A stretch of DNA of 64,000 nt from Xanthomonas albilineans (GTDB lineage: Bacteria > Pseudomonadota > Gammaproteobacteria > Xanthomonadales > Xanthomonadaceae). The DNA is taken from the NCBI RefSeq assembly GCF_002939705.1, contig NZ_MDCB01000015.1, positions 6,424-70,423 of the forward strand, given 5' to 3'. Position 1 is the stretch's first letter; every line of letters starts with the position of its first letter. Position numbers and translations under genes: made by a program. A model generated the notes under the pieces. That model made no database searches. It was not told the DNA's origin and was given only the letters and a program-made list of their open reading frames with translations. Positions 1 through 64,000 of the stretch are shown here, piece after piece.

Positions 1-3000
1 CACGCGGCAAGACGTTGCGGCGTCGCATGCGCGAATAACTCAGCCACGCCAATTTCGGCGCCCAGCTCCTGACGCAAGCGCGAGGCGACCCGCACCGCCA
101 ACAACGAATGCCCGCCAAGGGCGAAGAAGTTGTCGTGCCGACCAATCGTCTCCAGACCCAGCAAGTCACTCCAGATCGCGGCAATGGCCTGTTCGATTGC
201 GCCCTGCGGCGCTTCATACGCATGCGCGGCATAAGCCGATCCGTCCGGTGCAGGCAATGCCTTGCGATCCAGCTTGCCGTTCGGAGTCAGTGGCAGACGA
301 TCCAACTGCACATAGGCTGCCGGCACCATGTAATCCGGCAGCACATCCGATAGCCAACTACGCAAAGTTTCAGCGCACAGATGCTCCGACGTCACATCCT
401 CGGCGCCGACCCAATACGCCACCAATCCCTTGTCGCTGCCCGCCCCATCCTCCAGCGTCACCACCACGCACTCGCGCACATCCGCATGTGCGCTCAACCG
501 CGCCTCGATCTCGCCCAACTCGATGCGGAAACCGCGGATCTTGACCTGATGATCGTTGCGTCCGACAAACTCGATCGTCCCGTCGGCACACCAACGCCCC
601 AGATCGCCAGTGCGGTACATCCGCGCCGTTGGATCGGCGCTGAATGGATCGATGAGGAAGCGCGCGGCGGTCAAATCGTCGCGGTTCAAATACCCACGTC
701 CCACACCGTCACCACCGATATACAACTCGCCCACCACCCCGATCGGCACCGGCGCACCGTGTGTATCAAGGATGTAGATGCGCGTATTGGCCAGGGGCTT
801 GCCGATGGTGACAACCGAATCGTATTCGGTATCTTCCCTCAGATGTTCTGCAGTACAGGAAACGGTGGTCTCTGTCGGACCATAAGTATTGACAACCTCG
901 ATGCCGTGAGGCCGTAGCGCATACCACTCCCTTAGCTTCTGCGGAGATATGGCATCCCCTGTCACATTGAGAAGTCGCACGCCTTGCAGTTGCGCACGCG
1001 CCAGTTCCGGCGATTGCTTCCATGCACCGACAAGGCTATGCCAATGCGCCATCGTCAAATGCACGACCGCCACCCGTGGGTGCGACGATATATTTCCAGA
1101 CGCCTCATCGACAGCACCGAATATCGTTGGTGCGAGAACAAGTGCAGCGCCACCGAGCAAGGCAGGAAAGATTTCTTCCACCGAAAGATCGAAACTCATC
1201 GAATTCTGTTGCAAGACGAAATCGGAGTTCTTCACTCCAAACAACGTCACCGCATCCAACGCGTAGTTGCACAGATTCCTGTGTTCGATCATGACGCCCT
1301 TGGGCGCACCGGTTGATCCGGAGGTGTAGATCACATACGCCAAATGGCGTGCGGTCAGGCCATTGGCGTGGCGGTCGGGATTACTGTCTGGCAGATGCGT
1401 CCAATGTTCACTGTCGGCTTGCAGATCGACGATCACCGCCGCAGTGGCACTGCATTCAACCAGGCGACGACTGGCGGCATCCGTCAGCACCGCCACCGCG
1501 CCGCAATCGGATTGCATATAGGCCAGCCGCTCCGGCGGATAGGCCGGGTCCAGCGGAACATAAGCACCACCGGCCTTGAGCACCGCCAGCACCGCCACCA
1601 CCATCTCCACACTACGCTGCACACAGATCGCCACGCGATCGTCCGGGCGCACACCCAATCCGCGCAGGTAATGTGCCAACCGATTGGCTCGCGCATTCAA
1701 CTCGGCATACGTCAGCGACACCTCACCCTGCACCACCGCGATGGCCGAGGGATCACGCGCGACCTGCGCCTCGAACAACTCGTGCACACAGGCATCGCGC
1801 GGATAATCCGCTGCCGTTGCATTCCACTCCGTCAATACCTGTTGGCGCTCTGCCTCGCTCAGCAACGGCAGACGATCCACCGCCATATCTTCGGCACCCT
1901 CGGCCACCATCGTCGCCAACAGACGACGCCAATGCCCCATCCATCGCTCCATGGTCGAACGCTCGAAAAGCGAAGAATCAAAATCCAAAGCAAAAACTAT
2001 CTTATTTTCGCATTTAACCGTTTCCATGACAAGATCAAGCGCTGCCGCACCAGCAATCGGAGGACGACAGAAATGAGCAAGATGCAAACCACCCCAAGAT
2101 ACAGGTGCAAGATCGTCATCATCCACCAGAATATTCAGCGCATCAGAAGAGCCGCGCGCATCCTGAAACACAAACATGGTTTGAAAAAATGGCGAACGAC
2201 TTTTCTCGCGAGGAGGATTGAGTCTAGCCACAAGCTCGGAAAATGGAAAATCTTGGTTCTCCATTGCTCGCCTGACACGATTACGCACGATGCCCAGCAA
2301 TTCCCCGACGGTAAGGTCAGGATAAAAATCAGCGCGTAAGACGACCTGATTAAAGAAATTTCCGGTAACTTCAGACCATTTTCGCCCCTTCCTGGCAGGC
2401 ATCGGAGAGCCAACATGAAAAGCATCTTGCCCAGTAAGCCGACGAAGAAGAATAAAATAAGCGGTTAGAAGAACCACATAAAGCGATACATGACTGCGAA
2501 CTGCCAGCCCGCTCAATCTCATGGACAACTCTGCATCAAGATTGAAGGAGATAAAATCTCGGCACTTGGCGGGCAACACAGCAGACGGCGCAAGCACCGG
2601 CAAATCCAAGGATGGACACTGATCGGCAAGCATCTTCTGCCAATATGAAAATTGCTTGATACCTCCACTATCATTGAGCCATTCACGCTGCCAATTTACA
2701 TAACATGAATAAGTCGGCTTCAGTTCGCCGCCGCAGGAAACACATGGTTTCGATGGCATAATATCGCCATTTACATCCAAAATTTTTCCCAGCTCCTCGA
2801 TCAAACGCCAAAATGACCAACCATCCACCACAAGATGATCGAATGTCACCAAAATAACACTCTCTTGCGCACTAATTTTATAAAGATCGACCCTGAATAA
2901 CGAGGCCACCGTAACATCGAAAGCCCTTTTACTATCATTCTTGATTAGCGTCTCAAGAAATGAGGGTTCGAATCCAGACACATCAACTACTCGAAGTTGC

Positions 3001-3275
3001 GTCTTTACAAAGCGCTCGATTCTTTGCTGAGGCTCTGAGTTGAACTCACGGAAACGAGTACGCAGCGCCGCATGACGACTTGCCAGCACTGCAATCGCCT
3101 TTTCTAATTGATGAAGATCAACCTCACCAAGAAGACGTGCAAAGAAGTTCACATTGTAAGTTCCCTGCAAATCTGGCTGAAGCTTGTATAAAAACCACAA
3201 TGCACGCTGATTTTTAGATAATGAAAACCAGGTTTCACAATTCGCGTACTTGCAAATGTCGTAACCTTCATTCAT
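1..3275 (-). CDS. Non-ribosomal peptide synthetase, first module C-A-T (partial, runs off the window)
   Basis: This is the N-terminal 1091 residues of a multimodular NRPS in the cytoplasm. I see a condensation domain (about residues 15-430), an adenylation domain (about 470-960) and a thiolation domain (LGGHSL near 1053). The C-domain motif reads DHLVVDG, so the first His of HHxxxDG is Asp while the second, catalytic His is kept. Adenylation motifs YTSGSTG, YGPTE, YRTGDLG and NGKLDRK are intact. Lining up A4-A5 by eye gives the pocket code D-L-E-H-N-T-T-V-S, which I recall as a diaminobutyrate code. The ATG follows GAGGTGG by 7 bases. No other NRPS gene lies upstream, so the C domain may acylate the first residue (inference). 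Base composition drops sharply in the C-domain part. Confidence 0.93.
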   Translation of the reverse strand, partial: MNEGYDICKYANCETWFSLSKNQRALWFLYKLQPDLQGTYNVNFFARLLGEVDLHQLEKAIAVLASRHAALRTRFREFNSEPQQRIERFVKTQLRVVDVSGFEPSFLETLIKNDSKRAFDVTVASLFRVDLYKISAQESVILVTFDHLVVDGWSFWRLIEELGKILDVNGDIMPSKPCVSCGGELKPTYSCYVNWQREWLNDSGGIKQFSYWQKMLADQCPSLDLPVLAPSAVLPAKCRDFISFNLDAELSMRLSGLAVRSHVSLYVVLLTAYFILLRRLTGQDAFHVGSPMPARKGRKWSEVTGNFFNQVVLRADFYPDLTVGELLGIVRNRVRRAMENQDFPFSELVARLNPPREKSRSPFFQTMFVFQDARGSSDALNILVDDDDLAPVSWGGLHLAHFCRPPIAGAAALDLVMETVKCENKIVFALDFDSSLFERSTMERWMGHWRRLLATMVAEGAEDMAVDRLPLLSEAERQQVLTEWNATAADYPRDACVHELFEAQVARDPSAIAVVQGEVSLTYAELNARANRLAHYLRGLGVRPDDRVAICVQRSVEMVVAVLAVLKAGGAYVPLDPAYPPERLAYMQSDCGAVAVLTDAASRRLVECSATAAVIVDLQADSEHWTHLPDSNPDRHANGLTARHLAYVIYTSGSTGAPKGVMIEHRNLCNYALDAVTLFGVKNSDFVLQQNSMSFDLSVEEIFPALLGGAALVLAPTIFGAVDEASGNISSHPRVAVVHLTMAHWHSLVGAWKQSPELARAQLQGVRLLNVTGDAISPQKLREWYALRPHGIEVVNTYGPTETTVSCTAEHLREDTEYDSVVTIGKPLANTRIYILDTHGAPVPIGVVGELYIGGDGVGRGYLNRDDLTAARFLIDPFSADPTARMYRTGDLGRWCADGTIEFVGRNDHQVKIRGFRIELGEIEARLSAHADVRECVVVTLEDGAGSDKGLVAYWVGAEDVTSEHLCAETLRSWLSDVLPDYMVPAAYVQLDRLPLTPNGKLDRKALPAPDGSAYAAHAYEAPQGAIEQAIAAIWSDLLGLETIGRHDNFFALGGHSLLAVRVASRLRQELGAEIGVAELFAHATPQRLAA

Positions 3276-3489
3276 CGCAACCACCTCTTGGATTCCACCG
3301 ACTTCAGATTTGCGAAATTCGATATCAGGAAACAAAAGATCTCTCCAAATGTTATTAATTTAAGAACTAAAAGAATAAAAATAAATTCAATTCCATAATA
3401 TGAAATATTCATCACAAACCACTCGGCGTCCAAATAAGCAATCAAGCGATTTATCGAAGCAAAATCCGCGAAAATAAATTAACTAATGA
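3276..3489. other. AT-rich intergenic region upstream of the NRPS
   Basis: This stretch between the NRPS start and the IS remnant is much richer in A and T than the flanking core DNA. It presumably holds the NRPS promoter, but several TA-rich hexamers fit equally well and I cannot pick one. I see no ORF with coding character. Confidence 0.5.
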
Positions 3490-3515
3490 GGACCTCGAAC
3501 AACTCCTAACTTTGA

Positions 3516-3549
3516 TGCGTTTCGATGAATGTTGCGTTTCGATGAATGT
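3516..3549. repeat. 17-bp perfect tandem duplication
   Basis: The unit TGCGTTTCGATGAATGT occurs twice head to tail at 3516-3532 and 3533-3549, inside the left end of the IS remnant. It looks like a local slippage or repair product rather than part of the normal IS end. Confidence 0.85.
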
Positions 3550-3649
3550 TCGGCTGGCAATGCGTGTTGATTCGCCGCAGTACGGAACGTTCGGTAGCCA
3601 TCGTCGCCTTGATTGGCGGCGGCAACCGCGATGCGTGGATGCCACGCGT

Positions 3650-4447
3650 TCATACAGGTACAAGGCCAGCTTCCTGCAACCGTGCCAGACGCATCAGATT
3701 GTGGCTGGCCAACTTCAACCCAATCACCACCTTTGCACGTGCTAGGCCGAGCGTGCGTAGAGATTTGCCGCCTTGTTGCGCCAAGCGTGCGAACGCATAC
3801 TCGTCAAACACCCAATCTTTGGCGATGCGACCCCAGCGACGATCGACATTGGCGTGCAATTTGTAGCCGTAGTACGCGCTGCCGTGCTTGCTCGTCCAGC
3901 ATGAATCCACATCCTTCTGTGTGCGCTTGGCCTCATTCCACTGGCGCGGAATCTCCTCTCGCTTGATCTGCGCATTCTCCTCGCACGTGTTGTGCTGGAT
4001 CGGTACATTGACGATACTGGCGTCGATGATCTTCCCACCGCGGGCGATGTATCCGGCACGCGCCAACTGGCCGCTGATCGCCGCGCTGATGTCCCCCATC
4101 ACGTCCTTGTCCTTCAGCCGTTCGCACCACACCCAGATCGTCTTCGCATCCGGCACCTTGCCGCTGTCGTCCAGACCAAAAAACCGCACAAAACTGCGCC
4201 GATCCAGCAACTGATATTCCAACGATTCGTCGGAAAGGTTGCACAACCGGTGCAACAGCAGCACCCGGACCATCACTTCGGTTGGCCACGCTGGCCGCCT
4301 GCCCTTGGCCTCCGGCCCCAGCGATAGCTTCGCATCTACCGCACAGGCAATCCCGGCAAAGTCGATATGACCTGACAGCAACTCCAGCGGATCATTCAAC
4401 TCCTGGCGCTTGGCATCCCGTTCTTCACCGGCAAAAAAGTTGAGCAT
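3650..4447 (-). pseudogene. IS5-family transposase with internal deletion
   Basis: The reading frame of 265 codons starts like IS1478-type transposases (MLNFFAGEERD, then a DUF772-type N-terminal region) and keeps the first catalytic Asp in IIDASIVNVP. After YGYKLHANVDRR it jumps directly to RIAKDWVFDEYAFARLAQQ and GGKSLRTLGLARA, which in intact relatives lie near the C-terminus. The segment holding the second catalytic Asp (usually in a DKGY-type motif) is missing, about 70-80 residues by comparison with the usual length of roughly 330-340. The deletion is in frame, so the ORF stays open but should be catalytically dead. Family identity comes from remembered sequence patterns. Confidence 0.8.
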
Positions 4448-4676
4448 GTGTGTCGTTCTACACTGGCAGGATGTCAGATCAATGATCGCAGATTTCTGTG
4501 GTTTTTAGAGCCCCCATAATTTATATCAAAACATAAAATAAATAACACATGGCGCGCGCCGACGTTAACTATATTTTTATTTTTAATTAGTTAAAAATCA
4601 CAAAGTTTATTGTGCAAATAAATTATTACATAAATTGTACCATTTCCATTAATTTTCACTTGATTATCCCTGACTC

Positions 4677-4841
4677 TCAGCCATGAAAATTGCTCTCCGT
4701 GCGCAGAACCGGCTCTGGACAGGGCTTGCAACGCATCATCGCCGTGGCGAGTCGTGGCAGCATCTCACGCAGGCGGAACCGGCGATTGAAGCGGTAGGCG
4801 GCCTCGGCCAGATAGTCAGCCCTGAAAAACTCCGTATCGCT
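4677..4841 (-). pseudogene. C-terminal fragment of an IS1595-like transposase
   Basis: On the minus strand a 55-codon frame ends at a TGA (4677-4679) and reads FFRADYLAEAAYRFNRRFRL followed by REMLPRLATAMMRCKP. The YLAE-YRFNRR signature is typical of the extreme C-terminus of IS1595/IS1016-type transposases. The frame hits a stop just upstream at about 4842, and no catalytic domain remains nearby. It is therefore a relic of a separate insertion from the IS5 element next door. Confidence 0.6.
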
Positions 4842-4888
4842 TTACATGGCAAAGGTTCGACGCCCCAGCAGGCGTGCCTAGATGACGG

Positions 4889-5059
4889 GGAGCTTACGGC
4901 GGGACGAAGGCCGAACCATCAAGCCCTGAAGTCCTGGCAAGGCTGTCGCCATACCGGACATCGCACATCAACCGGTTCGGCGACTACACACTGGATCTCA
5001 ATCGGGAGATCGCGCCGATCGATTTTTCGCGAAAAATTCTCGCGGCGACAGTGAGTTAG
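4889..5059 (+). pseudogene. C-terminal fragment of a Tn3-family transposase
   Basis: The plus-strand frame ending with TAG at 5057-5059 contains PEVLARLSPYRTSHINRFG followed by DYTLDLNREIAPIDF. The LSPY-HINRFG-Y-L-L pattern matches the C-terminal end of Tn3-family TnpA proteins. Less than 60 of the usual ~1000 residues remain and no start codon is plausible. It abuts the IS1595-like relic in the opposite orientation, so this region collected and lost several elements. Identification is from memory of the family pattern. Confidence 0.55.
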
Positions 5060-5206
5060 GATAAAATTGACTGTTTTTTACACGAATCCCTGCCGACCCT
5101 CTAGTCGAATTACTACTCTCCCTCGATTTCGACCGACGTCCCCCTGCTCTGAGTAGAGTGTGGGTTTAAAATCCAAGAAGTCCATGACCCAACGGCTGGA
5201 CTATCC

Positions 5207-6394
5207 TTACGGCACCCGTGGCAAGCGCACCAGTGCGCATAACCCACCACCATCGTGGTTGGCGAATTCGAGGGTGCCGCCGTGGGCCTGACAGATCGCC
5301 GCGGCGATGGACAGGCCCAGGCCGCTACCGCCCGAGTGGCGAGCACGCGAATCGTCGGCACGCCAGAAGCGGTCGAGCATGCGCGGCAGTACCTCCGGCG
5401 CGACGCCAGGGCCACGGTCGGCGATACAGATCAGTACATGGCCATTCTCAAACCGTCCCTCGATCGACAGCTGCTTGCCGGCAGCGGCATAACGCAGCAC
5501 GTTGTCGATCAGCACCGACAGAACCTGGCCAAGACGGTCGCGATCAGCATGAATGCTCAGCTGTTCGGGGATACGCAGTTGCACCTCCATCCCGGCTTCC
5601 TTCAGCGACTGCGCCACCCAGGCGATGCGTTCGCTCACCAGCGCACCGATCGGGAAGTGCTGCGGCTCCAACAGCAACTGGTTGGCTCTGGCCATCGATA
5701 GCAAGTGCAGATCACCGACCAGGCGGTTGATCTGCTCCAATTGGCGCTGCACCATCGACAACTGTTCCGCACTGCTCGGGAAGACGTCATCGAGCATGCC
5801 CTGTATCCGCCCCATTGCCGCGTTGAGCGGGGTGCGTAGCTCATGCGCCAGCATCGCACTGGATTCGCGCACTTCGCGTTCGTATTGCTGCAACTGTGCA
5901 GTCATGCTGTTGAAGTCGATGGCCAAGCCGGCTAGTTCGTCAGGCGCACCCGGCACCACGCTGGCGCGGGCGGCGAAATCGCCGTCGCGGATCCGTCGCG
6001 CGGCCTCGGCCACGTTGGAGAACTGTCGCGATAATGGGCGCGATGCAATCAGCCCACAGATCACGATCACCGGAATCGACGCCAGCACCATCTCCGCCAG
6101 CAGCCACCAGTCGCGGCTGGCCAGTCCAGGCAGGAGATCGGCCACGTCGTAATAGGTTTCGAACAGTTGCCATAGGCGTTGCGCGTTGCTGTGCGGTTCC
6201 TCGCGCAATTGCAGCATCTCCTGTCGCGCCTGCGGCGGTAACCGACGCAGGGTGGAGAAATCCCAGATGGCGAAGCGTAGCACCATCCCCAGCGCGATCA
6301 CCACGATGGTCAACACCGCCAGCGCGCTCATGCGCAGCCCTACCCATTGCCACAGCGGCGCGTGCGCGTTGCGACGGCACAATGGCCATCTCAT
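5207..6394 (-). CDS. Sensor histidine kinase (BaeS/AdeS-like)
   Basis: This 395-residue inner-membrane kinase probably senses membrane or drug stress and phosphorylates the regulator encoded just upstream. A first membrane segment lies around residues 20-45 and a second around 115-135, followed by a HAMP region (AEAARRIRDGDF). The dimerisation helix carries the phospho-acceptor His in MLAHELRTPLN, and the ATPase domain has LIDNVLRY (N box), ADRGPGV (G1) and GSGLGLSI (G2). Its ATG overlaps the regulator's stop by 4 bases, so the pair is translationally coupled. The periplasmic loop is about 70 residues, compatible with a small sensing domain. The genomic setting points to control of the divergent efflux operon. 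Confidence 0.93.
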   Translation of the reverse strand: MRWPLCRRNAHAPLWQWVGLRMSALAVLTIVVIALGMVLRFAIWDFSTLRRLPPQARQEMLQLREEPHSNAQRLWQLFETYYDVADLLPGLASRDWWLLAEMVLASIPVIVICGLIASRPLSRQFSNVAEAARRIRDGDFAARASVVPGAPDELAGLAIDFNSMTAQLQQYEREVRESSAMLAHELRTPLNAAMGRIQGMLDDVFPSSAEQLSMVQRQLEQINRLVGDLHLLSMARANQLLLEPQHFPIGALVSERIAWVAQSLKEAGMEVQLRIPEQLSIHADRDRLGQVLSVLIDNVLRYAAAGKQLSIEGRFENGHVLICIADRGPGVAPEVLPRMLDRFWRADDSRARHSGGSGLGLSIAAAICQAHGGTLEFANHDGGGLCALVRLPRVP

Positions 6395-7080
6395 CGGAAG
6401 CGATAACCGATTGCGCGGACTGTCACCAGCAGACCATGGATCCCCTCCTGCTCCAGCTTCTTGCGCAGGTTATGCACGTGCGCGTCCACGACACGCTCCA
6501 GCGCATCGCTATCGGGCAGGCAGATTTCCAGCAGTTCGTTGCGGGTGAAAGCTTTGAACGGGGTCTTCATCAGCGTCGCCAGGAGATTGAACTCGGTCGG
6601 CGTGAGTTCCAGCGGCAATTCGCGGCCCTGGTCATCGCGCACCGTGGCCCGCACCGCGGCAGTATCGACACTTAGCCGTTCGTGGCGCAATGGCTCTTCG
6701 CTTCCTCGTGCCGGTCCGGTACGGCGCAACACCGCGTAGACCCGCGCCACCACCTCCTTGGGGCTGTACGGCTTGACCACATAGTCGTCGGCGCCGTAAC
6801 GCAGTGCGCCGAGTTTTTCCGGCTCATCGCCCATCGCGGTGACCATAATCACCGGCGTATCGCCGCTGCGGCGGATCGTGGACAGCACCTCGGTACCGCT
6901 GAGCATGGGCAACATGATATCCAGCAGTACCAGGTCGGGCTTCCATTGCGCATGCAGCCTCACCGCCTTTTGGCCATCCTCGGCCACCGCAACCTCAAAG
7001 CCATCGCGGCGCAGGTAGGCCTCAAGGATGCTGGCGCTGTCCGCATCGTCTTCGACCAGCAAGATCTTCTTTGCATGCAT
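6391..7080 (-). CDS. OmpR/PhoB-family response regulator
   Basis: This 229-residue DNA-binding regulator has a receiver domain (residues 4-118) with the acidic pair in LVEDDAD, the phospho-acceptor Asp in LVLLDIMLP and the conserved Lys in VVKPYSP. A winged-helix output domain follows (LTPTEFNLLATL to HVHNLRKKLE and AIGYRFR). It is cotranscribed with the kinase gene and divergent from the RND efflux genes, 98 bases apart. This is the same arrangement as AdeRS or BaeSR systems. The shared intergenic region contains GGAAT-N7-ATTCC at 7098-7114, a possible but unproven binding site. Confidence 0.93.
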   Translation of the reverse strand: MHAKKILLVEDDADSASILEAYLRRDGFEVAVAEDGQKAVRLHAQWKPDLVLLDIMLPMLSGTEVLSTIRRSGDTPVIMVTAMGDEPEKLGALRYGADDYVVKPYSPKEVVARVYAVLRRTGPARGSEEPLRHERLSVDTAAVRATVRDDQGRELPLELTPTEFNLLATLMKTPFKAFTRNELLEICLPDSDALERVVDAHVHNLRKKLEQEGIHGLLVTVRAIGYRFR

Positions 7081-7178
7081 GAAATGGAACCCTTCATGGA
7101 ATCTTGAAAATTCCTAAAAAGCGGCTTGAACATGCCCGCCGATACTGACGGCCTAGATTGGATACCGGACCACCCGTC

Positions 7179-8648
7179 ATGATTCTAACGTCCTGCTCCC
7201 GCCCTCGCCGTCACGCCCGCCCACTGCTCTGCCTGCTCGCGATCGCGTTGGGAGGCTGCTCCCTGGCGCCGGTCTACCAGCGTCCGCAGACAGCACTGCC
7301 GCCTACGCTGGGAGCGGCCACGGCGGTGGCCGCAACCGCACATGATACCGCCACGACCACCGTGGTCACACTGAACCCAGAGGAACAGCGGTTCGTGCAT
7401 GCCTTCTCTCCACAGCAGGATTTAACTGCGTTGGTGACCCAAGCCTTGGCGCACGCCCCAGACTTCCGCAACACCGTGCTGCTGGTCCAGCAGGCGCGGG
7501 CGCAGTACCGCATCGAACGCGCGCAGCAACTGCCGCAACTTGGCATCAACGCACAAGGGGTACGGCAGAGCTACGACAACCCGGCAACCCAAGCACGTTA
7601 CGGACAGAAGCTGTACACCGCTGCGGTGGGCGTGGATGGCTTCGAACTGGATCTGTTCGGTAAGCTGGCTTCGTTGTCGGCTGCCGCACAGCAACGTTAT
7701 CTGGCCTCGCGCTATGGTCAACAAGCCGCGCGCGGCGCGCTGATCGCCGAAGTGCTGCGGGCCTACACCGTCGAGCGCGCCGCCGCGCAGGCTGAGCAGC
7801 GGCTACAGGCCATCGCCGAGCACACGAGCGCGCTGCAGGCGATTGCCAACCGACAGCACGAGGTGGGGCTGCTCTCCACCGACGCGCTGAACAGCCAACG
7901 CCATCAGTGCGATCAAGCCCAGGTCCGTGCCTTGCAGGCCAGCAGCGACCACGCCGCGGCCAGACGCGCGCTACAACTGCTGACTGGCTATAACACGCCC
8001 GACAACGCCGGCACGCTGCAATCGCTACTGCCGGACGCGGACAGTGCCAACACTGCGGCATGGCGCGAACTGGATTCACAGTTGCTGCTGCAACGACCGG
8101 ATATTCAGCAAGCCGAGGCCGAGCTGCGCGCGCGCAATGCCGACATCGGCGCGGCACGCGCCGCCTTCTTTCCATCGATTCAGCTGAGTACATCGCTGGG
8201 TACGGCCAGCGACAGTCTCAACGGCCTGTTCATGCCTGGCAGCCGCAGTTGGAGCTTCATTCCGCAACTGTTCATGCCGATTTTCGATGCTGGCCGCAAC
8301 CGCGCCAATCTGGACATCGCGCAACTGCGCAAGGATGGCGCGGTGGCCGATTATGAGAAAGCCGTGGAAGCGGCCTTCCGCGAGGTCGCCGACGCGCTCG
8401 ATGCCCTGCCCGCCTTGCAACAGCGCGAACAACGCGAGCGTGCCAACGCCGAGCGCGAACACCAACGGGTGGCGCGCCTGCAACAGCGCGTGGCGCAAGG
8501 ACTGCAAGATCGCACCGACCTGCTCGCCGGCAACCTCCAGGCCGAACAGGCCGAACTGGAGCAACTGCAGGCACGCCAGGCCTTGCTGCTCAATCGCATC
8601 GCCCTGTTCCACGCGTTCTACGGCGTGCAACTGCCACACGCGTCCTGA
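7179..8648 (+). CDS. RND efflux outer membrane lipoprotein (OprM/NodT family)
   Basis: This is the outer-membrane channel of a tripartite pump. The N-terminus has a lipoprotein signal with lipobox LGGCS followed by LAPVYQRP, typical of the NodT/OprM family. Two repeated outer-membrane-efflux domains follow; the second begins near LLQRPDIQQAEAELRA and contains ARAAFFPSIQLS. Length (489 residues) is normal. I chose the ATG at 7179 because an upstream in-frame TTG at 7158 would place extra residues ahead of the signal peptide. It is the first gene of a four-gene operon; usually the channel gene is last. Confidence 0.92.
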   Translation: MILTSCSRPRRHARPLLCLLAIALGGCSLAPVYQRPQTALPPTLGAATAVAATAHDTATTTVVTLNPEEQRFVHAFSPQQDLTALVTQALAHAPDFRNTVLLVQQARAQYRIERAQQLPQLGINAQGVRQSYDNPATQARYGQKLYTAAVGVDGFELDLFGKLASLSAAAQQRYLASRYGQQAARGALIAEVLRAYTVERAAAQAEQRLQAIAEHTSALQAIANRQHEVGLLSTDALNSQRHQCDQAQVRALQASSDHAAARRALQLLTGYNTPDNAGTLQSLLPDADSANTAAWRELDSQLLLQRPDIQQAEAELRARNADIGAARAAFFPSIQLSTSLGTASDSLNGLFMPGSRSWSFIPQLFMPIFDAGRNRANLDIAQLRKDGAVADYEKAVEAAFREVADALDALPALQQREQRERANAEREHQRVARLQQRVAQGLQDRTDLLAGNLQAEQAELEQLQARQALLLNRIALFHAFYGVQLPHAS

Positions 8649-8679
8649 TTTCGCCCTCTCCCCCCTCACGAGGTTACTC

Positions 8680-9507
8680 ATGAACCCTGTCTGTTCCGCC
8701 CTGTCTTCGGCGCTGGCCGTGGCCATGCTGGCACTGCCCATATGTGTGCATGCCACCGATGCCGACATCCCGTCGCACGCTGCAAATGCCGGTCTCTTTG
8801 GCGACAAGACCGAACTCAGCATCGGTGCCGGCGCCATGTTGACACCGCGCTATGCCGGCTCCGCCGACGACCGCCTCCAGGGCGTGCCGGTGTTTTCCCT
8901 GCAGCGCGGCATTGTGTTCGTGGATAGTGTCCGCGGTGCTGGCGTGCAATTTCAGAATGCACATGGTTTCTCCGCCAGCCAATCGTTTTACTACGATCTA
9001 GGGCGGCTGCAACGCAATAGCGCTTGGCGTCCTGGCTCGGCTCGGTTGGCCGGCATGGGCGACGTCCCCGGCACGATCACCGCGCGCAGTTTTGTCATGC
9101 AGCAACTCACACCTTCCGTGGCGTTGCAGGCGGAAGCCGAATTCGCGCTCAAGGAAAGCGCCCGGCGCAACCGCTACCGCGCCGGTGCCCAGTTCACTCT
9201 GCTGCATACCCCCACCGACAACGTCACCATGGACCTGAATGCCCATTGGGGCGACCGCCGTTTCAACCAGTCCTATTTCGGCGTCGATGCCGCGCAGAGC
9301 GCCGCCAGCAACTTCCGACCATACCGTGCTGATGCGGGAATGTATGCCTATTCGGTCGGCGCCGACTGGGATCACACGCTCTCCCCGCACTGGACCGTCT
9401 CGCTGCTGCTCAACGCCACGCGCTATGTTGGCGCGACCGATGGCAGCCCCGTTGTGCAGCGCCACGCCTTCGCCAGCATCGGCGCCACCATGACCTATAC
9501 CCGCTGA
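8680..9507 (+). CDS. MipA/OmpV-family outer membrane protein
   Basis: This 275-residue exported protein has a signal peptide ending near ICVHA. Motifs include GAGAMLTPRYAGS near the mature N-terminus, and alternating aromatic strands run to a C-terminal beta-signal-like end (IGATMTYTR). This fits the MipA/OmpV family of small beta-barrels, some of which scaffold murein hydrolases while others are linked to drug resistance. The ATG at 8680 follows ACGAGG by 7 bases, which rejects a longer frame reading back into the channel gene. It sits between the outer-membrane channel and the adaptor of the RND system, so it is probably cotranscribed and functionally linked. Confidence 0.87.
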   Translation: MNPVCSALSSALAVAMLALPICVHATDADIPSHAANAGLFGDKTELSIGAGAMLTPRYAGSADDRLQGVPVFSLQRGIVFVDSVRGAGVQFQNAHGFSASQSFYYDLGRLQRNSAWRPGSARLAGMGDVPGTITARSFVMQQLTPSVALQAEAEFALKESARRNRYRAGAQFTLLHTPTDNVTMDLNAHWGDRRFNQSYFGVDAAQSAASNFRPYRADAGMYAYSVGADWDHTLSPHWTVSLLLNATRYVGATDGSPVVQRHAFASIGATMTYTR

Positions 9508-9530
9508 TCGTGACCAGGACACCGCCGACC

Positions 9531-10649
9531 ATGACATCACGTCACATCCTTCTTCTCACCCTGTTCCTGTCGCTGGCCATGCTGTCGCTGTCAGGCTGCA
9601 GCCAGGACACAACGCCGGTGGCCGATGCGCCACGCGCGGTCAAACTGGAAATCGTCGCCAGTGGTGCTGACCAGGACAGCGAACGCTTCGTGGCACAGGT
9701 GCGTCAGCAGCAGCGTGCCGAACTCGGTTTCGAGGGCGGCGGGCGCATCGCCGACATCGCCGTGGATATCGGCGACCGGGTGCATGCGGGTCAGGTCCTG
9801 GCACGCCTGGATCCGGAACCGAACCGGCTGCGCCTGCAACAGGCCGAGGCCAACGTCGGCATCGCCAGCGCCGATCTGCAACAGCAGCAGACTCAGCTCG
9901 CTCAACAGCAAGCGATGTTCGACGACGGCGCCACGTCGGCAGCCACCCTGACCGCCGCTAAAAGCAGCTTCGCCGCGTCTCAGGCGCGGGTGCGCAGCGC
10001 GCAGTCGGAATTGGCCCTGGCGCGCCGCGCTGTGCGCCAATCGGAGTTGCGCGCACCGTTTGACGGTAGCGTGGTGGCCCGCTTGCAGCAGCCGGACGCG
10101 CTTGTCGGTGCCGGCCAGGCCGTGCTGCAAGTGGATGGCCAGGACCATGCGCAGGTCGTCGCCACGTTGCCGGCGGCGCGCGCGGCGACCCTGCAGCCAG
10201 GTCAGGAGATCGCCGCTTACCGCAGCACCGCACCCGAACACGGGTTGCCGCTGCGGCTACGCAGCGTCTCCACACGCGTGGAGGGCGGCGCCACCGTGCA
10301 AGCGCTGTTCGACAGCGCCTCCGCTGTTGCACAATTGCACGCTGGCGAAACCCTGTTGCTGGCACTGCCGACCGCCGGCTCCGTGCAACCGCCAAGCGTC
10401 CCGCTCAGTGCACTGATCCCAAGCATGGGCAACCAGAAGATGATGCTCTTCGTGTACCGTCAGGACAGCCGGACTGTGCGTCGGCGTCAAGTCGATACTG
10501 GGCGCATCGAAGGCGAACGCGTGCAAATCCTCGGCGGCCTGCGCACAGGCGAATACATCGTCGCCACTGGCGCCGCCTTTCTTCACGACGGCCAGGCCGT
10601 CGTCCCGTTCCATCCCGCGACCCGTCTCAGCAGCAGCACCACGCCATGA
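9531..10649 (+). CDS. RND periplasmic adaptor (membrane fusion protein)
   Basis: This 372-residue lipoprotein (lipobox LSLSGC) links the inner-membrane pump to the outer-membrane channel. It shows the barrel-sandwich half motif near IGDRVHAGQVLARLDPEP, a long helical hairpin rich in Gln and Ala (residues about 95-170), the second half motif APFDGSVVARL and a beta-barrel region. A GTG at 9510 is in frame, but the ATG at 9531 gives a clean lipoprotein signal. The stop overlaps the pump ATG by 4 bases (ATGA), indicating translational coupling. Confidence 0.92.
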   Translation: MTSRHILLLTLFLSLAMLSLSGCSQDTTPVADAPRAVKLEIVASGADQDSERFVAQVRQQQRAELGFEGGGRIADIAVDIGDRVHAGQVLARLDPEPNRLRLQQAEANVGIASADLQQQQTQLAQQQAMFDDGATSAATLTAAKSSFAASQARVRSAQSELALARRAVRQSELRAPFDGSVVARLQQPDALVGAGQAVLQVDGQDHAQVVATLPAARAATLQPGQEIAAYRSTAPEHGLPLRLRSVSTRVEGGATVQALFDSASAVAQLHAGETLLLALPTAGSVQPPSVPLSALIPSMGNQKMMLFVYRQDSRTVRRRQVDTGRIEGERVQILGGLRTGEYIVATGAAFLHDGQAVVPFHPATRLSSSTTP

Positions 10650-13600
10650 ACCTGACCCGCGCCACCCTCCATTCGCACCGCCTCGCGCTGTTCAGCGCTG
10701 CACTGATCCTGATCGGCGGCATCATCACCTTTCTCGGTTTCCCCTCGCAGGAAGAGCCCAGCGTGACCGTGCGCGATGCGATCGTGCAAGTCGGTTTCCC
10801 CGGCATGTCCAGCGAGCGCGTGGAAAACCTGCTGGCGCGACCGATCGAGGAACGGCTACGCGAGATCAGCGGGCTGAAAAAGATCGTCACCACCATCCAC
10901 CCCGGCAGCGCGATCGTGCAGGTGACCGCGCAGGACAGCGTCAAAGATCTTGCGGCGCTGTGGCAACGCGTGCGCAGCAAAGCGGCCGAGGCTGGCGCGC
11001 AGTTACCGCAAGGCACGCAGGGGCCGATGGTGGACGACGACTTTGGCCGCGTCGCCATCGCCTCGATCGCAGTCACGGCACCGGGCTTCAGTAGCGCCGA
11101 GATGCTCGGGCCGCTGCGACAGCTGCGTGCGCAACTGTACACTGTGCCTGGCGTGGATCGCGTCACCTTCCACGGTCTGCGGGACGAACGCGTCTACGTC
11201 GCGTTCGACCGTACTCGGCTCGGCGAAGCCGGCCTCACCCCCGCCGCAGTGGCGCAGCAGTTGCGTGCGCAGAACGTGGTCACCGGCGGTGGCCTGGTCG
11301 CCGCATCCGGATTGGCCATGACCGTCACCACCTCCGGTGAGGTGCGCGACCTCGACGACCTGCGCAAGACCCTGATCGCCACGCAAGGCGCCGACGGCCC
11401 GCGACAGATCCCGCTGGCGCAGTTGGCGAAGATCGCGTTGATGCCGGTAGATCCGCCCGAAGCTGGCGCGATCTATCAAGGCCAGCCGGCGGTGGTAGTG
11501 GCGGTATCGATGGCGCCCGGCAATAACGTCGCCGAGGTGGGCAAGGCCTTGCGGCTCAAGCTGACCGAGACCGCCAAACTGCTGCCGGTGGGATTTTCCC
11601 AGCATGTCGTCACCTTCCAGGCCGACGTGGTCGAGCGCGAAATGAGCAAGATGCACCACGTCATGGGCGAAACCATCGTCATCGTGATGGCCGTGGTGAT
11701 GCTGTTCCTGGGCTGGCGTACCGGCCTGATCGTCGGCGCGATCGTGCCGCTGACCATCCTCGGCGCCCTGATCGTGATGCGTGCGCTGGATGTGGAACTG
11801 CAAACCGTGTCCATCGCCGCGATCATCCTGGCGCTTGGCCTGCTGGTGGATAACGGCATCGTCATCGCCGAGGACATCGAACGGCGCCTGACCGCAGGCG
11901 AACCCCGTCGCGAAGCTTGCGAGGCAGCCGGACGAACCCTGGCGATTCCGTTGCTGACGTCCTCGCTGGTGATCGTGCTGGCATTCTCGCCGTTCTTCTT
12001 CGGCCAGACCAGCACCAACGAATACATGCGTTCCCTGGCGATCGTGCTGGCGGTGACGTTGCTTGGCTCGTGGTTGCTCAGCATCACCATCACGCCGCTG
12101 TTGTGCATGTATTTCGCGCGACCGCATGTGTCCGCCCATGGCGAGGACCATGGCGAAACCTACGATTCGAAACCGTACCGTCTGTATCGGCGCATCATCG
12201 AGGGGCTGCTGGCGCACAAGACGCTGTTCCTCGGCAGCATGCTGGCGTTGCTGACGCTGGCGGTGACGGTGTTGCTATCGATTCCCTATAGCTTTCTGCC
12301 CAAGTCCGACCGCCTCCAGTTCCAGATGCCGGTGACCCTGCAACCAGGCAGCGATGCGCGCCAGACGCTGCGCACCGTGCAATCGATCAGCCAATGGCTG
12401 GCCGATCGCAAACAGAACCCGCAAATCGTGGACAGCATCGGTTACGTCGCCGACGGCGGGCCGCGCATCGTGCTTGGACTGAACCCACCGTTGCCGGCGG
12501 CCAACATCGCCTACTTCACCATCAGCGTGGTGCCTGGCACCGATGTCGATGCGCTGATCGCCAAGGTCCAGCGGCATCTGCGCCAGCAATATCCAACGGT
12601 ACGCGCCAACCCCAAGCGGTTCTCGCTTGGGTCGACCGAATCGGGTGTGGCCATCTATCGCGTGATCGGCCCGGACGAAGCGCAGTTGCGTCGGCTCGCC
12701 GCCGGCATCGCGGAGGCGTTGCGCTCGCTACCGGGAACCGTTGACGTGAGCGATGACTGGGAAAGCCGCATCCCGCGCTACGATGTGCGCGTGGACCAGG
12801 CCAAGGCGCGGCGCGCCGGCATCAGCAGCGACGACATCGCCCAGGCACTGCAGTTGCGCTACAGCGGCATGGACGCCTCGTTGATCCGCGACGACGGGAC
12901 CAATGTGCCGATCGTCCTGCGCGGAGGTTTCGAAGAGCGCGAACGCGGGCGCGATCCCGGCACGACTCTGATCTACCCGCAGTCCGGTGGCGCGCCGCTG
13001 CCCTTGGCATCGATCGCCGATATCCGCCTGAGCGCTGAACCTTCGACGATCATGCGTCGTAACCTGAGCCGCGCGATCACCGTCACCGGACACAATCCGC
13101 AACTCACCACCGACCAGATCGTCACCGCATTGGCCGACAAGGTAGCGGCACTGAAGCTGCCGCCAGGCTACCGCATCGAAATGGGCGGCGAACTGGAGGA
13201 CGCCGCCGAAGCCAACCAGGCCCTGTTGCAGTACATGCCACATGCGTTGGGCGCGATCCTGCTGTTGTTCATCTGGCAATTCAATTCGTTCCGCAAGCTG
13301 TTCATCGTCATCGCCAGCATTCCGTTCGTACTGATCGGCGCCACACTCGCCCTGCTGGTGACCGGCTATCCGTTCGGCTTCATGGCCACCTTCGGCCTGC
13401 TCGCGCTGGCCGGCATCATCGTCAACAACGCGGTGCTGTTGCTCGAACGTATCGAGGCAGAACTGGCTGATGGCCTCAGCCGGCACGAGGCGGTGATCGC
13501 GGCGGCACTCAAACGCCTGCGCCCGATCGTCATGACCAAACTCACCTGCATTGTCGGTCTGATTCCGCTGATGCTGTTCGCTGGGCCATTGTGGACCGGC

Positions 13601-13732
13601 ATGGCCATCACCATGATCGGCGGTCTGGCGCTGGGGACACTGGTGACCCTGGGAGTGATCCCGGTGCTGTACGACCTGCTGTTCTCGCGGCATGCTCAAC
13701 GCGACGTGACTGCCGTCAGGACATCGGCGTGA
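10646..13732 (+). CDS. RND multidrug efflux pump, inner membrane transporter
   Basis: This 1028-residue proton-driven transporter of the AcrB/HAE superfamily has twelve predicted membrane segments and two large periplasmic loops. Transmembrane helix 4 reads ALGLLVDNGIVIAED: the first Asp of the proton relay is kept and the usual second Asp is Asn, a variant known in non-classical HAE pumps. Substrates cannot be read from the sequence. It ends the operon channel-MipA-adaptor-pump. The whole unit faces a BaeS/AdeS-type two-component system, suggesting induced expression. No gene follows for about 250 bases. Confidence 0.95.
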   Translation: MNLTRATLHSHRLALFSAALILIGGIITFLGFPSQEEPSVTVRDAIVQVGFPGMSSERVENLLARPIEERLREISGLKKIVTTIHPGSAIVQVTAQDSVKDLAALWQRVRSKAAEAGAQLPQGTQGPMVDDDFGRVAIASIAVTAPGFSSAEMLGPLRQLRAQLYTVPGVDRVTFHGLRDERVYVAFDRTRLGEAGLTPAAVAQQLRAQNVVTGGGLVAASGLAMTVTTSGEVRDLDDLRKTLIATQGADGPRQIPLAQLAKIALMPVDPPEAGAIYQGQPAVVVAVSMAPGNNVAEVGKALRLKLTETAKLLPVGFSQHVVTFQADVVEREMSKMHHVMGETIVIVMAVVMLFLGWRTGLIVGAIVPLTILGALIVMRALDVELQTVSIAAIILALGLLVDNGIVIAEDIERRLTAGEPRREACEAAGRTLAIPLLTSSLVIVLAFSPFFFGQTSTNEYMRSLAIVLAVTLLGSWLLSITITPLLCMYFARPHVSAHGEDHGETYDSKPYRLYRRIIEGLLAHKTLFLGSMLALLTLAVTVLLSIPYSFLPKSDRLQFQMPVTLQPGSDARQTLRTVQSISQWLADRKQNPQIVDSIGYVADGGPRIVLGLNPPLPAANIAYFTISVVPGTDVDALIAKVQRHLRQQYPTVRANPKRFSLGSTESGVAIYRVIGPDEAQLRRLAAGIAEALRSLPGTVDVSDDWESRIPRYDVRVDQAKARRAGISSDDIAQALQLRYSGMDASLIRDDGTNVPIVLRGGFEERERGRDPGTTLIYPQSGGAPLPLASIADIRLSAEPSTIMRRNLSRAITVTGHNPQLTTDQIVTALADKVAALKLPPGYRIEMGGELEDAAEANQALLQYMPHALGAILLLFIWQFNSFRKLFIVIASIPFVLIGATLALLVTGYPFGFMATFGLLALAGIIVNNAVLLLERIEAELADGLSRHEAVIAAALKRLRPIVMTKLTCIVGLIPLMLFAGPLWTGMAITMIGGLALGTLVTLGVIPVLYDLLFSRHAQRDVTAVRTSA

Positions 13733-13947
13733 ACAAACTACGGCAGGCTGACCGTGTCAATGCTGACGTGTTCTGGCTGATGCGAAGCACGCGCAACTAC
13801 ACGAAGCCCACTTTGCAGCGCTTCGCGGCCGGACCTGCAATCCGGCAACGCCGTATCGGACGAGTGCCATGCACATGCTGGGGACAGACTCCAGCAGCGA
13901 GCGGCGTATACGGAGTTATCGCTTTGCGCACTCACTGCGCCATGCAC

Positions 13948-13974
13948 AAAAATACACCCGGCGTTGCCGGGTGT
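13948..13974 (-). terminator. Rho-independent terminator of the tRNA operon
   Basis: Read on the minus strand, the stem ACACCCGGC pairs with GCCGGGTGT across the three-base loop AAC and is followed by ATTTTTG. It lies 12 bases beyond the last tRNA of the minus-strand cluster. The rest of 13733-13985 holds nothing I can support. Confidence 0.8.
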
Positions 13975-13985
13975 GTATTGAAAAG

Positions 13986-14061
13986 TGGCGTCCCCACGGG
14001 GATTCGAACCCCGGTCGCCACCGTGAAAGGGTGATGTCCTAGGCCTCTAGACGATGGGGAC
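13986..14061 (-). tRNA. tRNA-Glu (UUC), second pair
   Basis: The 76-base gene includes the encoded CCA. Read on the minus strand it begins GTCCCCATCGTCTAG, carries anticodon TTC in CCCTTTCACGG, the T-loop GGTTCGAATCC, and an acceptor stem GTCCCC/GGGGAC. It is identical to the copy at 14286-14361. Confidence 0.97.
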
Positions 14062-14105
14062 GCTGATAACGATGTTGCTTTGCGGACGGCCTATGTCCGA
14101 AAAGT

Positions 14106-14181
<76 letters not shown>

Positions 14182-14285
14182 ATTGGGACTGGCAGAAGCG
14201 AAATCATACCCGACTTTTCGCTGATGTACAAAACATGCACACTGATGATATCGGGCCTGCACGCGTTTGAGGTATGACTTAAAAA

Positions 14286-14361
14286 TGGCGTCCCCACGGG
14301 GATTCGAACCCCGGTCGCCACCGTGAAAGGGTGATGTCCTAGGCCTCTAGACGATGGGGAC
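14286..14361 (-). tRNA. tRNA-Glu (UUC), first pair
   Basis: Identical in sequence to the tRNA-Glu at 13986-14061, with anticodon TTC and encoded CCA. It is the second gene from the promoter in the order Ala-Glu-Ala-Glu. Confidence 0.97.
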
Positions 14362-14405
14362 GCTGATAACGATGTCGCTTTACGGACGGCCTATGTCCGA
14401 AAAGT

Positions 14406-14481
<76 letters not shown>

Positions 14482-14500
14482 ACATGCTGCGAGGAGCGGA

Positions 14501-14529
14501 ATATTAACGACCGTCCCTGCCCCACGCAA
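14501..14529 (-). promoter_or_regulatory. Sigma-70 promoter of the tRNA operon
   Basis: On the minus strand TTGCGT (14524-14529) and TAATAT (14501-14506) are separated by exactly 17 bases. The segment right after the -10 is TCCGCTCC, a G/C-rich discriminator typical of stable-RNA promoters under stringent control. Confidence 0.75.
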
Positions 14530-14721
14530 GCTTTTTTGCAGAATTTCCCGCACGGCCGAATAGGCTGTCGCAATCGATTGTATGTTGGGATCTACGTGCA
14601 CTTGGACAGGGCAGACTTAACAGCCACTTTTCCGACCAAGCTCGAATGTCCCAGCATCCTTGACGCAAGACATGGGGCCCGCACATTTTTCCTTGGCCTG
14701 CGACTTCTTCAACACGCCGAG

Positions 14722-16287
14722 TCACTCCCACTCGATTGTTGCCGGAGGCTTTCCAGAGATGTCGTAGACCACTCGCGAGACACCACGTAATTCGTTGATG
14801 ATGCGGTTGCTCACCGTACCCAGGAAGTCGTACGGCAAGTGCGCCCAGTGCGCGGTCATGAAGTCGATGGTCTCCACCGCACGCAGCGCAATCACCCATT
14901 CGTAGGCGCGGGCGTCGCCGACGACGCCCACCGATTTCACCGGCAAAAAGACCGCGAAAGCCTGGCTGGTCTTGTCGTATAGATCGGCTTTGCGTAGTTC
15001 GTCGATGAAAATGGCGTCGGCCTTGGCCAGCAGTTCGGCGTATTCCGGCTTCACTTCGCCAAGGATGCGCACGCCCAGGCCAGGGCCGGGAAACGGATGG
15101 CGGTAGACCATGGTGTGCGGCAAACCGAGCTCGACGCCCAGACGCCGCACTTCGTCTTTGAACAGTTCGCGCAGCGGCTCGACCAGGCCCAGCTTCATAT
15201 GCTCGGGTAAACCACCGACGTTGTGGTGGCTCTTGATGACGTGAGCCTTGCCGGTCTTGCTGCCGGCCGACTCGATCACATCCGGGTAGATGGTGCCCTG
15301 TGCCAGCCACTTGGCGTTGTGCAGCTTGTTCGATTCTTCATCGAATATGTCCACGAACAGGTTGCCGATGACCTTGCGTTTGGCTTCCGGATCACTGATG
15401 CCAGCCAATGCGTTGAAGTAACGCTCGGCGGCATTGACGCGAATCACTTTGACGCCCATGTGCTCGGCGAACATGGCCATCACCTGGTCGCCTTCCTGCC
15501 AACGCAGCAGGCCGGTATCGACGAAGACGCAGGTCAATTTTTCGCCGATGGCCTTGTGCAACAGTGCGGCGACCACGGAGGAATCGACGCCACCGGACAG
15601 GCCGAGGATCACCTCGTCGTCGCCGACTTGCGCACGCACTCGCGCGATCTGATCGTCGATGATATTGGCCGCCGTCCACAGCGTCGCGCAGCCGCACACG
15701 TCCACAGCGAAGCGGCGCAGCAGGGTTTGGCCCTGCAGGGTGTGAGTGACCTCCGGATGGAACTGCACGCCGTACCAGCGTTTGGCTTCGTTGGTCATGG
15801 CCGCGACCGGGATGCGGTCGGTCACGGCGGTGATGGTGAAGCCTGGCGGCACCTTGGCGACGTGGTCGCCGTGGCTCATCCAGACGTTCAGACGCGCGCT
15901 ACCTGGGTGATCGGTCAGGCCGGAAAACAAGGCGTCGGGCGCGACTACGTCCACTTCTGCATGACCGAACTCGCGCTGATCGGCGGCTTCGGTGGCACCA
16001 CCAAGTTGCGCGGCCATTGTCTGCATACCATAGCAGATGCCCAGCAGCGGCAAGCCGCTGTCGAACACCTCCTGCGGCGCAGCCGGTGCGCCCGGCAAGG
16101 TGGTCGACTCAGGGCCACCTGAAAGGATGATGCCCTTGGCACCGAAGCCGACGATTTCGGCGGGGTCGTGATCCCAGGCCCAGATCTCGCAATACACGCC
16201 GAGTTCGCGGATGCGTCGTGCGATCAGTTGCGTGTACTGCGCGCCGAAATCGAGGATAAGGATCTTGTCGCTGTGGATGTTGGTCAT
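14722..16287 (-). CDS. guaA: GMP synthase (glutamine-hydrolysing)
   Basis: This 521-residue cytosolic enzyme converts XMP to GMP using ATP and glutamine. The class I amidotransferase domain has the nucleophilic Cys in GICYGMQ and the His/Glu pair in GVQFHPEV. The ATP pyrophosphatase domain has the P-loop [11 protein letters not shown]. The C-terminal dimerisation domain ([10 protein letters not shown]) ends in IEWE as usual for GuaA. It lies downstream of guaB in the same direction with a 147-base gap containing a hairpin. Length is standard. Confidence 0.98.
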
Positions 16288-16288
16288 C

Positions 16289-16427
16289 GGGACTCGGGAT
16301 GTAGGATGCGGGACTCGGGCTCCTGCGATCCGCTAGCACTGTGACGATGAAAAAACGGCGAGGAGAAATCGCTTCCTGCCTCGCCGTTCGACGGCTATGC
16401 CACGTCTCGAGTTCCGAGTCCCGAGTC
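16289..16427. repeat. Short GGGACTCGG-type repeats in the guaB-guaA gap
   Basis: GGGACTCGGG occurs at 16289-16298 and 16310-16319. The inverted heptamer CCGAGTC occurs twice in tandem at 16414-16427. The copies flank the guaB terminator hairpin and could fold with one another. I have the impression of similar G/C-rich repeats in xanthomonad intergenic DNA, but this was not checked. Confidence 0.6.
16350..16388 (-). terminator. Hairpin with T-run after guaB
   Basis: On the minus strand the 10-base arms AACGGCGAGG and CCTCGCCGTT are perfect and are followed by a run of T. The loop is 15 bases. It stands between guaB and guaA, so it could end or attenuate guaB transcription and uncouple guaA. 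Confidence 0.7.
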
Positions 16428-16434
16428 GCGACAC

Positions 16435-18913
<2,479 letters not shown>

Positions 18914-18964
18914 CGGGGCGAGCGGGTGTAGAGTCGGGGGACGCCCATTGTCCCCGATTCCATC

Positions 18965-19261
18965 ATGACCGACACCACCCGCATCGAGGCCGCCGCATTC
19001 CGTCGCTTGTTGCAGCACCTGAATCAAGACCGCACCGACGTGCAGAATATCGACCTGATGATCCTGGCCGGCTTCTGCCGCAACTGTCTGGCCGACTGGT
19101 ACCGCGAAGCGGCAGCGACCGAAGGCCAGATCCTGAGCAAGGAGCAGGCACGCGAGCGCGTTTACGGTATGCCGTTCACCGATTGGAAAGCGCAGTATCA
19201 GGCCGAGGCGACACCGGAACAACTGGCCGCCTTCGCCGAAGCGCAGCGTCGGCACGGCTGA
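18965..19261 (+). CDS. DUF1244 family protein
   Basis: This small protein of 98 residues has the conserved core [19 protein letters not shown] and WYREAA, and [13 protein letters not shown] near the end, the signature of DUF1244. The two Cys in CRNC are conserved in the family. No function is established that I know of. It is divergent from folD, 51 bases away, and convergent with moeB. Confidence 0.9.
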
Positions 19262-19312
19262 CAGGTCAATCCGGGGCACAGCGAGAAACCGTCGCCAAGT
19301 GCGGTGGCGACG

Positions 19313-20449
19313 TCAGTGCGACGCGCCGCAGAACCGCGCGTAATCGATGTATCCGGGGAAGGGCCGTCCCGGCGCGCATAGCGCACAATGCGGATCGGCC
19401 GCCAGGCGGGTCTCGCGGAAGCGCATCGCCAGCGCGTCGACATGCAGCAGGCGCCCACTCAGCGGCTCGCCGATGCCAAGCAACAATTTCAGCACCTCGT
19501 TGGCCTGCAACAGGCCAACGATACCGGGCAGCACGCCGAGCACGCCGGCCTCGGCGCAGTTGGGCGCGAATTCCGCCGGTGGCGGTTCCGGGAACAGACA
19601 ACGGTAGCAAGGCGCTAGGCCGCGCTGGCGGCCAGCATCGAACACGCTAACCTGCCCCTCGAAGCGCTGCACCGCGCCATACACCAGCGGCTTGCCCAAC
19701 TTCACGCAAGCGTCGTTGAGCAGGTAGCGCGCAGGGAAATTGTCCGAGCCATCCAGCACCACGTCCACATCCTGCAACAGGCGTTCGACGTTGTCCGCCG
19801 TGACCCGCTCGCGCACCGCTTCCACCTGCACGCCGGGGTTCAGCGCGGCCAACGCCGTTGCCGCCGAGTCCACTTTGGGCTGCCCGATCCGCGCGTCGCT
19901 GTGCAGGATCTGCCGTTGCAGATTACTGCGCTCGACCAGGTCATCGTCGGCGATGCGCAGGTGTCCGACGCCGGCCGCCGCCAGATAGACACCGGCCGGG
20001 GAGCCCAACCCACCGGCACCGACCAGTAGCACGCGTGCGGCCTGTAGCCGACGCTGACCTTCGATGCCAACCTCGGGCAGACGCAGGTGGCGCGCATAGC
20101 GCTCCAGGAAGTCCTGCTGCTCCGGCGGCAGCGTGGGACGTTGCAGCGGCAAGCCCTCGCGCTGCCAGCCGGTGGTGCCGCCCAGGACCGAGGCGACCTG
20201 GGAATAGCCGAGCTGTTGCAAGAACGCAGCGGTTTCCTGCGAACGTTTGCCGCTTTGACAGATCAGCAGGATCTCGGTGCCCATGTCGATATAGGCGGCC
20301 GGATCGGCTTGCAACTGCGCACGGTTCACACCAAGCGCACCCTCGGCCATGCCCGAGGCATGCTCGTGTTCCTCGCGGATATCGATCAGCCGTGCGCCCT
20401 GCGCAACGCGCGCATGGGCCTGTAGCGGCGTCAGTTCTCGAATGCTCAT
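19313..20449 (-). CDS. moeB: Molybdopterin-synthase adenylyltransferase with N-terminal rhodanese domain
   Basis: This 378-residue protein adenylates the C-terminus of MoaD (and may serve ThiS-like carriers) before sulfur transfer. Residues 1-100 form a rhodanese domain with the active-site loop CQSGKRS. The E1-like ThiF domain follows with GAGGLGSP (nucleotide binding), ERSNLQRQ and DGSDNFPARYL. The E1 cysteine region and Zn ligands are visible as CYRCLFPEPP and CALC near the C-terminus. Most bacterial MoeB lack rhodanese; eukaryotic MOCS3 carries it at the other end. It is followed upstream by moeA and mobA in the same direction. Confidence 0.94.
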   Translation of the reverse strand: MSIRELTPLQAHARVAQGARLIDIREEHEHASGMAEGALGVNRAQLQADPAAYIDMGTEILLICQSGKRSQETAAFLQQLGYSQVASVLGGTTGWQREGLPLQRPTLPPEQQDFLERYARHLRLPEVGIEGQRRLQAARVLLVGAGGLGSPAGVYLAAAGVGHLRIADDDLVERSNLQRQILHSDARIGQPKVDSAATALAALNPGVQVEAVRERVTADNVERLLQDVDVVLDGSDNFPARYLLNDACVKLGKPLVYGAVQRFEGQVSVFDAGRQRGLAPCYRCLFPEPPPAEFAPNCAEAGVLGVLPGIVGLLQANEVLKLLLGIGEPLSGRLLHVDALAMRFRETRLAADPHCALCAPGRPFPGYIDYARFCGASH

Positions 20450-20499
20450 GAGCCTATTATCGGCGTAAACCGTATCGCCGATGCAGCGGTCTGGAGTGC

Positions 20500-21717
20500 T
20501 CAGTAAGGCACCACCTCGACCACCTCGCCAGCCTCGAAACGACGCGCGCCTTCTTCCAGTCGCAGCAGCACATCGCTGTCGGCCGCACCCCGCAACCGAT
20601 GCGAGCCATCGGCCGGATTCGGCTCCACCCACAGTTGTCCGTATGCGTCACAGCGCATGCGCCCACGCAGGAACTCCAGTCGATCGTGACGCTTGTCCCA
20701 CGCGGCTGCAAGTCGCGCGCGCCAAGCGCGGTGTGGCTCGGCCCGCCGCTGCAACGCGTCCAGCAATGGTCGCCCAATCGCCAAAAACGTTGCCAGCACC
20801 GAGACCGGATTGCCGGGCAAGCCCAGGAACAAGGCATGATCCCATTCGCCGAACAGCACCGGCATGCCCGGGCGCATGCGCACCTTCCAGAAATGGACGC
20901 GACCGCGCTCGGCCAGTAACCGGGGCAAATAGTCCTTCTCGCCGGCGGACACGCCACCGCAGGTCAGCACCACGTCGAATGCTGACGCCGCGTCGGCCAG
21001 CATGGCCTGGATACATAGCGGATCGTCCGGCAAAGTCGGCCAGGCTGTGGGCGCCAGGCCGAGCAAGCGCAATTGCGCCATCAACAGATCCCGGTTGCTG
21101 TTATAGATCTGTCCGGGCTGCAACGGCATGCCTGGCTCGACCAGTTCGTCGCCAGTCGCAAACACCGCCACGGTCGGTCGTGCCGCGACGGTAAGCTGGG
21201 ACACCCCCAGCGCCGCTGCCAGACCGATGCGCGAGGGCGTCAACAGCATGCCGGGCTCAAGGACGCGCTCGCCGGCACGCACGTCCTCGCCCTGGGCCCG
21301 CACGTGCGCGCCACGGGCAGGCATCCCCGTGAACTCCACCAGACCATCGTGCTCGACCGCGTTTTCCTTGATGACCACCGTGTCCGCCCCCACCGGCAGC
21401 GGTGCGCCGGTGGTCACCCGCAGGCATTGGCCGGAAGTGATCGCCTGTTGCCGGTCCGCGCCGGCGAACTGCTCGCCGACCAGACGCAAGGCACTGGGCG
21501 CGTCAGGTGTCAAGTCACAATGACGCAACGCGAACCCGTCCATCGCGCTGTTGGCGAACGGCGGCAGATCGATCGACGCTTCCAGCGGTTGCAGCAGGAT
21601 GCGACCGTCGGTACGTTGCAGCGCCAGGCGTTCGGCCTTGACCGGGCGCGTGCGCGCGGCGGCAACGACGATGGCCAGCGCATCCGCGTAGGTGATTCGG
21701 GTGGGATAGTCGGTCAT
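20500..21717 (-). CDS. moeA: Molybdopterin molybdenumtransferase
   Basis: This 405-residue enzyme inserts molybdate into adenylylated molybdopterin. Family motifs are PPFANSAMDGFAL in the N-terminal domain, VVIKENA in the beta-barrel domain, and VVLTCGGVSAGEKDY with LPGNPVS in the MoCF/MogA-like domain. Its start overlaps the mobA stop by 4 bases, indicating coupled translation. Together with moeB and mobA it covers the late steps of molybdenum cofactor assembly. Confidence 0.96.
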   Translation of the reverse strand: MTDYPTRITYADALAIVVAAARTRPVKAERLALQRTDGRILLQPLEASIDLPPFANSAMDGFALRHCDLTPDAPSALRLVGEQFAGADRQQAITSGQCLRVTTGAPLPVGADTVVIKENAVEHDGLVEFTGMPARGAHVRAQGEDVRAGERVLEPGMLLTPSRIGLAAALGVSQLTVAARPTVAVFATGDELVEPGMPLQPGQIYNSNRDLLMAQLRLLGLAPTAWPTLPDDPLCIQAMLADAASAFDVVLTCGGVSAGEKDYLPRLLAERGRVHFWKVRMRPGMPVLFGEWDHALFLGLPGNPVSVLATFLAIGRPLLDALQRRAEPHRAWRARLAAAWDKRHDRLEFLRGRMRCDAYGQLWVEPNPADGSHRLRGAADSDVLLRLEEGARRFEAGEVVEVVPY

Positions 21718-22319
21718 GACGTCGGCAGGATACCCGCTGCGGACAAATCCTGGGGCGTGTTCAGATTGCCCAGAACAAGATCAGGCAACCGCAGCGGAAC
21801 CATATCCAGGCATTGTTGTAGCCGCCACGGCGCATAGACCGCCGCCGCCAGCACCGCGTCCAGTGCGGGTCGCAACGCGGCGAGTCGGTACAACGCCACC
21901 AGCGGCTGCACGCCGGCCGCATCCTCAAGCCAAGCACCATCACCGGCCACGCCCACCGCGGCCAACAGCGCCGGCAATGCCGGTGGTAGCTGGCACGCAT
22001 CCACCGGCACGGTCAGCAGCCAGGGCGTGAAACAGGCGGCCGCCAAGGCATCCACGCCGGCGATCGGCCCCAGCGAACGCGGTGCCTGGGCAGGTGCCTG
22101 GATTCGGTCCGGCACCGCCCGCAAACCGATGGCGGCGTAACGCGACAGATCGCGATTGGCACTGACCAGCACCGCCGCCACTGTCGGCGCTAGTGTCTGT
22201 GCAAGACGCTGTACTAACGGCTGACCGTCGTGCTGTAGCCAGGCTTTATCGAGGCCGCCCAGGCGTTGCGCGCGGCCACCGGCCAAGATGCCGAGGGTGA
22301 TCGCACGCCGTGGGTCCAT
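21714..22319 (-). CDS. mobA: Molybdenum cofactor guanylyltransferase
   Basis: This 201-residue nucleotidyltransferase attaches GMP to the molybdenum cofactor to form the bis-MGD type. It has the N-terminal nucleotide-binding motif LGILAGGRAQRLGGLDKAWL, the SLGPIAGVDAL segment and the Mg-binding region TVPVDACQLP (DxC in place of the more usual DMP). Length is normal. It overlaps moeA by 4 bases and follows der by 7 bases, so all may share a transcript. Confidence 0.9.
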   Translation of the reverse strand: MDPRRAITLGILAGGRAQRLGGLDKAWLQHDGQPLVQRLAQTLAPTVAAVLVSANRDLSRYAAIGLRAVPDRIQAPAQAPRSLGPIAGVDALAAACFTPWLLTVPVDACQLPPALPALLAAVGVAGDGAWLEDAAGVQPLVALYRLAALRPALDAVLAAAVYAPWRLQQCLDMVPLRLPDLVLGNLNTPQDLSAAGILPTS

Positions 22320-22326
22320 CGCGCGA

Positions 22327-23724
22327 TTACTTGCCGCGCACGTGCTTCATCAAACGCCGCTTTTTGGCGATTTGGCGCTCGGTCAGTACGTTTTTCTTGC
22401 CTTCGTATGGGTTGGCGCCCTCGCGGAACATGAAGCGCACCGGTGTGCCAACCAACTTGAAACGCTTGCGGAAAAAGTTCTCCAGATAGCGTTTGTACGA
22501 CTCCGGCAGAACCTTCAAGCGGGTGCCGTGCACGATAAAGGTGGGAGGATTGCTACCGCCGGGATGGACGTAGCGCAGCTTGGAGACATGGCCACGAATG
22601 CTTGGCGGCGGATTGCTCTCATAGGCCACTTCCAGCGCCTGATTGACTTCGCTGGTGCTGAACTCGCGCACTGCGGAGGCATGCGCGTTATGAATGGCGC
22701 GAAATAGTTCGCGTAAGCCCGACCCGTGCTTGGCAGAAATACGCACCGCTTCGGCCCAAGGCACAAAGCCCAGCTTGCGCGACAGCAACGCCTCGGCCTG
22801 CTCGCGCTGGTAGTCGGTCAGTCCGTCCCACTTATTCACCGCCACCACCAGGGCACGGCCGGCATCCAGAATCGCCCCAAGCACGCTAGCATCCTGATCG
22901 GTGACGCCTTCGCTGGCGTCGAGCAGCAGCACTGCCACCTCGCATTGCTCGATCGCTTGCAGCGTCTTGAACACGCTGAACTTTTCCACGGCTTCTTCTA
23001 CCCGGCCGCGGCGGCGCAGGCCGGCGGTGTCGATCAAGCGGTACGGACGATCATCGCGCTCCAGATCCACCGCGATCGAATCGCGGGTGGTGCCGGGCAC
23101 GTCGGAAGCGATCATGCGTTCCTCGCCCAGCAACCGATTGACTAGAGTCGATTTGCCAACGTTGGGGCGACCGACGAAGGCGATACGCATGCGCCCAGGG
23201 TCGGTGTCCAGGGTTTCGCCAGCGCCCTCTTCCGGCAACCGTGCCAATACGTGGTCGAGCAGGTCGTCGATGCCCTGGCGGTGCGCGGCGGACACCGCGA
23301 TCGCCTCGCCCAGGCCGTAACGTGCGAACTCGGCACGGACCTGATCTTCATCGGTGCCATCGATCTTGTTGATGAGCAATATAGTCGGCCGCGCCAGCTT
23401 GCGTAGCCAGGACAGGATCTCGTCGTCCAGCGAGGACGCGCCTTCGCGGCCATCGACCACGAACAGCACCAGATCGGCCTCGCCAGCGGCGGCACGCGCC
23501 TGACTGGCCGTGGCCCCAGCCAGCCCCTCTTCTTCGCCGGAAATACCACCGGTATCGACGATCACGAACGGCGTCTCCGGCTGCAGCCGGCACACACCGT
23601 AATGACGGTCGCGGGTCACGCCCGGCTGGTCATGAACCAGCGCGTCGCGGCTGCGCGTCAGCGCATTGAACAATGTGGACTTGCCGACATTCGGCCGTCC
23701 AACCAGGGCGACCAGCGGCAGCAT
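22327..23724 (-). CDS. der: Ribosome assembly GTPase Der (EngA)
   Basis: This 465-residue essential GTPase for 50S maturation has the hallmark of two tandem G domains. The first carries [15 protein letters not shown] and NKID; the second carries [15 protein letters not shown] and NKWD. A KH-like C-terminal domain follows ([18 protein letters not shown]). The basic tail [18 protein letters not shown] is typical of gammaproteobacterial Der. It lies 18 bases downstream of bamB, the standard bamB-der order. Confidence 0.98.
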
Positions 23725-23742
23725 GGCGACGTCCTTCCCTTC

Positions 23743-25101
23743 TTATTGACCTAACCGGAATGCGGTCAGGTCGCCTTTCGTGTTTTCTATGAGCAAGATG
23801 CCATCGGCGACCACCGGTTGCGCCACCAGCGGCTTGCGCCCCACCCGCTCGCGCGCGGCGAACTCGCCGTTGTCGAGCTTGAGCCAATGCAGATAGCCCT
23901 TGTAGTCGCCGACGACCGCATAATTTCCCTGGATCGCCACGCCGGTGAGCGAGCGGCGTGCCAGCGCCGGTTGCGACCACATCGCCGACCCGGATGCCTT
24001 GTCCAGCGCCCAGACGGTGCCGGCATTATCGGCTACCACCACGCTGCCAGAGCTGACACCTACCCCGCCGGCACCTCCATGATCGCGGTCCCACAGCGGT
24101 CGACCAGTCGGGCCGTCGAGGGCCACCGTCTGGTTCTTGAAGCTGGTCGCATAGAGCGTTGTGCCATCGATCACCGGCGCACCATCCACGTCGGCCATGC
24201 GCTCGAGTTCGGTCCGGCCTTCCGGCACGCCGATGGTCTGTTGCCACAGCACGCGGCCATCCTGCATCGCCAAGGCACTCAGGGTGCCGTCGTCGTTACC
24301 GATGAACAGCACACCGGGGCCGGCGACCACCGGTGCATTGCCACGTACGGTCAGACTCGGCAGTTCCTGCGCGTTGAACCAACGCTGCTGGCCAGTCGCG
24401 GCATCGAAGGCGGTGGTGCGGCCGTCGTTGCTGCGCACGAACACCGTATTCTGCGCAATCACCGGTGCGGCGATCACTTCATTGTGTACCTTGGCGTGCC
24501 ACTTCTCGGTACCGTTCGTGGCATCGAGTGCGAGCACCTCCCCGTTCAAGCCACCGACGACCACCAGCCCCTCACCCACACCCGGACCGCCAGCGAAGCG
24601 CGGCAGCGGACGGTGCTTCTCCAGCCGCTTGCGTTCCTTGGCCTGTTGCTTCTCATTGCGCAAACGCTGTTTGTAGGCCGCGCGCTCCTGCTTGGACAGG
24701 TTTTTGCCGGATTCGCTCTCTACCTGGCTCTTCGGCTGCTGCTCGACGACCTGCGACAGATGCTCCTTGCGCGCCTTCTTGGCGTCGTATTCCCACAGCG
24801 CCTTGCCTGTCTGCAGTTCCAGCGCGTACACCGTGCCAGAAGCGGCGGCGACATACACCTTGCCATCGGCCACCACCGGATGCTGGCGCACGCCGATCCG
24901 ACGTTCGCCTTTCCCGGCATCGGTAGACCAAAGTTTGACGACTTTGACAGTCGGTTTGAAATCGACCAGTTCGGCCGGCTCGGCGGCTTTCTTAGCGGCA
25001 GCATCCTTGCCGGCGAACCAGCCTTTGACCGTACTGCAACCCGATAGCGTCAACCCCAGCAGAACAACGGTCGCGACGCGCTTGAACATAACTACCTTCA
25101 T
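23743..25101 (-). CDS. bamB: Outer membrane protein assembly factor BamB
   Basis: This lipoprotein of the BAM complex folds as an eight-bladed propeller with PQQ-like repeats and helps insert beta-barrel proteins. The signal ends in the lipobox TLSGC. Repeats are seen as GKVYVAAASGTVYALELQTGK, LNGEVLALDATNG and similar blades. A charged, Lys/Arg-rich insert of about 50 residues (around 95-150, with repeated KQ/ER patterns) is longer than in E. coli BamB (452 against about 390 residues). The start overlaps the yfgM stop by one base. An internal ATG four codons later is also possible. Confidence 0.94.
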   Translation of the reverse strand: MKVVMFKRVATVVLLGLTLSGCSTVKGWFAGKDAAAKKAAEPAELVDFKPTVKVVKLWSTDAGKGERRIGVRQHPVVADGKVYVAAASGTVYALELQTGKALWEYDAKKARKEHLSQVVEQQPKSQVESESGKNLSKQERAAYKQRLRNEKQQAKERKRLEKHRPLPRFAGGPGVGEGLVVVGGLNGEVLALDATNGTEKWHAKVHNEVIAAPVIAQNTVFVRSNDGRTTAFDAATGQQRWFNAQELPSLTVRGNAPVVAGPGVLFIGNDDGTLSALAMQDGRVLWQQTIGVPEGRTELERMADVDGAPVIDGTTLYATSFKNQTVALDGPTGRPLWDRDHGGAGGVGVSSGSVVVADNAGTVWALDKASGSAMWSQPALARRSLTGVAIQGNYAVVGDYKGYLHWLKLDNGEFAARERVGRKPLVAQPVVADGILLIENTKGDLTAFRLGQ

Positions 25102-25739
25102 CAGATCGGCTCCGCGGCATTCGGCACGGTGCCGCCCGCATCCATCAATTTCATTTCCAGCAAACGCCGCTGCGGCGCCGCGATATCCAGCCCAGCCAGC
25201 GACTTGACGTACACATCGCGCGCCGCATCGCGCTTGCCTTGCGCAATCAAAGCATCGCCGCGAATTTCGAGGCTACGTGTATCGTCGGCAGAGGCGAGCA
25301 ACTTCAGCGCATCCTCGGGCTTACCGGCCTGAAGCAACAGGAAGGCCATACGCTGATCCACCAGTCGCTTGATCTCGCCATCGGCTTTGAGTGCGCGTAG
25401 CGTTGCCAGCGCCGCATCGCTCTTGCCCGCGTCGGCCTGCGCCTTGGCCAGACGTAGCCCAGCCAGTACGACATAGATATCGGACGAACCCTGCTGCAAC
25501 TGCGTCAGGTCCTTGCCTGCCTTGTCGAGTTGCTTCGCCTCAATGCTCTTGAGCACTGCTTCGTAACGGGAATTGGCCTGGGCAAGATTTTCGGACCGCT
25601 GCTTGGCCCACCACTGCCAGCCAAGGATTGCGCCAAGGCCCAGTGCGATGCCACCGATCAGGCCAGCGCCATTTTTCCTGAGCCAGGTGCGAACGCGTTC
25701 GCTTTGTTCGTGCTCGTCGAGCAGGTCGTCGATCGCCAT
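25101..25739 (-). CDS. yfgM: YfgM-like TPR protein, inner-membrane anchored
   Basis: This 212-residue ancillary protein in E. coli works with the Sec translocon and periplasmic chaperones. A short cytoplasmic start (MAIDDLLDEHEQSERV) is followed by one membrane segment (about 24-42) and a periplasmic TPR-type helical domain with Ala/Leu-rich repeats. The ATG at 25739 was chosen over a frame starting 23 codons earlier because it begins the family motif. It lies directly upstream of bamB, a conserved pairing. Confidence 0.92.
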   Translation of the reverse strand: MAIDDLLDEHEQSERVRTWLRKNGAGLIGGIALGLGAILGWQWWAKQRSENLAQANSRYEAVLKSIEAKQLDKAGKDLTQLQQGSSDIYVVLAGLRLAKAQADAGKSDAALATLRALKADGEIKRLVDQRMAFLLLQAGKPEDALKLLASADDTRSLEIRGDALIAQGKRDAARDVYVKSLAGLDIAAPQRRLLEMKLMDAGGTVPNAAEPI

Positions 25740-25804
25740 GCGTACTCTCGCCCCGCCGCTACGACAGGACATGGAATGTGGAAGATGAGGAAACCGCGCC
25801 GCCG

Positions 25805-26674
25805 TCACTCGGAGGCAGGCACCACGGAACCCTCAGAGGATACCGCAAAGCGCGCCACATTCGCGCGTCTGTAGGGAGCCAGGTCCACCGTACTACCGGA
25901 TTGCTGAACCTGAACCACAGAGGCATTACCCAGCACGACACGCCCGACTTGACCTGGCGCGTAAGAACGGGTCTCACCAGACTTCAGCATGGCCTTCTCG
26001 ACCAACCTGCCGTCAGGCGCACTGACCTGCACCCAACTGTCACCCTGAAACGATAAGGTCAGCCCGGCCTTTTGGGTTTCCTGCTCATGCGGGAGTGGGG
26101 TCAATGAAGCAATGTAAGGGGCCGCGCTCGGCGCCGAATGACTGATCGTTTCGGCCCCCGCCGCCGGAGCCGAGCGCTCCCTCGCGACAGGTGACAACCC
26201 AGGCGTCTGCGTGGCAATTGATTCGCTGGGGACCACATCGAGCGAAGCGGTATTCGGACCGTCCTCCGCGAAATGGCTGTGTGTGGCATACCAGACAGGT
26301 ATCGCCAATCCAGCGGTGATCACCACGTAAACCATTCGCCGGGTAGCGCTCTCGAAGATACGCCGCAGCGGACGCGTATGCGTATGGCTAATCAAATCGA
26401 CCGGTTGCACGGGCGCAATCTGTGCGGCCTGCAACAGCGGCTCGAGATCCACGCCGAGCAGACGCGCATAACTACGCAACTGCCCTCGCACGAAGACAGG
26501 GGCACCGAGGCGCTCCCACTGTTCCGATTCGAGCGTCTGTATGACATGCATCGGCATACGCAGAGTGCTGCCGACGTCGTCGATGCTCAGCCCCGCCGCT
26601 TCGCGTGCGTCGCGGAGTTGTTGCCCGCAGCCTTTGGCACAACCAAAAACGTTAGGATTTGAATCACTGCTCAC
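25805..26674 (-). CDS. RodZ-like helix-turn-helix membrane protein (DUF4115)
   Basis: This 289-residue protein has an N-terminal Xre-type helix-turn-helix (LRDAREAAGLSIDDVGSTLR, then VFVRGQLRSYARLLGVD). A single membrane segment follows at about 115-135, then a Ser/Pro-rich linker and a C-terminal DUF4115 beta domain (LTLSFQGDSWVQVSAPDGR). This is the layout of RodZ, which links MreB to the envelope and sets rod shape. It overlaps pilF by 4 bases in the operon pilF-rodZ-like-yfgM-bamB-der. Confidence 0.9.
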   Translation of the reverse strand: MSSDSNPNVFGCAKGCGQQLRDAREAAGLSIDDVGSTLRMPMHVIQTLESEQWERLGAPVFVRGQLRSYARLLGVDLEPLLQAAQIAPVQPVDLISHTHTRPLRRIFESATRRMVYVVITAGLAIPVWYATHSHFAEDGPNTASLDVVPSESIATQTPGLSPVARERSAPAAGAETISHSAPSAAPYIASLTPLPHEQETQKAGLTLSFQGDSWVQVSAPDGRLVEKAMLKSGETRSYAPGQVGRVVLGNASVVQVQQSGSTVDLAPYRRANVARFAVSSEGSVVPASE

Positions 26675-27489
26675 GATGGATTATTCCCAGATATCGTGGT
26701 CGCGGCATTGGGAAACTCCTTACGCAACCTCTGTTGGTAACGACTGGCGGCAACCTTGTCACCCAGCCTCTGCTCAATTTTCACGGCGAGTTGTAGCACG
26801 GAAGAATTAGCAGGCGCAGAGGCAAGACGCCGTTCTGCAAACGCGCGCGCCTCAAAAAAGTGCCCTTGTGCAACTTCCTCTCGCGCCATCGCCTCCAAGG
26901 CATAAGGATTATTCGGTTCCATTGCCAGCGCTTTGCGCAGGTCGTGCAGGCCGCGTTCGCGCTGCCCGACCTGCAACGCGCAGCCGCCGGCATTGGCCAG
27001 CGCCGATGCCGGCGTGGCGTAATCCGGCAACGCAAGTGCGCGGTCGAACCACGACAGCGATTCAGCCGCAGCGCCGTTCGCGCATAGCCAAGCACCGTAA
27101 TTATTCAAGGTCTCGCCGCTATCAGGGGCCAGTTCGGCAGCCTTACGGTAATGCTCGCCGGCAACGGCGTATGCGCCGCGCCGATCCGCGATCAACGCTA
27201 GCAATGTGTGCGCCTGCACAGAATTGGCATCCAACGTCAGCGCTTTGTTCGCATACCTCTCGGCGCCGTCCAGATCGCCGGAACCGAGCCGGTTCACAGC
27301 CAACCCAAGTTGCTCCTGCAGCGCAAAACGCGATTTGACTGTGTGGCTGTCGTGGATGCGGTAGTCCGGCTGCACCTGCTCAACGGTACGTAATTTGCCA
27401 GACTTGGCGGCAAGCCAGTTGCAACCTGGCAGCGCCAGCAGCGCCGTCAAGGTCACGGCGAAGGTCAAATGGCAGCTAGGTTGTCGCAT
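26671..27489 (-). CDS. pilF: Type IV pilus biogenesis/stability protein PilF (PilW)
   Basis: This 272-residue TPR lipoprotein acts as pilotin for the PilQ secretin in the outer membrane. The signal ends in the lipobox LPGC. About six TPR units follow, for example [20 protein letters not shown] and [19 protein letters not shown]. The ATG at 27489 gives a proper signal peptide; the longer frame starting at 27582 would bury it. The start overlaps the end of rlmN by 14 bases. The position between rlmN and the rodZ-like gene is the usual one. Confidence 0.93.
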
Positions 27490-28681
27490 CCTGCTCCACC
27501 CGCGTTTGCAGTTCGCGCTGGAACTCGGCCTGACGACGGGTCCGGTCCATGACCTGTCCCTTGAGTTGCCCGCACGCCGCATCGATATCGTCGCCGCGCG
27601 TGCGCCGCACCATGGTCAACACCTGGGCATCCAGCAAGATCTTCTGGAACGCGCGAATCTCTGTTTCGCCGGAGCGCGCGTAGCGTGTACCCGGAAACGG
27701 ATTGAACGGGATCAGATTGACCTTGCCGGCATTGGCGGCCTGCACCGCGTTATCGAACTGACGCATCAGCCGCGCCAATTGCCGCGCGTGCTCGGGTTGG
27801 TCATTGATCCCCTTCATCAGGGTGTACTCGAAGGTCACCGATTCACGGCGTTTGTTGGCACGCAGATAGCGCGCGCAAGCTGCCATCAATTCGGCGATCG
27901 GATACTTCTTGTTGAGCGGCACCAGGGTTTCGCGCAACGTGTCGTTCGGCGCATGCAGCGAGACGGCCAAGGAGACATCGCTCTCGCCGGATAAACGATC
28001 GATTTGCGGCACCAGGCCCGAGGTGGACAGGGTCACGCGCTTGTTGGCCAGGCCGTAACCCAAGTCGTCGCGCATGACGCTCATCGCGCGCACGACATTG
28101 TCGAAATTCATCAGCGGCTCGCCCATGCCCATCATCACCACGTTGGTGAGACGGCGCTGCTGGTGCGGCACGTTACCCAGATGCCGCGCCGCCACCCACA
28201 CCTGCCCGACGATCTCGGCAGTGGAGAGGTTGCGATTGAAGCCCTGGGTCGCGGTGGAACAGAAACTGCAATTCAACCCGCAACCGACCTGCGAGGACAC
28301 GCACAAGGTGCCACGGCCCTTGTCCGGGATGTACACGGTCTCGATCGCATTCTTACCATCCACGCCCATGGCCAACAGCCATTTGTGGGTACCGTCGGCG
28401 GAAGGCTTGTCGAATACGATGTTGGGGACGACGACCTCGGCATGTTGTTGCAGCTTGGCCCGCAGCGCCTTGCCGAGGTCGGTCATTTGCTCGAAATCGG
28501 TGACGTAGCGGTGGTGGATCCACTTCATCACTTGGTGGGCGCGATAGCGCGCTTCGCCGAGAGTTTCGGCGAAGAAACGCTCCAGGCCCTCGCGATCGAG
28601 GTCGAGCAGATTCTGTCTGGCTGCGACACCGCTGCGAAGCGGATCGGCAAGCACCAACGGAGGATGGACGACCTCGTTCAC
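27476..28681 (-). CDS. rlmN: Dual-specificity 23S rRNA/tRNA adenine C2-methyltransferase
   Basis: This 401-residue radical-SAM enzyme methylates A2503 of 23S rRNA and A37 of some tRNAs. The 4Fe-4S ligands are in [10 protein letters not shown], with VVMMGMGEP and SLHAPND further on. The methyl-carrying Cys is in [10 protein letters not shown]. The start is a GTG at 28679-28681 with GAGG 8 bases upstream, 13 bases after the ndk stop. An ATG 57 codons earlier lies inside ndk and was rejected. Confidence 0.95.
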
Positions 28682-28694
28682 GACGGACCTCGGA

Positions 28695-29120
28695 TCAGCG
28701 CGACACCACTTCGGTGGCGGCAAAGAAATAAGACACTTCATTGACGGCGTTTTCGACCGAATCTGAACCGTGCGCCGCATTGGCGTCGATCGAATCGGCG
28801 AAGTCGGCACGGATGGTCCCTGGCGCCGCGTCTTTCGGATTAGTGGCGCCAAGCAATTCGCGATGTGCAGCCACAGCGTTTTCGCCCTCCAACACCTGGA
28901 TCATCACCGGACCGGAAATCATGAACTCGACCAACGCATTGAAGAACGGACGCTCGCGGTGCACCGCGTAGAAGCCTTCGGCCTCGCGGCGCGACAGTTG
29001 CTTGTACTTGGCGGCAACGACTTTCAAGCCAGCCTTCTCGAAGCGGGAGTAAATCTCGCCGATGACATTCTTGGCGACGGCGTCGGGCTTGATGATAGAC
29101 AGGGTGCGCTCCAGCGCCAT
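28695..29120 (-). CDS. ndk: Nucleoside diphosphate kinase
   Basis: This 141-residue enzyme transfers the gamma phosphate between nucleoside triphosphates and diphosphates through a phospho-His. The start [14 protein letters not shown] and the active-site motif NAAHGSDS are canonical. It is the first gene of the long minus-strand series ndk-rlmN-pilF-rodZ-like. Upstream, 29121-29337 holds the divergent control region shared with the TetR gene. Confidence 0.98.
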
Positions 29121-29299
29121 GGGACGTTCTCCGTTGGGCGGGCCACTCGCGACCCGAAAAAGTTAAGATTAAAAAACCCGTGCCAAAACGCGGGCTTAGC
29201 CAGAATTCAGATGGACGATTCTATCGAATCGCAACGTGCTTTGCACGGCTGCCGCTGAATTGTGCTGCAAGGCAGCATGACTCCCCCCACGACCGAGCC

Positions 29300-29323
29300 T
29301 ACAATCAAACAATCGTTTGATTG
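29300..29323 (+). promoter_or_regulatory. PsrA-type operator palindrome over a promoter
   Basis: CAATCAAAC (29302-29310) and GTTTGATTG (29315-29323) form a perfect inverted repeat with the 4-base spacer AATC. The core CAAAC-N4-GTTTG agrees with the Pseudomonas PsrA consensus (G/C)AAAC-N2-4-GTTT(G/C). A TACAAT -10 element at 29300-29305 overlaps the left arm, and the TetR start lies 15 bases after the right arm. Autorepression is a direct prediction. Confidence 0.8.
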
Positions 29324-29337
29324 ATTTTGGCGATCAC

Positions 29338-29970
29338 ATGACAAAGCAGGTGCATTTCTCGACCAAGGCTCGCATCCTCAGCGCGGCCGAGGAACTGTTC
29401 GCCCAGCATGGCTTCTCCGGTACCTCGCTACGCCAAGTCACCAGTCAAGCCGACGTTAATATCGCTGCGGTGAATTACCACTTCGGCTCGAAGGAGAACC
29501 TAGTCAACGAGGTATTCCGGAGGCGGATGGACGAGATGACCTCAGCGCGCCTGACCCAACTGGAAACCGCCCAGCGGCAGCATCCAGGCGACCTCGGCCA
29601 GGTGCTTGCCGCCTTCGTGGAACCGGCACTTGCAATGGCGCAGGAAAGCCAGAGTGGCGGCGCCTTCGTTCGGGTGATCGCCCGCGCCTATGCCGAGAAC
29701 AACGACAGCCTGCGCCAGTTCCTGTCCGACCACTACGGCCACGTATTGCGCGAATTCGCCAAGGCGATCGCGGCCTGCGTGCCCGGACTGAGCAAACAGG
29801 AACTCTACTGGCGCCTGGACTTCCTGGCCGGCGCCCTGACCTACGCCATGGCCGATTTCGGCCTGATCAAGCGCCCCGCCGGTGTCAGCGAAAGCGCACA
29901 CCGCGCCCACGCCGCAGGCGAGCTCATCCGTTTCGCCGAAGCGGGCTTTCTTGCCCACTGCGCACATTAG
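29338..29970 (+). CDS. psrA: TetR-family regulator, PsrA-like (fatty acid degradation)
   Basis: This 210-residue repressor has an N-terminal helix-turn-helix (ILSAAEELFAQHGFSGTSLR, then VNIAAVNYHFGSKENLVNEV) very like Pseudomonas PsrA. The C-terminal ligand-binding part has the PsrA-like stretch ELYWRLDFLAGALTYAMADF. PsrA binds long-chain fatty acids or acyl-CoA and releases beta-oxidation genes. I chose the ATG at 29338 rather than an upstream TTG at 29317 that would lie within the operator. The next gene starts 35 bases downstream, so regulator and beta-oxidation genes probably form one operon. Confidence 0.85.
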   Translation: MTKQVHFSTKARILSAAEELFAQHGFSGTSLRQVTSQADVNIAAVNYHFGSKENLVNEVFRRRMDEMTSARLTQLETAQRQHPGDLGQVLAAFVEPALAMAQESQSGGAFVRVIARAYAENNDSLRQFLSDHYGHVLREFAKAIAACVPGLSKQELYWRLDFLAGALTYAMADFGLIKRPAGVSESAHRAHAAGELIRFAEAGFLAHCAH

Positions 29971-30005
29971 CTCCCGCACACATTGACCCACAGAGGCTGA
30001 TCGCT

Positions 30006-32393
30006 ATGTCCAATCCCCTGCTAGTCCGCCGCGCCGCCGTCCTCGGCGCAGGCGTGATGGGCGCACAGATCGCTGCGCACCTGACCAACGCCGGCATCGA
30101 CACCGTGCTGTTCGACCTTGCCGCCAAGGACGGCAACCCCAATAGCATCGTCCTCAAGGCCATCGCCAACCTGACCAAGTTGAGCCCTGCGCCGCTGGCT
30201 AGCCCTACCCTGGCCGAATCCATCCTAGCGGCCAACTACGATGCGGACCTGGAACAGCTGCGCGGCTGCGACCTGCTCATCGAAGCCATCGCCGAGCGCA
30301 TGGACTGGAAGCAGGATCTGTACAAAAAGATCGCACCGTTCGTGGCCGCGCATGCGGTGCTCGCCTCCAATACGTCCGGCCTTGGCATCAACGCGCTATC
30401 GGAGGTGTTGCCGGCACCGTTGCGCCCGCGCTTCTGCGGTGTGCACTTCTTCAATCCGCCACGTTACATGCACCTGGCCGAGCTGATTGCGACCAAGCAC
30501 ACCGACACGGCGTTGCTGAAGGGCCTGGAAACCTTCCTGACCACCACCCTGGGCAAGGGGGTGATCTACGCCAAGGACACCCCGAATTTCATCGGCAACC
30601 GCATCGGCGTGTTCTCGATCCTGTCCACGATCCACCACACCGAGCAGTTCGGCCTGGGCTTGGACGAGGTGGACGGCTTGACCGGTCCGCTGATCGGTCG
30701 TCCCAAGTCGGCCACCTACCGCACCTGCGACGTGGTCGGCCTGGACACCATTGCGCACGTCGTCAAGACCATGGCGGACACCTTGCCGCAGGATCCTTGG
30801 CATGCGTTCTTCAAAACGCCGAAGTGGCTGGAAGCCCTGATCGGCAAAGGCGCGCTTGGCCAGAAGAGCGGCGCCGGCTTCTTCCGTAAGCTCGGCAAGG
30901 ACATCGTGGTGCTGGACCTGCAAAAACAGGACTATCGCCCGGCTGAGCGCAGCGCCACGGCGGACGTGGTCGAGATTTTGAAGATCAAGCATCCGGCGGA
31001 AAAGTTCGCCAAGCTGCGCGAGAGTCCACATGCGCAGGCGCAGTTTCTGTGGGCCACCTTTCGCGACCTGTTCCACTACAGCGCCTATCATCTGGCCGAC
31101 ATCGCGCAGACCGCGCGCGACGTGGATCTGGCAATGCGCTGGGGCTACGGCTGGGCGTTGGGGCCCTTCGAGACCTGGCAGGCGGCCGGCTGGAAGCAGG
31201 TCGCGCAGTGGATCGCCGACGACATCGCCACCGGCAAGAGCATGAGCAGCGCGCCGCTGCCGAACTGGGTGTTCGATGGCCGCGACGGCGTGCATGCCGC
31301 CGAGGGCTCCTACAGTCCCGGGCACGATACCAAGCTACCGCGCTCGGCACTGCCGGTGTACAAGCGCCAGCGTTTCCCGGATGCGCTGCTGTGCGAGACG
31401 TTCCCGCAAGGCGAAACCGTGTTCGAGAACGACGGACTGCACCTGTGGCACGACGGCGACGACATCGCCGTGGTCAGTTTCAAGACCAAGATGAACACCG
31501 TCTCCGACCAAGTACTGGATGGCCTGCAGGAGGCCGTCCGTCGCGCAGAGAAAGACTTCAAGGCCCTGGTCCTCTGGCAGCACAAGGAGCCCTTCTCCGC
31601 CGGTGCCGACCTGGCGGGCGCCCTGGGCCTGCTGCAAGCCGGGAAGCTCGATGCGTTCGAAGCGATGGTGGCCAATTTCCAGACCACCAGTCAGTGCCTC
31701 AAGTACGCGCTGGTACCCGTGGTCGCGGCGGTGCGCGGGCTGGCCCTGGGCGGCGGATGCGAGTTCCAGATGCACAGCGCCAAGACCGTGGCCACACTGG
31801 AAAGCTACATCGGCCTGGTCGAGGCCGGCGTGGGCCTGCTGCCGGCCGGCGGTGGCCTGAAAGAGATCGCGCTGCGCGCCTCGCAAGCGGCCGTGGCCAA
31901 TGCCAGCGGAGCCGGTGGCGACGTATTCGCCGAATTGAAGAAGACCTTCGAGACCGTCGCCATGGCCAAGGTCTCGACCTCGGCCGTCAACGCGAAAGAA
32001 CTGGGACTGCTGCGCAGCACCGACAAGGTCGTGTTCAACAGCGACGAATTGCTGTACATCGCCAAGGCCGAGGCCCGCGCCCTGGCCGAGGGCGGCTACC
32101 GTCCGCCGTTGCCGGCGCGGCGCATTCAGGTCGCCGGCGACGTCGGCATCGCCACCTTCAAGATGTTGCTGGTCAACATGCTGGAAGGCCGCTTCATCAG
32201 CGAATACGACGATGAGATCGCAACCCGCATCGCCACCGTGTTGTGCGGCGGCGAGGTCGATCGCGGTGCGCTGGTGGACGAGCAATGGCTGCTCAAGCTC
32301 GAGCGCAAGCACTTCGTCGAACTGGCGCAACAGGAGAAAACCCAGGCACGCATCGGCCACATGCTCAAGACGGGCAAGCCGTTGAGGAACTGA
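30006..32393 (+). CDS. 3-hydroxyacyl-CoA dehydrogenase / enoyl-CoA hydratase, FadN-type order
   Basis: This 795-residue bifunctional beta-oxidation enzyme has its 3-hydroxyacyl-CoA dehydrogenase half first. The NAD-binding motif is AAVLGAGVMGAQIAAHL, the catalytic region GVHFFNPPRYM, and a C-terminal HAD domain around GYGWALGPFETWQ follows. The enoyl-CoA hydratase/crotonase half comes second, with FSAGADL and ALGGGCEFQMH forming the oxyanion hole. E. coli FadB has these halves in reverse order, so this is the FadN-like type found in many bacteria. It is the partner of the thiolase 58 bases downstream. Confidence 0.94.
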   Translation: MSNPLLVRRAAVLGAGVMGAQIAAHLTNAGIDTVLFDLAAKDGNPNSIVLKAIANLTKLSPAPLASPTLAESILAANYDADLEQLRGCDLLIEAIAERMDWKQDLYKKIAPFVAAHAVLASNTSGLGINALSEVLPAPLRPRFCGVHFFNPPRYMHLAELIATKHTDTALLKGLETFLTTTLGKGVIYAKDTPNFIGNRIGVFSILSTIHHTEQFGLGLDEVDGLTGPLIGRPKSATYRTCDVVGLDTIAHVVKTMADTLPQDPWHAFFKTPKWLEALIGKGALGQKSGAGFFRKLGKDIVVLDLQKQDYRPAERSATADVVEILKIKHPAEKFAKLRESPHAQAQFLWATFRDLFHYSAYHLADIAQTARDVDLAMRWGYGWALGPFETWQAAGWKQVAQWIADDIATGKSMSSAPLPNWVFDGRDGVHAAEGSYSPGHDTKLPRSALPVYKRQRFPDALLCETFPQGETVFENDGLHLWHDGDDIAVVSFKTKMNTVSDQVLDGLQEAVRRAEKDFKALVLWQHKEPFSAGADLAGALGLLQAGKLDAFEAMVANFQTTSQCLKYALVPVVAAVRGLALGGGCEFQMHSAKTVATLESYIGLVEAGVGLLPAGGGLKEIALRASQAAVANASGAGGDVFAELKKTFETVAMAKVSTSAVNAKELGLLRSTDKVVFNSDELLYIAKAEARALAEGGYRPPLPARRIQVAGDVGIATFKMLLVNMLEGRFISEYDDEIATRIATVLCGGEVDRGALVDEQWLLKLERKHFVELAQQEKTQARIGHMLKTGKPLRN

Positions 32394-32451
32394 TTGAAGC
32401 CGGGCCGCGGATTCAGACGCCCACACTCCCCGTCATTCGAGAACTCAGCAA

Positions 32452-33657
32452 ATGACCAGACAAATTCAAGACGCCTATATCGTCGCCGCCACCCGTACCC
32501 CGGTCGGCAAAGCGCCCAAGGGCATGTTCCGCAACACGCGTCCGGACGACATGCTGGCGCACGTGCTACGCGCGGTGGTCGCACAGGCGCCGGGTATCGA
32601 TCCTGCACGCATCGACGACGCAATCATCGGCTGCGCGATGCCCGAAGGCGAGCAAGGCATGAACGTGGCGCGCATCGGCGTACTACTGGCCGGGCTGCCC
32701 AGCTCGGTCGCCGGACAGACCATCAACCGTTTTTGTTCCTCTGGCCTCCAAGCGGTGGCGCTGGCCGCCGACCAGATTCGCTTGGGCAACGCCGACCTGA
32801 TGCTGGCCGGCGGCACCGAATCGATGTCGATGGTGCCGATGATGGGCAACAAGGTCGCCCTGTCGCCGCGTGTATTCGCAGACGACCACGTCGCCATCGC
32901 CTACGGCATGGGCATTACCGCCGAGAAGGTGGCAGAGGAATGGAAGGTGTCGCGTGAGGACCAGGACGCCTTCGCCCTCGCCTCGCACCAGAAGGCCATC
33001 GCTGCGATCGCCGCGGGCGCGTTCGGCGAGGAGATCACGCCCTACGACATCGTCTCGCATCAACCCGATCTGGCCGGCAACGTCATCGCGCTGCGCAACA
33101 TGCGTGTCGACACCGACGAAGGTCCGCGCCCGGATAGCTCCCTGGACGGGCTGGCCAAGCTGCGCCCAGTATTCCGCAACGGCCAATTCGGCGGTAGCGT
33201 CACGGCCGGTAATTCCTCGCAGATGAGCGATGGCGCCGGTGCGCTGCTACTGGCCTCGGAACAGGCGCTCAAGGATTACGGACTAACGCCGCTGGCGCGC
33301 TTCGTGAGCTTCTCGGTCGCTGGCGTGCGTCCGGAGGTGATGGGCATTGGACCGATCGAAGCGATCCCAAAAGCCCTCAAGCAGGCTGGCCTGCGCAAGG
33401 AGCAACTGGACTGGATCGAACTCAACGAAGCCTTCGCCGCCCAAGCGCTGGCAGTGATACGCGACAGCAACCTTGACCCATCCAAGGTCAATCCGCTGGG
33501 CGGCGCGATTGCGTTGGGCCATCCGCTCGGTGCCACCGGGGCCATTCGCACCGCGACCTTGGTACATGGCCTGCGCCGGCATCAGAAAAAGTACGGCATG
33601 GTCACTATGTGTATCGGCACCGGCATGGGCGCCGCAGGCATCATCGAGGCACTATGA
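32452..33657 (+). CDS. fadA: Acetyl-CoA C-acyltransferase (3-ketoacyl-CoA thiolase)
   Basis: This 401-residue thiolase cleaves 3-ketoacyl-CoA to acetyl-CoA and a shortened acyl-CoA. The nucleophilic Cys lies in [16 protein letters not shown], the GHPLGATGA motif carries the catalytic His, and the second catalytic Cys is in [12 protein letters not shown]. The sequence NEAFAAQ is also conserved. With the upstream bifunctional enzyme it forms a beta-oxidation complex. A bidirectional terminator follows. Confidence 0.96.
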
Positions 33658-33817
33658 TCCCTCAGCACGGCGGGAACCATCGGCATCGTGGACTGGAAGA
33701 CGTATCCAGGCCAGTTTGCGGTATCGATGGCAGGCCAGGTCAGTACGTGCGTGCAGGTTCTTTGCAATACGCACGACAGGTTCGCTCACGGGGCCAGCAG
33801 GAAGCAGTTGCAGAAGG

Positions 33818-33845
33818 TAAAAAGCAGCCTAGCGGCTGCTTTTTA
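33818..33845. terminator. Bidirectional terminator between fadA and galU
   Basis: AGCAGCC (33823-33829) pairs with GGCTGCT (33834-33840) across the loop TAGC, with A residues before and T residues after. It serves both the plus-strand thiolase gene and the minus-strand galU. The remainder of 33658-33906 has no supported gene. Confidence 0.85.
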
Positions 33846-33906
33846 TATCCATCGCCCACTCGACGACATGCATGATACGTAAGCCGGAAGCAGCACCGAA
33901 CTAGGC

Positions 33907-34788
33907 TTAATCTTCCGCAAGCATCTGGGTGAGCTTCTCGCGCGCCGGCTTGGCAAGTTTCTTGTTTTCCAACGCGAAACGAATGGTCGCTTCGACCAGA
34001 CCCAGGTGAGTACCACAATCGAAACGGGTCCCTTCGAAACGATAGGCGTCGACTCGTTCGCTCTTCAACAGCGTCGCGATCGCGTCGGTGAGCTGGATCT
34101 CGCCACCGGCGCCAGTCCCGGTACCTTCCAACAGTTCGAAGATCTTCGGGCTGAGTACGTAACGCCCCACCACGGCCAGATCGCTCGGCGCGTCTGCCGG
34201 TTTCGGCTTTTCCACGATCTGTTTGATGCGGCCATTGCGGCCATCGAAAGCATCCGTAGCCACGATGCCATAGCTGGCGGTGTTCTCATGCGGCACGTCC
34301 TCCACGGCAATCACGCTGGCGCCGCTAGCGGCGTTGAGATCGGCCATCTGCTTGAGGGCGCCATCGCCTCGGTTCCAGATCAGATCGTCCGGCAGCAGCA
34401 CCGCGAATGGCTCGTCGCCAACCACCGACTTGGCGCACAGTACCGCATGCCCCAGGCCCAAGGCTTCCGCCTGGGTAACGAAGATCGCGCGCACGCCATC
34501 GGGCAGCACATGACGGATCATCTCCAATTGTTCGTGCTTGCCAGCCCGCTCTAGCTTTTGCTCTAGTTCGTAGGCCTTGTCGAAATAATCCGCGACCGCA
34601 TGCTTGTAGCGATTGGTCACGAAGATCAAGGTATCGCACCCGGCCTCGATCGCCTCGTCCACGGCATACTGGATCAACGGCCGATCGATGATCGGCAGCA
34701 TTTCTTTGGGTACGGTCTTGGTGGCGGGAAGAAAACGGGTACCCAGACCTGCGACCGGGAATACTGCCTTGCGGATTCTCTTGCTCAT
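33907..34788 (-). CDS. galU: UTP-glucose-1-phosphate uridylyltransferase
   Basis: This 293-residue enzyme makes UDP-glucose for xanthan, lipopolysaccharide and other glycans. The nucleotide-binding start is VFPVAGLGTRFLPATKTVPK followed by EMLPIIDRPLIQYAVDEA, and the acidic catalytic region is in VLLPDDLIW. Length fits the family. Its start overlaps the stop of the CapD-type gene by one base, so both are cotranscribed with the WecA-like gene as a surface polysaccharide unit. Confidence 0.97.
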   Translation of the reverse strand: MSKRIRKAVFPVAGLGTRFLPATKTVPKEMLPIIDRPLIQYAVDEAIEAGCDTLIFVTNRYKHAVADYFDKAYELEQKLERAGKHEQLEMIRHVLPDGVRAIFVTQAEALGLGHAVLCAKSVVGDEPFAVLLPDDLIWNRGDGALKQMADLNAASGASVIAVEDVPHENTASYGIVATDAFDGRNGRIKQIVEKPKPADAPSDLAVVGRYVLSPKIFELLEGTGTGAGGEIQLTDAIATLLKSERVDAYRFEGTRFDCGTHLGLVEATIRFALENKKLAKPAREKLTQMLAED

Positions 34789-36698
34789 CAGAGCCTTCTG
34801 GCCTCGCGTGCGGGGAATGGAACAATCGTAGCCGAGCCATCGTGAGCGCCTTGCTGACGCAAGGGCGCGAATTCGGGCATGGTCGTGCGCAGCACCTGTT
34901 CGATGGTTTCGCTATCGTAGTCGGCGACCGCCGCACGCAACTGCTGTACACCCCGTAATACGTCTTCACGGGAAAAACTGCGCACACCGGCCTCGAGAAT
35001 CTTCGGATGCGAGGTGGGCCGATAGTCCTCGTCGGAATAGAAGAGCGTCTCGTGCAGCTTTTCGCCCGGACGTAGACCAGTGTAGAGGATAGCGATATCG
35101 CGCCCGGGCTGTTTGCCAGCCAAACGAATCATCTGTTCGGCAAGCAAGCGAATCGGCACCGGCTCGCCCATGTCCAGGGTGTAGATCGCGCCCCGCGAGG
35201 CCGACGCAGCCGCCTGCACGATCAACTGACATGCCTCGGGAATGGTCATGAAATAACGCGTCACCTGCGGATCGGTCACCGTGACCGGGCCGCCCTGGCG
35301 GATCTGCTCTCGGAATAGCGGCACCACACTGCCAGCCGAGTCGAGCACATTGCCGAAACGCACGGTCACGAAACGCGTGCCCACCGCTTGATCGTCCAGT
35401 GACTGGCACACCATCTCCGCATAGCGCTTGGAGGCGCCAAGCACATTGACCGGGTTGACAGCCTTGTCGGTGGAAATGAACACGAAGGTCGAGACATTGG
35501 CAGCGACGCAAGCGCGCGCCACATTCTCGGTAGCCAGCACGTTGTTGCGGACCGCTTCGCGGAACTGCCCCTCCAGCAACGGAACCTGCTTGTAGGCGGC
35601 GGCATGGAACACCGCATCCGGTTCGGCCACACGCATCGCATGACGGATCACCGCCGGGTCGCCGCAGTCGCCGAGGACGCAGTCGATCTCCAGATCGGGG
35701 AAGGTGCGACGCAAATCGGCATGGATGGTGATCAAGGCCAATTCGTCGATCTCCAGCAGCAGCACCTTGCGGGCACCATGACGCGCGCACTGCCGACACA
35801 GTTCCGAGCCGATCGAACCGCCGGCACCAGTGACCAGTACGGTTCGCCCTGAGAGCCAGCCTTTGATCAATTTCCAGTCGGGCTTCACCGGCTTGCGACC
35901 GAGCAAGTCCTCGATCGCGACTTCCTTCAGTTCGCCAGGCAGGTAGTGGCCCTCGAGCACATCGACCAACCGTGGCACCGTCCGGAACGGCAGACCGGTG
36001 CTTTCGCAGAGCGCAACCACCCGCTGCATCCCCACGGCGTCCAACGACGGGATTGCGATCACCAACAGCTTGGCCGCGGTTTCCTTAGCGATCTCCCCAG
36101 CCTCGTCGATACGGCCAAGGATCGGCAAGCCCTGCAGCTTGGCTCCATGCAGATGCCCGGCGTCGTCCACGAAGCCGACCGGATAGTAGGCACCGGAACG
36201 GCGCAAATCGCGTACCAACGCCTCGGCAGCGCGCCCGGCGCCCACGATCAGCACACGTCGCGCCGTATCGTCCGAGTGCGCAATCTGGTAATCCTTCCAC
36301 GCGCGGTACAGCAGGCGCGGCGCGCCCAACAACGCCGAGAGCGCGAACGGGTAGACCATCAGCACCGATAGTGGAATTGCGTCGAAACGGCTGTACGCCA
36401 GTCCCAGGACAATCGCGATCAGACCATAAAAGCTGGCCTTGAAGATATTCAGCAGATCGGGAACGCTCGCGAAGCGCCACAGACCACGGTATAGGCCCAC
36501 TTTCCACAGCACCAAGCCCTGCGCCAACAGGACAATTGCGGTATTGAGATTCCACAGCGGCAGCGGATGCTCGCCAGGCAGCATCGTGTAGCGCAAAGCA
36601 TGCAGCAACTGCCAGCAAATCCAGACAATGACAAGATCGTGGACAACCACGGAAATCTTGGGCAACAGCTTGGTGATTCGGTCGCGGGTAGAAAGCAT
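34788..36698 (-). CDS. CapD/WbpM-type nucleotide-sugar 4,6-dehydratase
   Basis: This 636-residue inner-membrane protein has four hydrophobic helices in its first 130 residues. A CoA-binding-like Rossmann domain follows (RVLIVGAGRAAEALVRDLR), then a short-chain dehydrogenase/epimerase domain with VTGAGGSIGSELCRQ. The catalytic SxDKA-type motif is FISTDKAVNPVNVLGASKR; the usual YxxxK Tyr position is occupied by Met (GASKRYAEM has its Tyr later), as in WbpM-like large enzymes. WbpM makes UDP-keto-deoxy sugars for O-antigen. The ATG at 36698 was preferred to one 17 codons earlier that lies in the neighbour's end. Confidence 0.9.
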   Translation of the reverse strand: MLSTRDRITKLLPKISVVVHDLVIVWICWQLLHALRYTMLPGEHPLPLWNLNTAIVLLAQGLVLWKVGLYRGLWRFASVPDLLNIFKASFYGLIAIVLGLAYSRFDAIPLSVLMVYPFALSALLGAPRLLYRAWKDYQIAHSDDTARRVLIVGAGRAAEALVRDLRRSGAYYPVGFVDDAGHLHGAKLQGLPILGRIDEAGEIAKETAAKLLVIAIPSLDAVGMQRVVALCESTGLPFRTVPRLVDVLEGHYLPGELKEVAIEDLLGRKPVKPDWKLIKGWLSGRTVLVTGAGGSIGSELCRQCARHGARKVLLLEIDELALITIHADLRRTFPDLEIDCVLGDCGDPAVIRHAMRVAEPDAVFHAAAYKQVPLLEGQFREAVRNNVLATENVARACVAANVSTFVFISTDKAVNPVNVLGASKRYAEMVCQSLDDQAVGTRFVTVRFGNVLDSAGSVVPLFREQIRQGGPVTVTDPQVTRYFMTIPEACQLIVQAAASASRGAIYTLDMGEPVPIRLLAEQMIRLAGKQPGRDIAILYTGLRPGEKLHETLFYSDEDYRPTSHPKILEAGVRSFSREDVLRGVQQLRAAVADYDSETIEQVLRTTMPEFAPLRQQGAHDGSATIVPFPAREARRL

Positions 36699-36718
36699 CA
36701 GTGATCCGTCGTGAGAGT

Positions 36719-37690
36719 TCAGCGTATTCCCTTGCGCAAAGCCAGCCAAAGCACAGCTGCCGAAAAAAACCAGGCGATCGCCAAACTCGCCTGCCCCACC
36801 GTTTCCAGGGTTAAACCTATTCCAGCGATTGTAATAGAGGATATGCTGAACAGAGCATAGGCAAGAGTGACGGTGGTGTGGCTACTCCCGGTATGTACCC
36901 AACGCTGATAAAAATGTTGCGCATGCGGCTGCCACCAGCGCTCGCCCGCCAGCATGCGCGAAAAGAGTGTGAAACCTGCATCAATAGCGAACGCCGAGAG
37001 CGGTATCGCGAACAACCAGGGTATGCGCTCGGAGACTAGGCTGCCCCACGCGAATAGTCCGGCGATCAGGTAGCCGATTGCGCCGCTGCCGACATCCCCG
37101 AGGAAAATCCGTGCTCGCGGATAGTTGAAAGGCAAAAAGCCGGCGCAGGTCACCAATAGCACCCAACAGGGCCAACGAGACCATGCAGGCAGCAGCCAAG
37201 CAAACCCCAACGCCACCAGCATCGCTTGGCTGGTCGCCAAGCCATTGATGCCATCCATGAAATTCCAGATATTTATCAACGAAACCGTTGCTAACCAGAT
37301 CAATCCTGTCAGCCACAGCGACTGGTTCGATTTATAGACAAGTGCGGCAAGCAGGCTCGCCGCCAGCACATGCACCAACAAACGCCAAGCGGCCGACAGG
37401 GGGCGGTGGTCGTCCCACCAACCGACTCCCGCGACAAGGAGCAGGCCGGTCGTAAAGACAGTAATGTCACAGGCATGGTCCGGCCAATGCACCCCCGCCC
37501 AGCCACAGGCGACCAATACCGCCACTACGATCGCTATCCCACCGCCGCGCGGCGTCGCCACGGCATGGCTACGACGCTCGCCAGGTGCGTCCATCAGTTT
37601 GCGTTTGATCGCGTAGTGGCACGACAACCAAGTACCGACAGCACTAAGCGGCGCCAGCGCGAGAAGCATTGTCCCTAATGCGACCGGCAC
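36719..37690 (-). CDS. WecA/WbpL-type undecaprenyl-phosphate sugar-1-phosphate transferase
   Basis: This 323-residue polytopic inner-membrane enzyme (about ten hydrophobic segments) starts O-antigen or capsule units on undecaprenyl phosphate. Family motifs are HAVATPRGGGIA, the Mg-binding Asp pair in GWWDDHRPLS, NIWNFMDGINGLA and IFLGDVGSGAIGY. The final His motif region HFYQRWVHTGSSH also fits. The acceptor sugar cannot be read from sequence. It directly follows lapB and precedes the CapD-type gene. Confidence 0.93.
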   Translation of the reverse strand: MPVALGTMLLALAPLSAVGTWLSCHYAIKRKLMDAPGERRSHAVATPRGGGIAIVVAVLVACGWAGVHWPDHACDITVFTTGLLLVAGVGWWDDHRPLSAAWRLLVHVLAASLLAALVYKSNQSLWLTGLIWLATVSLINIWNFMDGINGLATSQAMLVALGFAWLLPAWSRWPCWVLLVTCAGFLPFNYPRARIFLGDVGSGAIGYLIAGLFAWGSLVSERIPWLFAIPLSAFAIDAGFTLFSRMLAGERWWQPHAQHFYQRWVHTGSSHTTVTLAYALFSISSITIAGIGLTLETVGQASLAIAWFFSAAVLWLALRKGIR

Positions 37691-38869
37691 TTACACCACC
37701 GCGTAGTTGAGCAGGGGCTTGACCGTCCCCCATTCCTTGCAACTGGGGCATTGCCAGTGATGGGTACGCGCACCGAACCCGCAGCGGGTGCAGCGGTAGC
37801 TGGGATTGCGCACCAGCAACTGATCGGTGATGTGCTTGAGATCCTGCAGGGTGGCGGTGGAGTCCGCGCCCTCGGCCAAGGTCAGCTCGATCAGGGCCGA
37901 CTCGCCACGCACCGACGGCCGATCCTTGAGCTGACGGCCGAGATAGGTCCGTGCAGCCGAGGCGCCCTCCTGCGATTCCATCAAGCGGGTCAGCGCCAAC
38001 ACCGGAGCGATACCGCGATAGTGTTCGGTCATCTCCGACAGGAACGCACGCGCGCCGCTAAGATCGTTGCCACGGCGATAGCACTCCATCAATGCCGGCA
38101 TGATCTCGGGCAAATAATCCGGATCGTGGCGGGCCGCGCGCTCGAAAGCGCGGATCGCACCGTCGTTATTGCCATCATCGACATCGATGCGCCCTTCCAG
38201 AATCCCGGCACGCACCGACTTTGCGTCCGCCTGGTAGGCCCGCGCAATCGCCGCGCGCGCCAGATCCGGCTTGCCGGAGGCGCGATAGCGGTCGGCCAGC
38301 TCGCATTCGAACTGCGCAATCAGCTTGCCCATCGGCTCGCCAGTCACTTCTTCGTAGCGGGTAGCATTGTCGATGGCTTTTTCCCAGTCGCGCTCGGCCT
38401 GGTAGATGCTGATCAGGTGCTTGAGCGCCTGTGGGGCGCGCTGGTCGATCTGCGCGAGTTCTGTGAACACGGTTTCGGCCCGGTCCAACAGGCCGGACTT
38501 CATGTAGTCCTCGCCCAAGGCCAGCAACGCCTGTACGCGTTGCGCGTCACTGAGGTCAGTACGCTGTACCAACCCCTGATGCAGACGGATCGCACGGTCC
38601 ACTTCACCCCGGCGACGGAACAGATGTCCGAGCGCTACTTGCGTCTCGAAAGTTTCCTTGTCCAGTTCGGCGATATGCAAAAACAGCTCGATCGCTTTGT
38701 CGGGCTGCTCGTTGAGTAGGTAGTTCAGGCCACGGAAATACGTGCTGGACAGGCGGCTGACCTGGGAATCCCCATGGCGCTGGCCGCCACGACGACCAAT
38801 GACCCAGCCACTCAGCGCCGCTAACGGCAAGAACAGGAAGAACCAGAACCATTCGGTCAGAAAGTCCAT
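37691..38869 (-). CDS. lapB: Lipopolysaccharide assembly protein B
   Basis: This 392-residue protein tunes lipid A synthesis by presenting LpxC to FtsH. An N-terminal membrane anchor (residues 5-22) is followed by about eight TPR units (for example YFRGLNYLLNEQPDKAIELF) and a C-terminal rubredoxin-like metal site CTRCGF and CPSCKEWG. All four Cys are present. It follows lapA by 6 bases and ends one base before the WecA-type gene begins, tying LPS quality control to polysaccharide synthesis. Confidence 0.96.
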   Translation of the reverse strand: MDFLTEWFWFFLFLPLAALSGWVIGRRGGQRHGDSQVSRLSSTYFRGLNYLLNEQPDKAIELFLHIAELDKETFETQVALGHLFRRRGEVDRAIRLHQGLVQRTDLSDAQRVQALLALGEDYMKSGLLDRAETVFTELAQIDQRAPQALKHLISIYQAERDWEKAIDNATRYEEVTGEPMGKLIAQFECELADRYRASGKPDLARAAIARAYQADAKSVRAGILEGRIDVDDGNNDGAIRAFERAARHDPDYLPEIMPALMECYRRGNDLSGARAFLSEMTEHYRGIAPVLALTRLMESQEGASAARTYLGRQLKDRPSVRGESALIELTLAEGADSTATLQDLKHITDQLLVRNPSYRCTRCGFGARTHHWQCPSCKEWGTVKPLLNYAVV

Positions 38870-38875
38870 CGAAGA

Positions 38876-39163
38876 TCAGCGCCCATCCATCGCCTGGAGA
38901 TGAGAGGAAACCGGCACACCAACGGCATTGGCAGCCTTGTTGGCGCGGCGCAGCCTGGCGTACAGCGGGATCGCGACCAGGGTCAGCACCAAGGCCGCAC
39001 CGATCACCACGCCCGCGAACAGCGACACGATGATGGCGATGCCGGAGGTGGTGGCAAGGGCACTGACACCGAAATTGATGACGATCGGCTGCGAATTGAG
39101 CGAGCCGATGACCAGGCCGGCAAGTAGAAACACCAGCAATATCAGCAGTCGGACGATTTTCAT
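38876..39163 (-). CDS. lapA: Lipopolysaccharide assembly protein A
   Basis: This 95-residue inner-membrane protein has two hydrophobic helices (about 4-20 and 40-66) joined by a short loop with SLNSQPIVINFG, the DUF1049 pattern. LapA partners LapB. The ATG at 39163 is preceded by GGAG 6 bases upstream; the frame starting at 39334 adds 57 residues of non-coding character and was rejected. Confidence 0.93.
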   Translation of the reverse strand: MKIVRLLILLVFLLAGLVIGSLNSQPIVINFGVSALATTSGIAIIVSLFAGVVIGAALVLTLVAIPLYARLRRANKAANAVGVPVSSHLQAMDGR

Positions 39164-39236
39164 GAGGAACTCCAGCGCCGGGAGACAGCAGATTAGCCCA
39201 ACGTGCGTGGATTGCAGCAAACGCAGGATGGCAGGT

Positions 39237-39542
39237 TTAGAGTGCGTCCGACTCAATCGGGACAACAGCACTGACACGCTCGCGCAACTCCTTGCCGGGC
39301 TTGAAATGCGGCACGTGCTTGCCCGGAAGCGCAACGGATTCGCCAGTTTTGGGATTGCGGCCTAGGCGCGGCGGCCGGTAATGCAGGGAAAAACTGCCGA
39401 AACCACGTATTTCGATGCGCTCGCCACCTGACAAGGCACCGCCCATCATTTCCAACAACGACTTCACCGCCAGATCGACGTCATCCGACTTCAAATGCAC
39501 CTGCTTGCGCGCCAGGATTTCGATCAGCTCGGATTTGGTCAT
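39237..39542 (-). CDS. ihfB: Integration host factor subunit beta
   Basis: This 101-residue nucleoid protein bends DNA with IhfA. The sequence starts [11 protein letters not shown] and carries the DNA-contacting arm [10 protein letters not shown] followed by [13 protein letters not shown]. It sits between rpsA and lapA as in most gammaproteobacteria. Confidence 0.97.
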
Positions 39543-39573
39543 ACGGATTCGTGCAGTGGAGGCGAAACCTAGT

Positions 39574-39596
39574 ACGGCCCGGAATGACCGGGCCGT
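39574..39596. terminator. Perfect hairpin between rpsA and ihfB
   Basis: ACGGCCCGG and CCGGGCCGT form a 9-base stem with the loop AATGA. There is no T-run on either side, so it may be a weak terminator or an mRNA-stabilising hairpin after rpsA rather than a full stop. Confidence 0.5.
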
Positions 39597-39620
39597 CCCA
39601 GTGACGTTGTGTCTGACGGA

Positions 39621-41300
39621 TTACTCGGACTTGTTGCCGTTCAACTGTGCACGCAACAGCGCGCCCAGCTGTGTGGTGCCGCCAGACGCGGACTGGTATT
39701 CCTCCAGCACTTCGCGCATTTCGGCATCGTCCTTGGCCTTGATCGACAGTTGCAAGGTGCGGCCCTTGCGGTCCATGCCCACGAACTTGGCTTCGATCTT
39801 GTCGCCGACCTTCAGGTGCTGGCTAGCATCGTCGACGCGCTCGTTGGCAATATCGCGTGCAGCGACGTAGCCTTCGATGCCATCGGCCAGATCGATCGTG
39901 GCGCCCTTGGCATCCACTTCGCGCACAACGCCCTCGACCTTCGACCCCTTCGGGTTGGCTGCCATGTACTGGCCGAACGGATCTTGCTCCAGCTGCTTGA
40001 CGCCCAGGCTGATGCGCTCGCGCTCCGGGTCCACCGCCAACACCACCGCTTCCAGCGTGTCGCCCTTTTTGAAGTTGCGCACGATGTCTTCGCCGGTGGT
40101 GTTCCAGCTGATGTCGGACAAGTGCACAAGGCCGTCGATGCCGCCATCCAGGCCGATGAAGATACCGAAATCGGTGATCGACTTGATCTGGCCAGACACC
40201 TTGTCGTTCTTCTTGTGGGTGGCCGCGAAGGTTTCCCACGGATTGGCGGCGACCTGCTTCATGCCCAGCGAAATGCGGCGACGCTCTTCGTCCACGTCCA
40301 GGACCATCACTTCGACCTCGTCGCCGACCTGCACGACCTTGGACGGGTTGACGTTCTTGTTGGTCCAATCCATTTCCGACACGTGCACCAAGCCTTCCAC
40401 ACCAGGTTCGATCTCCACGAACGCGCCGTAATCGGTGACGTTGGAAACCTTACCGAACACGCGGCTATTGGCCGGGTAACGACGGGCGATGTTGTCCCAC
40501 GGATCCTCGCCCAGTTGCTTCAAACCAAGGCTCACGCGGTTACGCTCACGATCGAACTTGAGTACGCGCACGTCCAGCTCGTCGCCGACATTGACCACTT
40601 CGGACGGATGGCGCACACGTTTCCAGGCCATGTCGGTGATGTGCAGCAGGCCGTCGATACCGCCCAAATCCACGAACGCGCCGTAGTCGGTCAGATTCTT
40701 GACCACACCCTTCAGGATCGTACCCTCATTCAACTTATCCATCAGCTGCTCGCGCTCTTCCGAGTGCTCGCTCTCGACAACCGCACGGCGCGAAACCACC
40801 ACGTTGTTGCGCTTGCGATCCAGCTTGATGAGCTTGAATTCCAATTCCTTACCATCGAGGCAGGACGGGTCGCGCACAGGGCGCACATCCACCAGCGAAC
40901 CGGGCAGGAACGCGCGGACATCCTTGATATCCACGGTGAAACCACCTTTGACCTTGCCGCTGATGCGGCCGACGATGGTCTCGTTCTTCTCCAACGCCTC
41001 TTCCAGCTCGTCCCACACCATGGCGCGCCTGGCCTTATCGCGCGACAGCACGGTTTCGCCGAAGCCGTTCTCCAGCGAGTCGAGTACGACTTTAACCAGG
41101 TCGCCCTCGGCGACATCGATCTCGCCAGCCTCGTTACGGAACTGCTCGATCGGCACAATACCTTCGGACTTCAGTCCGGCGTTGATCACCACCACATCGC
41201 CGCGAACTTCCACGACGGTGCCGGTGACGATGGCGCCGGGCTTTAGCTTGGCCAGATTGGCTTGGCTGGCTTCGAACAGTTCGGCAAAAGATTCGGTCAT
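39621..41300 (-). CDS. rpsA: 30S ribosomal protein S1
   Basis: This 559-residue RNA-binding protein has six S1 domains, the first beginning at [14 protein letters not shown] and others seen as [34 protein letters not shown] and [17 protein letters not shown]. It captures mRNA leaders at initiation. Length is typical of gammaproteobacteria. It lies between cmk and ihfB in the usual order. Confidence 0.98.
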
Positions 41301-41535
41301 TTGAAATTACTCTAGTGGACACACGGACAGGGCGTTTCTTGATTGAAACGGCAACTGCCCACCCTGGTTAGTCGGCCCAAACCGCAGCCGGGTGTGGAGT
41401 GAAAAAACCGCAACGCAGGATTGCGCGGCGGAGCCTTGGAACTACGGTTTAGAACTCATGACGCTTGCGTGTCTTGGGAACGACTGGCAAGGCGGACAAT
41501 GGCCCGCTTCGCCACCGCACCACCCTCCGCACCGC
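41301..41535 (-). promoter_or_regulatory. Leader region of rpsA (235 bases, no gene)
   Basis: This stretch separates cmk from rpsA. In enterobacteria the rpsA leader folds into hairpins bound by S1 for autoregulation; the length here is suitable. I see no strong Shine-Dalgarno before the rpsA ATG (CACTAGAGTAATTTCAA), which is also typical of S1 leaders. The function is inferred. Confidence 0.45.
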
Positions 41536-42207
41536 TCAAACGTGCAACAACTGCATGACGCGGCCCACCACCTGGTCGATGTCCATGCCAGTGGTATCCA
41601 GGAGGACGGCATCGTCTGCCGGCCTCAGCGGCGCCACTGCGCGCTGGGCATCGCGTGCGTCGCGGGCCATGATCTCGCGCAGCAGGTCACCGAATATAAC
41701 GGAAACCCCTTTTTCCTTCAACTGCTTATGCCGGCGCTGGGCGCGCTCCTCGGCACTGGCGGTCAGGAAGACCTTGTACGGCGCATCGGGGAAAATCACT
41801 GTCCCCATATCACGACCATCGGCGACCAGCCCCGGCGGGCAGCGAAATGCGCGCTGGCGCTGCTTTAGCGCCGAGCGCACCTCCGGGATGGCGGCGATCG
41901 CAGAGGCTACCCCGCCAGCGGTTTCCAAACGCAGCTCATCGGTGGCATCAACGCCATTGACCAAAACCCGCAAACCACGGTCGGCAACTTCCTCGAAGTC
42001 CACACGGGTATCGAAGGTACAGCGCACCAGCGCGGCAGCATCGGAGATGTCCAGGTGGGCCCAACTAGCCGCGACTCCGACCGCCCGATACAGCGCACCC
42101 GAATCCAAGTAATGCCACCCAAGTCGCGCCGCGACGATGCGACTGACGGTGCCTTTACCGGCTCCGGATGGGCCATCGAGGGTCAGGACGGGAGAGGGTT
42201 CGTTCAT
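41536..42207 (-). CDS. cmk: Cytidylate kinase
   Basis: This 223-residue enzyme phosphorylates CMP and dCMP. The P-loop is [13 protein letters not shown], the substrate region [10 protein letters not shown], and the conserved [15 protein letters not shown] segment is present. The ATG at 42207 is preceded by GAGGAA 6 bases away, which rejects a 36-codon longer frame. Confidence 0.96.
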
Positions 42208-42270
42208 GCGGTTCCTCGGAGCGTTGGCGGTGCATTGTAGCGCCGACGTCCACCCGCTTGGCGCAAGCAG

Positions 42271-42300
42271 TTGAAACAATGAAGAAAAACAGGCTATGAT
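42271..42300 (+). promoter_or_regulatory. Sigma-70 promoter for rpmJ
   Basis: TTGAAA (42271-42276) and TATGAT (42295-42300) are 18 bases apart, close to consensus in both boxes. The rpmJ start lies 80 bases downstream, leaving a leader of about 70 bases. Confidence 0.75.
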
Positions 42301-42379
42301 TGCTGGATCACTCATCTAGCGCCACGGCTTTGTCCGTGCCGCCTCCCTTCGAATCCACACGTTTACGCCGAGGTGTGCC

Positions 42380-42505
42380 ATGAAAGTCCTTTCCTCCCTG
42401 AAGTCGGCGAAGGCCCGTCACCGCGACTGCAAGGTGGTCCGCCGCCGCGGCAAGGTCTTCGTGATCAACAAGACGAACCCCCGCTTCAAGGCGCGCCAGC
42501 GCTGA
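42380..42505 (+). CDS. rpmJ: 50S ribosomal protein L36 (zinc-independent type)
   Basis: This 41-residue protein reads [18 protein letters not shown] and then [20 protein letters not shown], close to the E. coli YkgO type. Only one Cys remains, so the zinc ribbon of the C+ form is missing. GAGGTG lies 6 bases before the ATG. It has its own promoter and terminator. Confidence 0.95.
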
Positions 42506-42554
42506 TTGCAAGACTGCTCGCCGCGCCGTGCGTAGCGATGGCTGGCGTTCGATG

Positions 42555-42577
42555 AAAACCGCCTTCGGGCGGTTTTT
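42555..42577 (+). terminator. Rho-independent terminator after rpmJ
   Basis: AAAACCGCC and GGCGGTTTT pair around the stable TTCG loop and run into TTTTTTG. This is a textbook terminator 49 bases after the rpmJ stop. Confidence 0.92.
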
Positions 42578-42629
42578 TGTTGCCGAAGTTTGCTGTAATC
42601 GTTCTTCCGTCATCTGGGGAGTACACGTG

Positions 42630-42959
42630 ATGAAGCACCGTCTGTTCATCTTGCCGCTGCTGACCGCCCTAGGCCTAGCCGGCGGCGCCCACGCCGAGAC
42701 GCTTCTTGTGGACCGGGTCAGACAGGAACCTGTCGCGTCGATGCCAACGCGTGGGCTGAGCATGAGCCAGGTGCAGGCGCGCTACGGCACCCCGCAACAG
42801 ACGCTGGAACCACGCGGCGGCCAGAAGCGGCAATGGCCGACCATCAACCGCTGGGTCTACCCCGCTTTCACCGTGTACTTCGAGAAGCAAAAGGTCGTCG
42901 ACGTGGTCGCCAATAAGGTGGACCCCAACGAGATCGGCCCAAAACCGGCGATCCGTTGA
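42630..42959 (+). CDS. Small exported protein, BamE/SmpA-like
   Basis: This 109-residue protein has a clean signal peptide (MKHRLFILPLLTALGLAGGA, cleavage near AHA). The mature part has MSQVQARYGTPQQTLEP and a Trp/Tyr-containing strand WVYPAFTVYFEKQKVVDVV. The helix followed by a GxP turn and beta strands recalls the SmpA/BamE fold, but no lipobox is present. GGGGAG lies 9 bases before the ATG. Function is not known to me; a periplasmic location is likely. Confidence 0.8.
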   Translation: MKHRLFILPLLTALGLAGGAHAETLLVDRVRQEPVASMPTRGLSMSQVQARYGTPQQTLEPRGGQKRQWPTINRWVYPAFTVYFEKQKVVDVVANKVDPNEIGPKPAIR

Positions 42960-43149
42960 CGCGCAGCAGCAGCCAACTTTCGCAACAACGGCCAGCGTAG
43001 CCAAGCCAGCCAGGGCACACCACTGGCTGGAGCGGCCAATCCTATGCCTCTCGCGACGAGCGGCCCCGTGCAAGCCCCAGCGTGGCGCTATACGAGAAAT
43101 TGATCCCTCCCCCGGCTTCGCCCGGGCAGTACCTAAGCGACGATCCACC

Positions 43150-44187
43150 ATGAGCGACAACCTGCGTCTTCCAGCAGAATGGGAGCCCCAATCCGCTATT
43201 TTGATCGCCTGGCCGCATGCCGGCACCGACTGGGCCGCGCGTCTGGCTGAGGTCGAGGAGACGTACATCGCGCTGGTCGCGGCGATCGTGCGTTTTCAGC
43301 ACATCGCGATCTGCGTCGCCGACGCAGATTTGCAGATCTATGCCGAGGCACGACTGCGCTCGGCACGGGTAAACATGCAGCGGGTGCGATTCGTGGAGGC
43401 TCAATACGATGACACTTGGCTGCGCGATTCAGGCCCGATTACCCTGACACGTGCGGACGGTGGCTTCCAGTTGCTGGATTTCCGCTTCACCGGCTGGGGC
43501 GGGAAATTCCAGGCGAGCCTGGACGACCAACTGGTGAGCCTACTCGCCGCGCAAGGCCTGTTCGCCGACAACACAGTGCGCCGTATCGATTTCGCGCTGG
43601 AAGGCGGGGCCATCGATTGCGACGGCGCCGGCACCTTGCTGACCACCTGGCAATGCCTGCACGAGCGGCATCCGCAGCGCACGCGCGCATCGCTTAACCA
43701 CGATCTAGCCGACTGGCTGGCACAACAGCGGGTACTGTGGTTGGAGCACGGCTATCTGGAAGGCGACGACACCGATGCGCATATCGACACCCTCGCCCGC
43801 TTCGCCAGTGAGGATGCGATCGTCTACCAAGCCTGCGACGACACCGACGATTCGCATTACGCCGAACTGCAGGCGATGGGGGCCGAACTGGCGGCATTAC
43901 GCACCATCGATGGACGTCCTTACAGACTGTTCCCGCTCCCCTGGGCGCAGCCGGTGATCGACCAAGGCCGGCGCCTGGCCGCGTCCTATGCCAATTTTCT
44001 GATCGTCAATGGCGCAGTGCTAATGCCGGCCTACGGCGACGCCGCCGATGCACAGGCGCAAGCGGTGATGGCGCAGGCGTTCCCGCAGCATGAGATCGTG
44101 CCGATCCCATGCCGGGCATTGATCTGGCAGAACGGCAGCCTGCACTGCATCACCATGCAACTGCCAGCTGGGGCACTTGCGCACTGA
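43150..44187 (+). CDS. aguA: Agmatine deiminase
   Basis: This 345-residue enzyme converts agmatine to N-carbamoylputrescine and ammonia. It is a peptidylarginine-deiminase fold protein with WLRDSGPI, GWGGKFQ, ALEGGAIDCDG, the catalytic His/Asp region DTDAHIDTLARF, and the nucleophilic Cys in NGSLHCITMQ near the end. Length is standard. The enzyme of the next step is encoded 250 bases downstream. Confidence 0.96.
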   Translation: MSDNLRLPAEWEPQSAILIAWPHAGTDWAARLAEVEETYIALVAAIVRFQHIAICVADADLQIYAEARLRSARVNMQRVRFVEAQYDDTWLRDSGPITLTRADGGFQLLDFRFTGWGGKFQASLDDQLVSLLAAQGLFADNTVRRIDFALEGGAIDCDGAGTLLTTWQCLHERHPQRTRASLNHDLADWLAQQRVLWLEHGYLEGDDTDAHIDTLARFASEDAIVYQACDDTDDSHYAELQAMGAELAALRTIDGRPYRLFPLPWAQPVIDQGRRLAASYANFLIVNGAVLMPAYGDAADAQAQAVMAQAFPQHEIVPIPCRALIWQNGSLHCITMQLPAGALAH

Positions 44188-44434
44188 ATGTGCGTTCGCA
44201 TGGCCGGCTTGGCCGCGTGCGGAAGAGCGGAGCATGGCTCACAGCCTGCATCGACCAGCAAGTACCGCCCAATGGCAATGCATCTTGATTCGTCTGGGTG
44301 CGCATAACGCAAATACCAGACCGAGACACCGCGATCCGGCCTCTGCGCCTGCATCACAGTTCATCTGCCCAGGCGCTGCCGCGCAGCCATCCGCGCTACC
44401 ATGCATGCTTTCGCCGATCTCCCTCATCTCCGTA

Positions 44435-45319
44435 ATGACCCGACATTCTCTTTCCGTTGCGCTGATCCAGGAGCGCAACCATGGCGATGCCGCAGCGAAC
44501 CTGAGCGCGATCGAATCGCGTGTCGCCGAAGCAGCCGCACAGGGCGCGCATCTGGTGTTGCTGCAGGAATTGCACAATGGCGCCTATTTTTGCCAGCACG
44601 AGTCGGTCGAAGCATTCGATCTTGCCGAGCCGATTCCCGGTCCCAGCAGCCAGCGCCTGAGCGCGCTGGCCAAGCGCCACGGCGTGGTCCTGGTCGGTTC
44701 GTTGTTCGAGCGCCGCGCTGCGGGCCTTTACCACAATACTGCCGTGGTGTTCGAGAAGGACGGCAACCTGCTCGGCAAATACCGCAAGATGCACATTCCC
44801 GACGATCCGGGCTTCTACGAGAAGTTCTACTTCACCCCGGGCGATCTGGGCTTCACCCCGATCCAGACTTCGGTCGGTCGTCTCGGCGTGCTGGTGTGCT
44901 GGGACCAATGGTATCCGGAGGCGGCACGCTTGATGGCGCTTGCCGGTGCCGAGCTGCTGCTCTACCCCACCGCGATCGGTTGGGACCCCGACGACGCGCA
45001 GGCCGAACAGGAACGCCAGCGCGATGCCTGGGTACTCAGTCACCGCGGCCATGCCGTCGCCAATGGCATCCCGGTGCTGAGCTGCAATCGGGTCGGCCAC
45101 GAACCATCGCCGCTCGGGGCATCGGGCATCCAGTTCTGGGGCAACAGCCACGTGCTGGGTCCACAGGGCGAATTCATCGCCGAGGCCGGAACCGACCCGA
45201 CGGTGCTGGTCTGCGAGGTGGACTTGCAGCGCAGCGAACATGTCCGGCGGATCTGGCCGTTCCTGCGCGACCGTCGCATCGACGCGTATGGCGACCTGCT
45301 CAAGCGTTATATCGACTGA
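44435..45319 (+). CDS. aguB: N-carbamoylputrescine amidase
   Basis: This 294-residue nitrilase-superfamily enzyme hydrolyses N-carbamoylputrescine to putrescine. The catalytic triad is visible: Glu in LLQELHNGAYFC, Lys in GKYRKMHIPDD and Cys in LVCWDQWYPEAAR. I chose the ATG at 44435 (MTRHSLSVALIQ) by family length; another in-frame ATG at 44405 is possible and neither has a strong ribosome binding site. The region 44188-44434 holds no other gene. Confidence 0.95.
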   Translation: MTRHSLSVALIQERNHGDAAANLSAIESRVAEAAAQGAHLVLLQELHNGAYFCQHESVEAFDLAEPIPGPSSQRLSALAKRHGVVLVGSLFERRAAGLYHNTAVVFEKDGNLLGKYRKMHIPDDPGFYEKFYFTPGDLGFTPIQTSVGRLGVLVCWDQWYPEAARLMALAGAELLLYPTAIGWDPDDAQAEQERQRDAWVLSHRGHAVANGIPVLSCNRVGHEPSPLGASGIQFWGNSHVLGPQGEFIAEAGTDPTVLVCEVDLQRSEHVRRIWPFLRDRRIDAYGDLLKRYID

Positions 45320-45463
45320 ACCCGCCGAGCGCATTGAACGGGATGCTCCCGCGTACAGCACACCGAGCCGGTCACTAGGTCTTAAGTACCTGCCGACCTC
45401 AACACAACACCACAACGCCTGTTGCGCCATGGCGCCGACCAGGCCCTTCCGACGAGTAATGGC

Positions 45464-46699
45464 ATGAACGCACTCCCCCAGGCCGACGACGCACTATTCG
45501 CCGACCAACCGTACCGCATCGTCGAACGCGACGGGGTCCGCTACACCTTGCTCGGGACTGCGCATGTCTCCCTGGCCAGCGTCGCGGTTGTCGAGCGTGC
45601 CATCGAGAGCGGCCGCTTCGACGCGGTAGCGGTGGAACTGGATCCGCAGCGCTTGCAGGCGCTCACCGATCCGGACGTGCTGACCAAGCTGGATCTGGTG
45701 CAGGTGATCCGCAAAGGACGCGTGGCCCTGTTCGCGGCCAACCTTGCGCTGGCCGCCTATCAACGCCGCTTGGCCGAACAGCTCGGCATCGAACCTGGCG
45801 CCGAACTCAAACGCGCGGTGCTGCTGGCACGCGAACGACAGTTGCCGGTATATCTGGTGGATCGCGAGGTCGGGCTGACCTTCAAGCGTGCTTCCAGCCG
45901 ACTCGGCTTGTTCGGCAAGCTCAAACTTGCCAGCGGCCTGCTCGGCGGCCTGTTCGCTTCAGAGGAAGTCGGCGAAGCAGAGATCGAGAAGCTCAAACAA
46001 GGCGACATGCTCGAAGCCAGCTTCGGCGATTTCGCCAGCGAAAGCCCAGAGCTATACGCGACCATCATCGCCGAGCGCGACCGTTACATGGCCACACGCC
46101 TACGCGAAGAACACGCGCACGGCGAGGCGCATCGCCACAGCGTGCGCGAAGTCCTGGCGGTCGTCGGCGCCGGCCATCTGGCCGGTATGGCCAAACACCT
46201 GCAGAACGATCAAGACGACCCGGCAACGCTGCGCAAGACGCTGGAAGACGCACCGACCCAAAAGAAAGTTCCCTGGATCACCCTGACCCTGACCACGCTG
46301 GTGCTCGGTGGCGTGGCCTGGGGATACTGGCATGGCGGCTTCGCGCTGGGCACCGATTTGCTCCAGCAGTGGGTACTGTTCACTGGCGGGCTGGCCGGGC
46401 TGGGCTGCCTGCTGGCCGGCGGCCATCCACTGAGTGTGATCGCCGGCGCCATCGCCGCACCGCTGAAACCATTTCGGCCCGGGGTTCCTGCTGGTGCATT
46501 CAGCGCGCTGGTGGAAGTACACATGCGCAAGCCTGCCTACGGCGACTTTCTGGCACTGCGCGACGATGCGCAGAGCCTGCGCGGCTGGTACCGCAACCGG
46601 GTCTCGCGGGTGGTGCTGACCTTCCTGCTGACCAATCTGGGCAGCATGCTGGGCGTATGGCTGGCCGGATTTCGCATCTTGAGCAAACTGGCCAGTTGA
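45464..46699 (+). CDS. TraB/PrgY family membrane protein
   Basis: This 411-residue protein has an N-terminal TraB domain with the GTAHVSLAS motif near residue 30 and VELDPQRLQAL, and the second motif VVGAGHLAGMAKHL near 240. The C-terminal third has three to four hydrophobic segments, so it is probably membrane anchored. The family is a metalloprotease-like (Tiki/EreA superfamily) group; PrgY of Enterococcus limits a peptide pheromone. The role in this organism is unknown. I started at the ATG 45464; an ATG 14 codons upstream is less likely. Confidence 0.87.
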   Translation: MNALPQADDALFADQPYRIVERDGVRYTLLGTAHVSLASVAVVERAIESGRFDAVAVELDPQRLQALTDPDVLTKLDLVQVIRKGRVALFAANLALAAYQRRLAEQLGIEPGAELKRAVLLARERQLPVYLVDREVGLTFKRASSRLGLFGKLKLASGLLGGLFASEEVGEAEIEKLKQGDMLEASFGDFASESPELYATIIAERDRYMATRLREEHAHGEAHRHSVREVLAVVGAGHLAGMAKHLQNDQDDPATLRKTLEDAPTQKKVPWITLTLTTLVLGGVAWGYWHGGFALGTDLLQQWVLFTGGLAGLGCLLAGGHPLSVIAGAIAAPLKPFRPGVPAGAFSALVEVHMRKPAYGDFLALRDDAQSLRGWYRNRVSRVVLTFLLTNLGSMLGVWLAGFRILSKLAS

Positions 46700-47034
46700 G
46701 TCCGCCATGGCAACCGGGCTTTGCCCTCATGGCCTACGGCGCCAACGCCTTGTGTCATGGCTGCGCTATAAGCAACGGCAGTGCAGCGCTTCGGGGCTGA
46801 AGCCGTGTCCCAAACCAATCTAGCCACTGGATGGCTGGCGGCAGCTGTGGAGTCGCAATTGTCGAGCGAGCGAACCACGCATGCGATATTGATTAGCATC
46901 ACATGCGGCAAATTGCCCTGTCCACACATATCGCTCGTGGCCAGTTTCGGAGCCACGAAAGGTAAGGCTATACTCGGGTCGTTCCGTATTCCCTCACGCC
47001 GTACACCCGTCCCGTCCTTCCGGACCACGAAACC
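46700..47034 (+). promoter_or_regulatory. Intergenic region with promoter of the cytochrome c pair
   Basis: The 335 bases hold no supported gene. A promoter near the end fits TTTCGG (46945-46950) and TATACT (46969-46974) separated by 18 bases, giving a leader of about 55 bases. No ribosome binding site stronger than GGACCACG is seen before the first ATG. Confidence 0.55.
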
Positions 47035-47406
47035 ATGCGCACGCAGCCGCTAGCCGCTTGTCTTGCTCTGGCCATCCTTGTTTCTATCGGGGTCGTCCCG
47101 GCCATGGCGCAAAGCGCGCCAACGCCCACCGCTCCTGCCACCTCCGCACCTGTGCAAGGCAATGCCGCCAATGGCCGATTGCTGACCTACACCTGCCAGG
47201 GTTGCCACGGGGTTACCGGCTACAAAAATGCCTATCCCAGCTACCGCATCCCCAAGATCGGCGGGCAATCGACGCAATACCTGACACAGGCACTGACCGA
47301 ATACCGGCTCGGCAAGCGCAAGCACCCAACCATGCAGGCGCAGGCGGAAAGCTTCTCGGAGCAGGATATCGCCGACATCGCCGCTTTCCTGTCCACTCTC
47401 AAGTAG
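47035..47406 (+). CDS. Periplasmic class I cytochrome c
   Basis: This 123-residue exported c-type cytochrome has a signal peptide with cleavage near AMAQS and a single heme site CQGCHG. The axial Met is most likely in HPTMQAQ, and the sequence ends with the typical helix DIADIAAFLSTLK. It is a small soluble electron carrier resembling cytochrome c4/c5 half domains. It is followed 8 bases later by a second cytochrome. Confidence 0.92.
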   Translation: MRTQPLAACLALAILVSIGVVPAMAQSAPTPTAPATSAPVQGNAANGRLLTYTCQGCHGVTGYKNAYPSYRIPKIGGQSTQYLTQALTEYRLGKRKHPTMQAQAESFSEQDIADIAAFLSTLK

Positions 47407-47414
47407 GCTTTCCC

Positions 47415-47876
47415 ATGTCGAACGCCGCGCACGCTCTGCGTCCCGCCATCGTCCTGCTTGCAACCCTGTGGTTGGGGGCATGTTCGCAATCGCAGGTGGA
47501 ATCCTCCAGCACCTCGGCCGGCGATCCTGGCCACGCCAGTGGCGAGCATGGGGCCGGCTCCTCCGCTGGACTCCCCGGCGGACGCATCGCCATCGGCGAA
47601 AAACTCGCCCAGGCCAAGGGCAAGGCCACAGGGCAGAACTGCATCAACTGCCACGGCACCGAGGGCAACGCGCCAATCGACCCGACCTACCCCAAGCTCG
47701 GCGGCCAATACGGCGATTATCTCGCCCATGCGCTGCAGGCCTACCGCAGCGGCGACCGCCAGCACCCCTTGATGAGTCAACAAGCGGCGCAACTGAGCGA
47801 CCAGGACATCGCCGATCTAGCGGCCTACTTTGGTTCGCGCACCACCAAGTTGCGCGATCTGCATGGTGTGAACTGA
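47415..47876 (+). CDS. Lipoprotein cytochrome c
   Basis: This 153-residue protein has a lipoprotein signal with lipobox LGACS, a Gly/Ser-rich linker (residues about 25-60), then a heme domain with CINCHG and a probable axial Met in HPLMSQQ. The end DQDIADLAAYFGSR mirrors the upstream cytochrome, so the pair probably arose by duplication. One is soluble and the other membrane tethered, which would suit handing electrons along the periplasm. Confidence 0.92.
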   Translation: MSNAAHALRPAIVLLATLWLGACSQSQVESSSTSAGDPGHASGEHGAGSSAGLPGGRIAIGEKLAQAKGKATGQNCINCHGTEGNAPIDPTYPKLGGQYGDYLAHALQAYRSGDRQHPLMSQQAAQLSDQDIADLAAYFGSRTTKLRDLHGVN

Positions 47877-47884
47877 GCGCGAGA

Positions 47885-47904
47885 CCGTCGCGCATGCGCG
47901 ACGG
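47885..47904. terminator. Perfect palindrome between convergent genes
   Basis: CCGTCGCG and CGCGACGG flank CATG in a 20-base palindrome lying 8 bases after the cytochrome stop and just before the stop of the opposite gene. No T-run follows on either strand, so it would act as a structural 3' end rather than a strict terminator. Confidence 0.55.
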
Positions 47905-47910
47905 CCATGC

Positions 47911-49608
47911 TCAGCGGCTGCCGTTGTCTTCTTGCAATGCTGGCTTGAACGGTACTTTTGGCGGCGGCCGCGCACCCGCCGGCTGATCGTTGAGATTGGG
48001 ATCAGTGATGCTGCATCCGCCACCGACCTGCAAAATCGAGATCACACACTTGATGCTGCTTCCGGTGCCCGGGATAGGGATGCTGACAGACTGAATCCCG
48101 CGTCGCACCCACTCCTCCAGCAAGGTCGCATTCGGCAGCCAATACTTGTCGAAGGACGTCGGCGTGTAGTCGTATGGCGGGCGTTTGAGCCATTGGCCGG
48201 CGTTGGCGATGCGCTCGCGCGTCCAAGTATCGGTGTCGGCCCCCGGCGCGCCGCGCTCGGCTGTCTTGTTCGCGCCAGCTCCGTCAGCCAAGCGGACACT
48301 GCCGTCGCCATTAAACAAGCCGTTACGCGCGCCGCCGCCGGCATCGCCGGCCCGGTTGCGCGCCGCCGCACCCCAGTCGTCGCTACGCTGCGGCGTGGCC
48401 CAACCGCCGTCGCGAGCGGTGGTCGCCGGACCACTGCCTGGCGTAGCGGTACGCTGACCAGGTGGCGCTGTCGCGGATGCCGGTGCGGGTGTAGCCTGCT
48501 GCGTGTTTGGAGTGCTGGCTTGTGTCGCCGACGCCGTCGCCACAGCAGGCGCACTTGATTCCTTAACTGTCGTGGCAGCGGGCAACGCGGACACCGGTAC
48601 GCTGACTGTCGCAGGTGTCGGGACCTCGATCTGCCGCACCTGCGGTGTCTGCGGTTCAGGCAGTTCCGGCATCGGCATCTGGGTCGGCATCTGCGGTGAT
48701 TGGACCTGCACCTGCGGTAGTGGTGCGGGCACTTCGCGTTCGCGCACCTGCGGCGTCGGCGCGGCCGGTCGCGGCACGACGACCTCGCGCGGGCGGATCT
48801 GCGCCAAGGCGGGTACTTCGGTGACCACCTGAACATCGCGTTCCGGCACCTGAATCTCGGGCGGTACGATCGATCGCGGCGTCGGCACCGGTGTGCGCAA
48901 GCGGGGCGGCGGCGGCAATACGAAATCGCTGGTAGGCACAGACGTTTCGGTGACCTGCAACGACTGCTCTGGCGGCGGCGGACTGTTGGCCGCGACCGGC
49001 GCGTTGGCGCTGTCGGTCGCCACGGCAGCAGGCGATGTCGAGGTCTTGGCTGTGCTGCGTGCGCGCTTGACGACGGGATGTGGAACACGCGTGGCGCTAA
49101 CGGGCGCTACATTCTTTTGCGGTGTCGTCACCGGTGCCGACGCACCGCCCCCCGTCTCGGCGAGCGTACCGCGACCGACGAACTCCACCTGCACGCGGCT
49201 TGCCTCGCCATTGTCGGTATGCAACGGCAACCAGCGCACGAACGCAACCCACAACAAGAACACGGCGAACAGTAGATGCAACAACAGGCTGAGTAACACC
49301 GCAGTGCATCGCCACCAACGCTGGTCGTGCGGTGCCGGATCCCAGTGTTGCCACCATAGCCGGCGGAATGCCTGCCATGGACTCAGTGCAGGCAGGCGCA
49401 TCGGGACCGCCGGCAACGGCTGCGGCAATGCCGCGATCAGCTCGGACGCCACGAACGTCCGTGTCGCGACCGGTTGCGATGCGAACCAACGCGCCCAACT
49501 GTACGGCAACCCGGTAAGAGGGTCGCACGGCAACTCACCCGGCATACGCGCCAACAGCGCGTCGAGAATGTCGGCGGCGCGTGTCACCAAGCGCCCAGGG
49601 TCAGGCAA
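47911..49608 (-). CDS. TonB-like proline-rich transmembrane protein
   Basis: This 565-residue protein has an N-terminal cytoplasmic part of about 95 residues, one strong membrane helix (about 103-125, [20 protein letters not shown]) and a very long Pro/Val/Thr/Ala-rich region (about 160-400). That region contains repeated [11 protein letters not shown] and PQVQVQSPQ-type stretches. A folded C-terminal part with two Cys (CVISIL and GGCSI) follows. The layout is that of a periplasm-spanning protein like TonB, though I see no TonB C-terminal motif. The start is a TTG overlapping the nfuA stop by 8 bases; an ATG 21 codons later is possible. Confidence 0.8.
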
Positions 49609-50197
49609 CCGTATCGCGCGGAATGTACGGTGCGCTGCCGCTGTCGTGGTCAGTCGCGTCGCGCACGGCGGTTACGCCGGACACGCGCCCCATCAGGGTC
49701 TTCTCGATGCCCTGTTTCAGCGTCACATCCGCCATACCGCAACCGTGGCATCCGCCACCAAAACGCAACACCACCACACCATCACCAGACACTTCCTGCA
49801 CCGCGACACGGCCGCCATGCTCAGCCAATTGCGGATTGACCTCGTTTTCCACGACCCAGCGCACCCGTTCAACCAGCGAGGCCGCCTCGCCCGGCGCCTC
49901 GCCCTTGATCCTGGGCGCCTTGATCGTCAATTGCTGGCCGGTTCCCTGGGCGACATAGTCGATCTCGGCTCCGTCCAGCCAGACAACACTGTCGGCGGCC
50001 ACATACAAGGTAAAACCAGCGCAATCAATCGCCCATTCGTCGCCGGCCAAGTCGGCCGGTTCTGCGAACTCCAGTCGCGCGTCGGCACGTGCAGTTCCCG
50101 GATCGACCGCGCTCAGGCGTACGCCCATGCCAGGCACCGCCTCGCGTTCGAGCAGTTTACGAAAATGGGCCTGGGCGCTGTCTGAGATCTGGATCAT
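49601..50197 (-). CDS. nfuA: Fe-S biogenesis protein NfuA
   Basis: This 198-residue carrier delivers 4Fe-4S clusters. The N-terminal A-type-like domain (degenerate, without the three Cys) covers residues 1-95. The C-terminal NifU domain carries the cluster ligands in [15 protein letters not shown]. The tail YIPRDTVA contains the short Tyr-containing end seen in Nfu proteins. It overlaps the downstream TonB-like gene. Confidence 0.94.
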
Positions 50198-50288
50198 GGG
50201 GCTATTCTAGCCTTTCGCATGTCATTGGCTCATCATCAGCACTGTCCTTTTCCGGCATATTCAGCCACTTCGCCGTAAAAACTCCATC

Positions 50289-50630
50289 ATGAACGACCTG
50301 ATCACGCTCGCGCAGGCCCATTGTTCGCCCCGCAAGGGGAGCGAATACAAACTCACCCAGGCACGCCTGGCGGAATTGCTACCGCAGGTGCCCGGTTGGG
50401 AATTGGTCGAGAGCGGCATAGCGATCAGTCGCACGTTCCGCTTCCCGGATTACTACCGCACACTCGCGTTCGTGAACGCGCTAGCCTGGATCGCGCATCG
50501 CGAAGACCACCATCCCGACCTTGGCGTGCACTACGACCGCGTGGTGGTGCGCTATTCCACCCACGACGTCGGGGGCCTCAGCGAGAACGACTTCATCTGC
50601 GCCGCCAAAGCGTCAGCCCTTTCGGAGTGA
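50289..50630 (+). CDS. phhB: 4a-hydroxytetrahydrobiopterin dehydratase
   Basis: This 113-residue pterin-4a-carbinolamine dehydratase recycles the cofactor of phenylalanine hydroxylase. The catalytic motif is [16 protein letters not shown] with the two essential His, followed by [13 protein letters not shown]. No hydroxylase gene is in the window. Confidence 0.95.
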
Positions 50631-50635
50631 ACCGT

Positions 50636-51067
50636 ATGCCAGCCGTTTCCCGCCCTCTTGTTCCCCTCGCCTGCATGAGCGCCTTGCTGCTGAGCGGCTG
50701 CGGTCAATCGTCGCAATCCCAGCGTCAGGCCGCGACGCAGGCGCCGACCGAGGTCGCGGCGGTGCGAACGCCACCGCCGGATTACCCAATCAAACTGGCC
50801 TGCGCCGGACTCGGCGGCAAAGTCGTGCTGAAGGTGGTGGTCGGTGTGCAGGGCAAACCCACCGACGTCAACGTGGTCGACAGCAGCGGACAGCCCGCAT
50901 TGGACGCAGCGGCGCAACAAGCCGTGCGCGGATGGATGTTCAACTCTGCCACCCGCAACGGCCAAGCGGTACCGTGGACGATCCAGGTGCCGGTCAACTT
51001 CACCCCACCGCAACCGCGCCCGGACCGCTGCTTCGCTCTCGACGCACAGTCCAAACACAGCGGCTGA
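50636..51067 (+). CDS. Lipoprotein with TonB C-terminal-type domain
   Basis: This 143-residue protein starts 5 bases after phhB with a lipoprotein signal (lipobox LLSGC). The mature part has a Gln/Ala linker, the strand motif PPPDYPIKLACAGLGGKVVL and VVVGVQGKPTDVNVVDSSGQ, and then AVRGWMFNSATRNGQ. This fits the TonB C-terminal (energy transducer) domain without the membrane anchor of TonB. It may bind an outer-membrane receptor box or have another role. Confidence 0.82.
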   Translation: MPAVSRPLVPLACMSALLLSGCGQSSQSQRQAATQAPTEVAAVRTPPPDYPIKLACAGLGGKVVLKVVVGVQGKPTDVNVVDSSGQPALDAAAQQAVRGWMFNSATRNGQAVPWTIQVPVNFTPPQPRPDRCFALDAQSKHSG

Positions 51068-51338
51068 TTCGATCAAGTCAATGGGGTCGCCGCAGGGGGC
51101 TGCGGCGATGCACGCCTGCGTGCCGAATCCGCCATCGACGTGCGTCCAATCCGAGCAACATCCAAGGCCTCGCCACCATGAGCACGTGCTGTAAGCGTCT
51201 GCCTGAAAGGGTGCGCTGACACCACCTGAACGTAAGCCAGCATGTTGTCGCAGAGTGCGTTTTCAGCAAGCTGGCAGACACCTGACGCAAGGCATGCTGC
51301 GCGCACAAGCCCCCCAATCCTGCTTGATGAGGTACCGC

Positions 51339-53204
51339 ATGGAGATCCGCTCACTGCCTCCCACCAAAGTCGCATTGGTCACTGCCCTGAGCGTGTTTGC
51401 GCTCGGCGCATGCCAGCGGCAACCCGCTGCGACACCAGAACAGAGCGCCATCGCTCCAGTACCAGCACAGAGCGCCCCCGCTCCGGCACCTGCAACCTAC
51501 GTCCCGCCAACGGCAGATCAGTTGTACCAGTTGGTGGCGCCAATCGCCTTGTTCCCCGACAAGTTGCTGGCGCAGACGCTCGCCGCTTCGGTCTATCCGG
51601 ACCAGGTCATGGCGGCACAGGACTGGCTACGCAACAACCGTAGCATGAGAGCAGCCGACCGCCTGCAAGCCTCGGCCATGCAACCCTGGGATCCCAGCGT
51701 CAAGGCCCTGACCGCCTTCCCCGATGTTGTCGACCAATTGGCAAGCAACGGCGACTGGACCCGCTCACTTGGCGATGCCTATGCGCACGATCCCAACCAG
51801 GTTCTAGACGCGGTCCAGGTCATGCGTGAGCGCGCGCAAGCGCAAGGGCACCTGCGCAACACGCCGCAACAGCGCGTACACGTGGTGCAGCGTACCTTCG
51901 TGGAACCGGCCCCCTATCCCGACGCAGTGCCGCCACCGAGCCGCACCATCGTGATCGAACCGGCGCAACCGGACGTGGTCTACGTGCCGCGCTACGATCC
52001 CGAGGTGGTCTACGGCGAACCGATCGGCGTGTACCGCGAGTACCGCTACCGTCCGCCACGCCCTTACTACGATACCGGCGACCTGGTGACCACAGGCATC
52101 ATTTCCTTCGGGGTCGGCGTGCTGATCGGCGAGGCGCTCGAACACCATCACCACCGCATGTTCGGCTGGTTCGAACCGGAGCCCGCCTGGCACAGCTGGG
52201 GCTGGAACAACTGGGGAGTGAACTGGAACGCGCCACCATCGGTACCGAACTACGTGGTGTACAACAACAGCGTCTACGCCCCGCGCACGACCATCATCAA
52301 CAACCGTATCGACGCACGCACCTTCGTACATAACAACGCGGCTCCGATTCCGATGGGCGTGGGCATCACCACCGCGTCGCAGTCCGGCCCTGTGGCGCGG
52401 CCAACGGCTGCTGCGCTGACCACCGCAGCGGCGATGGGGACGCGTATGGGCATGCCGACGAGCACATTTGCCCCGACGCATGCCCGTATCATGCCCGGAT
52501 CGATGCCGCAAACCATGCCGCACTTCACCGCGCAGATGCTGCAGGCGGGACGTCCAGTAGCGGCGATGCCACCGTCGCAACGGCTACAGCCGTCAGGCCC
52601 ACTATTCACCGCACAGGCGGCACGCGATCCACGCATGCCCCTGCACACTCTGGCGATGGCACAGCCGAACGGGTTACGGACTTCCCAACCGATGCCGCTG
52701 CCGAATTTCCGCGGCCAACCCATGCCGCAAGCGAGGCAGGCAGGCACATTCGCCGAAAACCCCGGCATGCCTTCCTCGCGGATCGTCGAGCCTCCCCGTC
52801 ACGGCAATCCAGGCATGCAGCCGGATTTCGCCCGCGAGACGTTCGCGCGCGATATGGCGCACACGCAACCACTGCGACAAGCAACAGTGGCGCAGCCTCA
52901 GCACGTACAAACCTGGCACGAACCCGCAGCACCTGCATATCAAGCACGTGCGCAAGAAATGCCGCGCGAGGCCATGCGGCCGATCATGCCGCAACAGCGC
53001 ATGCCCGAACAACACCTGCAAGAACAACACATGCAGGAACAGCGGATGCAAGAACAGCGGATGCAGGAGCAACGGGTCGTTCGCTTCGCCCCGCCGCCGC
53101 AGATGGCCATGCCACGCTCTGCTGAACAGCCGCAACAGGCGATGCGACCGATGCCGTCGCATAACGGCGAGCGCCACGAGCATCACGACCACCACAACGG
53201 CTGA
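51339..53204 (+). CDS. DUF3300 family lipoprotein with Met/Gln-rich tail
   Basis: This 621-residue exported protein has a lipobox (ALGAC) and the DUF3300 domain (residues about 60-260) with QLYQLVAPIALFPDKLLAQ, MAAQDWLRNNR and VVYVPRYDPEVVYGEP. The second half is low complexity, rich in Pro, Met, Gln and Ala, and ends in MQEQR repeats and a His-rich end HEHHDHHNG. The family is of unknown function and located in the envelope. The ATG at 51339 follows GAGG; in-frame upstream ATGs would hide the signal. Upstream, 51068-51338 holds nothing I can support. Confidence 0.88.
   Translation: MEIRSLPPTKVALVTALSVFALGACQRQPAATPEQSAIAPVPAQSAPAPAPATYVPPTADQLYQLVAPIALFPDKLLAQTLAASVYPDQVMAAQDWLRNNRSMRAADRLQASAMQPWDPSVKALTAFPDVVDQLASNGDWTRSLGDAYAHDPNQVLDAVQVMRERAQAQGHLRNTPQQRVHVVQRTFVEPAPYPDAVPPPSRTIVIEPAQPDVVYVPRYDPEVVYGEPIGVYREYRYRPPRPYYDTGDLVTTGIISFGVGVLIGEALEHHHHRMFGWFEPEPAWHSWGWNNWGVNWNAPPSVPNYVVYNNSVYAPRTTIINNRIDARTFVHNNAAPIPMGVGITTASQSGPVARPTAAALTTAAAMGTRMGMPTSTFAPTHARIMPGSMPQTMPHFTAQMLQAGRPVAAMPPSQRLQPSGPLFTAQAARDPRMPLHTLAMAQPNGLRTSQPMPLPNFRGQPMPQARQAGTFAENPGMPSSRIVEPPRHGNPGMQPDFARETFARDMAHTQPLRQATVAQPQHVQTWHEPAAPAYQARAQEMPREAMRPIMPQQRMPEQHLQEQHMQEQRMQEQRMQEQRVVRFAPPPQMAMPRSAEQPQQAMRPMPSHNGERHEHHDHHNG
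53001..53075 (+). repeat. Five 15-bp in-frame repeats encoding MQEQR-type units
   Basis: Units of 15 bases (consensus ATGCAAGAACAGCGG) repeat five times and encode MPEQH, LQEQH, MQEQR, MQEQR and MQEQR. The last three are nearly identical, suggesting recent slippage. Confidence 0.9.
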
Positions 53205-53211
53205 ATGTTCG

Positions 53212-53241
53212 GTGCCGGGCGGCGACAACGCCGCCCGGCAC
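53212..53241. terminator. Perfect 13-bp hairpin between convergent DUF3300 and rluC
   Basis: GTGCCGGGCGGCG (53212-53224) pairs perfectly with CGCCGCCCGGCAC (53229-53241) around ACAA. It lies between two gene ends facing each other. There is no T-run, but the stability suggests an RNA 3' end for one or both transcripts. Confidence 0.65.
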
Positions 53242-53248
53242 GGCAAGA

Positions 53249-54241
53249 TCAGCCCCCCAATCGGCTCAGTGCCTCGCTCAGTTCGTCAGCCAACGGCGCA
53301 TTCAACAGGTAGGGGGCCTTGCCGCCATCCAGAGTGAACTCCAAAGACGCCGCGTGCAAGAACAGGCGTTTGAGTCCAATGTGCTCGCGCAATCGCTTGT
53401 TGACCTCGGGATCGCCATACTTGTCGTCACCAGCAACCGGGTAACCGAGATGCTGGGCATGAACGCGGATCTGATGGGTTCGGCCGGTTTCGATCCGCAC
53501 TTCGCAATAAGAATGCCCTCCGCGTCGTTCCAGCATACGGAAATGACTCAACGAGGGCTTGCCCGCCGCATGCACCTGCACATGACGTTCGCCCCCCTGG
53601 CGCAGACCGATATGCAGCGGCACTTCGACCGTCATCGTCCCGTCGGGCAAGCGCCCGACCAACAAGGTCAGGTAGCGCTTGCCGATGCCGCGACCCTGCA
53701 CCTGGTCGTCTTCGCGCATCAAGGCCTGTAATTCAGTCAATGCCGAGCGCTTCTTGGCCACGATCAACAGGCCGGAGGTGTCGCGATCGAGCCGGTGGAC
53801 CAGTTCCAGCGTCTGATTCGGACGTAGGGCGCGCAGGGTCTCGATGGCACCGAAGCTGATCCCGCTGCCGCCGTGACTGGCCACCCCCGAGGGCTTGTTC
53901 AGCGCCAGCAGCCGCGCGTCCTCATAGACAATCGCTGCTTCCAACCGCTCCATGAATGCCGCCGGCGGCGCAGTTTTTTCACCTTCCTCCTGCAACCGCA
54001 CTGGCGGAATGCGCACCTCGTCGCCTACCTCCAGCTTACGCTCGGCCTTGGTACGGCCACCGTTGACCCGCACCTGACCGCTGCGCATCAGCTTGTAGAT
54101 CAGGCTACGCGGCGCGCCCTTGAGTTGGCCGAGCAAAAAATTGTCCACCCGCTGTCCAGCCCGATCCTCGGGAACCTTGAGAATGCGCACCGCACTGGTC
54201 GCGACGTCGCGCAACTTTGGAGGAACCGGAGGAGAAGTCAT
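53249..54241 (-). CDS. rluC: 23S rRNA pseudouridine synthase RluC family
   Basis: This 330-residue enzyme forms pseudouridines in 23S rRNA. An S4-like RNA-binding domain (LIYKLMRSGQVRVNGGR) precedes the catalytic domain with the Asp motif LVHRLDRDTSGLLIVAKK and the later motifs GRTHQIRVHAQHLGYPVAGD. RluC of E. coli targets positions 955, 2504 and 2580. It is divergent from rne, the classical arrangement. Confidence 0.95.
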   Translation of the reverse strand: MTSPPVPPKLRDVATSAVRILKVPEDRAGQRVDNFLLGQLKGAPRSLIYKLMRSGQVRVNGGRTKAERKLEVGDEVRIPPVRLQEEGEKTAPPAAFMERLEAAIVYEDARLLALNKPSGVASHGGSGISFGAIETLRALRPNQTLELVHRLDRDTSGLLIVAKKRSALTELQALMREDDQVQGRGIGKRYLTLLVGRLPDGTMTVEVPLHIGLRQGGERHVQVHAAGKPSLSHFRMLERRGGHSYCEVRIETGRTHQIRVHAQHLGYPVAGDDKYGDPEVNKRLREHIGLKRLFLHAASLEFTLDGGKAPYLLNAPLADELSEALSRLGG

Positions 54242-54634
54242 TGGGCGGTTTATTCTGTTACACTCGGGGGGCGAGATAAGGGTTTGATTTCGTTCGAAGT
54301 TAGCTAAGGGCCAGAAGCCCGGCTTGCGACGATTCCGGCACAGTGCGCGACCACCGCCCTCGGGGCGGCCATGTTAGCGGCTCACCGGCCTGCCCCGCCA
54401 TCGCCGGACGCCCCCAACGTCCGCGCTGAACATGCCCCGTGCGGCGCCCCAGCCTGGCTGGAGTTCGCCACCGGCCCTGAACCACCCAAAAGAAGCGCTC
54501 CCGCGGCTCGCCGTGGTGTCGTAGCGCTGGAAGCTCAAGCCGCCCTCCCCGCGCCTGCGCGATGGGCGGCGAAGCGTGACCAGAAGCGAAACCCCATGGT
54601 GTTCCGCGCGGTAGCAGCGCGAGGAACGCAATCA
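54242..54634 (+). promoter_or_regulatory. rne promoter and long 5' leader (393 bases)
   Basis: The rluC-rne gap is unusually long but contains no gene of its own; an open frame through it is an in-frame extension of rne without coding character. In E. coli the rne leader is about 360 bases and mediates RNase E self-cleavage, so this region likely does the same. An extended -10 TGTTACACT is present at 54256-54264, which would give a leader of about 360 bases. Confidence 0.55.
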
Positions 54635-57600
54635 ATGAAACGTATGCTGATCAACGCCACGCAGGCAGAAGAACTGCGTGTGGCTATCGTGGACGGCCAG
54701 ACCCTGTACGACATCGACATCGAACAGCCGTCCAAGGAACAGAAGAAATCCAACATCTACAAGGGCCGCATCACCCGGCTCGAACCCTCGCTGGAAGCAG
54801 CCTTCGTCGAGTACGGCGGCGAGCGTCACGGTTTCCTGCCGCTGAAAGAAATCTCCCGCGACTACTTCCAGGCCGGCGTCGACCACAATAAGGCGACGAT
54901 CCGCGAACTGTTGCGCGAAGGCCAGGAAGTCGTCGTGCAGGTGGACAAGGAAGAGCGCGGCAACAAGGGCGCTGCTCTGACGACCTTCATCTCGCTGGCC
55001 GGCCGCTACATGGTGCTGATGCCCAATTCACCCAGTGCCGGCGGCGTCTCCCGACGCATCGAGGGCGAAGACCGCGCTGCGCTGAAGGAAGCACTGGACA
55101 AGCTGACCATCCCCGATGACATGGGAGTGATTATCCGCACAGCCGGTGTCGGCCGCGACGCCGAAGAACTGCAGTGGGACCTGGAATACCTGCTGCAGGT
55201 GTGGAAATCGATCGCCGAGGCCGCACTGGCCAAGCCGGCTCCCTTCCTGATCTACCAGGAATCACGGCTGATCATTCGCGCCCTGCGCGATTACCTGCGT
55301 GCCGATATCGGCGAGATCCTCGTCGATACCGTGGAAATGTATGGCGATGCCAAGGAGTTCATGCAGCAGGTGATGCCGCAGAGCCTGCGCAAGCTCAAGC
55401 ACTACACCGATGACATCCCGCTGTTCAACCGCTTCCAGATCGAGTCGCAGATCGAGGCCGCCTACGAGCGCAGTGTGCGCCTGCCTTCCGGCGGCTCGAT
55501 CGTCGTCGACCAGACCGAGGCACTGACTGCGGTGGACGTCAATTCCTCGCGCGCGACCAAGGGCAGCGACATCGAAGACACCGCGTTCCAGACCAACCTG
55601 GAGGCGGCCGAAGAGGTCGCGCGGCAACTGCGCCTGCGCGACCTTGGCGGTCTGGTGGTGATCGACTTCATCGACATGGCCTCCAACAAGCATCAACGCG
55701 AGGTCGAAAATCGCCTACAGAACGCGCTCAAGTACGACCGCGCGCGCGTACAGATTGGCCGCATCTCGCGCTTTGGCCTGTTGGAGATGAGCCGCCAGCG
55801 ACTGCGTCCGTCGCTGGGCGAGTCCAGCCAGATCATATGCCCGCGCTGCGACGGCCATGGCCGCATGCGCAGCGTCGAGTCGTTGTCGCTGTCGATCATT
55901 CGCGTCGCCGAAGAGCACGCGATGAAGGAAAACACCGGGCAAGTGCTGGTGCAGGCCCCGGTGGAGATCGCCAACTACCTGCTCAACGAAAAGCGCCGCG
56001 CACTCAGCGAGATCGAGAAGCGCCACGACGCACCGATCGTCATCGTCGCAGACGAGCAATTACAAACCCCGCACTACGAAGTGACTCGCCTGCGCGAGAA
56101 CGAACTGAGCGAGGAAAGCACCAAGCCAAGTTACCAGCGCGGCACCCCACGCAAGCTACCGGTGCATGCCCTGACCAAGGCACAGCTCAACATTCCGCCC
56201 GCGCCCGCGGTAACCCATGTGCAGCACTCGCAGCCTGCCCCATTACGCGAAACGGCCGAGGCGACGACCGCCGCACCAGCACTGATGCCGCCCCCCCCTT
56301 CGGTAACTGTCACGCCAGCGATCGGTATCGTCAGCTGGCTGAAGCGTATCTTCGGCGCCAGCGAAAACCAGGCGCAGGCACCAACTGCACCCGAACCAGC
56401 ACAGCGCCAACGTCCGCAGGATGGAAACCGTAACCGCAACGGCGACCGTCATGACCGCAATGCACGGCGCAACGGTGGCCAAGGCGGCAACGCGGGACGT
56501 GGCAACGGCGGCGGCAACGGCCGCCGCGACGAGCGCCGGACTGGCAACAACGGCGCGGTACAGAGCGGTGGCCAGCAGAATCCGTCGCCCAAGCTCCCAC
56601 GCAACGAGCAGACGTCGCAGCAAGCCAAGCAACAGCAGACTCCAAAGCCGCCGAAACAGCAACAGCAGAACCCACCACGCCAGCCTAAACCACAACAGGA
56701 AGCGTCCCAGGCTGCGGTGCAGAACGAAAAGTCGCAGCGTCAAGCGCGTACCGACGAAAACGCTAAGCAGGTTGCGCCGGTCCCCGTGGCGCCTGTCGCG
56801 CTGGCACAGGATGCCGCCACCTTCGCCCCTCCTGTCGCGGTCGGTGATATACCGCAGCGCCAAGAGGCTCAGGCCGTAACCAGCCTGGCCCCACTCGTCG
56901 CTGCCACCCCGCACGCCAACGGCGACGAGCACGAAAGCGTTCTGGAAACCGGGCAGTCCGTGCTGGCAAGCGAGAACAGCGATGGGGACGACGTGAACGG
57001 CGAGGCCGGTGGCCGCCGCCGACGCGGACGCCGCGGCGGACGCCGCCGTCGACGCGGCAACGGTGAAACAGGCGTTATCGGCGAGGGCGAGGTTGCTGGT
57101 CTAGACGATATCGATTTGAATGCTGCAGACAACGATGGCGAGACTACACCGGCACCGAACCGGAGTCAGCCGGAATTCGACTTCGACGACGACGTAACCG
57201 TCGATAGCACCAACGTCAAGCCGCAGTCACCCTTCAAGGAAACCCCTGCGCCGCAGGAAAAGCGCGAGCCGCAGCCCCGGCGCGAACGGCCTGCCATCGA
57301 CACGCAGGCAGCCACACACCAGACCGCCACGGCGTCATCAGCTTTCGTGGACAACGCCCCACCCCAGGGCGTCACACTCACTCAGGCAATAGTGGCCGCT
57401 CCCCCTCCAACCCACGAAACCGCCGAGGGAATAGCACAACTAACAACCGCAATGGGCACTGCTGACCACGCGGCAAGCGACGCGTCTGGCGCCCATACCG
57501 ACGCGGCATCGGCAACGCTCATCGTCGACAAGACCACGCCTACCATGCGTATGGAAAGCGCAGCCGAGCAGCTGCCCGCAATCGCGCCCACCACCGCATC

Positions 57601-57985
57601 AGACGCTGCGCCTACGGCGCCAGTCAAGATGATAGAGCAGCCCAAAGCGGCAGACACGCCAGCTCCAGCAGCCGGCGTCGTGGCGACGCCGATGAGAGGC
57701 GCGGATCCGTTCGGCATGACTGCGCCGGCAAGCGCGGCAACGCGTGAAACCGCCACTAATGCCTCGCAGCGTCACGATGACCCCGCGCCTGTCAAGCCGA
57801 CCTACGCCCCAGTGCAAACGACGCTGTTAGACGTACTCAAGCCCAACACGCATGAAACGGTCCCTAGGCACAACGTCGGCACGACGTCGACGCCGGTTGC
57901 TGGTACCACGCCTGTTGTCGTCCAGCCCACCCGCAAAACAGAAGGCGAAGATGACGAAAACAAGGAGCAGCAGGATCGCAGCTGA
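54635..57985 (+). CDS. rne: Ribonuclease E
   Basis: This 1116-residue endonuclease is the core of the RNA degradosome. The start [20 protein letters not shown] matches E. coli. The S1 domain runs through [20 protein letters not shown], the DNase I-like region has the catalytic Asp pair around [15 protein letters not shown] and VVIDFIDM, and the Zn-link is CPRCDGHG. A small domain follows to about residue 510. The remaining 600 residues are disordered and rich in Gln, Pro, Arg and Ala, with an Arg-rich patch near 790-810 ([14 protein letters not shown]). The protein is longer than E. coli RNase E (1061). Confidence 0.96.
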
Positions 57986-57999
57986 TCCCACCCCAACAC

Positions 58000-58028
58000 A
58001 AAAAAGCGACCTTCGGGCCGCTTTTTTG
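58000..58028. terminator. Terminator after rne
   Basis: AAAAAAGCGACC pairs (one mismatch) with GGCCGCTTTTTT around a TTCG loop, with the T-run in the rne direction and A-run for the opposite direction. It starts 15 bases after the rne stop. Between here and 58312 I see no gene. Confidence 0.88.
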
Positions 58029-58312
58029 TTCTCCCCTCTCCCAGTGCAAAACAGGCAACATCTTGTCGTGCTGACGCTGGCGCCGCGGAACTGACTTGCG
58101 TTCATCATCTCGCCATGTCGACAGCAGGGCGAACTGCTGTCGATGCCAACGAGCATCGTACACATGCCGCACACGCAGACCGGCCAAGACGCTGATGGAG
58201 AACATGCAAGCCGCCTGCACGGGCTCCAGACAACATGGCTATACACGGAAGATGGCGAAAGAGAAAACGGACGCAGGCCACTTCCGATCTATATTGGAAC
58301 CATACACCCACA

Positions 58313-58960
58313 CTATAGCGGATGCGTCGGGTCCAATAATCCGTACTGCGCGGCTAAACGTGCCAATGCGATATTGTCTTGGATACCGACTTTCTCGAAC
58401 AAGCGCGCCTTGTGCGTATTCACTGTCTTGGCACTGAGACTCAGGCGTTTTGCGATGTCCTCCTGACGCAAGCCACGAGTCAAAAGCAGAGCAACTTCAA
58501 GTTCACGTGGGGACAGTGCATCGAACGGCGAACCACCACCTTCAAGGTTCGCCAGTGCCAGATTCTGCGCGATGTTCGCACCGAGATAACGCTTACCCAT
58601 CGCCACATCGCGCACTGCACGCAGCAGTTCCTGCGCATCGCTGGCCTTACCAACGTAACCGTATGCACCAGCTTCCAACAGGCGCCTGGGCAATGGACCG
58701 TCCTCCAGCACCGAGACAATGATGACCTTGGTGCCGTAGTCACCCTTAACGATGCGTTCGGTGACTTCGAGCCCGCTGACGCCCGGCATATGCATATCAC
58801 ACAGTACGATGTGAGGCTTCAACTGACGGATCTGCGGGATCGCCGCCTCTCCACTTTCGGCCTCACCAACGATCTTCATGTCGGCCTGATTCGAAAGAAT
58901 CAGGCGCATTCCCGTCCGAACAAGAGTGTGATCATCGACCAGAAAAATCCTGATGGTCAT
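58313..58960 (-). CDS. GacA/UvrY-like response regulator
   Basis: This 215-residue regulator has a receiver with the acidic pair in FLVDDHTLVRTGMRL, the phospho-Asp in VLCDMHMPG and the Lys in GYVGKASD. A LuxR-type helix-turn-helix is at the end (LSPRELEVALLLTRGLRQED and LSAKTVNTHKARLFEKVG). The segment SPFDALSPRELE and the end LAAQYGLLD closely follow GacA. GacA-type regulators drive small RNAs that titrate RsmA/CsrA. The ATG at 58960 was chosen over one five codons upstream. No kinase gene is adjacent, as expected for the orphan GacA. Confidence 0.9.
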   Translation of the reverse strand: MTIRIFLVDDHTLVRTGMRLILSNQADMKIVGEAESGEAAIPQIRQLKPHIVLCDMHMPGVSGLEVTERIVKGDYGTKVIIVSVLEDGPLPRRLLEAGAYGYVGKASDAQELLRAVRDVAMGKRYLGANIAQNLALANLEGGGSPFDALSPRELEVALLLTRGLRQEDIAKRLSLSAKTVNTHKARLFEKVGIQDNIALARLAAQYGLLDPTHPL

Positions 58961-59539
58961 ATCATGTAACTCCATCGCAGCGAATGCCGCGGTGGCAGAC
59001 TATCCGGGTGAATTATTCAGAGCAATACACATTTGTAGACAAAAAAACAGACGCGCAGCACATTTATCCATGCGCCGCGAAAAGACATCATCTTGTCATC
59101 AAAGGTACCTTGCCGAGCTTACTCAAGGCTCGGCCCGCAGGGGCGAGTGACCTGCCTACTCGTTTTCCGGGGAAAACGCGACGGTCCCTACGTTAGGTGA
59201 ACCTAGTATGGCTGTCGTAAAGAGGAAATATTATCAGGAGGACCCTGATCTCAAGTCAGAATTTCCGGATACTCTCCGGCGGGGATTCCCGACAACGTTC
59301 CGCTAAAAACGAGCGGTATCACCAGCCGTACTTTTCCGACACGCGCACTTCTGGTGCTGCGGGCGCTAGTGGTGAATGTCTGCCGGCACAGGCAGGCCCC
59401 TGACGTGATGATCCACTCCAATCAGGTAGCATTCGAAAGGCGTGACGCGCAGAGCGGCTACTGAGTAGCCATGAATGTCCGACCGGCACACCATTTGGTG
59501 GAACATCGATTCGCAGTCGCTGCTATTGGAGAACTTCCA
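58961..59539. other. Intergenic region with GGA-bearing hairpins (candidate RNA, unproven)
   Basis: No protein gene is supported here. On the plus strand ATCAGG (59234-59239) and CCTGAT (59245-59250) enclose the loop AGGAC, so AGGA sits in a hairpin loop as in RsmA/CsrA targets. Another GGGGA occurs in the hairpin CGGG-GATT-CCCG near 59280 and in CGTTTTC-CGG-GGAAAACG near 59160. No convincing terminator closes the region. It is upstream of a GacA-like gene, hence the idea of an Rsm-type RNA. Confidence 0.2.
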
Positions 59540-59962
59540 ATGAGCAAAGCATCGAACGTCCCATGCGAACAACCCAGCATCCGCGCTGAAGAAGCGGCCA
59601 ATCGCTTGGCTCGGGCCACATCGCCACATGCAGTACCGAAAACATTTGCCTATCGCCCAAACATATCCCCACTGTCGACTATGGCGAACGGCGCACTGGG
59701 TGCGGGGGATTTTCGGATCGACGTGACCGGAACCGCAGGATATGCCAAAGTTTCATTTACAGAGACACCGCCCTACAAAGACGACGCCAAGCGGGATGCC
59801 ATGGACTTTGTTGCAATGATTTTTGGTGCGAAGGTGGGCAACGAAAACATTGTATTTTCAAGGCTTCTGCGCGGAAACAGTAAAAGATGCCCCCAATATT
59901 GCCCCCAGGTGGATGGCGCTGGCGCATCCACGCACCTGCCCATCGCCATGATTCTGGCTTAG
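59540..59962 (+). CDS. Hypothetical protein (140 residues)
   Basis: I do not recognise this protein. The ATG at 59540 follows TTGGAGAA by 7 bases, a good ribosome binding site, and the frame is open for 140 codons. It starts MSKASNVPCEQPSIRAEEAA, has no signal peptide or membrane segment, and contains GDFRIDVTGTAGYAKVSF and KRDAMDFVAMIF. The last 30 residues (after RLLRGNSKRCP) look unlike the rest, which could mean a frameshifted or truncated end. It stands alone in an accessory region. Confidence 0.45.
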   Translation: MSKASNVPCEQPSIRAEEAANRLARATSPHAVPKTFAYRPNISPLSTMANGALGAGDFRIDVTGTAGYAKVSFTETPPYKDDAKRDAMDFVAMIFGAKVGNENIVFSRLLRGNSKRCPQYCPQVDGAGASTHLPIAMILA

Positions 59963-60784
59963 GTTCGCCAGCGCTCGGGCCTTCCCCTCCGGGGTCCGTT
60001 AGCCTTTGCTACGTCCTCCATGAAAACGGCATCGACTTTACACGACTCGGATCGTGCCTAGCATGACTAGCCATCGCGGTAGTGCATAGCACCACAGATC
60101 GTGGGGGCAGAAGGTACTTGCTTATTCTGGCGATGCGCCAGCGCACCTGAGTCATAAGCACACTCGATTACGGCGGACTCCGGGCATTTTTTATGTCCAA
60201 AATAATCAAATACGAATCCCTCGCGCGCGCGATTGCGGCGGATTGTCTGCTAAGGCTATATCCAGTCGGTACAGCAGGGTCGGTCGGTAGCCGCGCAAGG
60301 TCTGGACCTCGCTGCCCCTGGCTGCTGATCGAGCAACCTCCCTCCGGATTTTGAATGGCGGCCTCAGCACGTCCAAACCGTGTCGGCTGATTGGCCAGCA
60401 GCGTCAGCATGGCGGTGGGTACGTTGATCCAGTGCTGGGAGCGCGTGCGGCATCCCCAGATGGGCGTGCGTTTGACAGCTCCGGCACAATGTCGTATCCA
60501 ATAGGATAACGGCTTGCACGTCGGCATCACCTGCGCATAAGGACCATGGCTTGAGCAGGCACCCCATCTCCGAATCATCTTCAGGACGCCCCCAGCCCCC
60601 GTCGGCCGTGGGCGCATGTATGTGTGGGCAATCTACGTGCCTGACGCGTCCATTGCGCCAGGCATCTGCCACGCGCGCTGCATCTGGTTCGGGTCGTGCC
60701 AACGCCTCACTGGCATCGTCCCTGACCCACTGATCGCCCATTCACTAGATTTCGTTTATCACTCTCAAATAAAGGCGCAAGGCC
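59963..60784. other. Gene-poor stretch before the virB6 remnant
   Basis: These 822 bases contain overlapping open frames of 60-150 codons on both strands, none with a convincing start, ribosome binding site or recognisable motif. GC content is close to the genome norm. Short hairpins occur (for example CTGGCG-ATG-CGCCAG near 60130). It may be decayed coding DNA from the same island as virB6. Confidence 0.4.
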
Positions 60785-61087
60785 ATGAGCATGTTCGATG
60801 TATCGATGAACTGGTTACACCCCTTGGCGGACACCAGCCTGGGGGATTACGTCTTCTTCCGGCTGATCAATACCTACCTCAGCAACCAGATCGACACCTT
60901 CGGCATGGAAGTGATGGCCCGCGCCATGCAATGGGTAAGCGTCATCGCGCTAACCGCCACCACCTTCTGGGTGCTGTTGCTGGGCTATCGGATCGCCAGC
61001 GGACAATTACGCGAATCGGCCATGGCGACCATGATCAAGGCCGGCAAGGTGTCGGTGATCCTGGGCATCGACGTACTCCCGCCCTGA
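60785..61087 (+). pseudogene. Truncated virB6 (type IV secretion channel protein)
   Basis: The 100-codon frame reads MSMFDVSMNWLHPLADTSLG then FFRLINTYLSNQIDTFGMEV and MARAMQWVSVIALTATTFWV, followed by LLGYRIASGQLRESAM. This matches the N-terminus of xanthomonad VirB6/TrbL-type proteins, which are normally around 300 residues or more with several membrane helices. After KVSVILGI the sequence changes and stops at DVLPP. No other virB gene is nearby. It is most likely a fragment left by deletion or insertion at about 61070. Confidence 0.7.
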
Positions 61088-61109
61088 GCATCAGTAGGAT
61101 TTAAGTGAA

Positions 61110-61145
61110 TTGCCCCCTGAAGTTGGACGAACTTCAAGGGGGCAA
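61110..61145. repeat. Near-perfect 15-bp inverted repeat (possible IS end remnant)
   Basis: TTGCCCCCTGAAGTT (61110-61124) and AACTTCAAGGGGGCAA (61130-61145) are inverted copies with one extra base, separated by GGACG. The TGAATTGCCCCCTGAA sequence resembles the tips of some IS3-family elements, so two facing ends may remain after loss of the body. It could equally be a terminator-like hairpin. It lies just after the point where virB6 is broken. Confidence 0.6.
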
Positions 61146-61251
61146 CTCAGATGGAACTCTCACATAAAAAACGGCCCACAGACTACAGGTAAGTCCCACT
61201 GCGAATGGAATACCAAGATTCATATGGCTGCCGCAAATGCTCGAACAGCCA

Positions 61252-61971
61252 TCACGTTTCCAGTTCAAAATGCAGACCGTGCGCGTAGAGGTACGAGAGG
61301 AGGTCGCTGCCATCACGCAACCCGAGCTTGGCCAATCCGCTGTACTTGTGTGTCATCACAGTGCTGTAACTGCGCCCGGTGCGCTCTCCAATCTCCGCAG
61401 CCTTCTCGCCACGACTGAACGCGAGCAGGATCGATTTTTCGGCGTCCGTCAACGACGTCCAAGGATGCGCCTTGATACTGTCCAGATCGATTCGGCTGTC
61501 CAGATAGCGACAACCCGAGCCAACCGCCTCGATGGCATGCGCGAGTTCCGTTGCAGCACTCGTCTTTGCCACATACCCCAAAGCGCCGACTTGGAACACC
61601 GCATTCGCTAGAAATGCGCTTTACTCTGCGGTGTAGACAAGCACCTGTGCTGTCGGATCTGCCGCCATTACCGCATGCACCAAACGCGCCCGCTTGAGCT
61701 TGCCGGGCATCACCAGGTCAAGCACCACCAGCAGGGTCTCATCGCCGGGATGATTCGCGCAGGCATCCAGCAACACCGCACTCTCATGGAAGATGATGCA
61801 GTGCGAGTCCGGCACGGCAAAGACCGTGGAAAGCAGTTGCAAAACAGCGAATGTCGTCGACGGATGATCGTCGGCGATGAAATACTTGCGGTGCCTCGCA
61901 TCCACTTGGCTTGTTCCCTTGTGGCCCGCAGGTCCACCATTGATCGTCCAGTCCATCACTGCGTGTTCCAT
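61252..61971 (-). pseudogene. NarL/LuxR-type response regulator interrupted by a stop codon
   Basis: Two frames on the minus strand are in the same phase and separated only by a TAA at 61621-61623. The first (61621-61971) is a receiver domain with FIADDHPSTT and the phospho-Asp in VVLDLVMPG, ending in LVYTAE. The second continues with SAFLANAVFQVGALGYVAKT (conserved Lys) and a LuxR helix-turn-helix (LTDAEKSILLAFSRG, RSYSTVMTHKYSGLAKLG). A single GAA/GAG to TAA change explains the break. Suppression or a sequencing error cannot be excluded. Confidence 0.82.
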
Positions 61972-62039
61972 CGCTCAACCAACATTCCCATCCGCGCTGG
62001 CCTGCGGCAGTTTTGCTGCTCCGCACGGCACGCCCCATT

Positions 62040-63125
62040 TCACTTACTTTGCATGGATCGCATGTAGGAATCGAACGGCTCCATCTCCATGACCTCTCGC
62101 CTCTGATCCAGCGATGCCTTGTCCTGAATCGGATACGGCTCGACCTTTCCACCGTCCTCGCTGAACTGGGAGCCGTAGATCTGATCCTTTCCTTGGTACA
62201 TGCGCAGCCGATCGATCATCAGCGCGTAGTCATGGCGCACCATCTCGCCACGTAGCATCAGCGGGCGTGCCTTTGCGAGTGCGTCCCGGATCAACTCAGG
62301 GCTGTGGGAGTGCTGCACAAGGATGAAGAACTCCATGACCCCCTTGCGACCGACCATCTGCGCGTCAGGGAAGCCATGCTCCTTGAGCACCTGTGTCACA
62401 AACACCGCGTTCTTGGCGTCGTCCGCATCAGCGGCCTTCGCTTCCACGGAATTTGCGCCTGTTCCTGCCTGATCCCACACCTCTCTTAACTTCTGGTCTC
62501 TCGCGTACCGCTCATCCAAAGACCGCCTCAGATCGGCATGCGTGATGGGTGGCGGTCGCTGGCACAAGGCGGTCGCACCGATCACCTGGCCGTAGGGTAT
62601 TCCGACAGCGATCAGGTCGTTGGCGGCACGAAGATCCAGCGCAATCGGAGCCAGTCCCAGATCATCACGTTCCTGGTTCACGGCCATCGCATTCAAGCCC
62701 TGCGGCAATCTGAGCACTCCATTCTTGAATTCGGGGAACGCACCATACGTCTGCTTTTTACCGCGCGAGAGCGACACGCGGTCGGCCAGCGATGCGTACC
62801 CCCGTGGATCGACGTCATCACCAACACGCTCGTACAGCGCGTCCATGAGCATTCTCTGTAACTTACTGTCGCCACGCGACGCCAGAACGATGGGCCCGAG
62901 GGCATTAACCCCTTCGCATCCGACTTGGCCTTCGGTCGGCACTCCGCCATCCAGCACCTTTGCCACTTCGTGCAGATCTTCTGGCCTGAAAGGCCCACCG
63001 CGCGCTTTGGTTTGGAAGGCCAGAAGTTTTTCCCGCACATCCGGCTGAGCGATCCCTGTAGCGTGCGCGGACGCCGCCAGGACGCCTAGAAACAAACAGA
63101 TCCAAACTCTTACCAGTCTACGCAT
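62040..63125 (-). CDS. Secreted protein with DUF6624-like domain
   Basis: This 361-residue protein has a signal peptide (MRRLVRVWICLFLGVLAASA, cleavage near AHA). The first half holds a helical region with GYASLADRVSLSRGKKQTYG. The second half has the pattern DAKNAVFVTQVLKEHGFPD, QHSHSPELIRDAL, ALMIDRLRMYQGKDQIYGSQ, which matches my memory of DUF6624 proteins (His/Asp-containing repeats and a QxYG end). Enzymatic role is unknown. GAGG lies 6 bases before the ATG. It starts 7 bases after the ATP-grasp gene and is surely cotranscribed. Confidence 0.82.
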   Translation of the reverse strand: MRRLVRVWICLFLGVLAASAHATGIAQPDVREKLLAFQTKARGGPFRPEDLHEVAKVLDGGVPTEGQVGCEGVNALGPIVLASRGDSKLQRMLMDALYERVGDDVDPRGYASLADRVSLSRGKKQTYGAFPEFKNGVLRLPQGLNAMAVNQERDDLGLAPIALDLRAANDLIAVGIPYGQVIGATALCQRPPPITHADLRRSLDERYARDQKLREVWDQAGTGANSVEAKAADADDAKNAVFVTQVLKEHGFPDAQMVGRKGVMEFFILVQHSHSPELIRDALAKARPLMLRGEMVRHDYALMIDRLRMYQGKDQIYGSQFSEDGGKVEPYPIQDKASLDQRREVMEMEPFDSYMRSMQSK

Positions 63126-63132
63126 CACGGCC

Positions 63133-64000
63133 TCACCCAAGGTGCTTGTCAAGATGTTTCGTATCGACTGCTCCGGACGCGGCAAGCTGCCGGGCCAGTT
63201 GTTTGTACCGGCTGGAGTCGCAGATAAGCTGCAACTCCAAACTGTTGAAGTCAATGGCTCCGGGCCGTGGTTGGCCCGGCATCAGACCGATGACAAATTC
63301 GCAGAATCCAGCCAACGCCCTCATCTCAGGCAGGTAGTCTTCAATCCAGAGAAATTGCCCTTGCTGATTCACTTCGACAAATACGAAATCGCCTGCGCAA
63401 TCCACGATGAAGTCAAAACACCCCATGTCCAGTGACATCTCATCCAAAAGAGCGACACATTTATCGTGGATTGCTGCGGGTAGCTTGGTTGGGCTCAAGA
63501 CACCCTGCAAGTCGTTGATGGCGCGCCAGTCGATAGCGCCGACATCTGTCGATTGAGAGTCAATTCGAACCGAATACTCCCGCCCCCCAAGAAAGGTGGA
63601 GCGCACCTCATACTTCTTTCTAACGTGGGACTGGTAGATGGCCGGGACGGCGCGAACGACGTCCATGTCGATCATATCTCCAACGACGATCTCCGATGTG
63701 TAGTTCTCCAGCACACGGCCCTTCTCGAACCATGTCATAGACCCGAAGGTCTTGAAGATAGTCCCCTGGCCCTTTGCCTTGCAAGCCTCGATGAATTGCC
63801 CGATTTCATCGGGATCATTGCTGATCAACGTAGGGGGAATCTTGAAGCCCAAGCCAGAGGCGTGCTGCAGTTGCTGAATTTTGCTTTCACCATTCAAGCG
63901 AGAAGCCGGCGAATGAATCCATCTGGCAGAGGACGACAATGGTGACCAGAAGAACCCGAAAAATTCAGCGTTGTCCACAGCGGCAAACTTTCGGTCATCG
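63133..64000 (-). CDS. ATP-grasp ligase, graspetide (MvdC/MvdD-like) type, partial
   Basis: The frame is open to the window edge; the visible 288 codons are the C-terminal part. It contains WIHSPASRLNGESKIQQLQ and PPTLISNDPDEI (substrate-side region of MvdD-type ligases), the ATP-binding Lys in GTIFKTFGS, the QSHVRKKYEVRSTFLGG strand and the DFIVDCAGDFVFVEVNQQGQ metal-binding end (Glu and Asn ligands in VEVNQQG) followed by FLWIED. Microviridin and related ligases form lactones or lactams in precursor peptides. Other ATP-grasp peptide ligases remain possible. A GTG at 63978 is not the true start because DDRKFAA precedes it in frame. Confidence 0.85.
   Translation of the reverse strand, partial: DDRKFAAVDNAEFFGFFWSPLSSSARWIHSPASRLNGESKIQQLQHASGLGFKIPPTLISNDPDEIGQFIEACKAKGQGTIFKTFGSMTWFEKGRVLENYTSEIVVGDMIDMDVVRAVPAIYQSHVRKKYEVRSTFLGGREYSVRIDSQSTDVGAIDWRAINDLQGVLSPTKLPAAIHDKCVALLDEMSLDMGCFDFIVDCAGDFVFVEVNQQGQFLWIEDYLPEMRALAGFCEFVIGLMPGQPRPGAIDFNSLELQLICDSSRYKQLARQLAASGAVDTKHLDKHLG

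What the first reader, a model, noticed from the sequence alone, without database searches (positions are those of the whole stretch)
62040..64000. ATP-grasp peptide ligase paired with a secreted DUF6624-like protein: candidate graspetide-like locus
The ligase has the C-terminal signature of microviridin/graspetide maturases, with the intact metal-binding VEVNQQG and the WIED end. It is followed by a secreted protein only 7 bases later. Graspetide clusters usually encode a short core peptide next to the ligase and an exporter. A secreted protein of unknown family as the partner is unusual and may be a protein substrate or a processing or resistance factor. The upstream part is off the window, so the precursor was not seen.
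Basis: partly seen in the sequence, partly recalled or inferred. Interest (0 to 1): 0.75.

Follow-up and report, generated by a model that had tools for sequence, protein, structure and literature searches.

The report
Graspetide cluster with secreted DUF6624 partner
The window ends inside a bacterial gene cluster that very probably makes, cuts and exports a ring-closed peptide (a graspetide); its neighbour of unknown family, DUF6624, looks like a secreted protein that most likely meets the peptide only after export.

Summary
In detail: an ATP-grasp ligase (window 63133 to past 64000, minus strand) and, 7 bases on, a signal-bearing DUF6624 protein (62040-63125). Reading past the window completes the predicted cluster: a 67-aa precursor with a double-glycine leader and an Asp/Lys/Thr-rich core, a C39-peptidase ABC exporter and an HlyD adaptor. 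The unit occurs twice in this Xanthomonas genome (94.4% DNA identity); the enzymes are under purifying selection, the predicted cores have diverged. The ligase matches graspetide synthetases, though below curated cut-offs, and not RimK. DUF6624 beside such ligases recurs (8 of 14 DUF6624 places in 20 Xanthomonas genomes) and is already in print. Fresh parts: 15 of 15 chosen intact ligase-adjacent DUF6624 proteins pass a signal-peptide rule (ATP-grasp control 6 of 118), against a cytoplasmic tailoring role; the window protein is a tandem of two DUF6624 domains; and in 42 of 80 related loci, mostly Legionellales, a different signal-bearing HEAT-repeat protein sits by the ligase, never together with DUF6624. 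Verdict: a real graspetide cluster, a new member of a known kind, with a testable idea about its secreted partner.

The parts
62040..63125 (-). DUF6624 protein, 361 aa, signal peptide then two tandem DUF6624 domains (N-terminal one degenerate)
   Evidence: Pfam PF20329 77.1 bits, 2 stretches at E up to 0.1; a local self-trained HMM finds both domains; signal rule met; model pLDDT 95.3
63133..64000 (-). ATP-grasp graspetide-synthetase-like ligase, 382 aa, cut by the window end (whole gene L003:7133-8281). The rest of the cluster lies past the window, all minus strand, in L003 coordinates (window position minus 56000): hairpin 8300-8325; candidate precursor 8350-8553, 67 aa, MQNDDNSKRVMGYVHARELSNQEISQVSGG/DDDDGGDKQKKNGTKITVGTGGSGGGSNGTGSQRSDR; C39-peptidase ABC exporter 8622-10808, 728 aa; HlyD adaptor 10801-12135, 444 aa
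   Evidence: Ligase: TIGR04187 160.3, MvdD 134.3, MvdC 131.0 bits, all under cut-off; PDB AMdnB/CdnC matches. Precursor: leader scan, GGAG before the start. Exporter: Peptidase_C39 114.5, ABC_tran 110.9, ABC_membrane 106.1 bits; adaptor: HlyD_3 61.4 bits. Hairpin:
61252..61971 (-). LuxR-type response regulator, broken into two frames here (61252-61599 and 61621-61971), one frame of 239 aa in copy B and F10; inside the duplicated unit
   Evidence: ORFs; GerE 27.2 bits in the first piece, Response_reg under cut-off in the second, both over cut-off in copy B; duplication limits

Best explanation
This is one of two copies of a graspetide gene cluster in a Xanthomonas genome. The cytoplasmic ATP-grasp ligase activates Asp side chains in the core of the 67-aa precursor with ATP and joins them to Lys or Thr side chains, making lactam or lactone rings. 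The C39 domain of the ABC exporter then cuts after the Gly-Gly of the leader, and the exporter with HlyD (and an outer-membrane channel encoded elsewhere) passes the peptide out. The DUF6624 protein is secreted to the periplasm and acts there on the exported peptide or its target, as a periplasmic binding or self-protection factor or as a late processing factor; it is not a cytoplasmic tailoring enzyme. Shown by sequence: gene content, order, families, the second copy, selection on the genes, the signal-type N-terminus. Inferred: ring chemistry, cleavage site use, export, and the role of DUF6624.
For: Complete cluster next to the window. Ligase aligned with the solved graspetide-type ligases AMdnB and CdnC over the ATP-grasp part, including the E-x-N motif. 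Copy B: same genes, 94.4% over 6,962 bases; omega ligase 0.217, DUF6624 0.172, ABC 0.117, HlyD 0.203, against core 0.829 with leader kept. Same order HlyD-ABC-precursor-ligase-DUF6624 in G000:C28, G019:C1, G019:C4, G002 and G178, and the same five genes in another order in Pseudoxanthomonas sp. GM95. Of 80 related ligase loci, 52 carry a C39-ABC-type match over 450 bits and 56 an HlyD match, many loci being cut by contig ends. Signal rule: 15 of 15 chosen intact ligase-adjacent DUF6624 proteins against 6 of 118 ATP-grasp proteins given the same freedom of start. A Legionella ligase of graspetide group 8 gave triply dehydrated peptides in E. coli (PMC9576775, section 11 read).
Against: All NCBIfam matches of the ligase are under the curated cut-offs (best 160.3 bits against 350). 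The core has its carboxylates first (DDDD) and its Lys/Thr after, the reverse of the order I recall for microviridins, so ring formation there is not certain. No product or expression evidence. 39 of 47 DUF6624 places counted in the family are not within 3 kb of a detected ligase, so DUF6624 has a life outside these clusters. DUF6624 copies A and B differ little although the cores differ much, which speaks against core-specific immunity.
Confidence: 0.85

Rival explanations
1. DUF6624 is a graspetide biosynthetic (tailoring) enzyme or ligase partner that works on the precursor in the cytoplasm, like the MirC partner of rosaritide.
For: Carter et al. [quoted passage not shown] Q249, H250, D283, R284, Q293 and R321 of the mature protein are invariant in 36 aligned rows, as in an enzyme.
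Against: 15 of 15 chosen intact ligase-adjacent DUF6624 proteins pass a signal-peptide rule that 112 of 118 ATP-grasp proteins fail under the same freedom of start; DUF6624 without a nearby ligase is common. A periplasmic enzyme acting after export is not excluded.
Confidence: 0.15
2. DUF6624 is the immunity protein of a graspetide bacteriocin and protects the producer from its own peptide in the periplasm.
For: Signal-bearing; copy B lies a few kb from a type IV coupling-protein gene and a Lipase_3 gene and the F10 copy beside genes that by eye are of the same kind (no family search run), a setting of rivalry between bacteria; copies without a nearby ligase would suit orphan immunity genes; a different secreted protein fills the place in other clades.
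Against: DUF6624 of copies A and B stay 92% identical (omega 0.172) while the cores are 59% identical; residues invariant across the family look more like a fixed pocket than a fast-evolving immunity surface.
Confidence: 0.35
3. The ligase is a housekeeping RimK-type or other non-RiPP ATP-grasp enzyme and the neighbours are coincidence.
For: No Pfam family is reached by the ligase at E up to 0.1.
Against: RimK model 14.2 bits against cut-off 143.4; graspetide-type ligases are the best solved relatives; the five-gene set recurs.
Confidence: 0.03
4. The DUF6624 protein itself is the substrate of the ligase.
For: Adjacent, 7 bases apart, possibly translationally coupled.
Against: A small precursor with leader and core is encoded in the same operon; DUF6624 has its own signal-type N-terminus; DUF6624 occurs without the ligase.
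Confidence: 0.03

Closest known systems
DUF6624-associated graspetide groups 18, 20, 23 and 42 (Carter et al. 2026, PMC13097080)
   Same: Graspetide ligase with DUF6624; groups 18, 20 and 23 also often with an NHLM-type transporter, as here.
Xanthomonas graspetide loci with precursor clusters 70/75, branch 3 (Makarova et al. 2022, PMC8939145)
   Same: Same genus, graspetide-type ligases; C39 peptidase exporters and HlyD are among the commonest neighbours in that survey; leaders similar, cores variable. Their cluster 23, many members with signal peptide and lipoprotein site and conserved His and Arg, may be DUF6624 (not tested).
   Different: Whether these exact precursors are in clusters 70/75 was not testable here.
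Gra-7, group 8 graspetides of Legionella pneumophila (PMC9576775)
   Same: A ligase from the genus that dominates a large neighbouring clade in the tree; precursor plus ligase gave triple dehydration in E. coli, placed in the core of precursor A by LahT150 digestion (that LahT150 is a C39-type protease is recalled).
   Different: Related Legionellales loci carry a HEAT-repeat protein instead of DUF6624; that the Gra-7 ligase itself lies in this clade is inferred.
Microviridin (MvdC/MvdD, MdnB/MdnC)
   Same: ATP-grasp family, E-x-N motif, leader plus core precursor.
   Different: 131-134 bits against cut-offs of 425-475; no microviridin leader or core motif (core motif recalled); one ligase, C39 exporter and DUF6624 present.

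Membership tests
Graspetide biosynthetic cluster | ATP-grasp ligase of the graspetide-synthetase kind | tested here: met
   Best models are graspetide maturases (TIGR04187 E 6.2e-47); solved relatives AMdnB, CdnC
Graspetide biosynthetic cluster | Adjacent precursor with leader and a core holding Asp/Glu and Ser/Thr/Lys | tested here: met
   67-aa ORF with Gly-Gly leader; [DE]DDDG...KKN[GR]TK[IV]T in four copies, aligned by eye
Graspetide biosynthetic cluster | Side-chain lactone or lactam rings in the product | not testable with these tools
   Needs mass spectrometry
Graspetide biosynthetic cluster | C39 exporter for the Gly-Gly leader (common, not universal) | tested here: met
   Peptidase_C39 114.5 bits in the ABC protein, HlyD next to it
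NCBIfam TIGR04187 / MvdC / MvdD families as curated | Score over the curated cut-off | tested here: not met
   160.3 of 350, 131.0 of 425, 134.3 of 475 bits
Microviridin | PFFARFL leader and TxKxPSD core (core motif recalled) | tested here: not met
   The precursor sequence as read holds neither
DUF6624 (PF20329) | Score over gathering cut-off | tested here: met
   77.1 bits against 27
RimK-type ligase | TIGR00768 over cut-off | tested here: not met
   14.2 bits against 143.4
Graspetide groups 18/20/23/42 of Carter et al. | Membership in the similarity network of the paper | not testable with these tools

The most novel reading that the evidence does not exclude
C39-exported graspetide clusters of Pseudomonadota have a fixed place for a dedicated secreted partner next to the ligase, filled by unrelated proteins: DUF6624 in Lysobacteraceae and a few others, a HEAT-repeat protein in Legionellales and some further gammaproteobacterial assemblies. 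The partner handles the ring-closed peptide only after export (holding, final maturation or self-protection), so DUF6624 is not a cytoplasmic tailoring enzyme.
Probability: 0.45. Interest if true: 0.6.

Novelty: new member of a known kind. Interest (0 to 1): 0.45.

Why it matters
DUF6624 is a family of unknown function that recurs beside graspetide ligases and has been proposed as a possible new class of biosynthetic enzyme. The signal-type N-terminus, found in 15 of 15 chosen ligase-adjacent proteins and rare in the ligase control, moves the question to the periplasm, and the HEAT-repeat partner, never seen together with DUF6624 in 80 loci, gives a second system in which to ask it. Two copies with the same machinery and different cores in one genome are a natural comparison for what the ligase and the partner recognise.

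Tried and rejected

Against my reading: only 8 of 47 DUF6624 places in 198 family genomes are within 3 kb of a detected ligase. Of the 8 of 80 named loci with DUF6624, L141 (52 bits) and L170 (a short fragment, 61 bits, other strand) are weak and L136 is broken. In G017, one of the 8 adjacent genus places, a transposase-like ORF lies between the two genes and the ligase frame is short. In the tree several DUF6624 rows sit on long branches and the bootstrap had not settled. The signal-peptide rule is home-made. Its first control (5 of 118 ATP-grasp) gave the ligases fewer start codons to try than DUF6624; with equal limits the figures are 11 of 15 against 2 of 118 (first 40 codons), 15 of 15 against 6 of 118 (60) and 15 of 15 against 9 of 118 (150). 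The 15 are intact proteins that I chose; the L170 fragment and a piece of the broken GPE 39 gene, also beside ligases, were counted among the other rows and fail; 26 of 35 other DUF6624 rows and 36 of 41 HEAT rows pass.

Full report
What was checked. The window is G000:C15:6424-70423 of a 3.68-Mb, 148-contig genome. The record is unnamed; named records with close copies are Xanthomonas sp. F10 (74% ligase identity) and Xanthomonas sp. GPE 39 (about 92% over the remaining piece), which by place and contig length are G019 and G016, both of the window's genus, so the genus is Xanthomonas. Because the cluster is cut by the window end, I read 7.6 kb further (L003; L003 position plus 56000 gives window position).

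The complete cluster. In the direction of transcription the genes are: HlyD adaptor (444 aa), C39-peptidase ABC exporter (728 aa), a 67-aa candidate precursor, the ATP-grasp ligase (382 aa), the DUF6624 protein (361 aa) and a LuxR-type response regulator. The precursor is MQNDDNSKRVMGYVHARELSNQEISQVSGG/DDDDGGDKQKKNGTKITVGTGGSGGGSNGTGSQRSDR: a double-glycine leader, then a core of Asp, Lys and Thr; GGAG stands before its start codon. After its stop codon a hairpin of 11-12 pairs without a T-run is predicted in the four copies looked at, perhaps to protect the precursor messenger (inference).

Two copies with different cores. A second copy lies on contig C28; the shared block is 6,962 bases at 94.4% and includes the response regulator and HlyD. 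Its predicted core is DDDDGGHCPKKNRTKVTTGTGGGGTGETLCDY. Counting changes by the Nei-Gojobori method in my own script, omega is 0.217 (ligase), 0.172 (DUF6624), 0.117 (ABC), 0.203 (HlyD), 0.258 (leader, only 4 changes) and 0.829 (core, 32 codons). The machinery is kept, the core drifts or is diversified. F10 has EDDDGDDGDGKKKNRTKVTVGTPSNGTGNSRSDR and GPE 39 DDDDGGGDKPKKNGTKITVGTGGNGTGSTRADH. In GPE 39 only two separate pieces of the ligase gene are found and DUF6624 is split over two frames, so the cluster looks dead there. In the window's copy, of the genes named only the response regulator is broken.

The ligase. Pfam has no match. NCBIfam puts it with ATP-grasp ribosomal peptide maturases: TIGR04187 160.3 bits, MvdD 134.3, MvdC 131.0, grasp-with-spasm 80.1, all under the curated cut-offs, and RimK 14.2. 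The best solved relatives are AMdnB, CdnC and two chains named ATP grasp ligase (5ig8, 5ig9); the EVN motif aligns with E-x-N of these. In a tree of 92 related ligases copies A and B, F10 and Pseudoxanthomonas sp. GM95 form a clade (100/99), in the neighbourhood of a 49-row clade (100/97) of mostly Legionellales. A ligase from that genus has been tested by others: Gra-7 of Legionella pneumophila, graspetide group 8, gave triply dehydrated peptides when precursor and ligase were expressed together in E. coli (PMC9576775, passages and section 11 read). That the Gra-7 enzyme falls inside the clade is my inference.

The association with DUF6624. In the 20 genus genomes held, DUF6624 has 14 places (15 rows, two of them one frame) and 8 of the 14 lie within 3 kb of a ligase hit; in one of the 8 (G017) a transposase-like ORF lies between. 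In 198 genomes of the family, 8 of 47 places do, in four genera (six weak rows of each list left out). The order HlyD-ABC-precursor-ligase-DUF6624 is kept in G000:C28, G019:C1, G019:C4, G002 and G178; in the last three the small ORF between exporter and ligase has an SCGG leader and a core such as DTLIIIVVEAVDTETVIIFS. In Pseudoxanthomonas sp. GM95 the order is DUF6624-precursor-ligase-HlyD-ABC. A third ligase/DUF6624 pair sits on G000:C5 with two more Gly-Gly peptides and exporter genes nearby. On the tree the DUF6624 label needs 7 changes (shuffled mean 15.0, 0 of 500 as low), at least 3 of them forced by well-supported branches, so the pairing arose or was lost several times.

What DUF6624 is. 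By a fixed signal-peptide rule, 15 of 15 chosen intact ligase-adjacent proteins pass; of ATP-grasp proteins 6 of 118 pass when given the same 60-codon limit (9 of 118 with 150 codons). Of other DUF6624 rows 26 of 35 pass; two of the nine failures are fragments beside ligases (L170, and a piece of the broken GPE 39 gene). The window protein holds two DUF6624 domains (two Pfam stretches at E up to 0.1; 112 and 189 bits with a model trained on these loci). In an alignment of 36 members Q249, H250, D283, R284, Q293 and R321 (mature numbering) are invariant; by eye the N-terminal copy keeps the Asp-Arg and the first Gln but not the Gln-His. The model of the mature protein is mostly helical and confident (mean pLDDT 95.3), with no telling match among solved structures. 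A set of invariant polar residues suggests a pocket; whether catalytic or binding cannot be told.

A second kind of partner. Of the 80 loci kept from the named-genome scan (the best 80 of 142 confirmed), 42 have a HEAT-repeat protein next to the ligase and 8 have DUF6624; none has both. In 33 of the 34 HEAT loci in which HlyD is also found, the HEAT gene lies between ligase and HlyD. Three HEAT proteins scanned match Pfam HEAT_2, 36 of 41 pass the signal rule, and the model of one has an N-terminal alpha/beta part before the repeats (best fold matches are HEAT/ARM-type repeats, best E 0.004, none at 0.001), so it does not look like a disguised DUF6624. I read this as a place in the cluster for a secreted partner that can be filled by different proteins. 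The other 30 of 80 loci have neither next to the ligase, some of them cut by contig ends.

How it most likely works. The ligase closes rings in the cytoplasm, the C39 exporter removes the leader and exports, and DUF6624 meets the peptide in the periplasm. I give 0.85 to the graspetide reading and about 0.8 to DUF6624 acting outside the cytoplasm. Between holder or self-protection, and late processing enzyme, the evidence does not decide; the stability of DUF6624 while the core changes speaks against strict core-specific immunity.

What is known. Carter et al. (PMC13097080; [quoted passage not shown] Makarova et al. (PMC8939145; passages, section 7 and part 2 of section 6 read) describe Xanthomonas graspetide loci and a cluster 23 of proteins, many with signal peptide and lipoprotein site, with conserved His and Arg, which may be the same family; if so, secretion was partly noted before. 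A search of the held library for DUF6624 found only the Carter paper.

Noticed in passing
L097, L100, L104, L098 and 38 further loci: A signal-bearing HEAT-repeat protein sits next to the graspetide-type ligase, in 33 of 34 cases with HlyD found between the two, mostly in Legionellales; conserved Cys, His and Cys residues in alignment A4.
   Followed up: partly
window 61252-61971: LuxR-type response regulator broken into two frames in this copy, one frame in copy B (L004:7361-8080) and F10.
   Followed up: partly
L004:3-2626 and L004:14752-15450; L191:1-5179: Copy B lies a few kb from a Lipase_3 gene, a small lipoprotein-like gene without a Pfam family, and a type IV coupling-protein gene; the F10 copy lies beside genes that by eye are type IV secretion and lipase genes (no family search). 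This suggests an island for rivalry between bacteria.
   Followed up: partly
window 60785-61087: 100-aa ORF similar to part of a longer F10 protein that by eye is a type IV secretion (VirB6-like, recalled) protein; apparently a remnant.
   Followed up: no
L181 (G000:C5:74000-90000), 821-12021: Third ATP-grasp/DUF6624 pair of the genome with two Gly-rich double-glycine peptides, HlyD and an ABC exporter match in the neighbourhood.
   Followed up: no
L189 and L190 (G016, Xanthomonas sp. GPE 39): The same cluster is decayed: two distant pieces of the ligase gene, DUF6624 split over two frames.
   Followed up: partly
L178:4334-6943: A close two-domain DUF6624 relative without a ligase follows a gene with a weak transposase-type match (Pfam rve, 24.9 bits, under cut-off).
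   Followed up: no
L151:9472-11090: Several tandem small ORFs with RVLGRxLAVEE-type leaders beside one ligase in a Lysobacter assembly, with differing cores.
   Followed up: no
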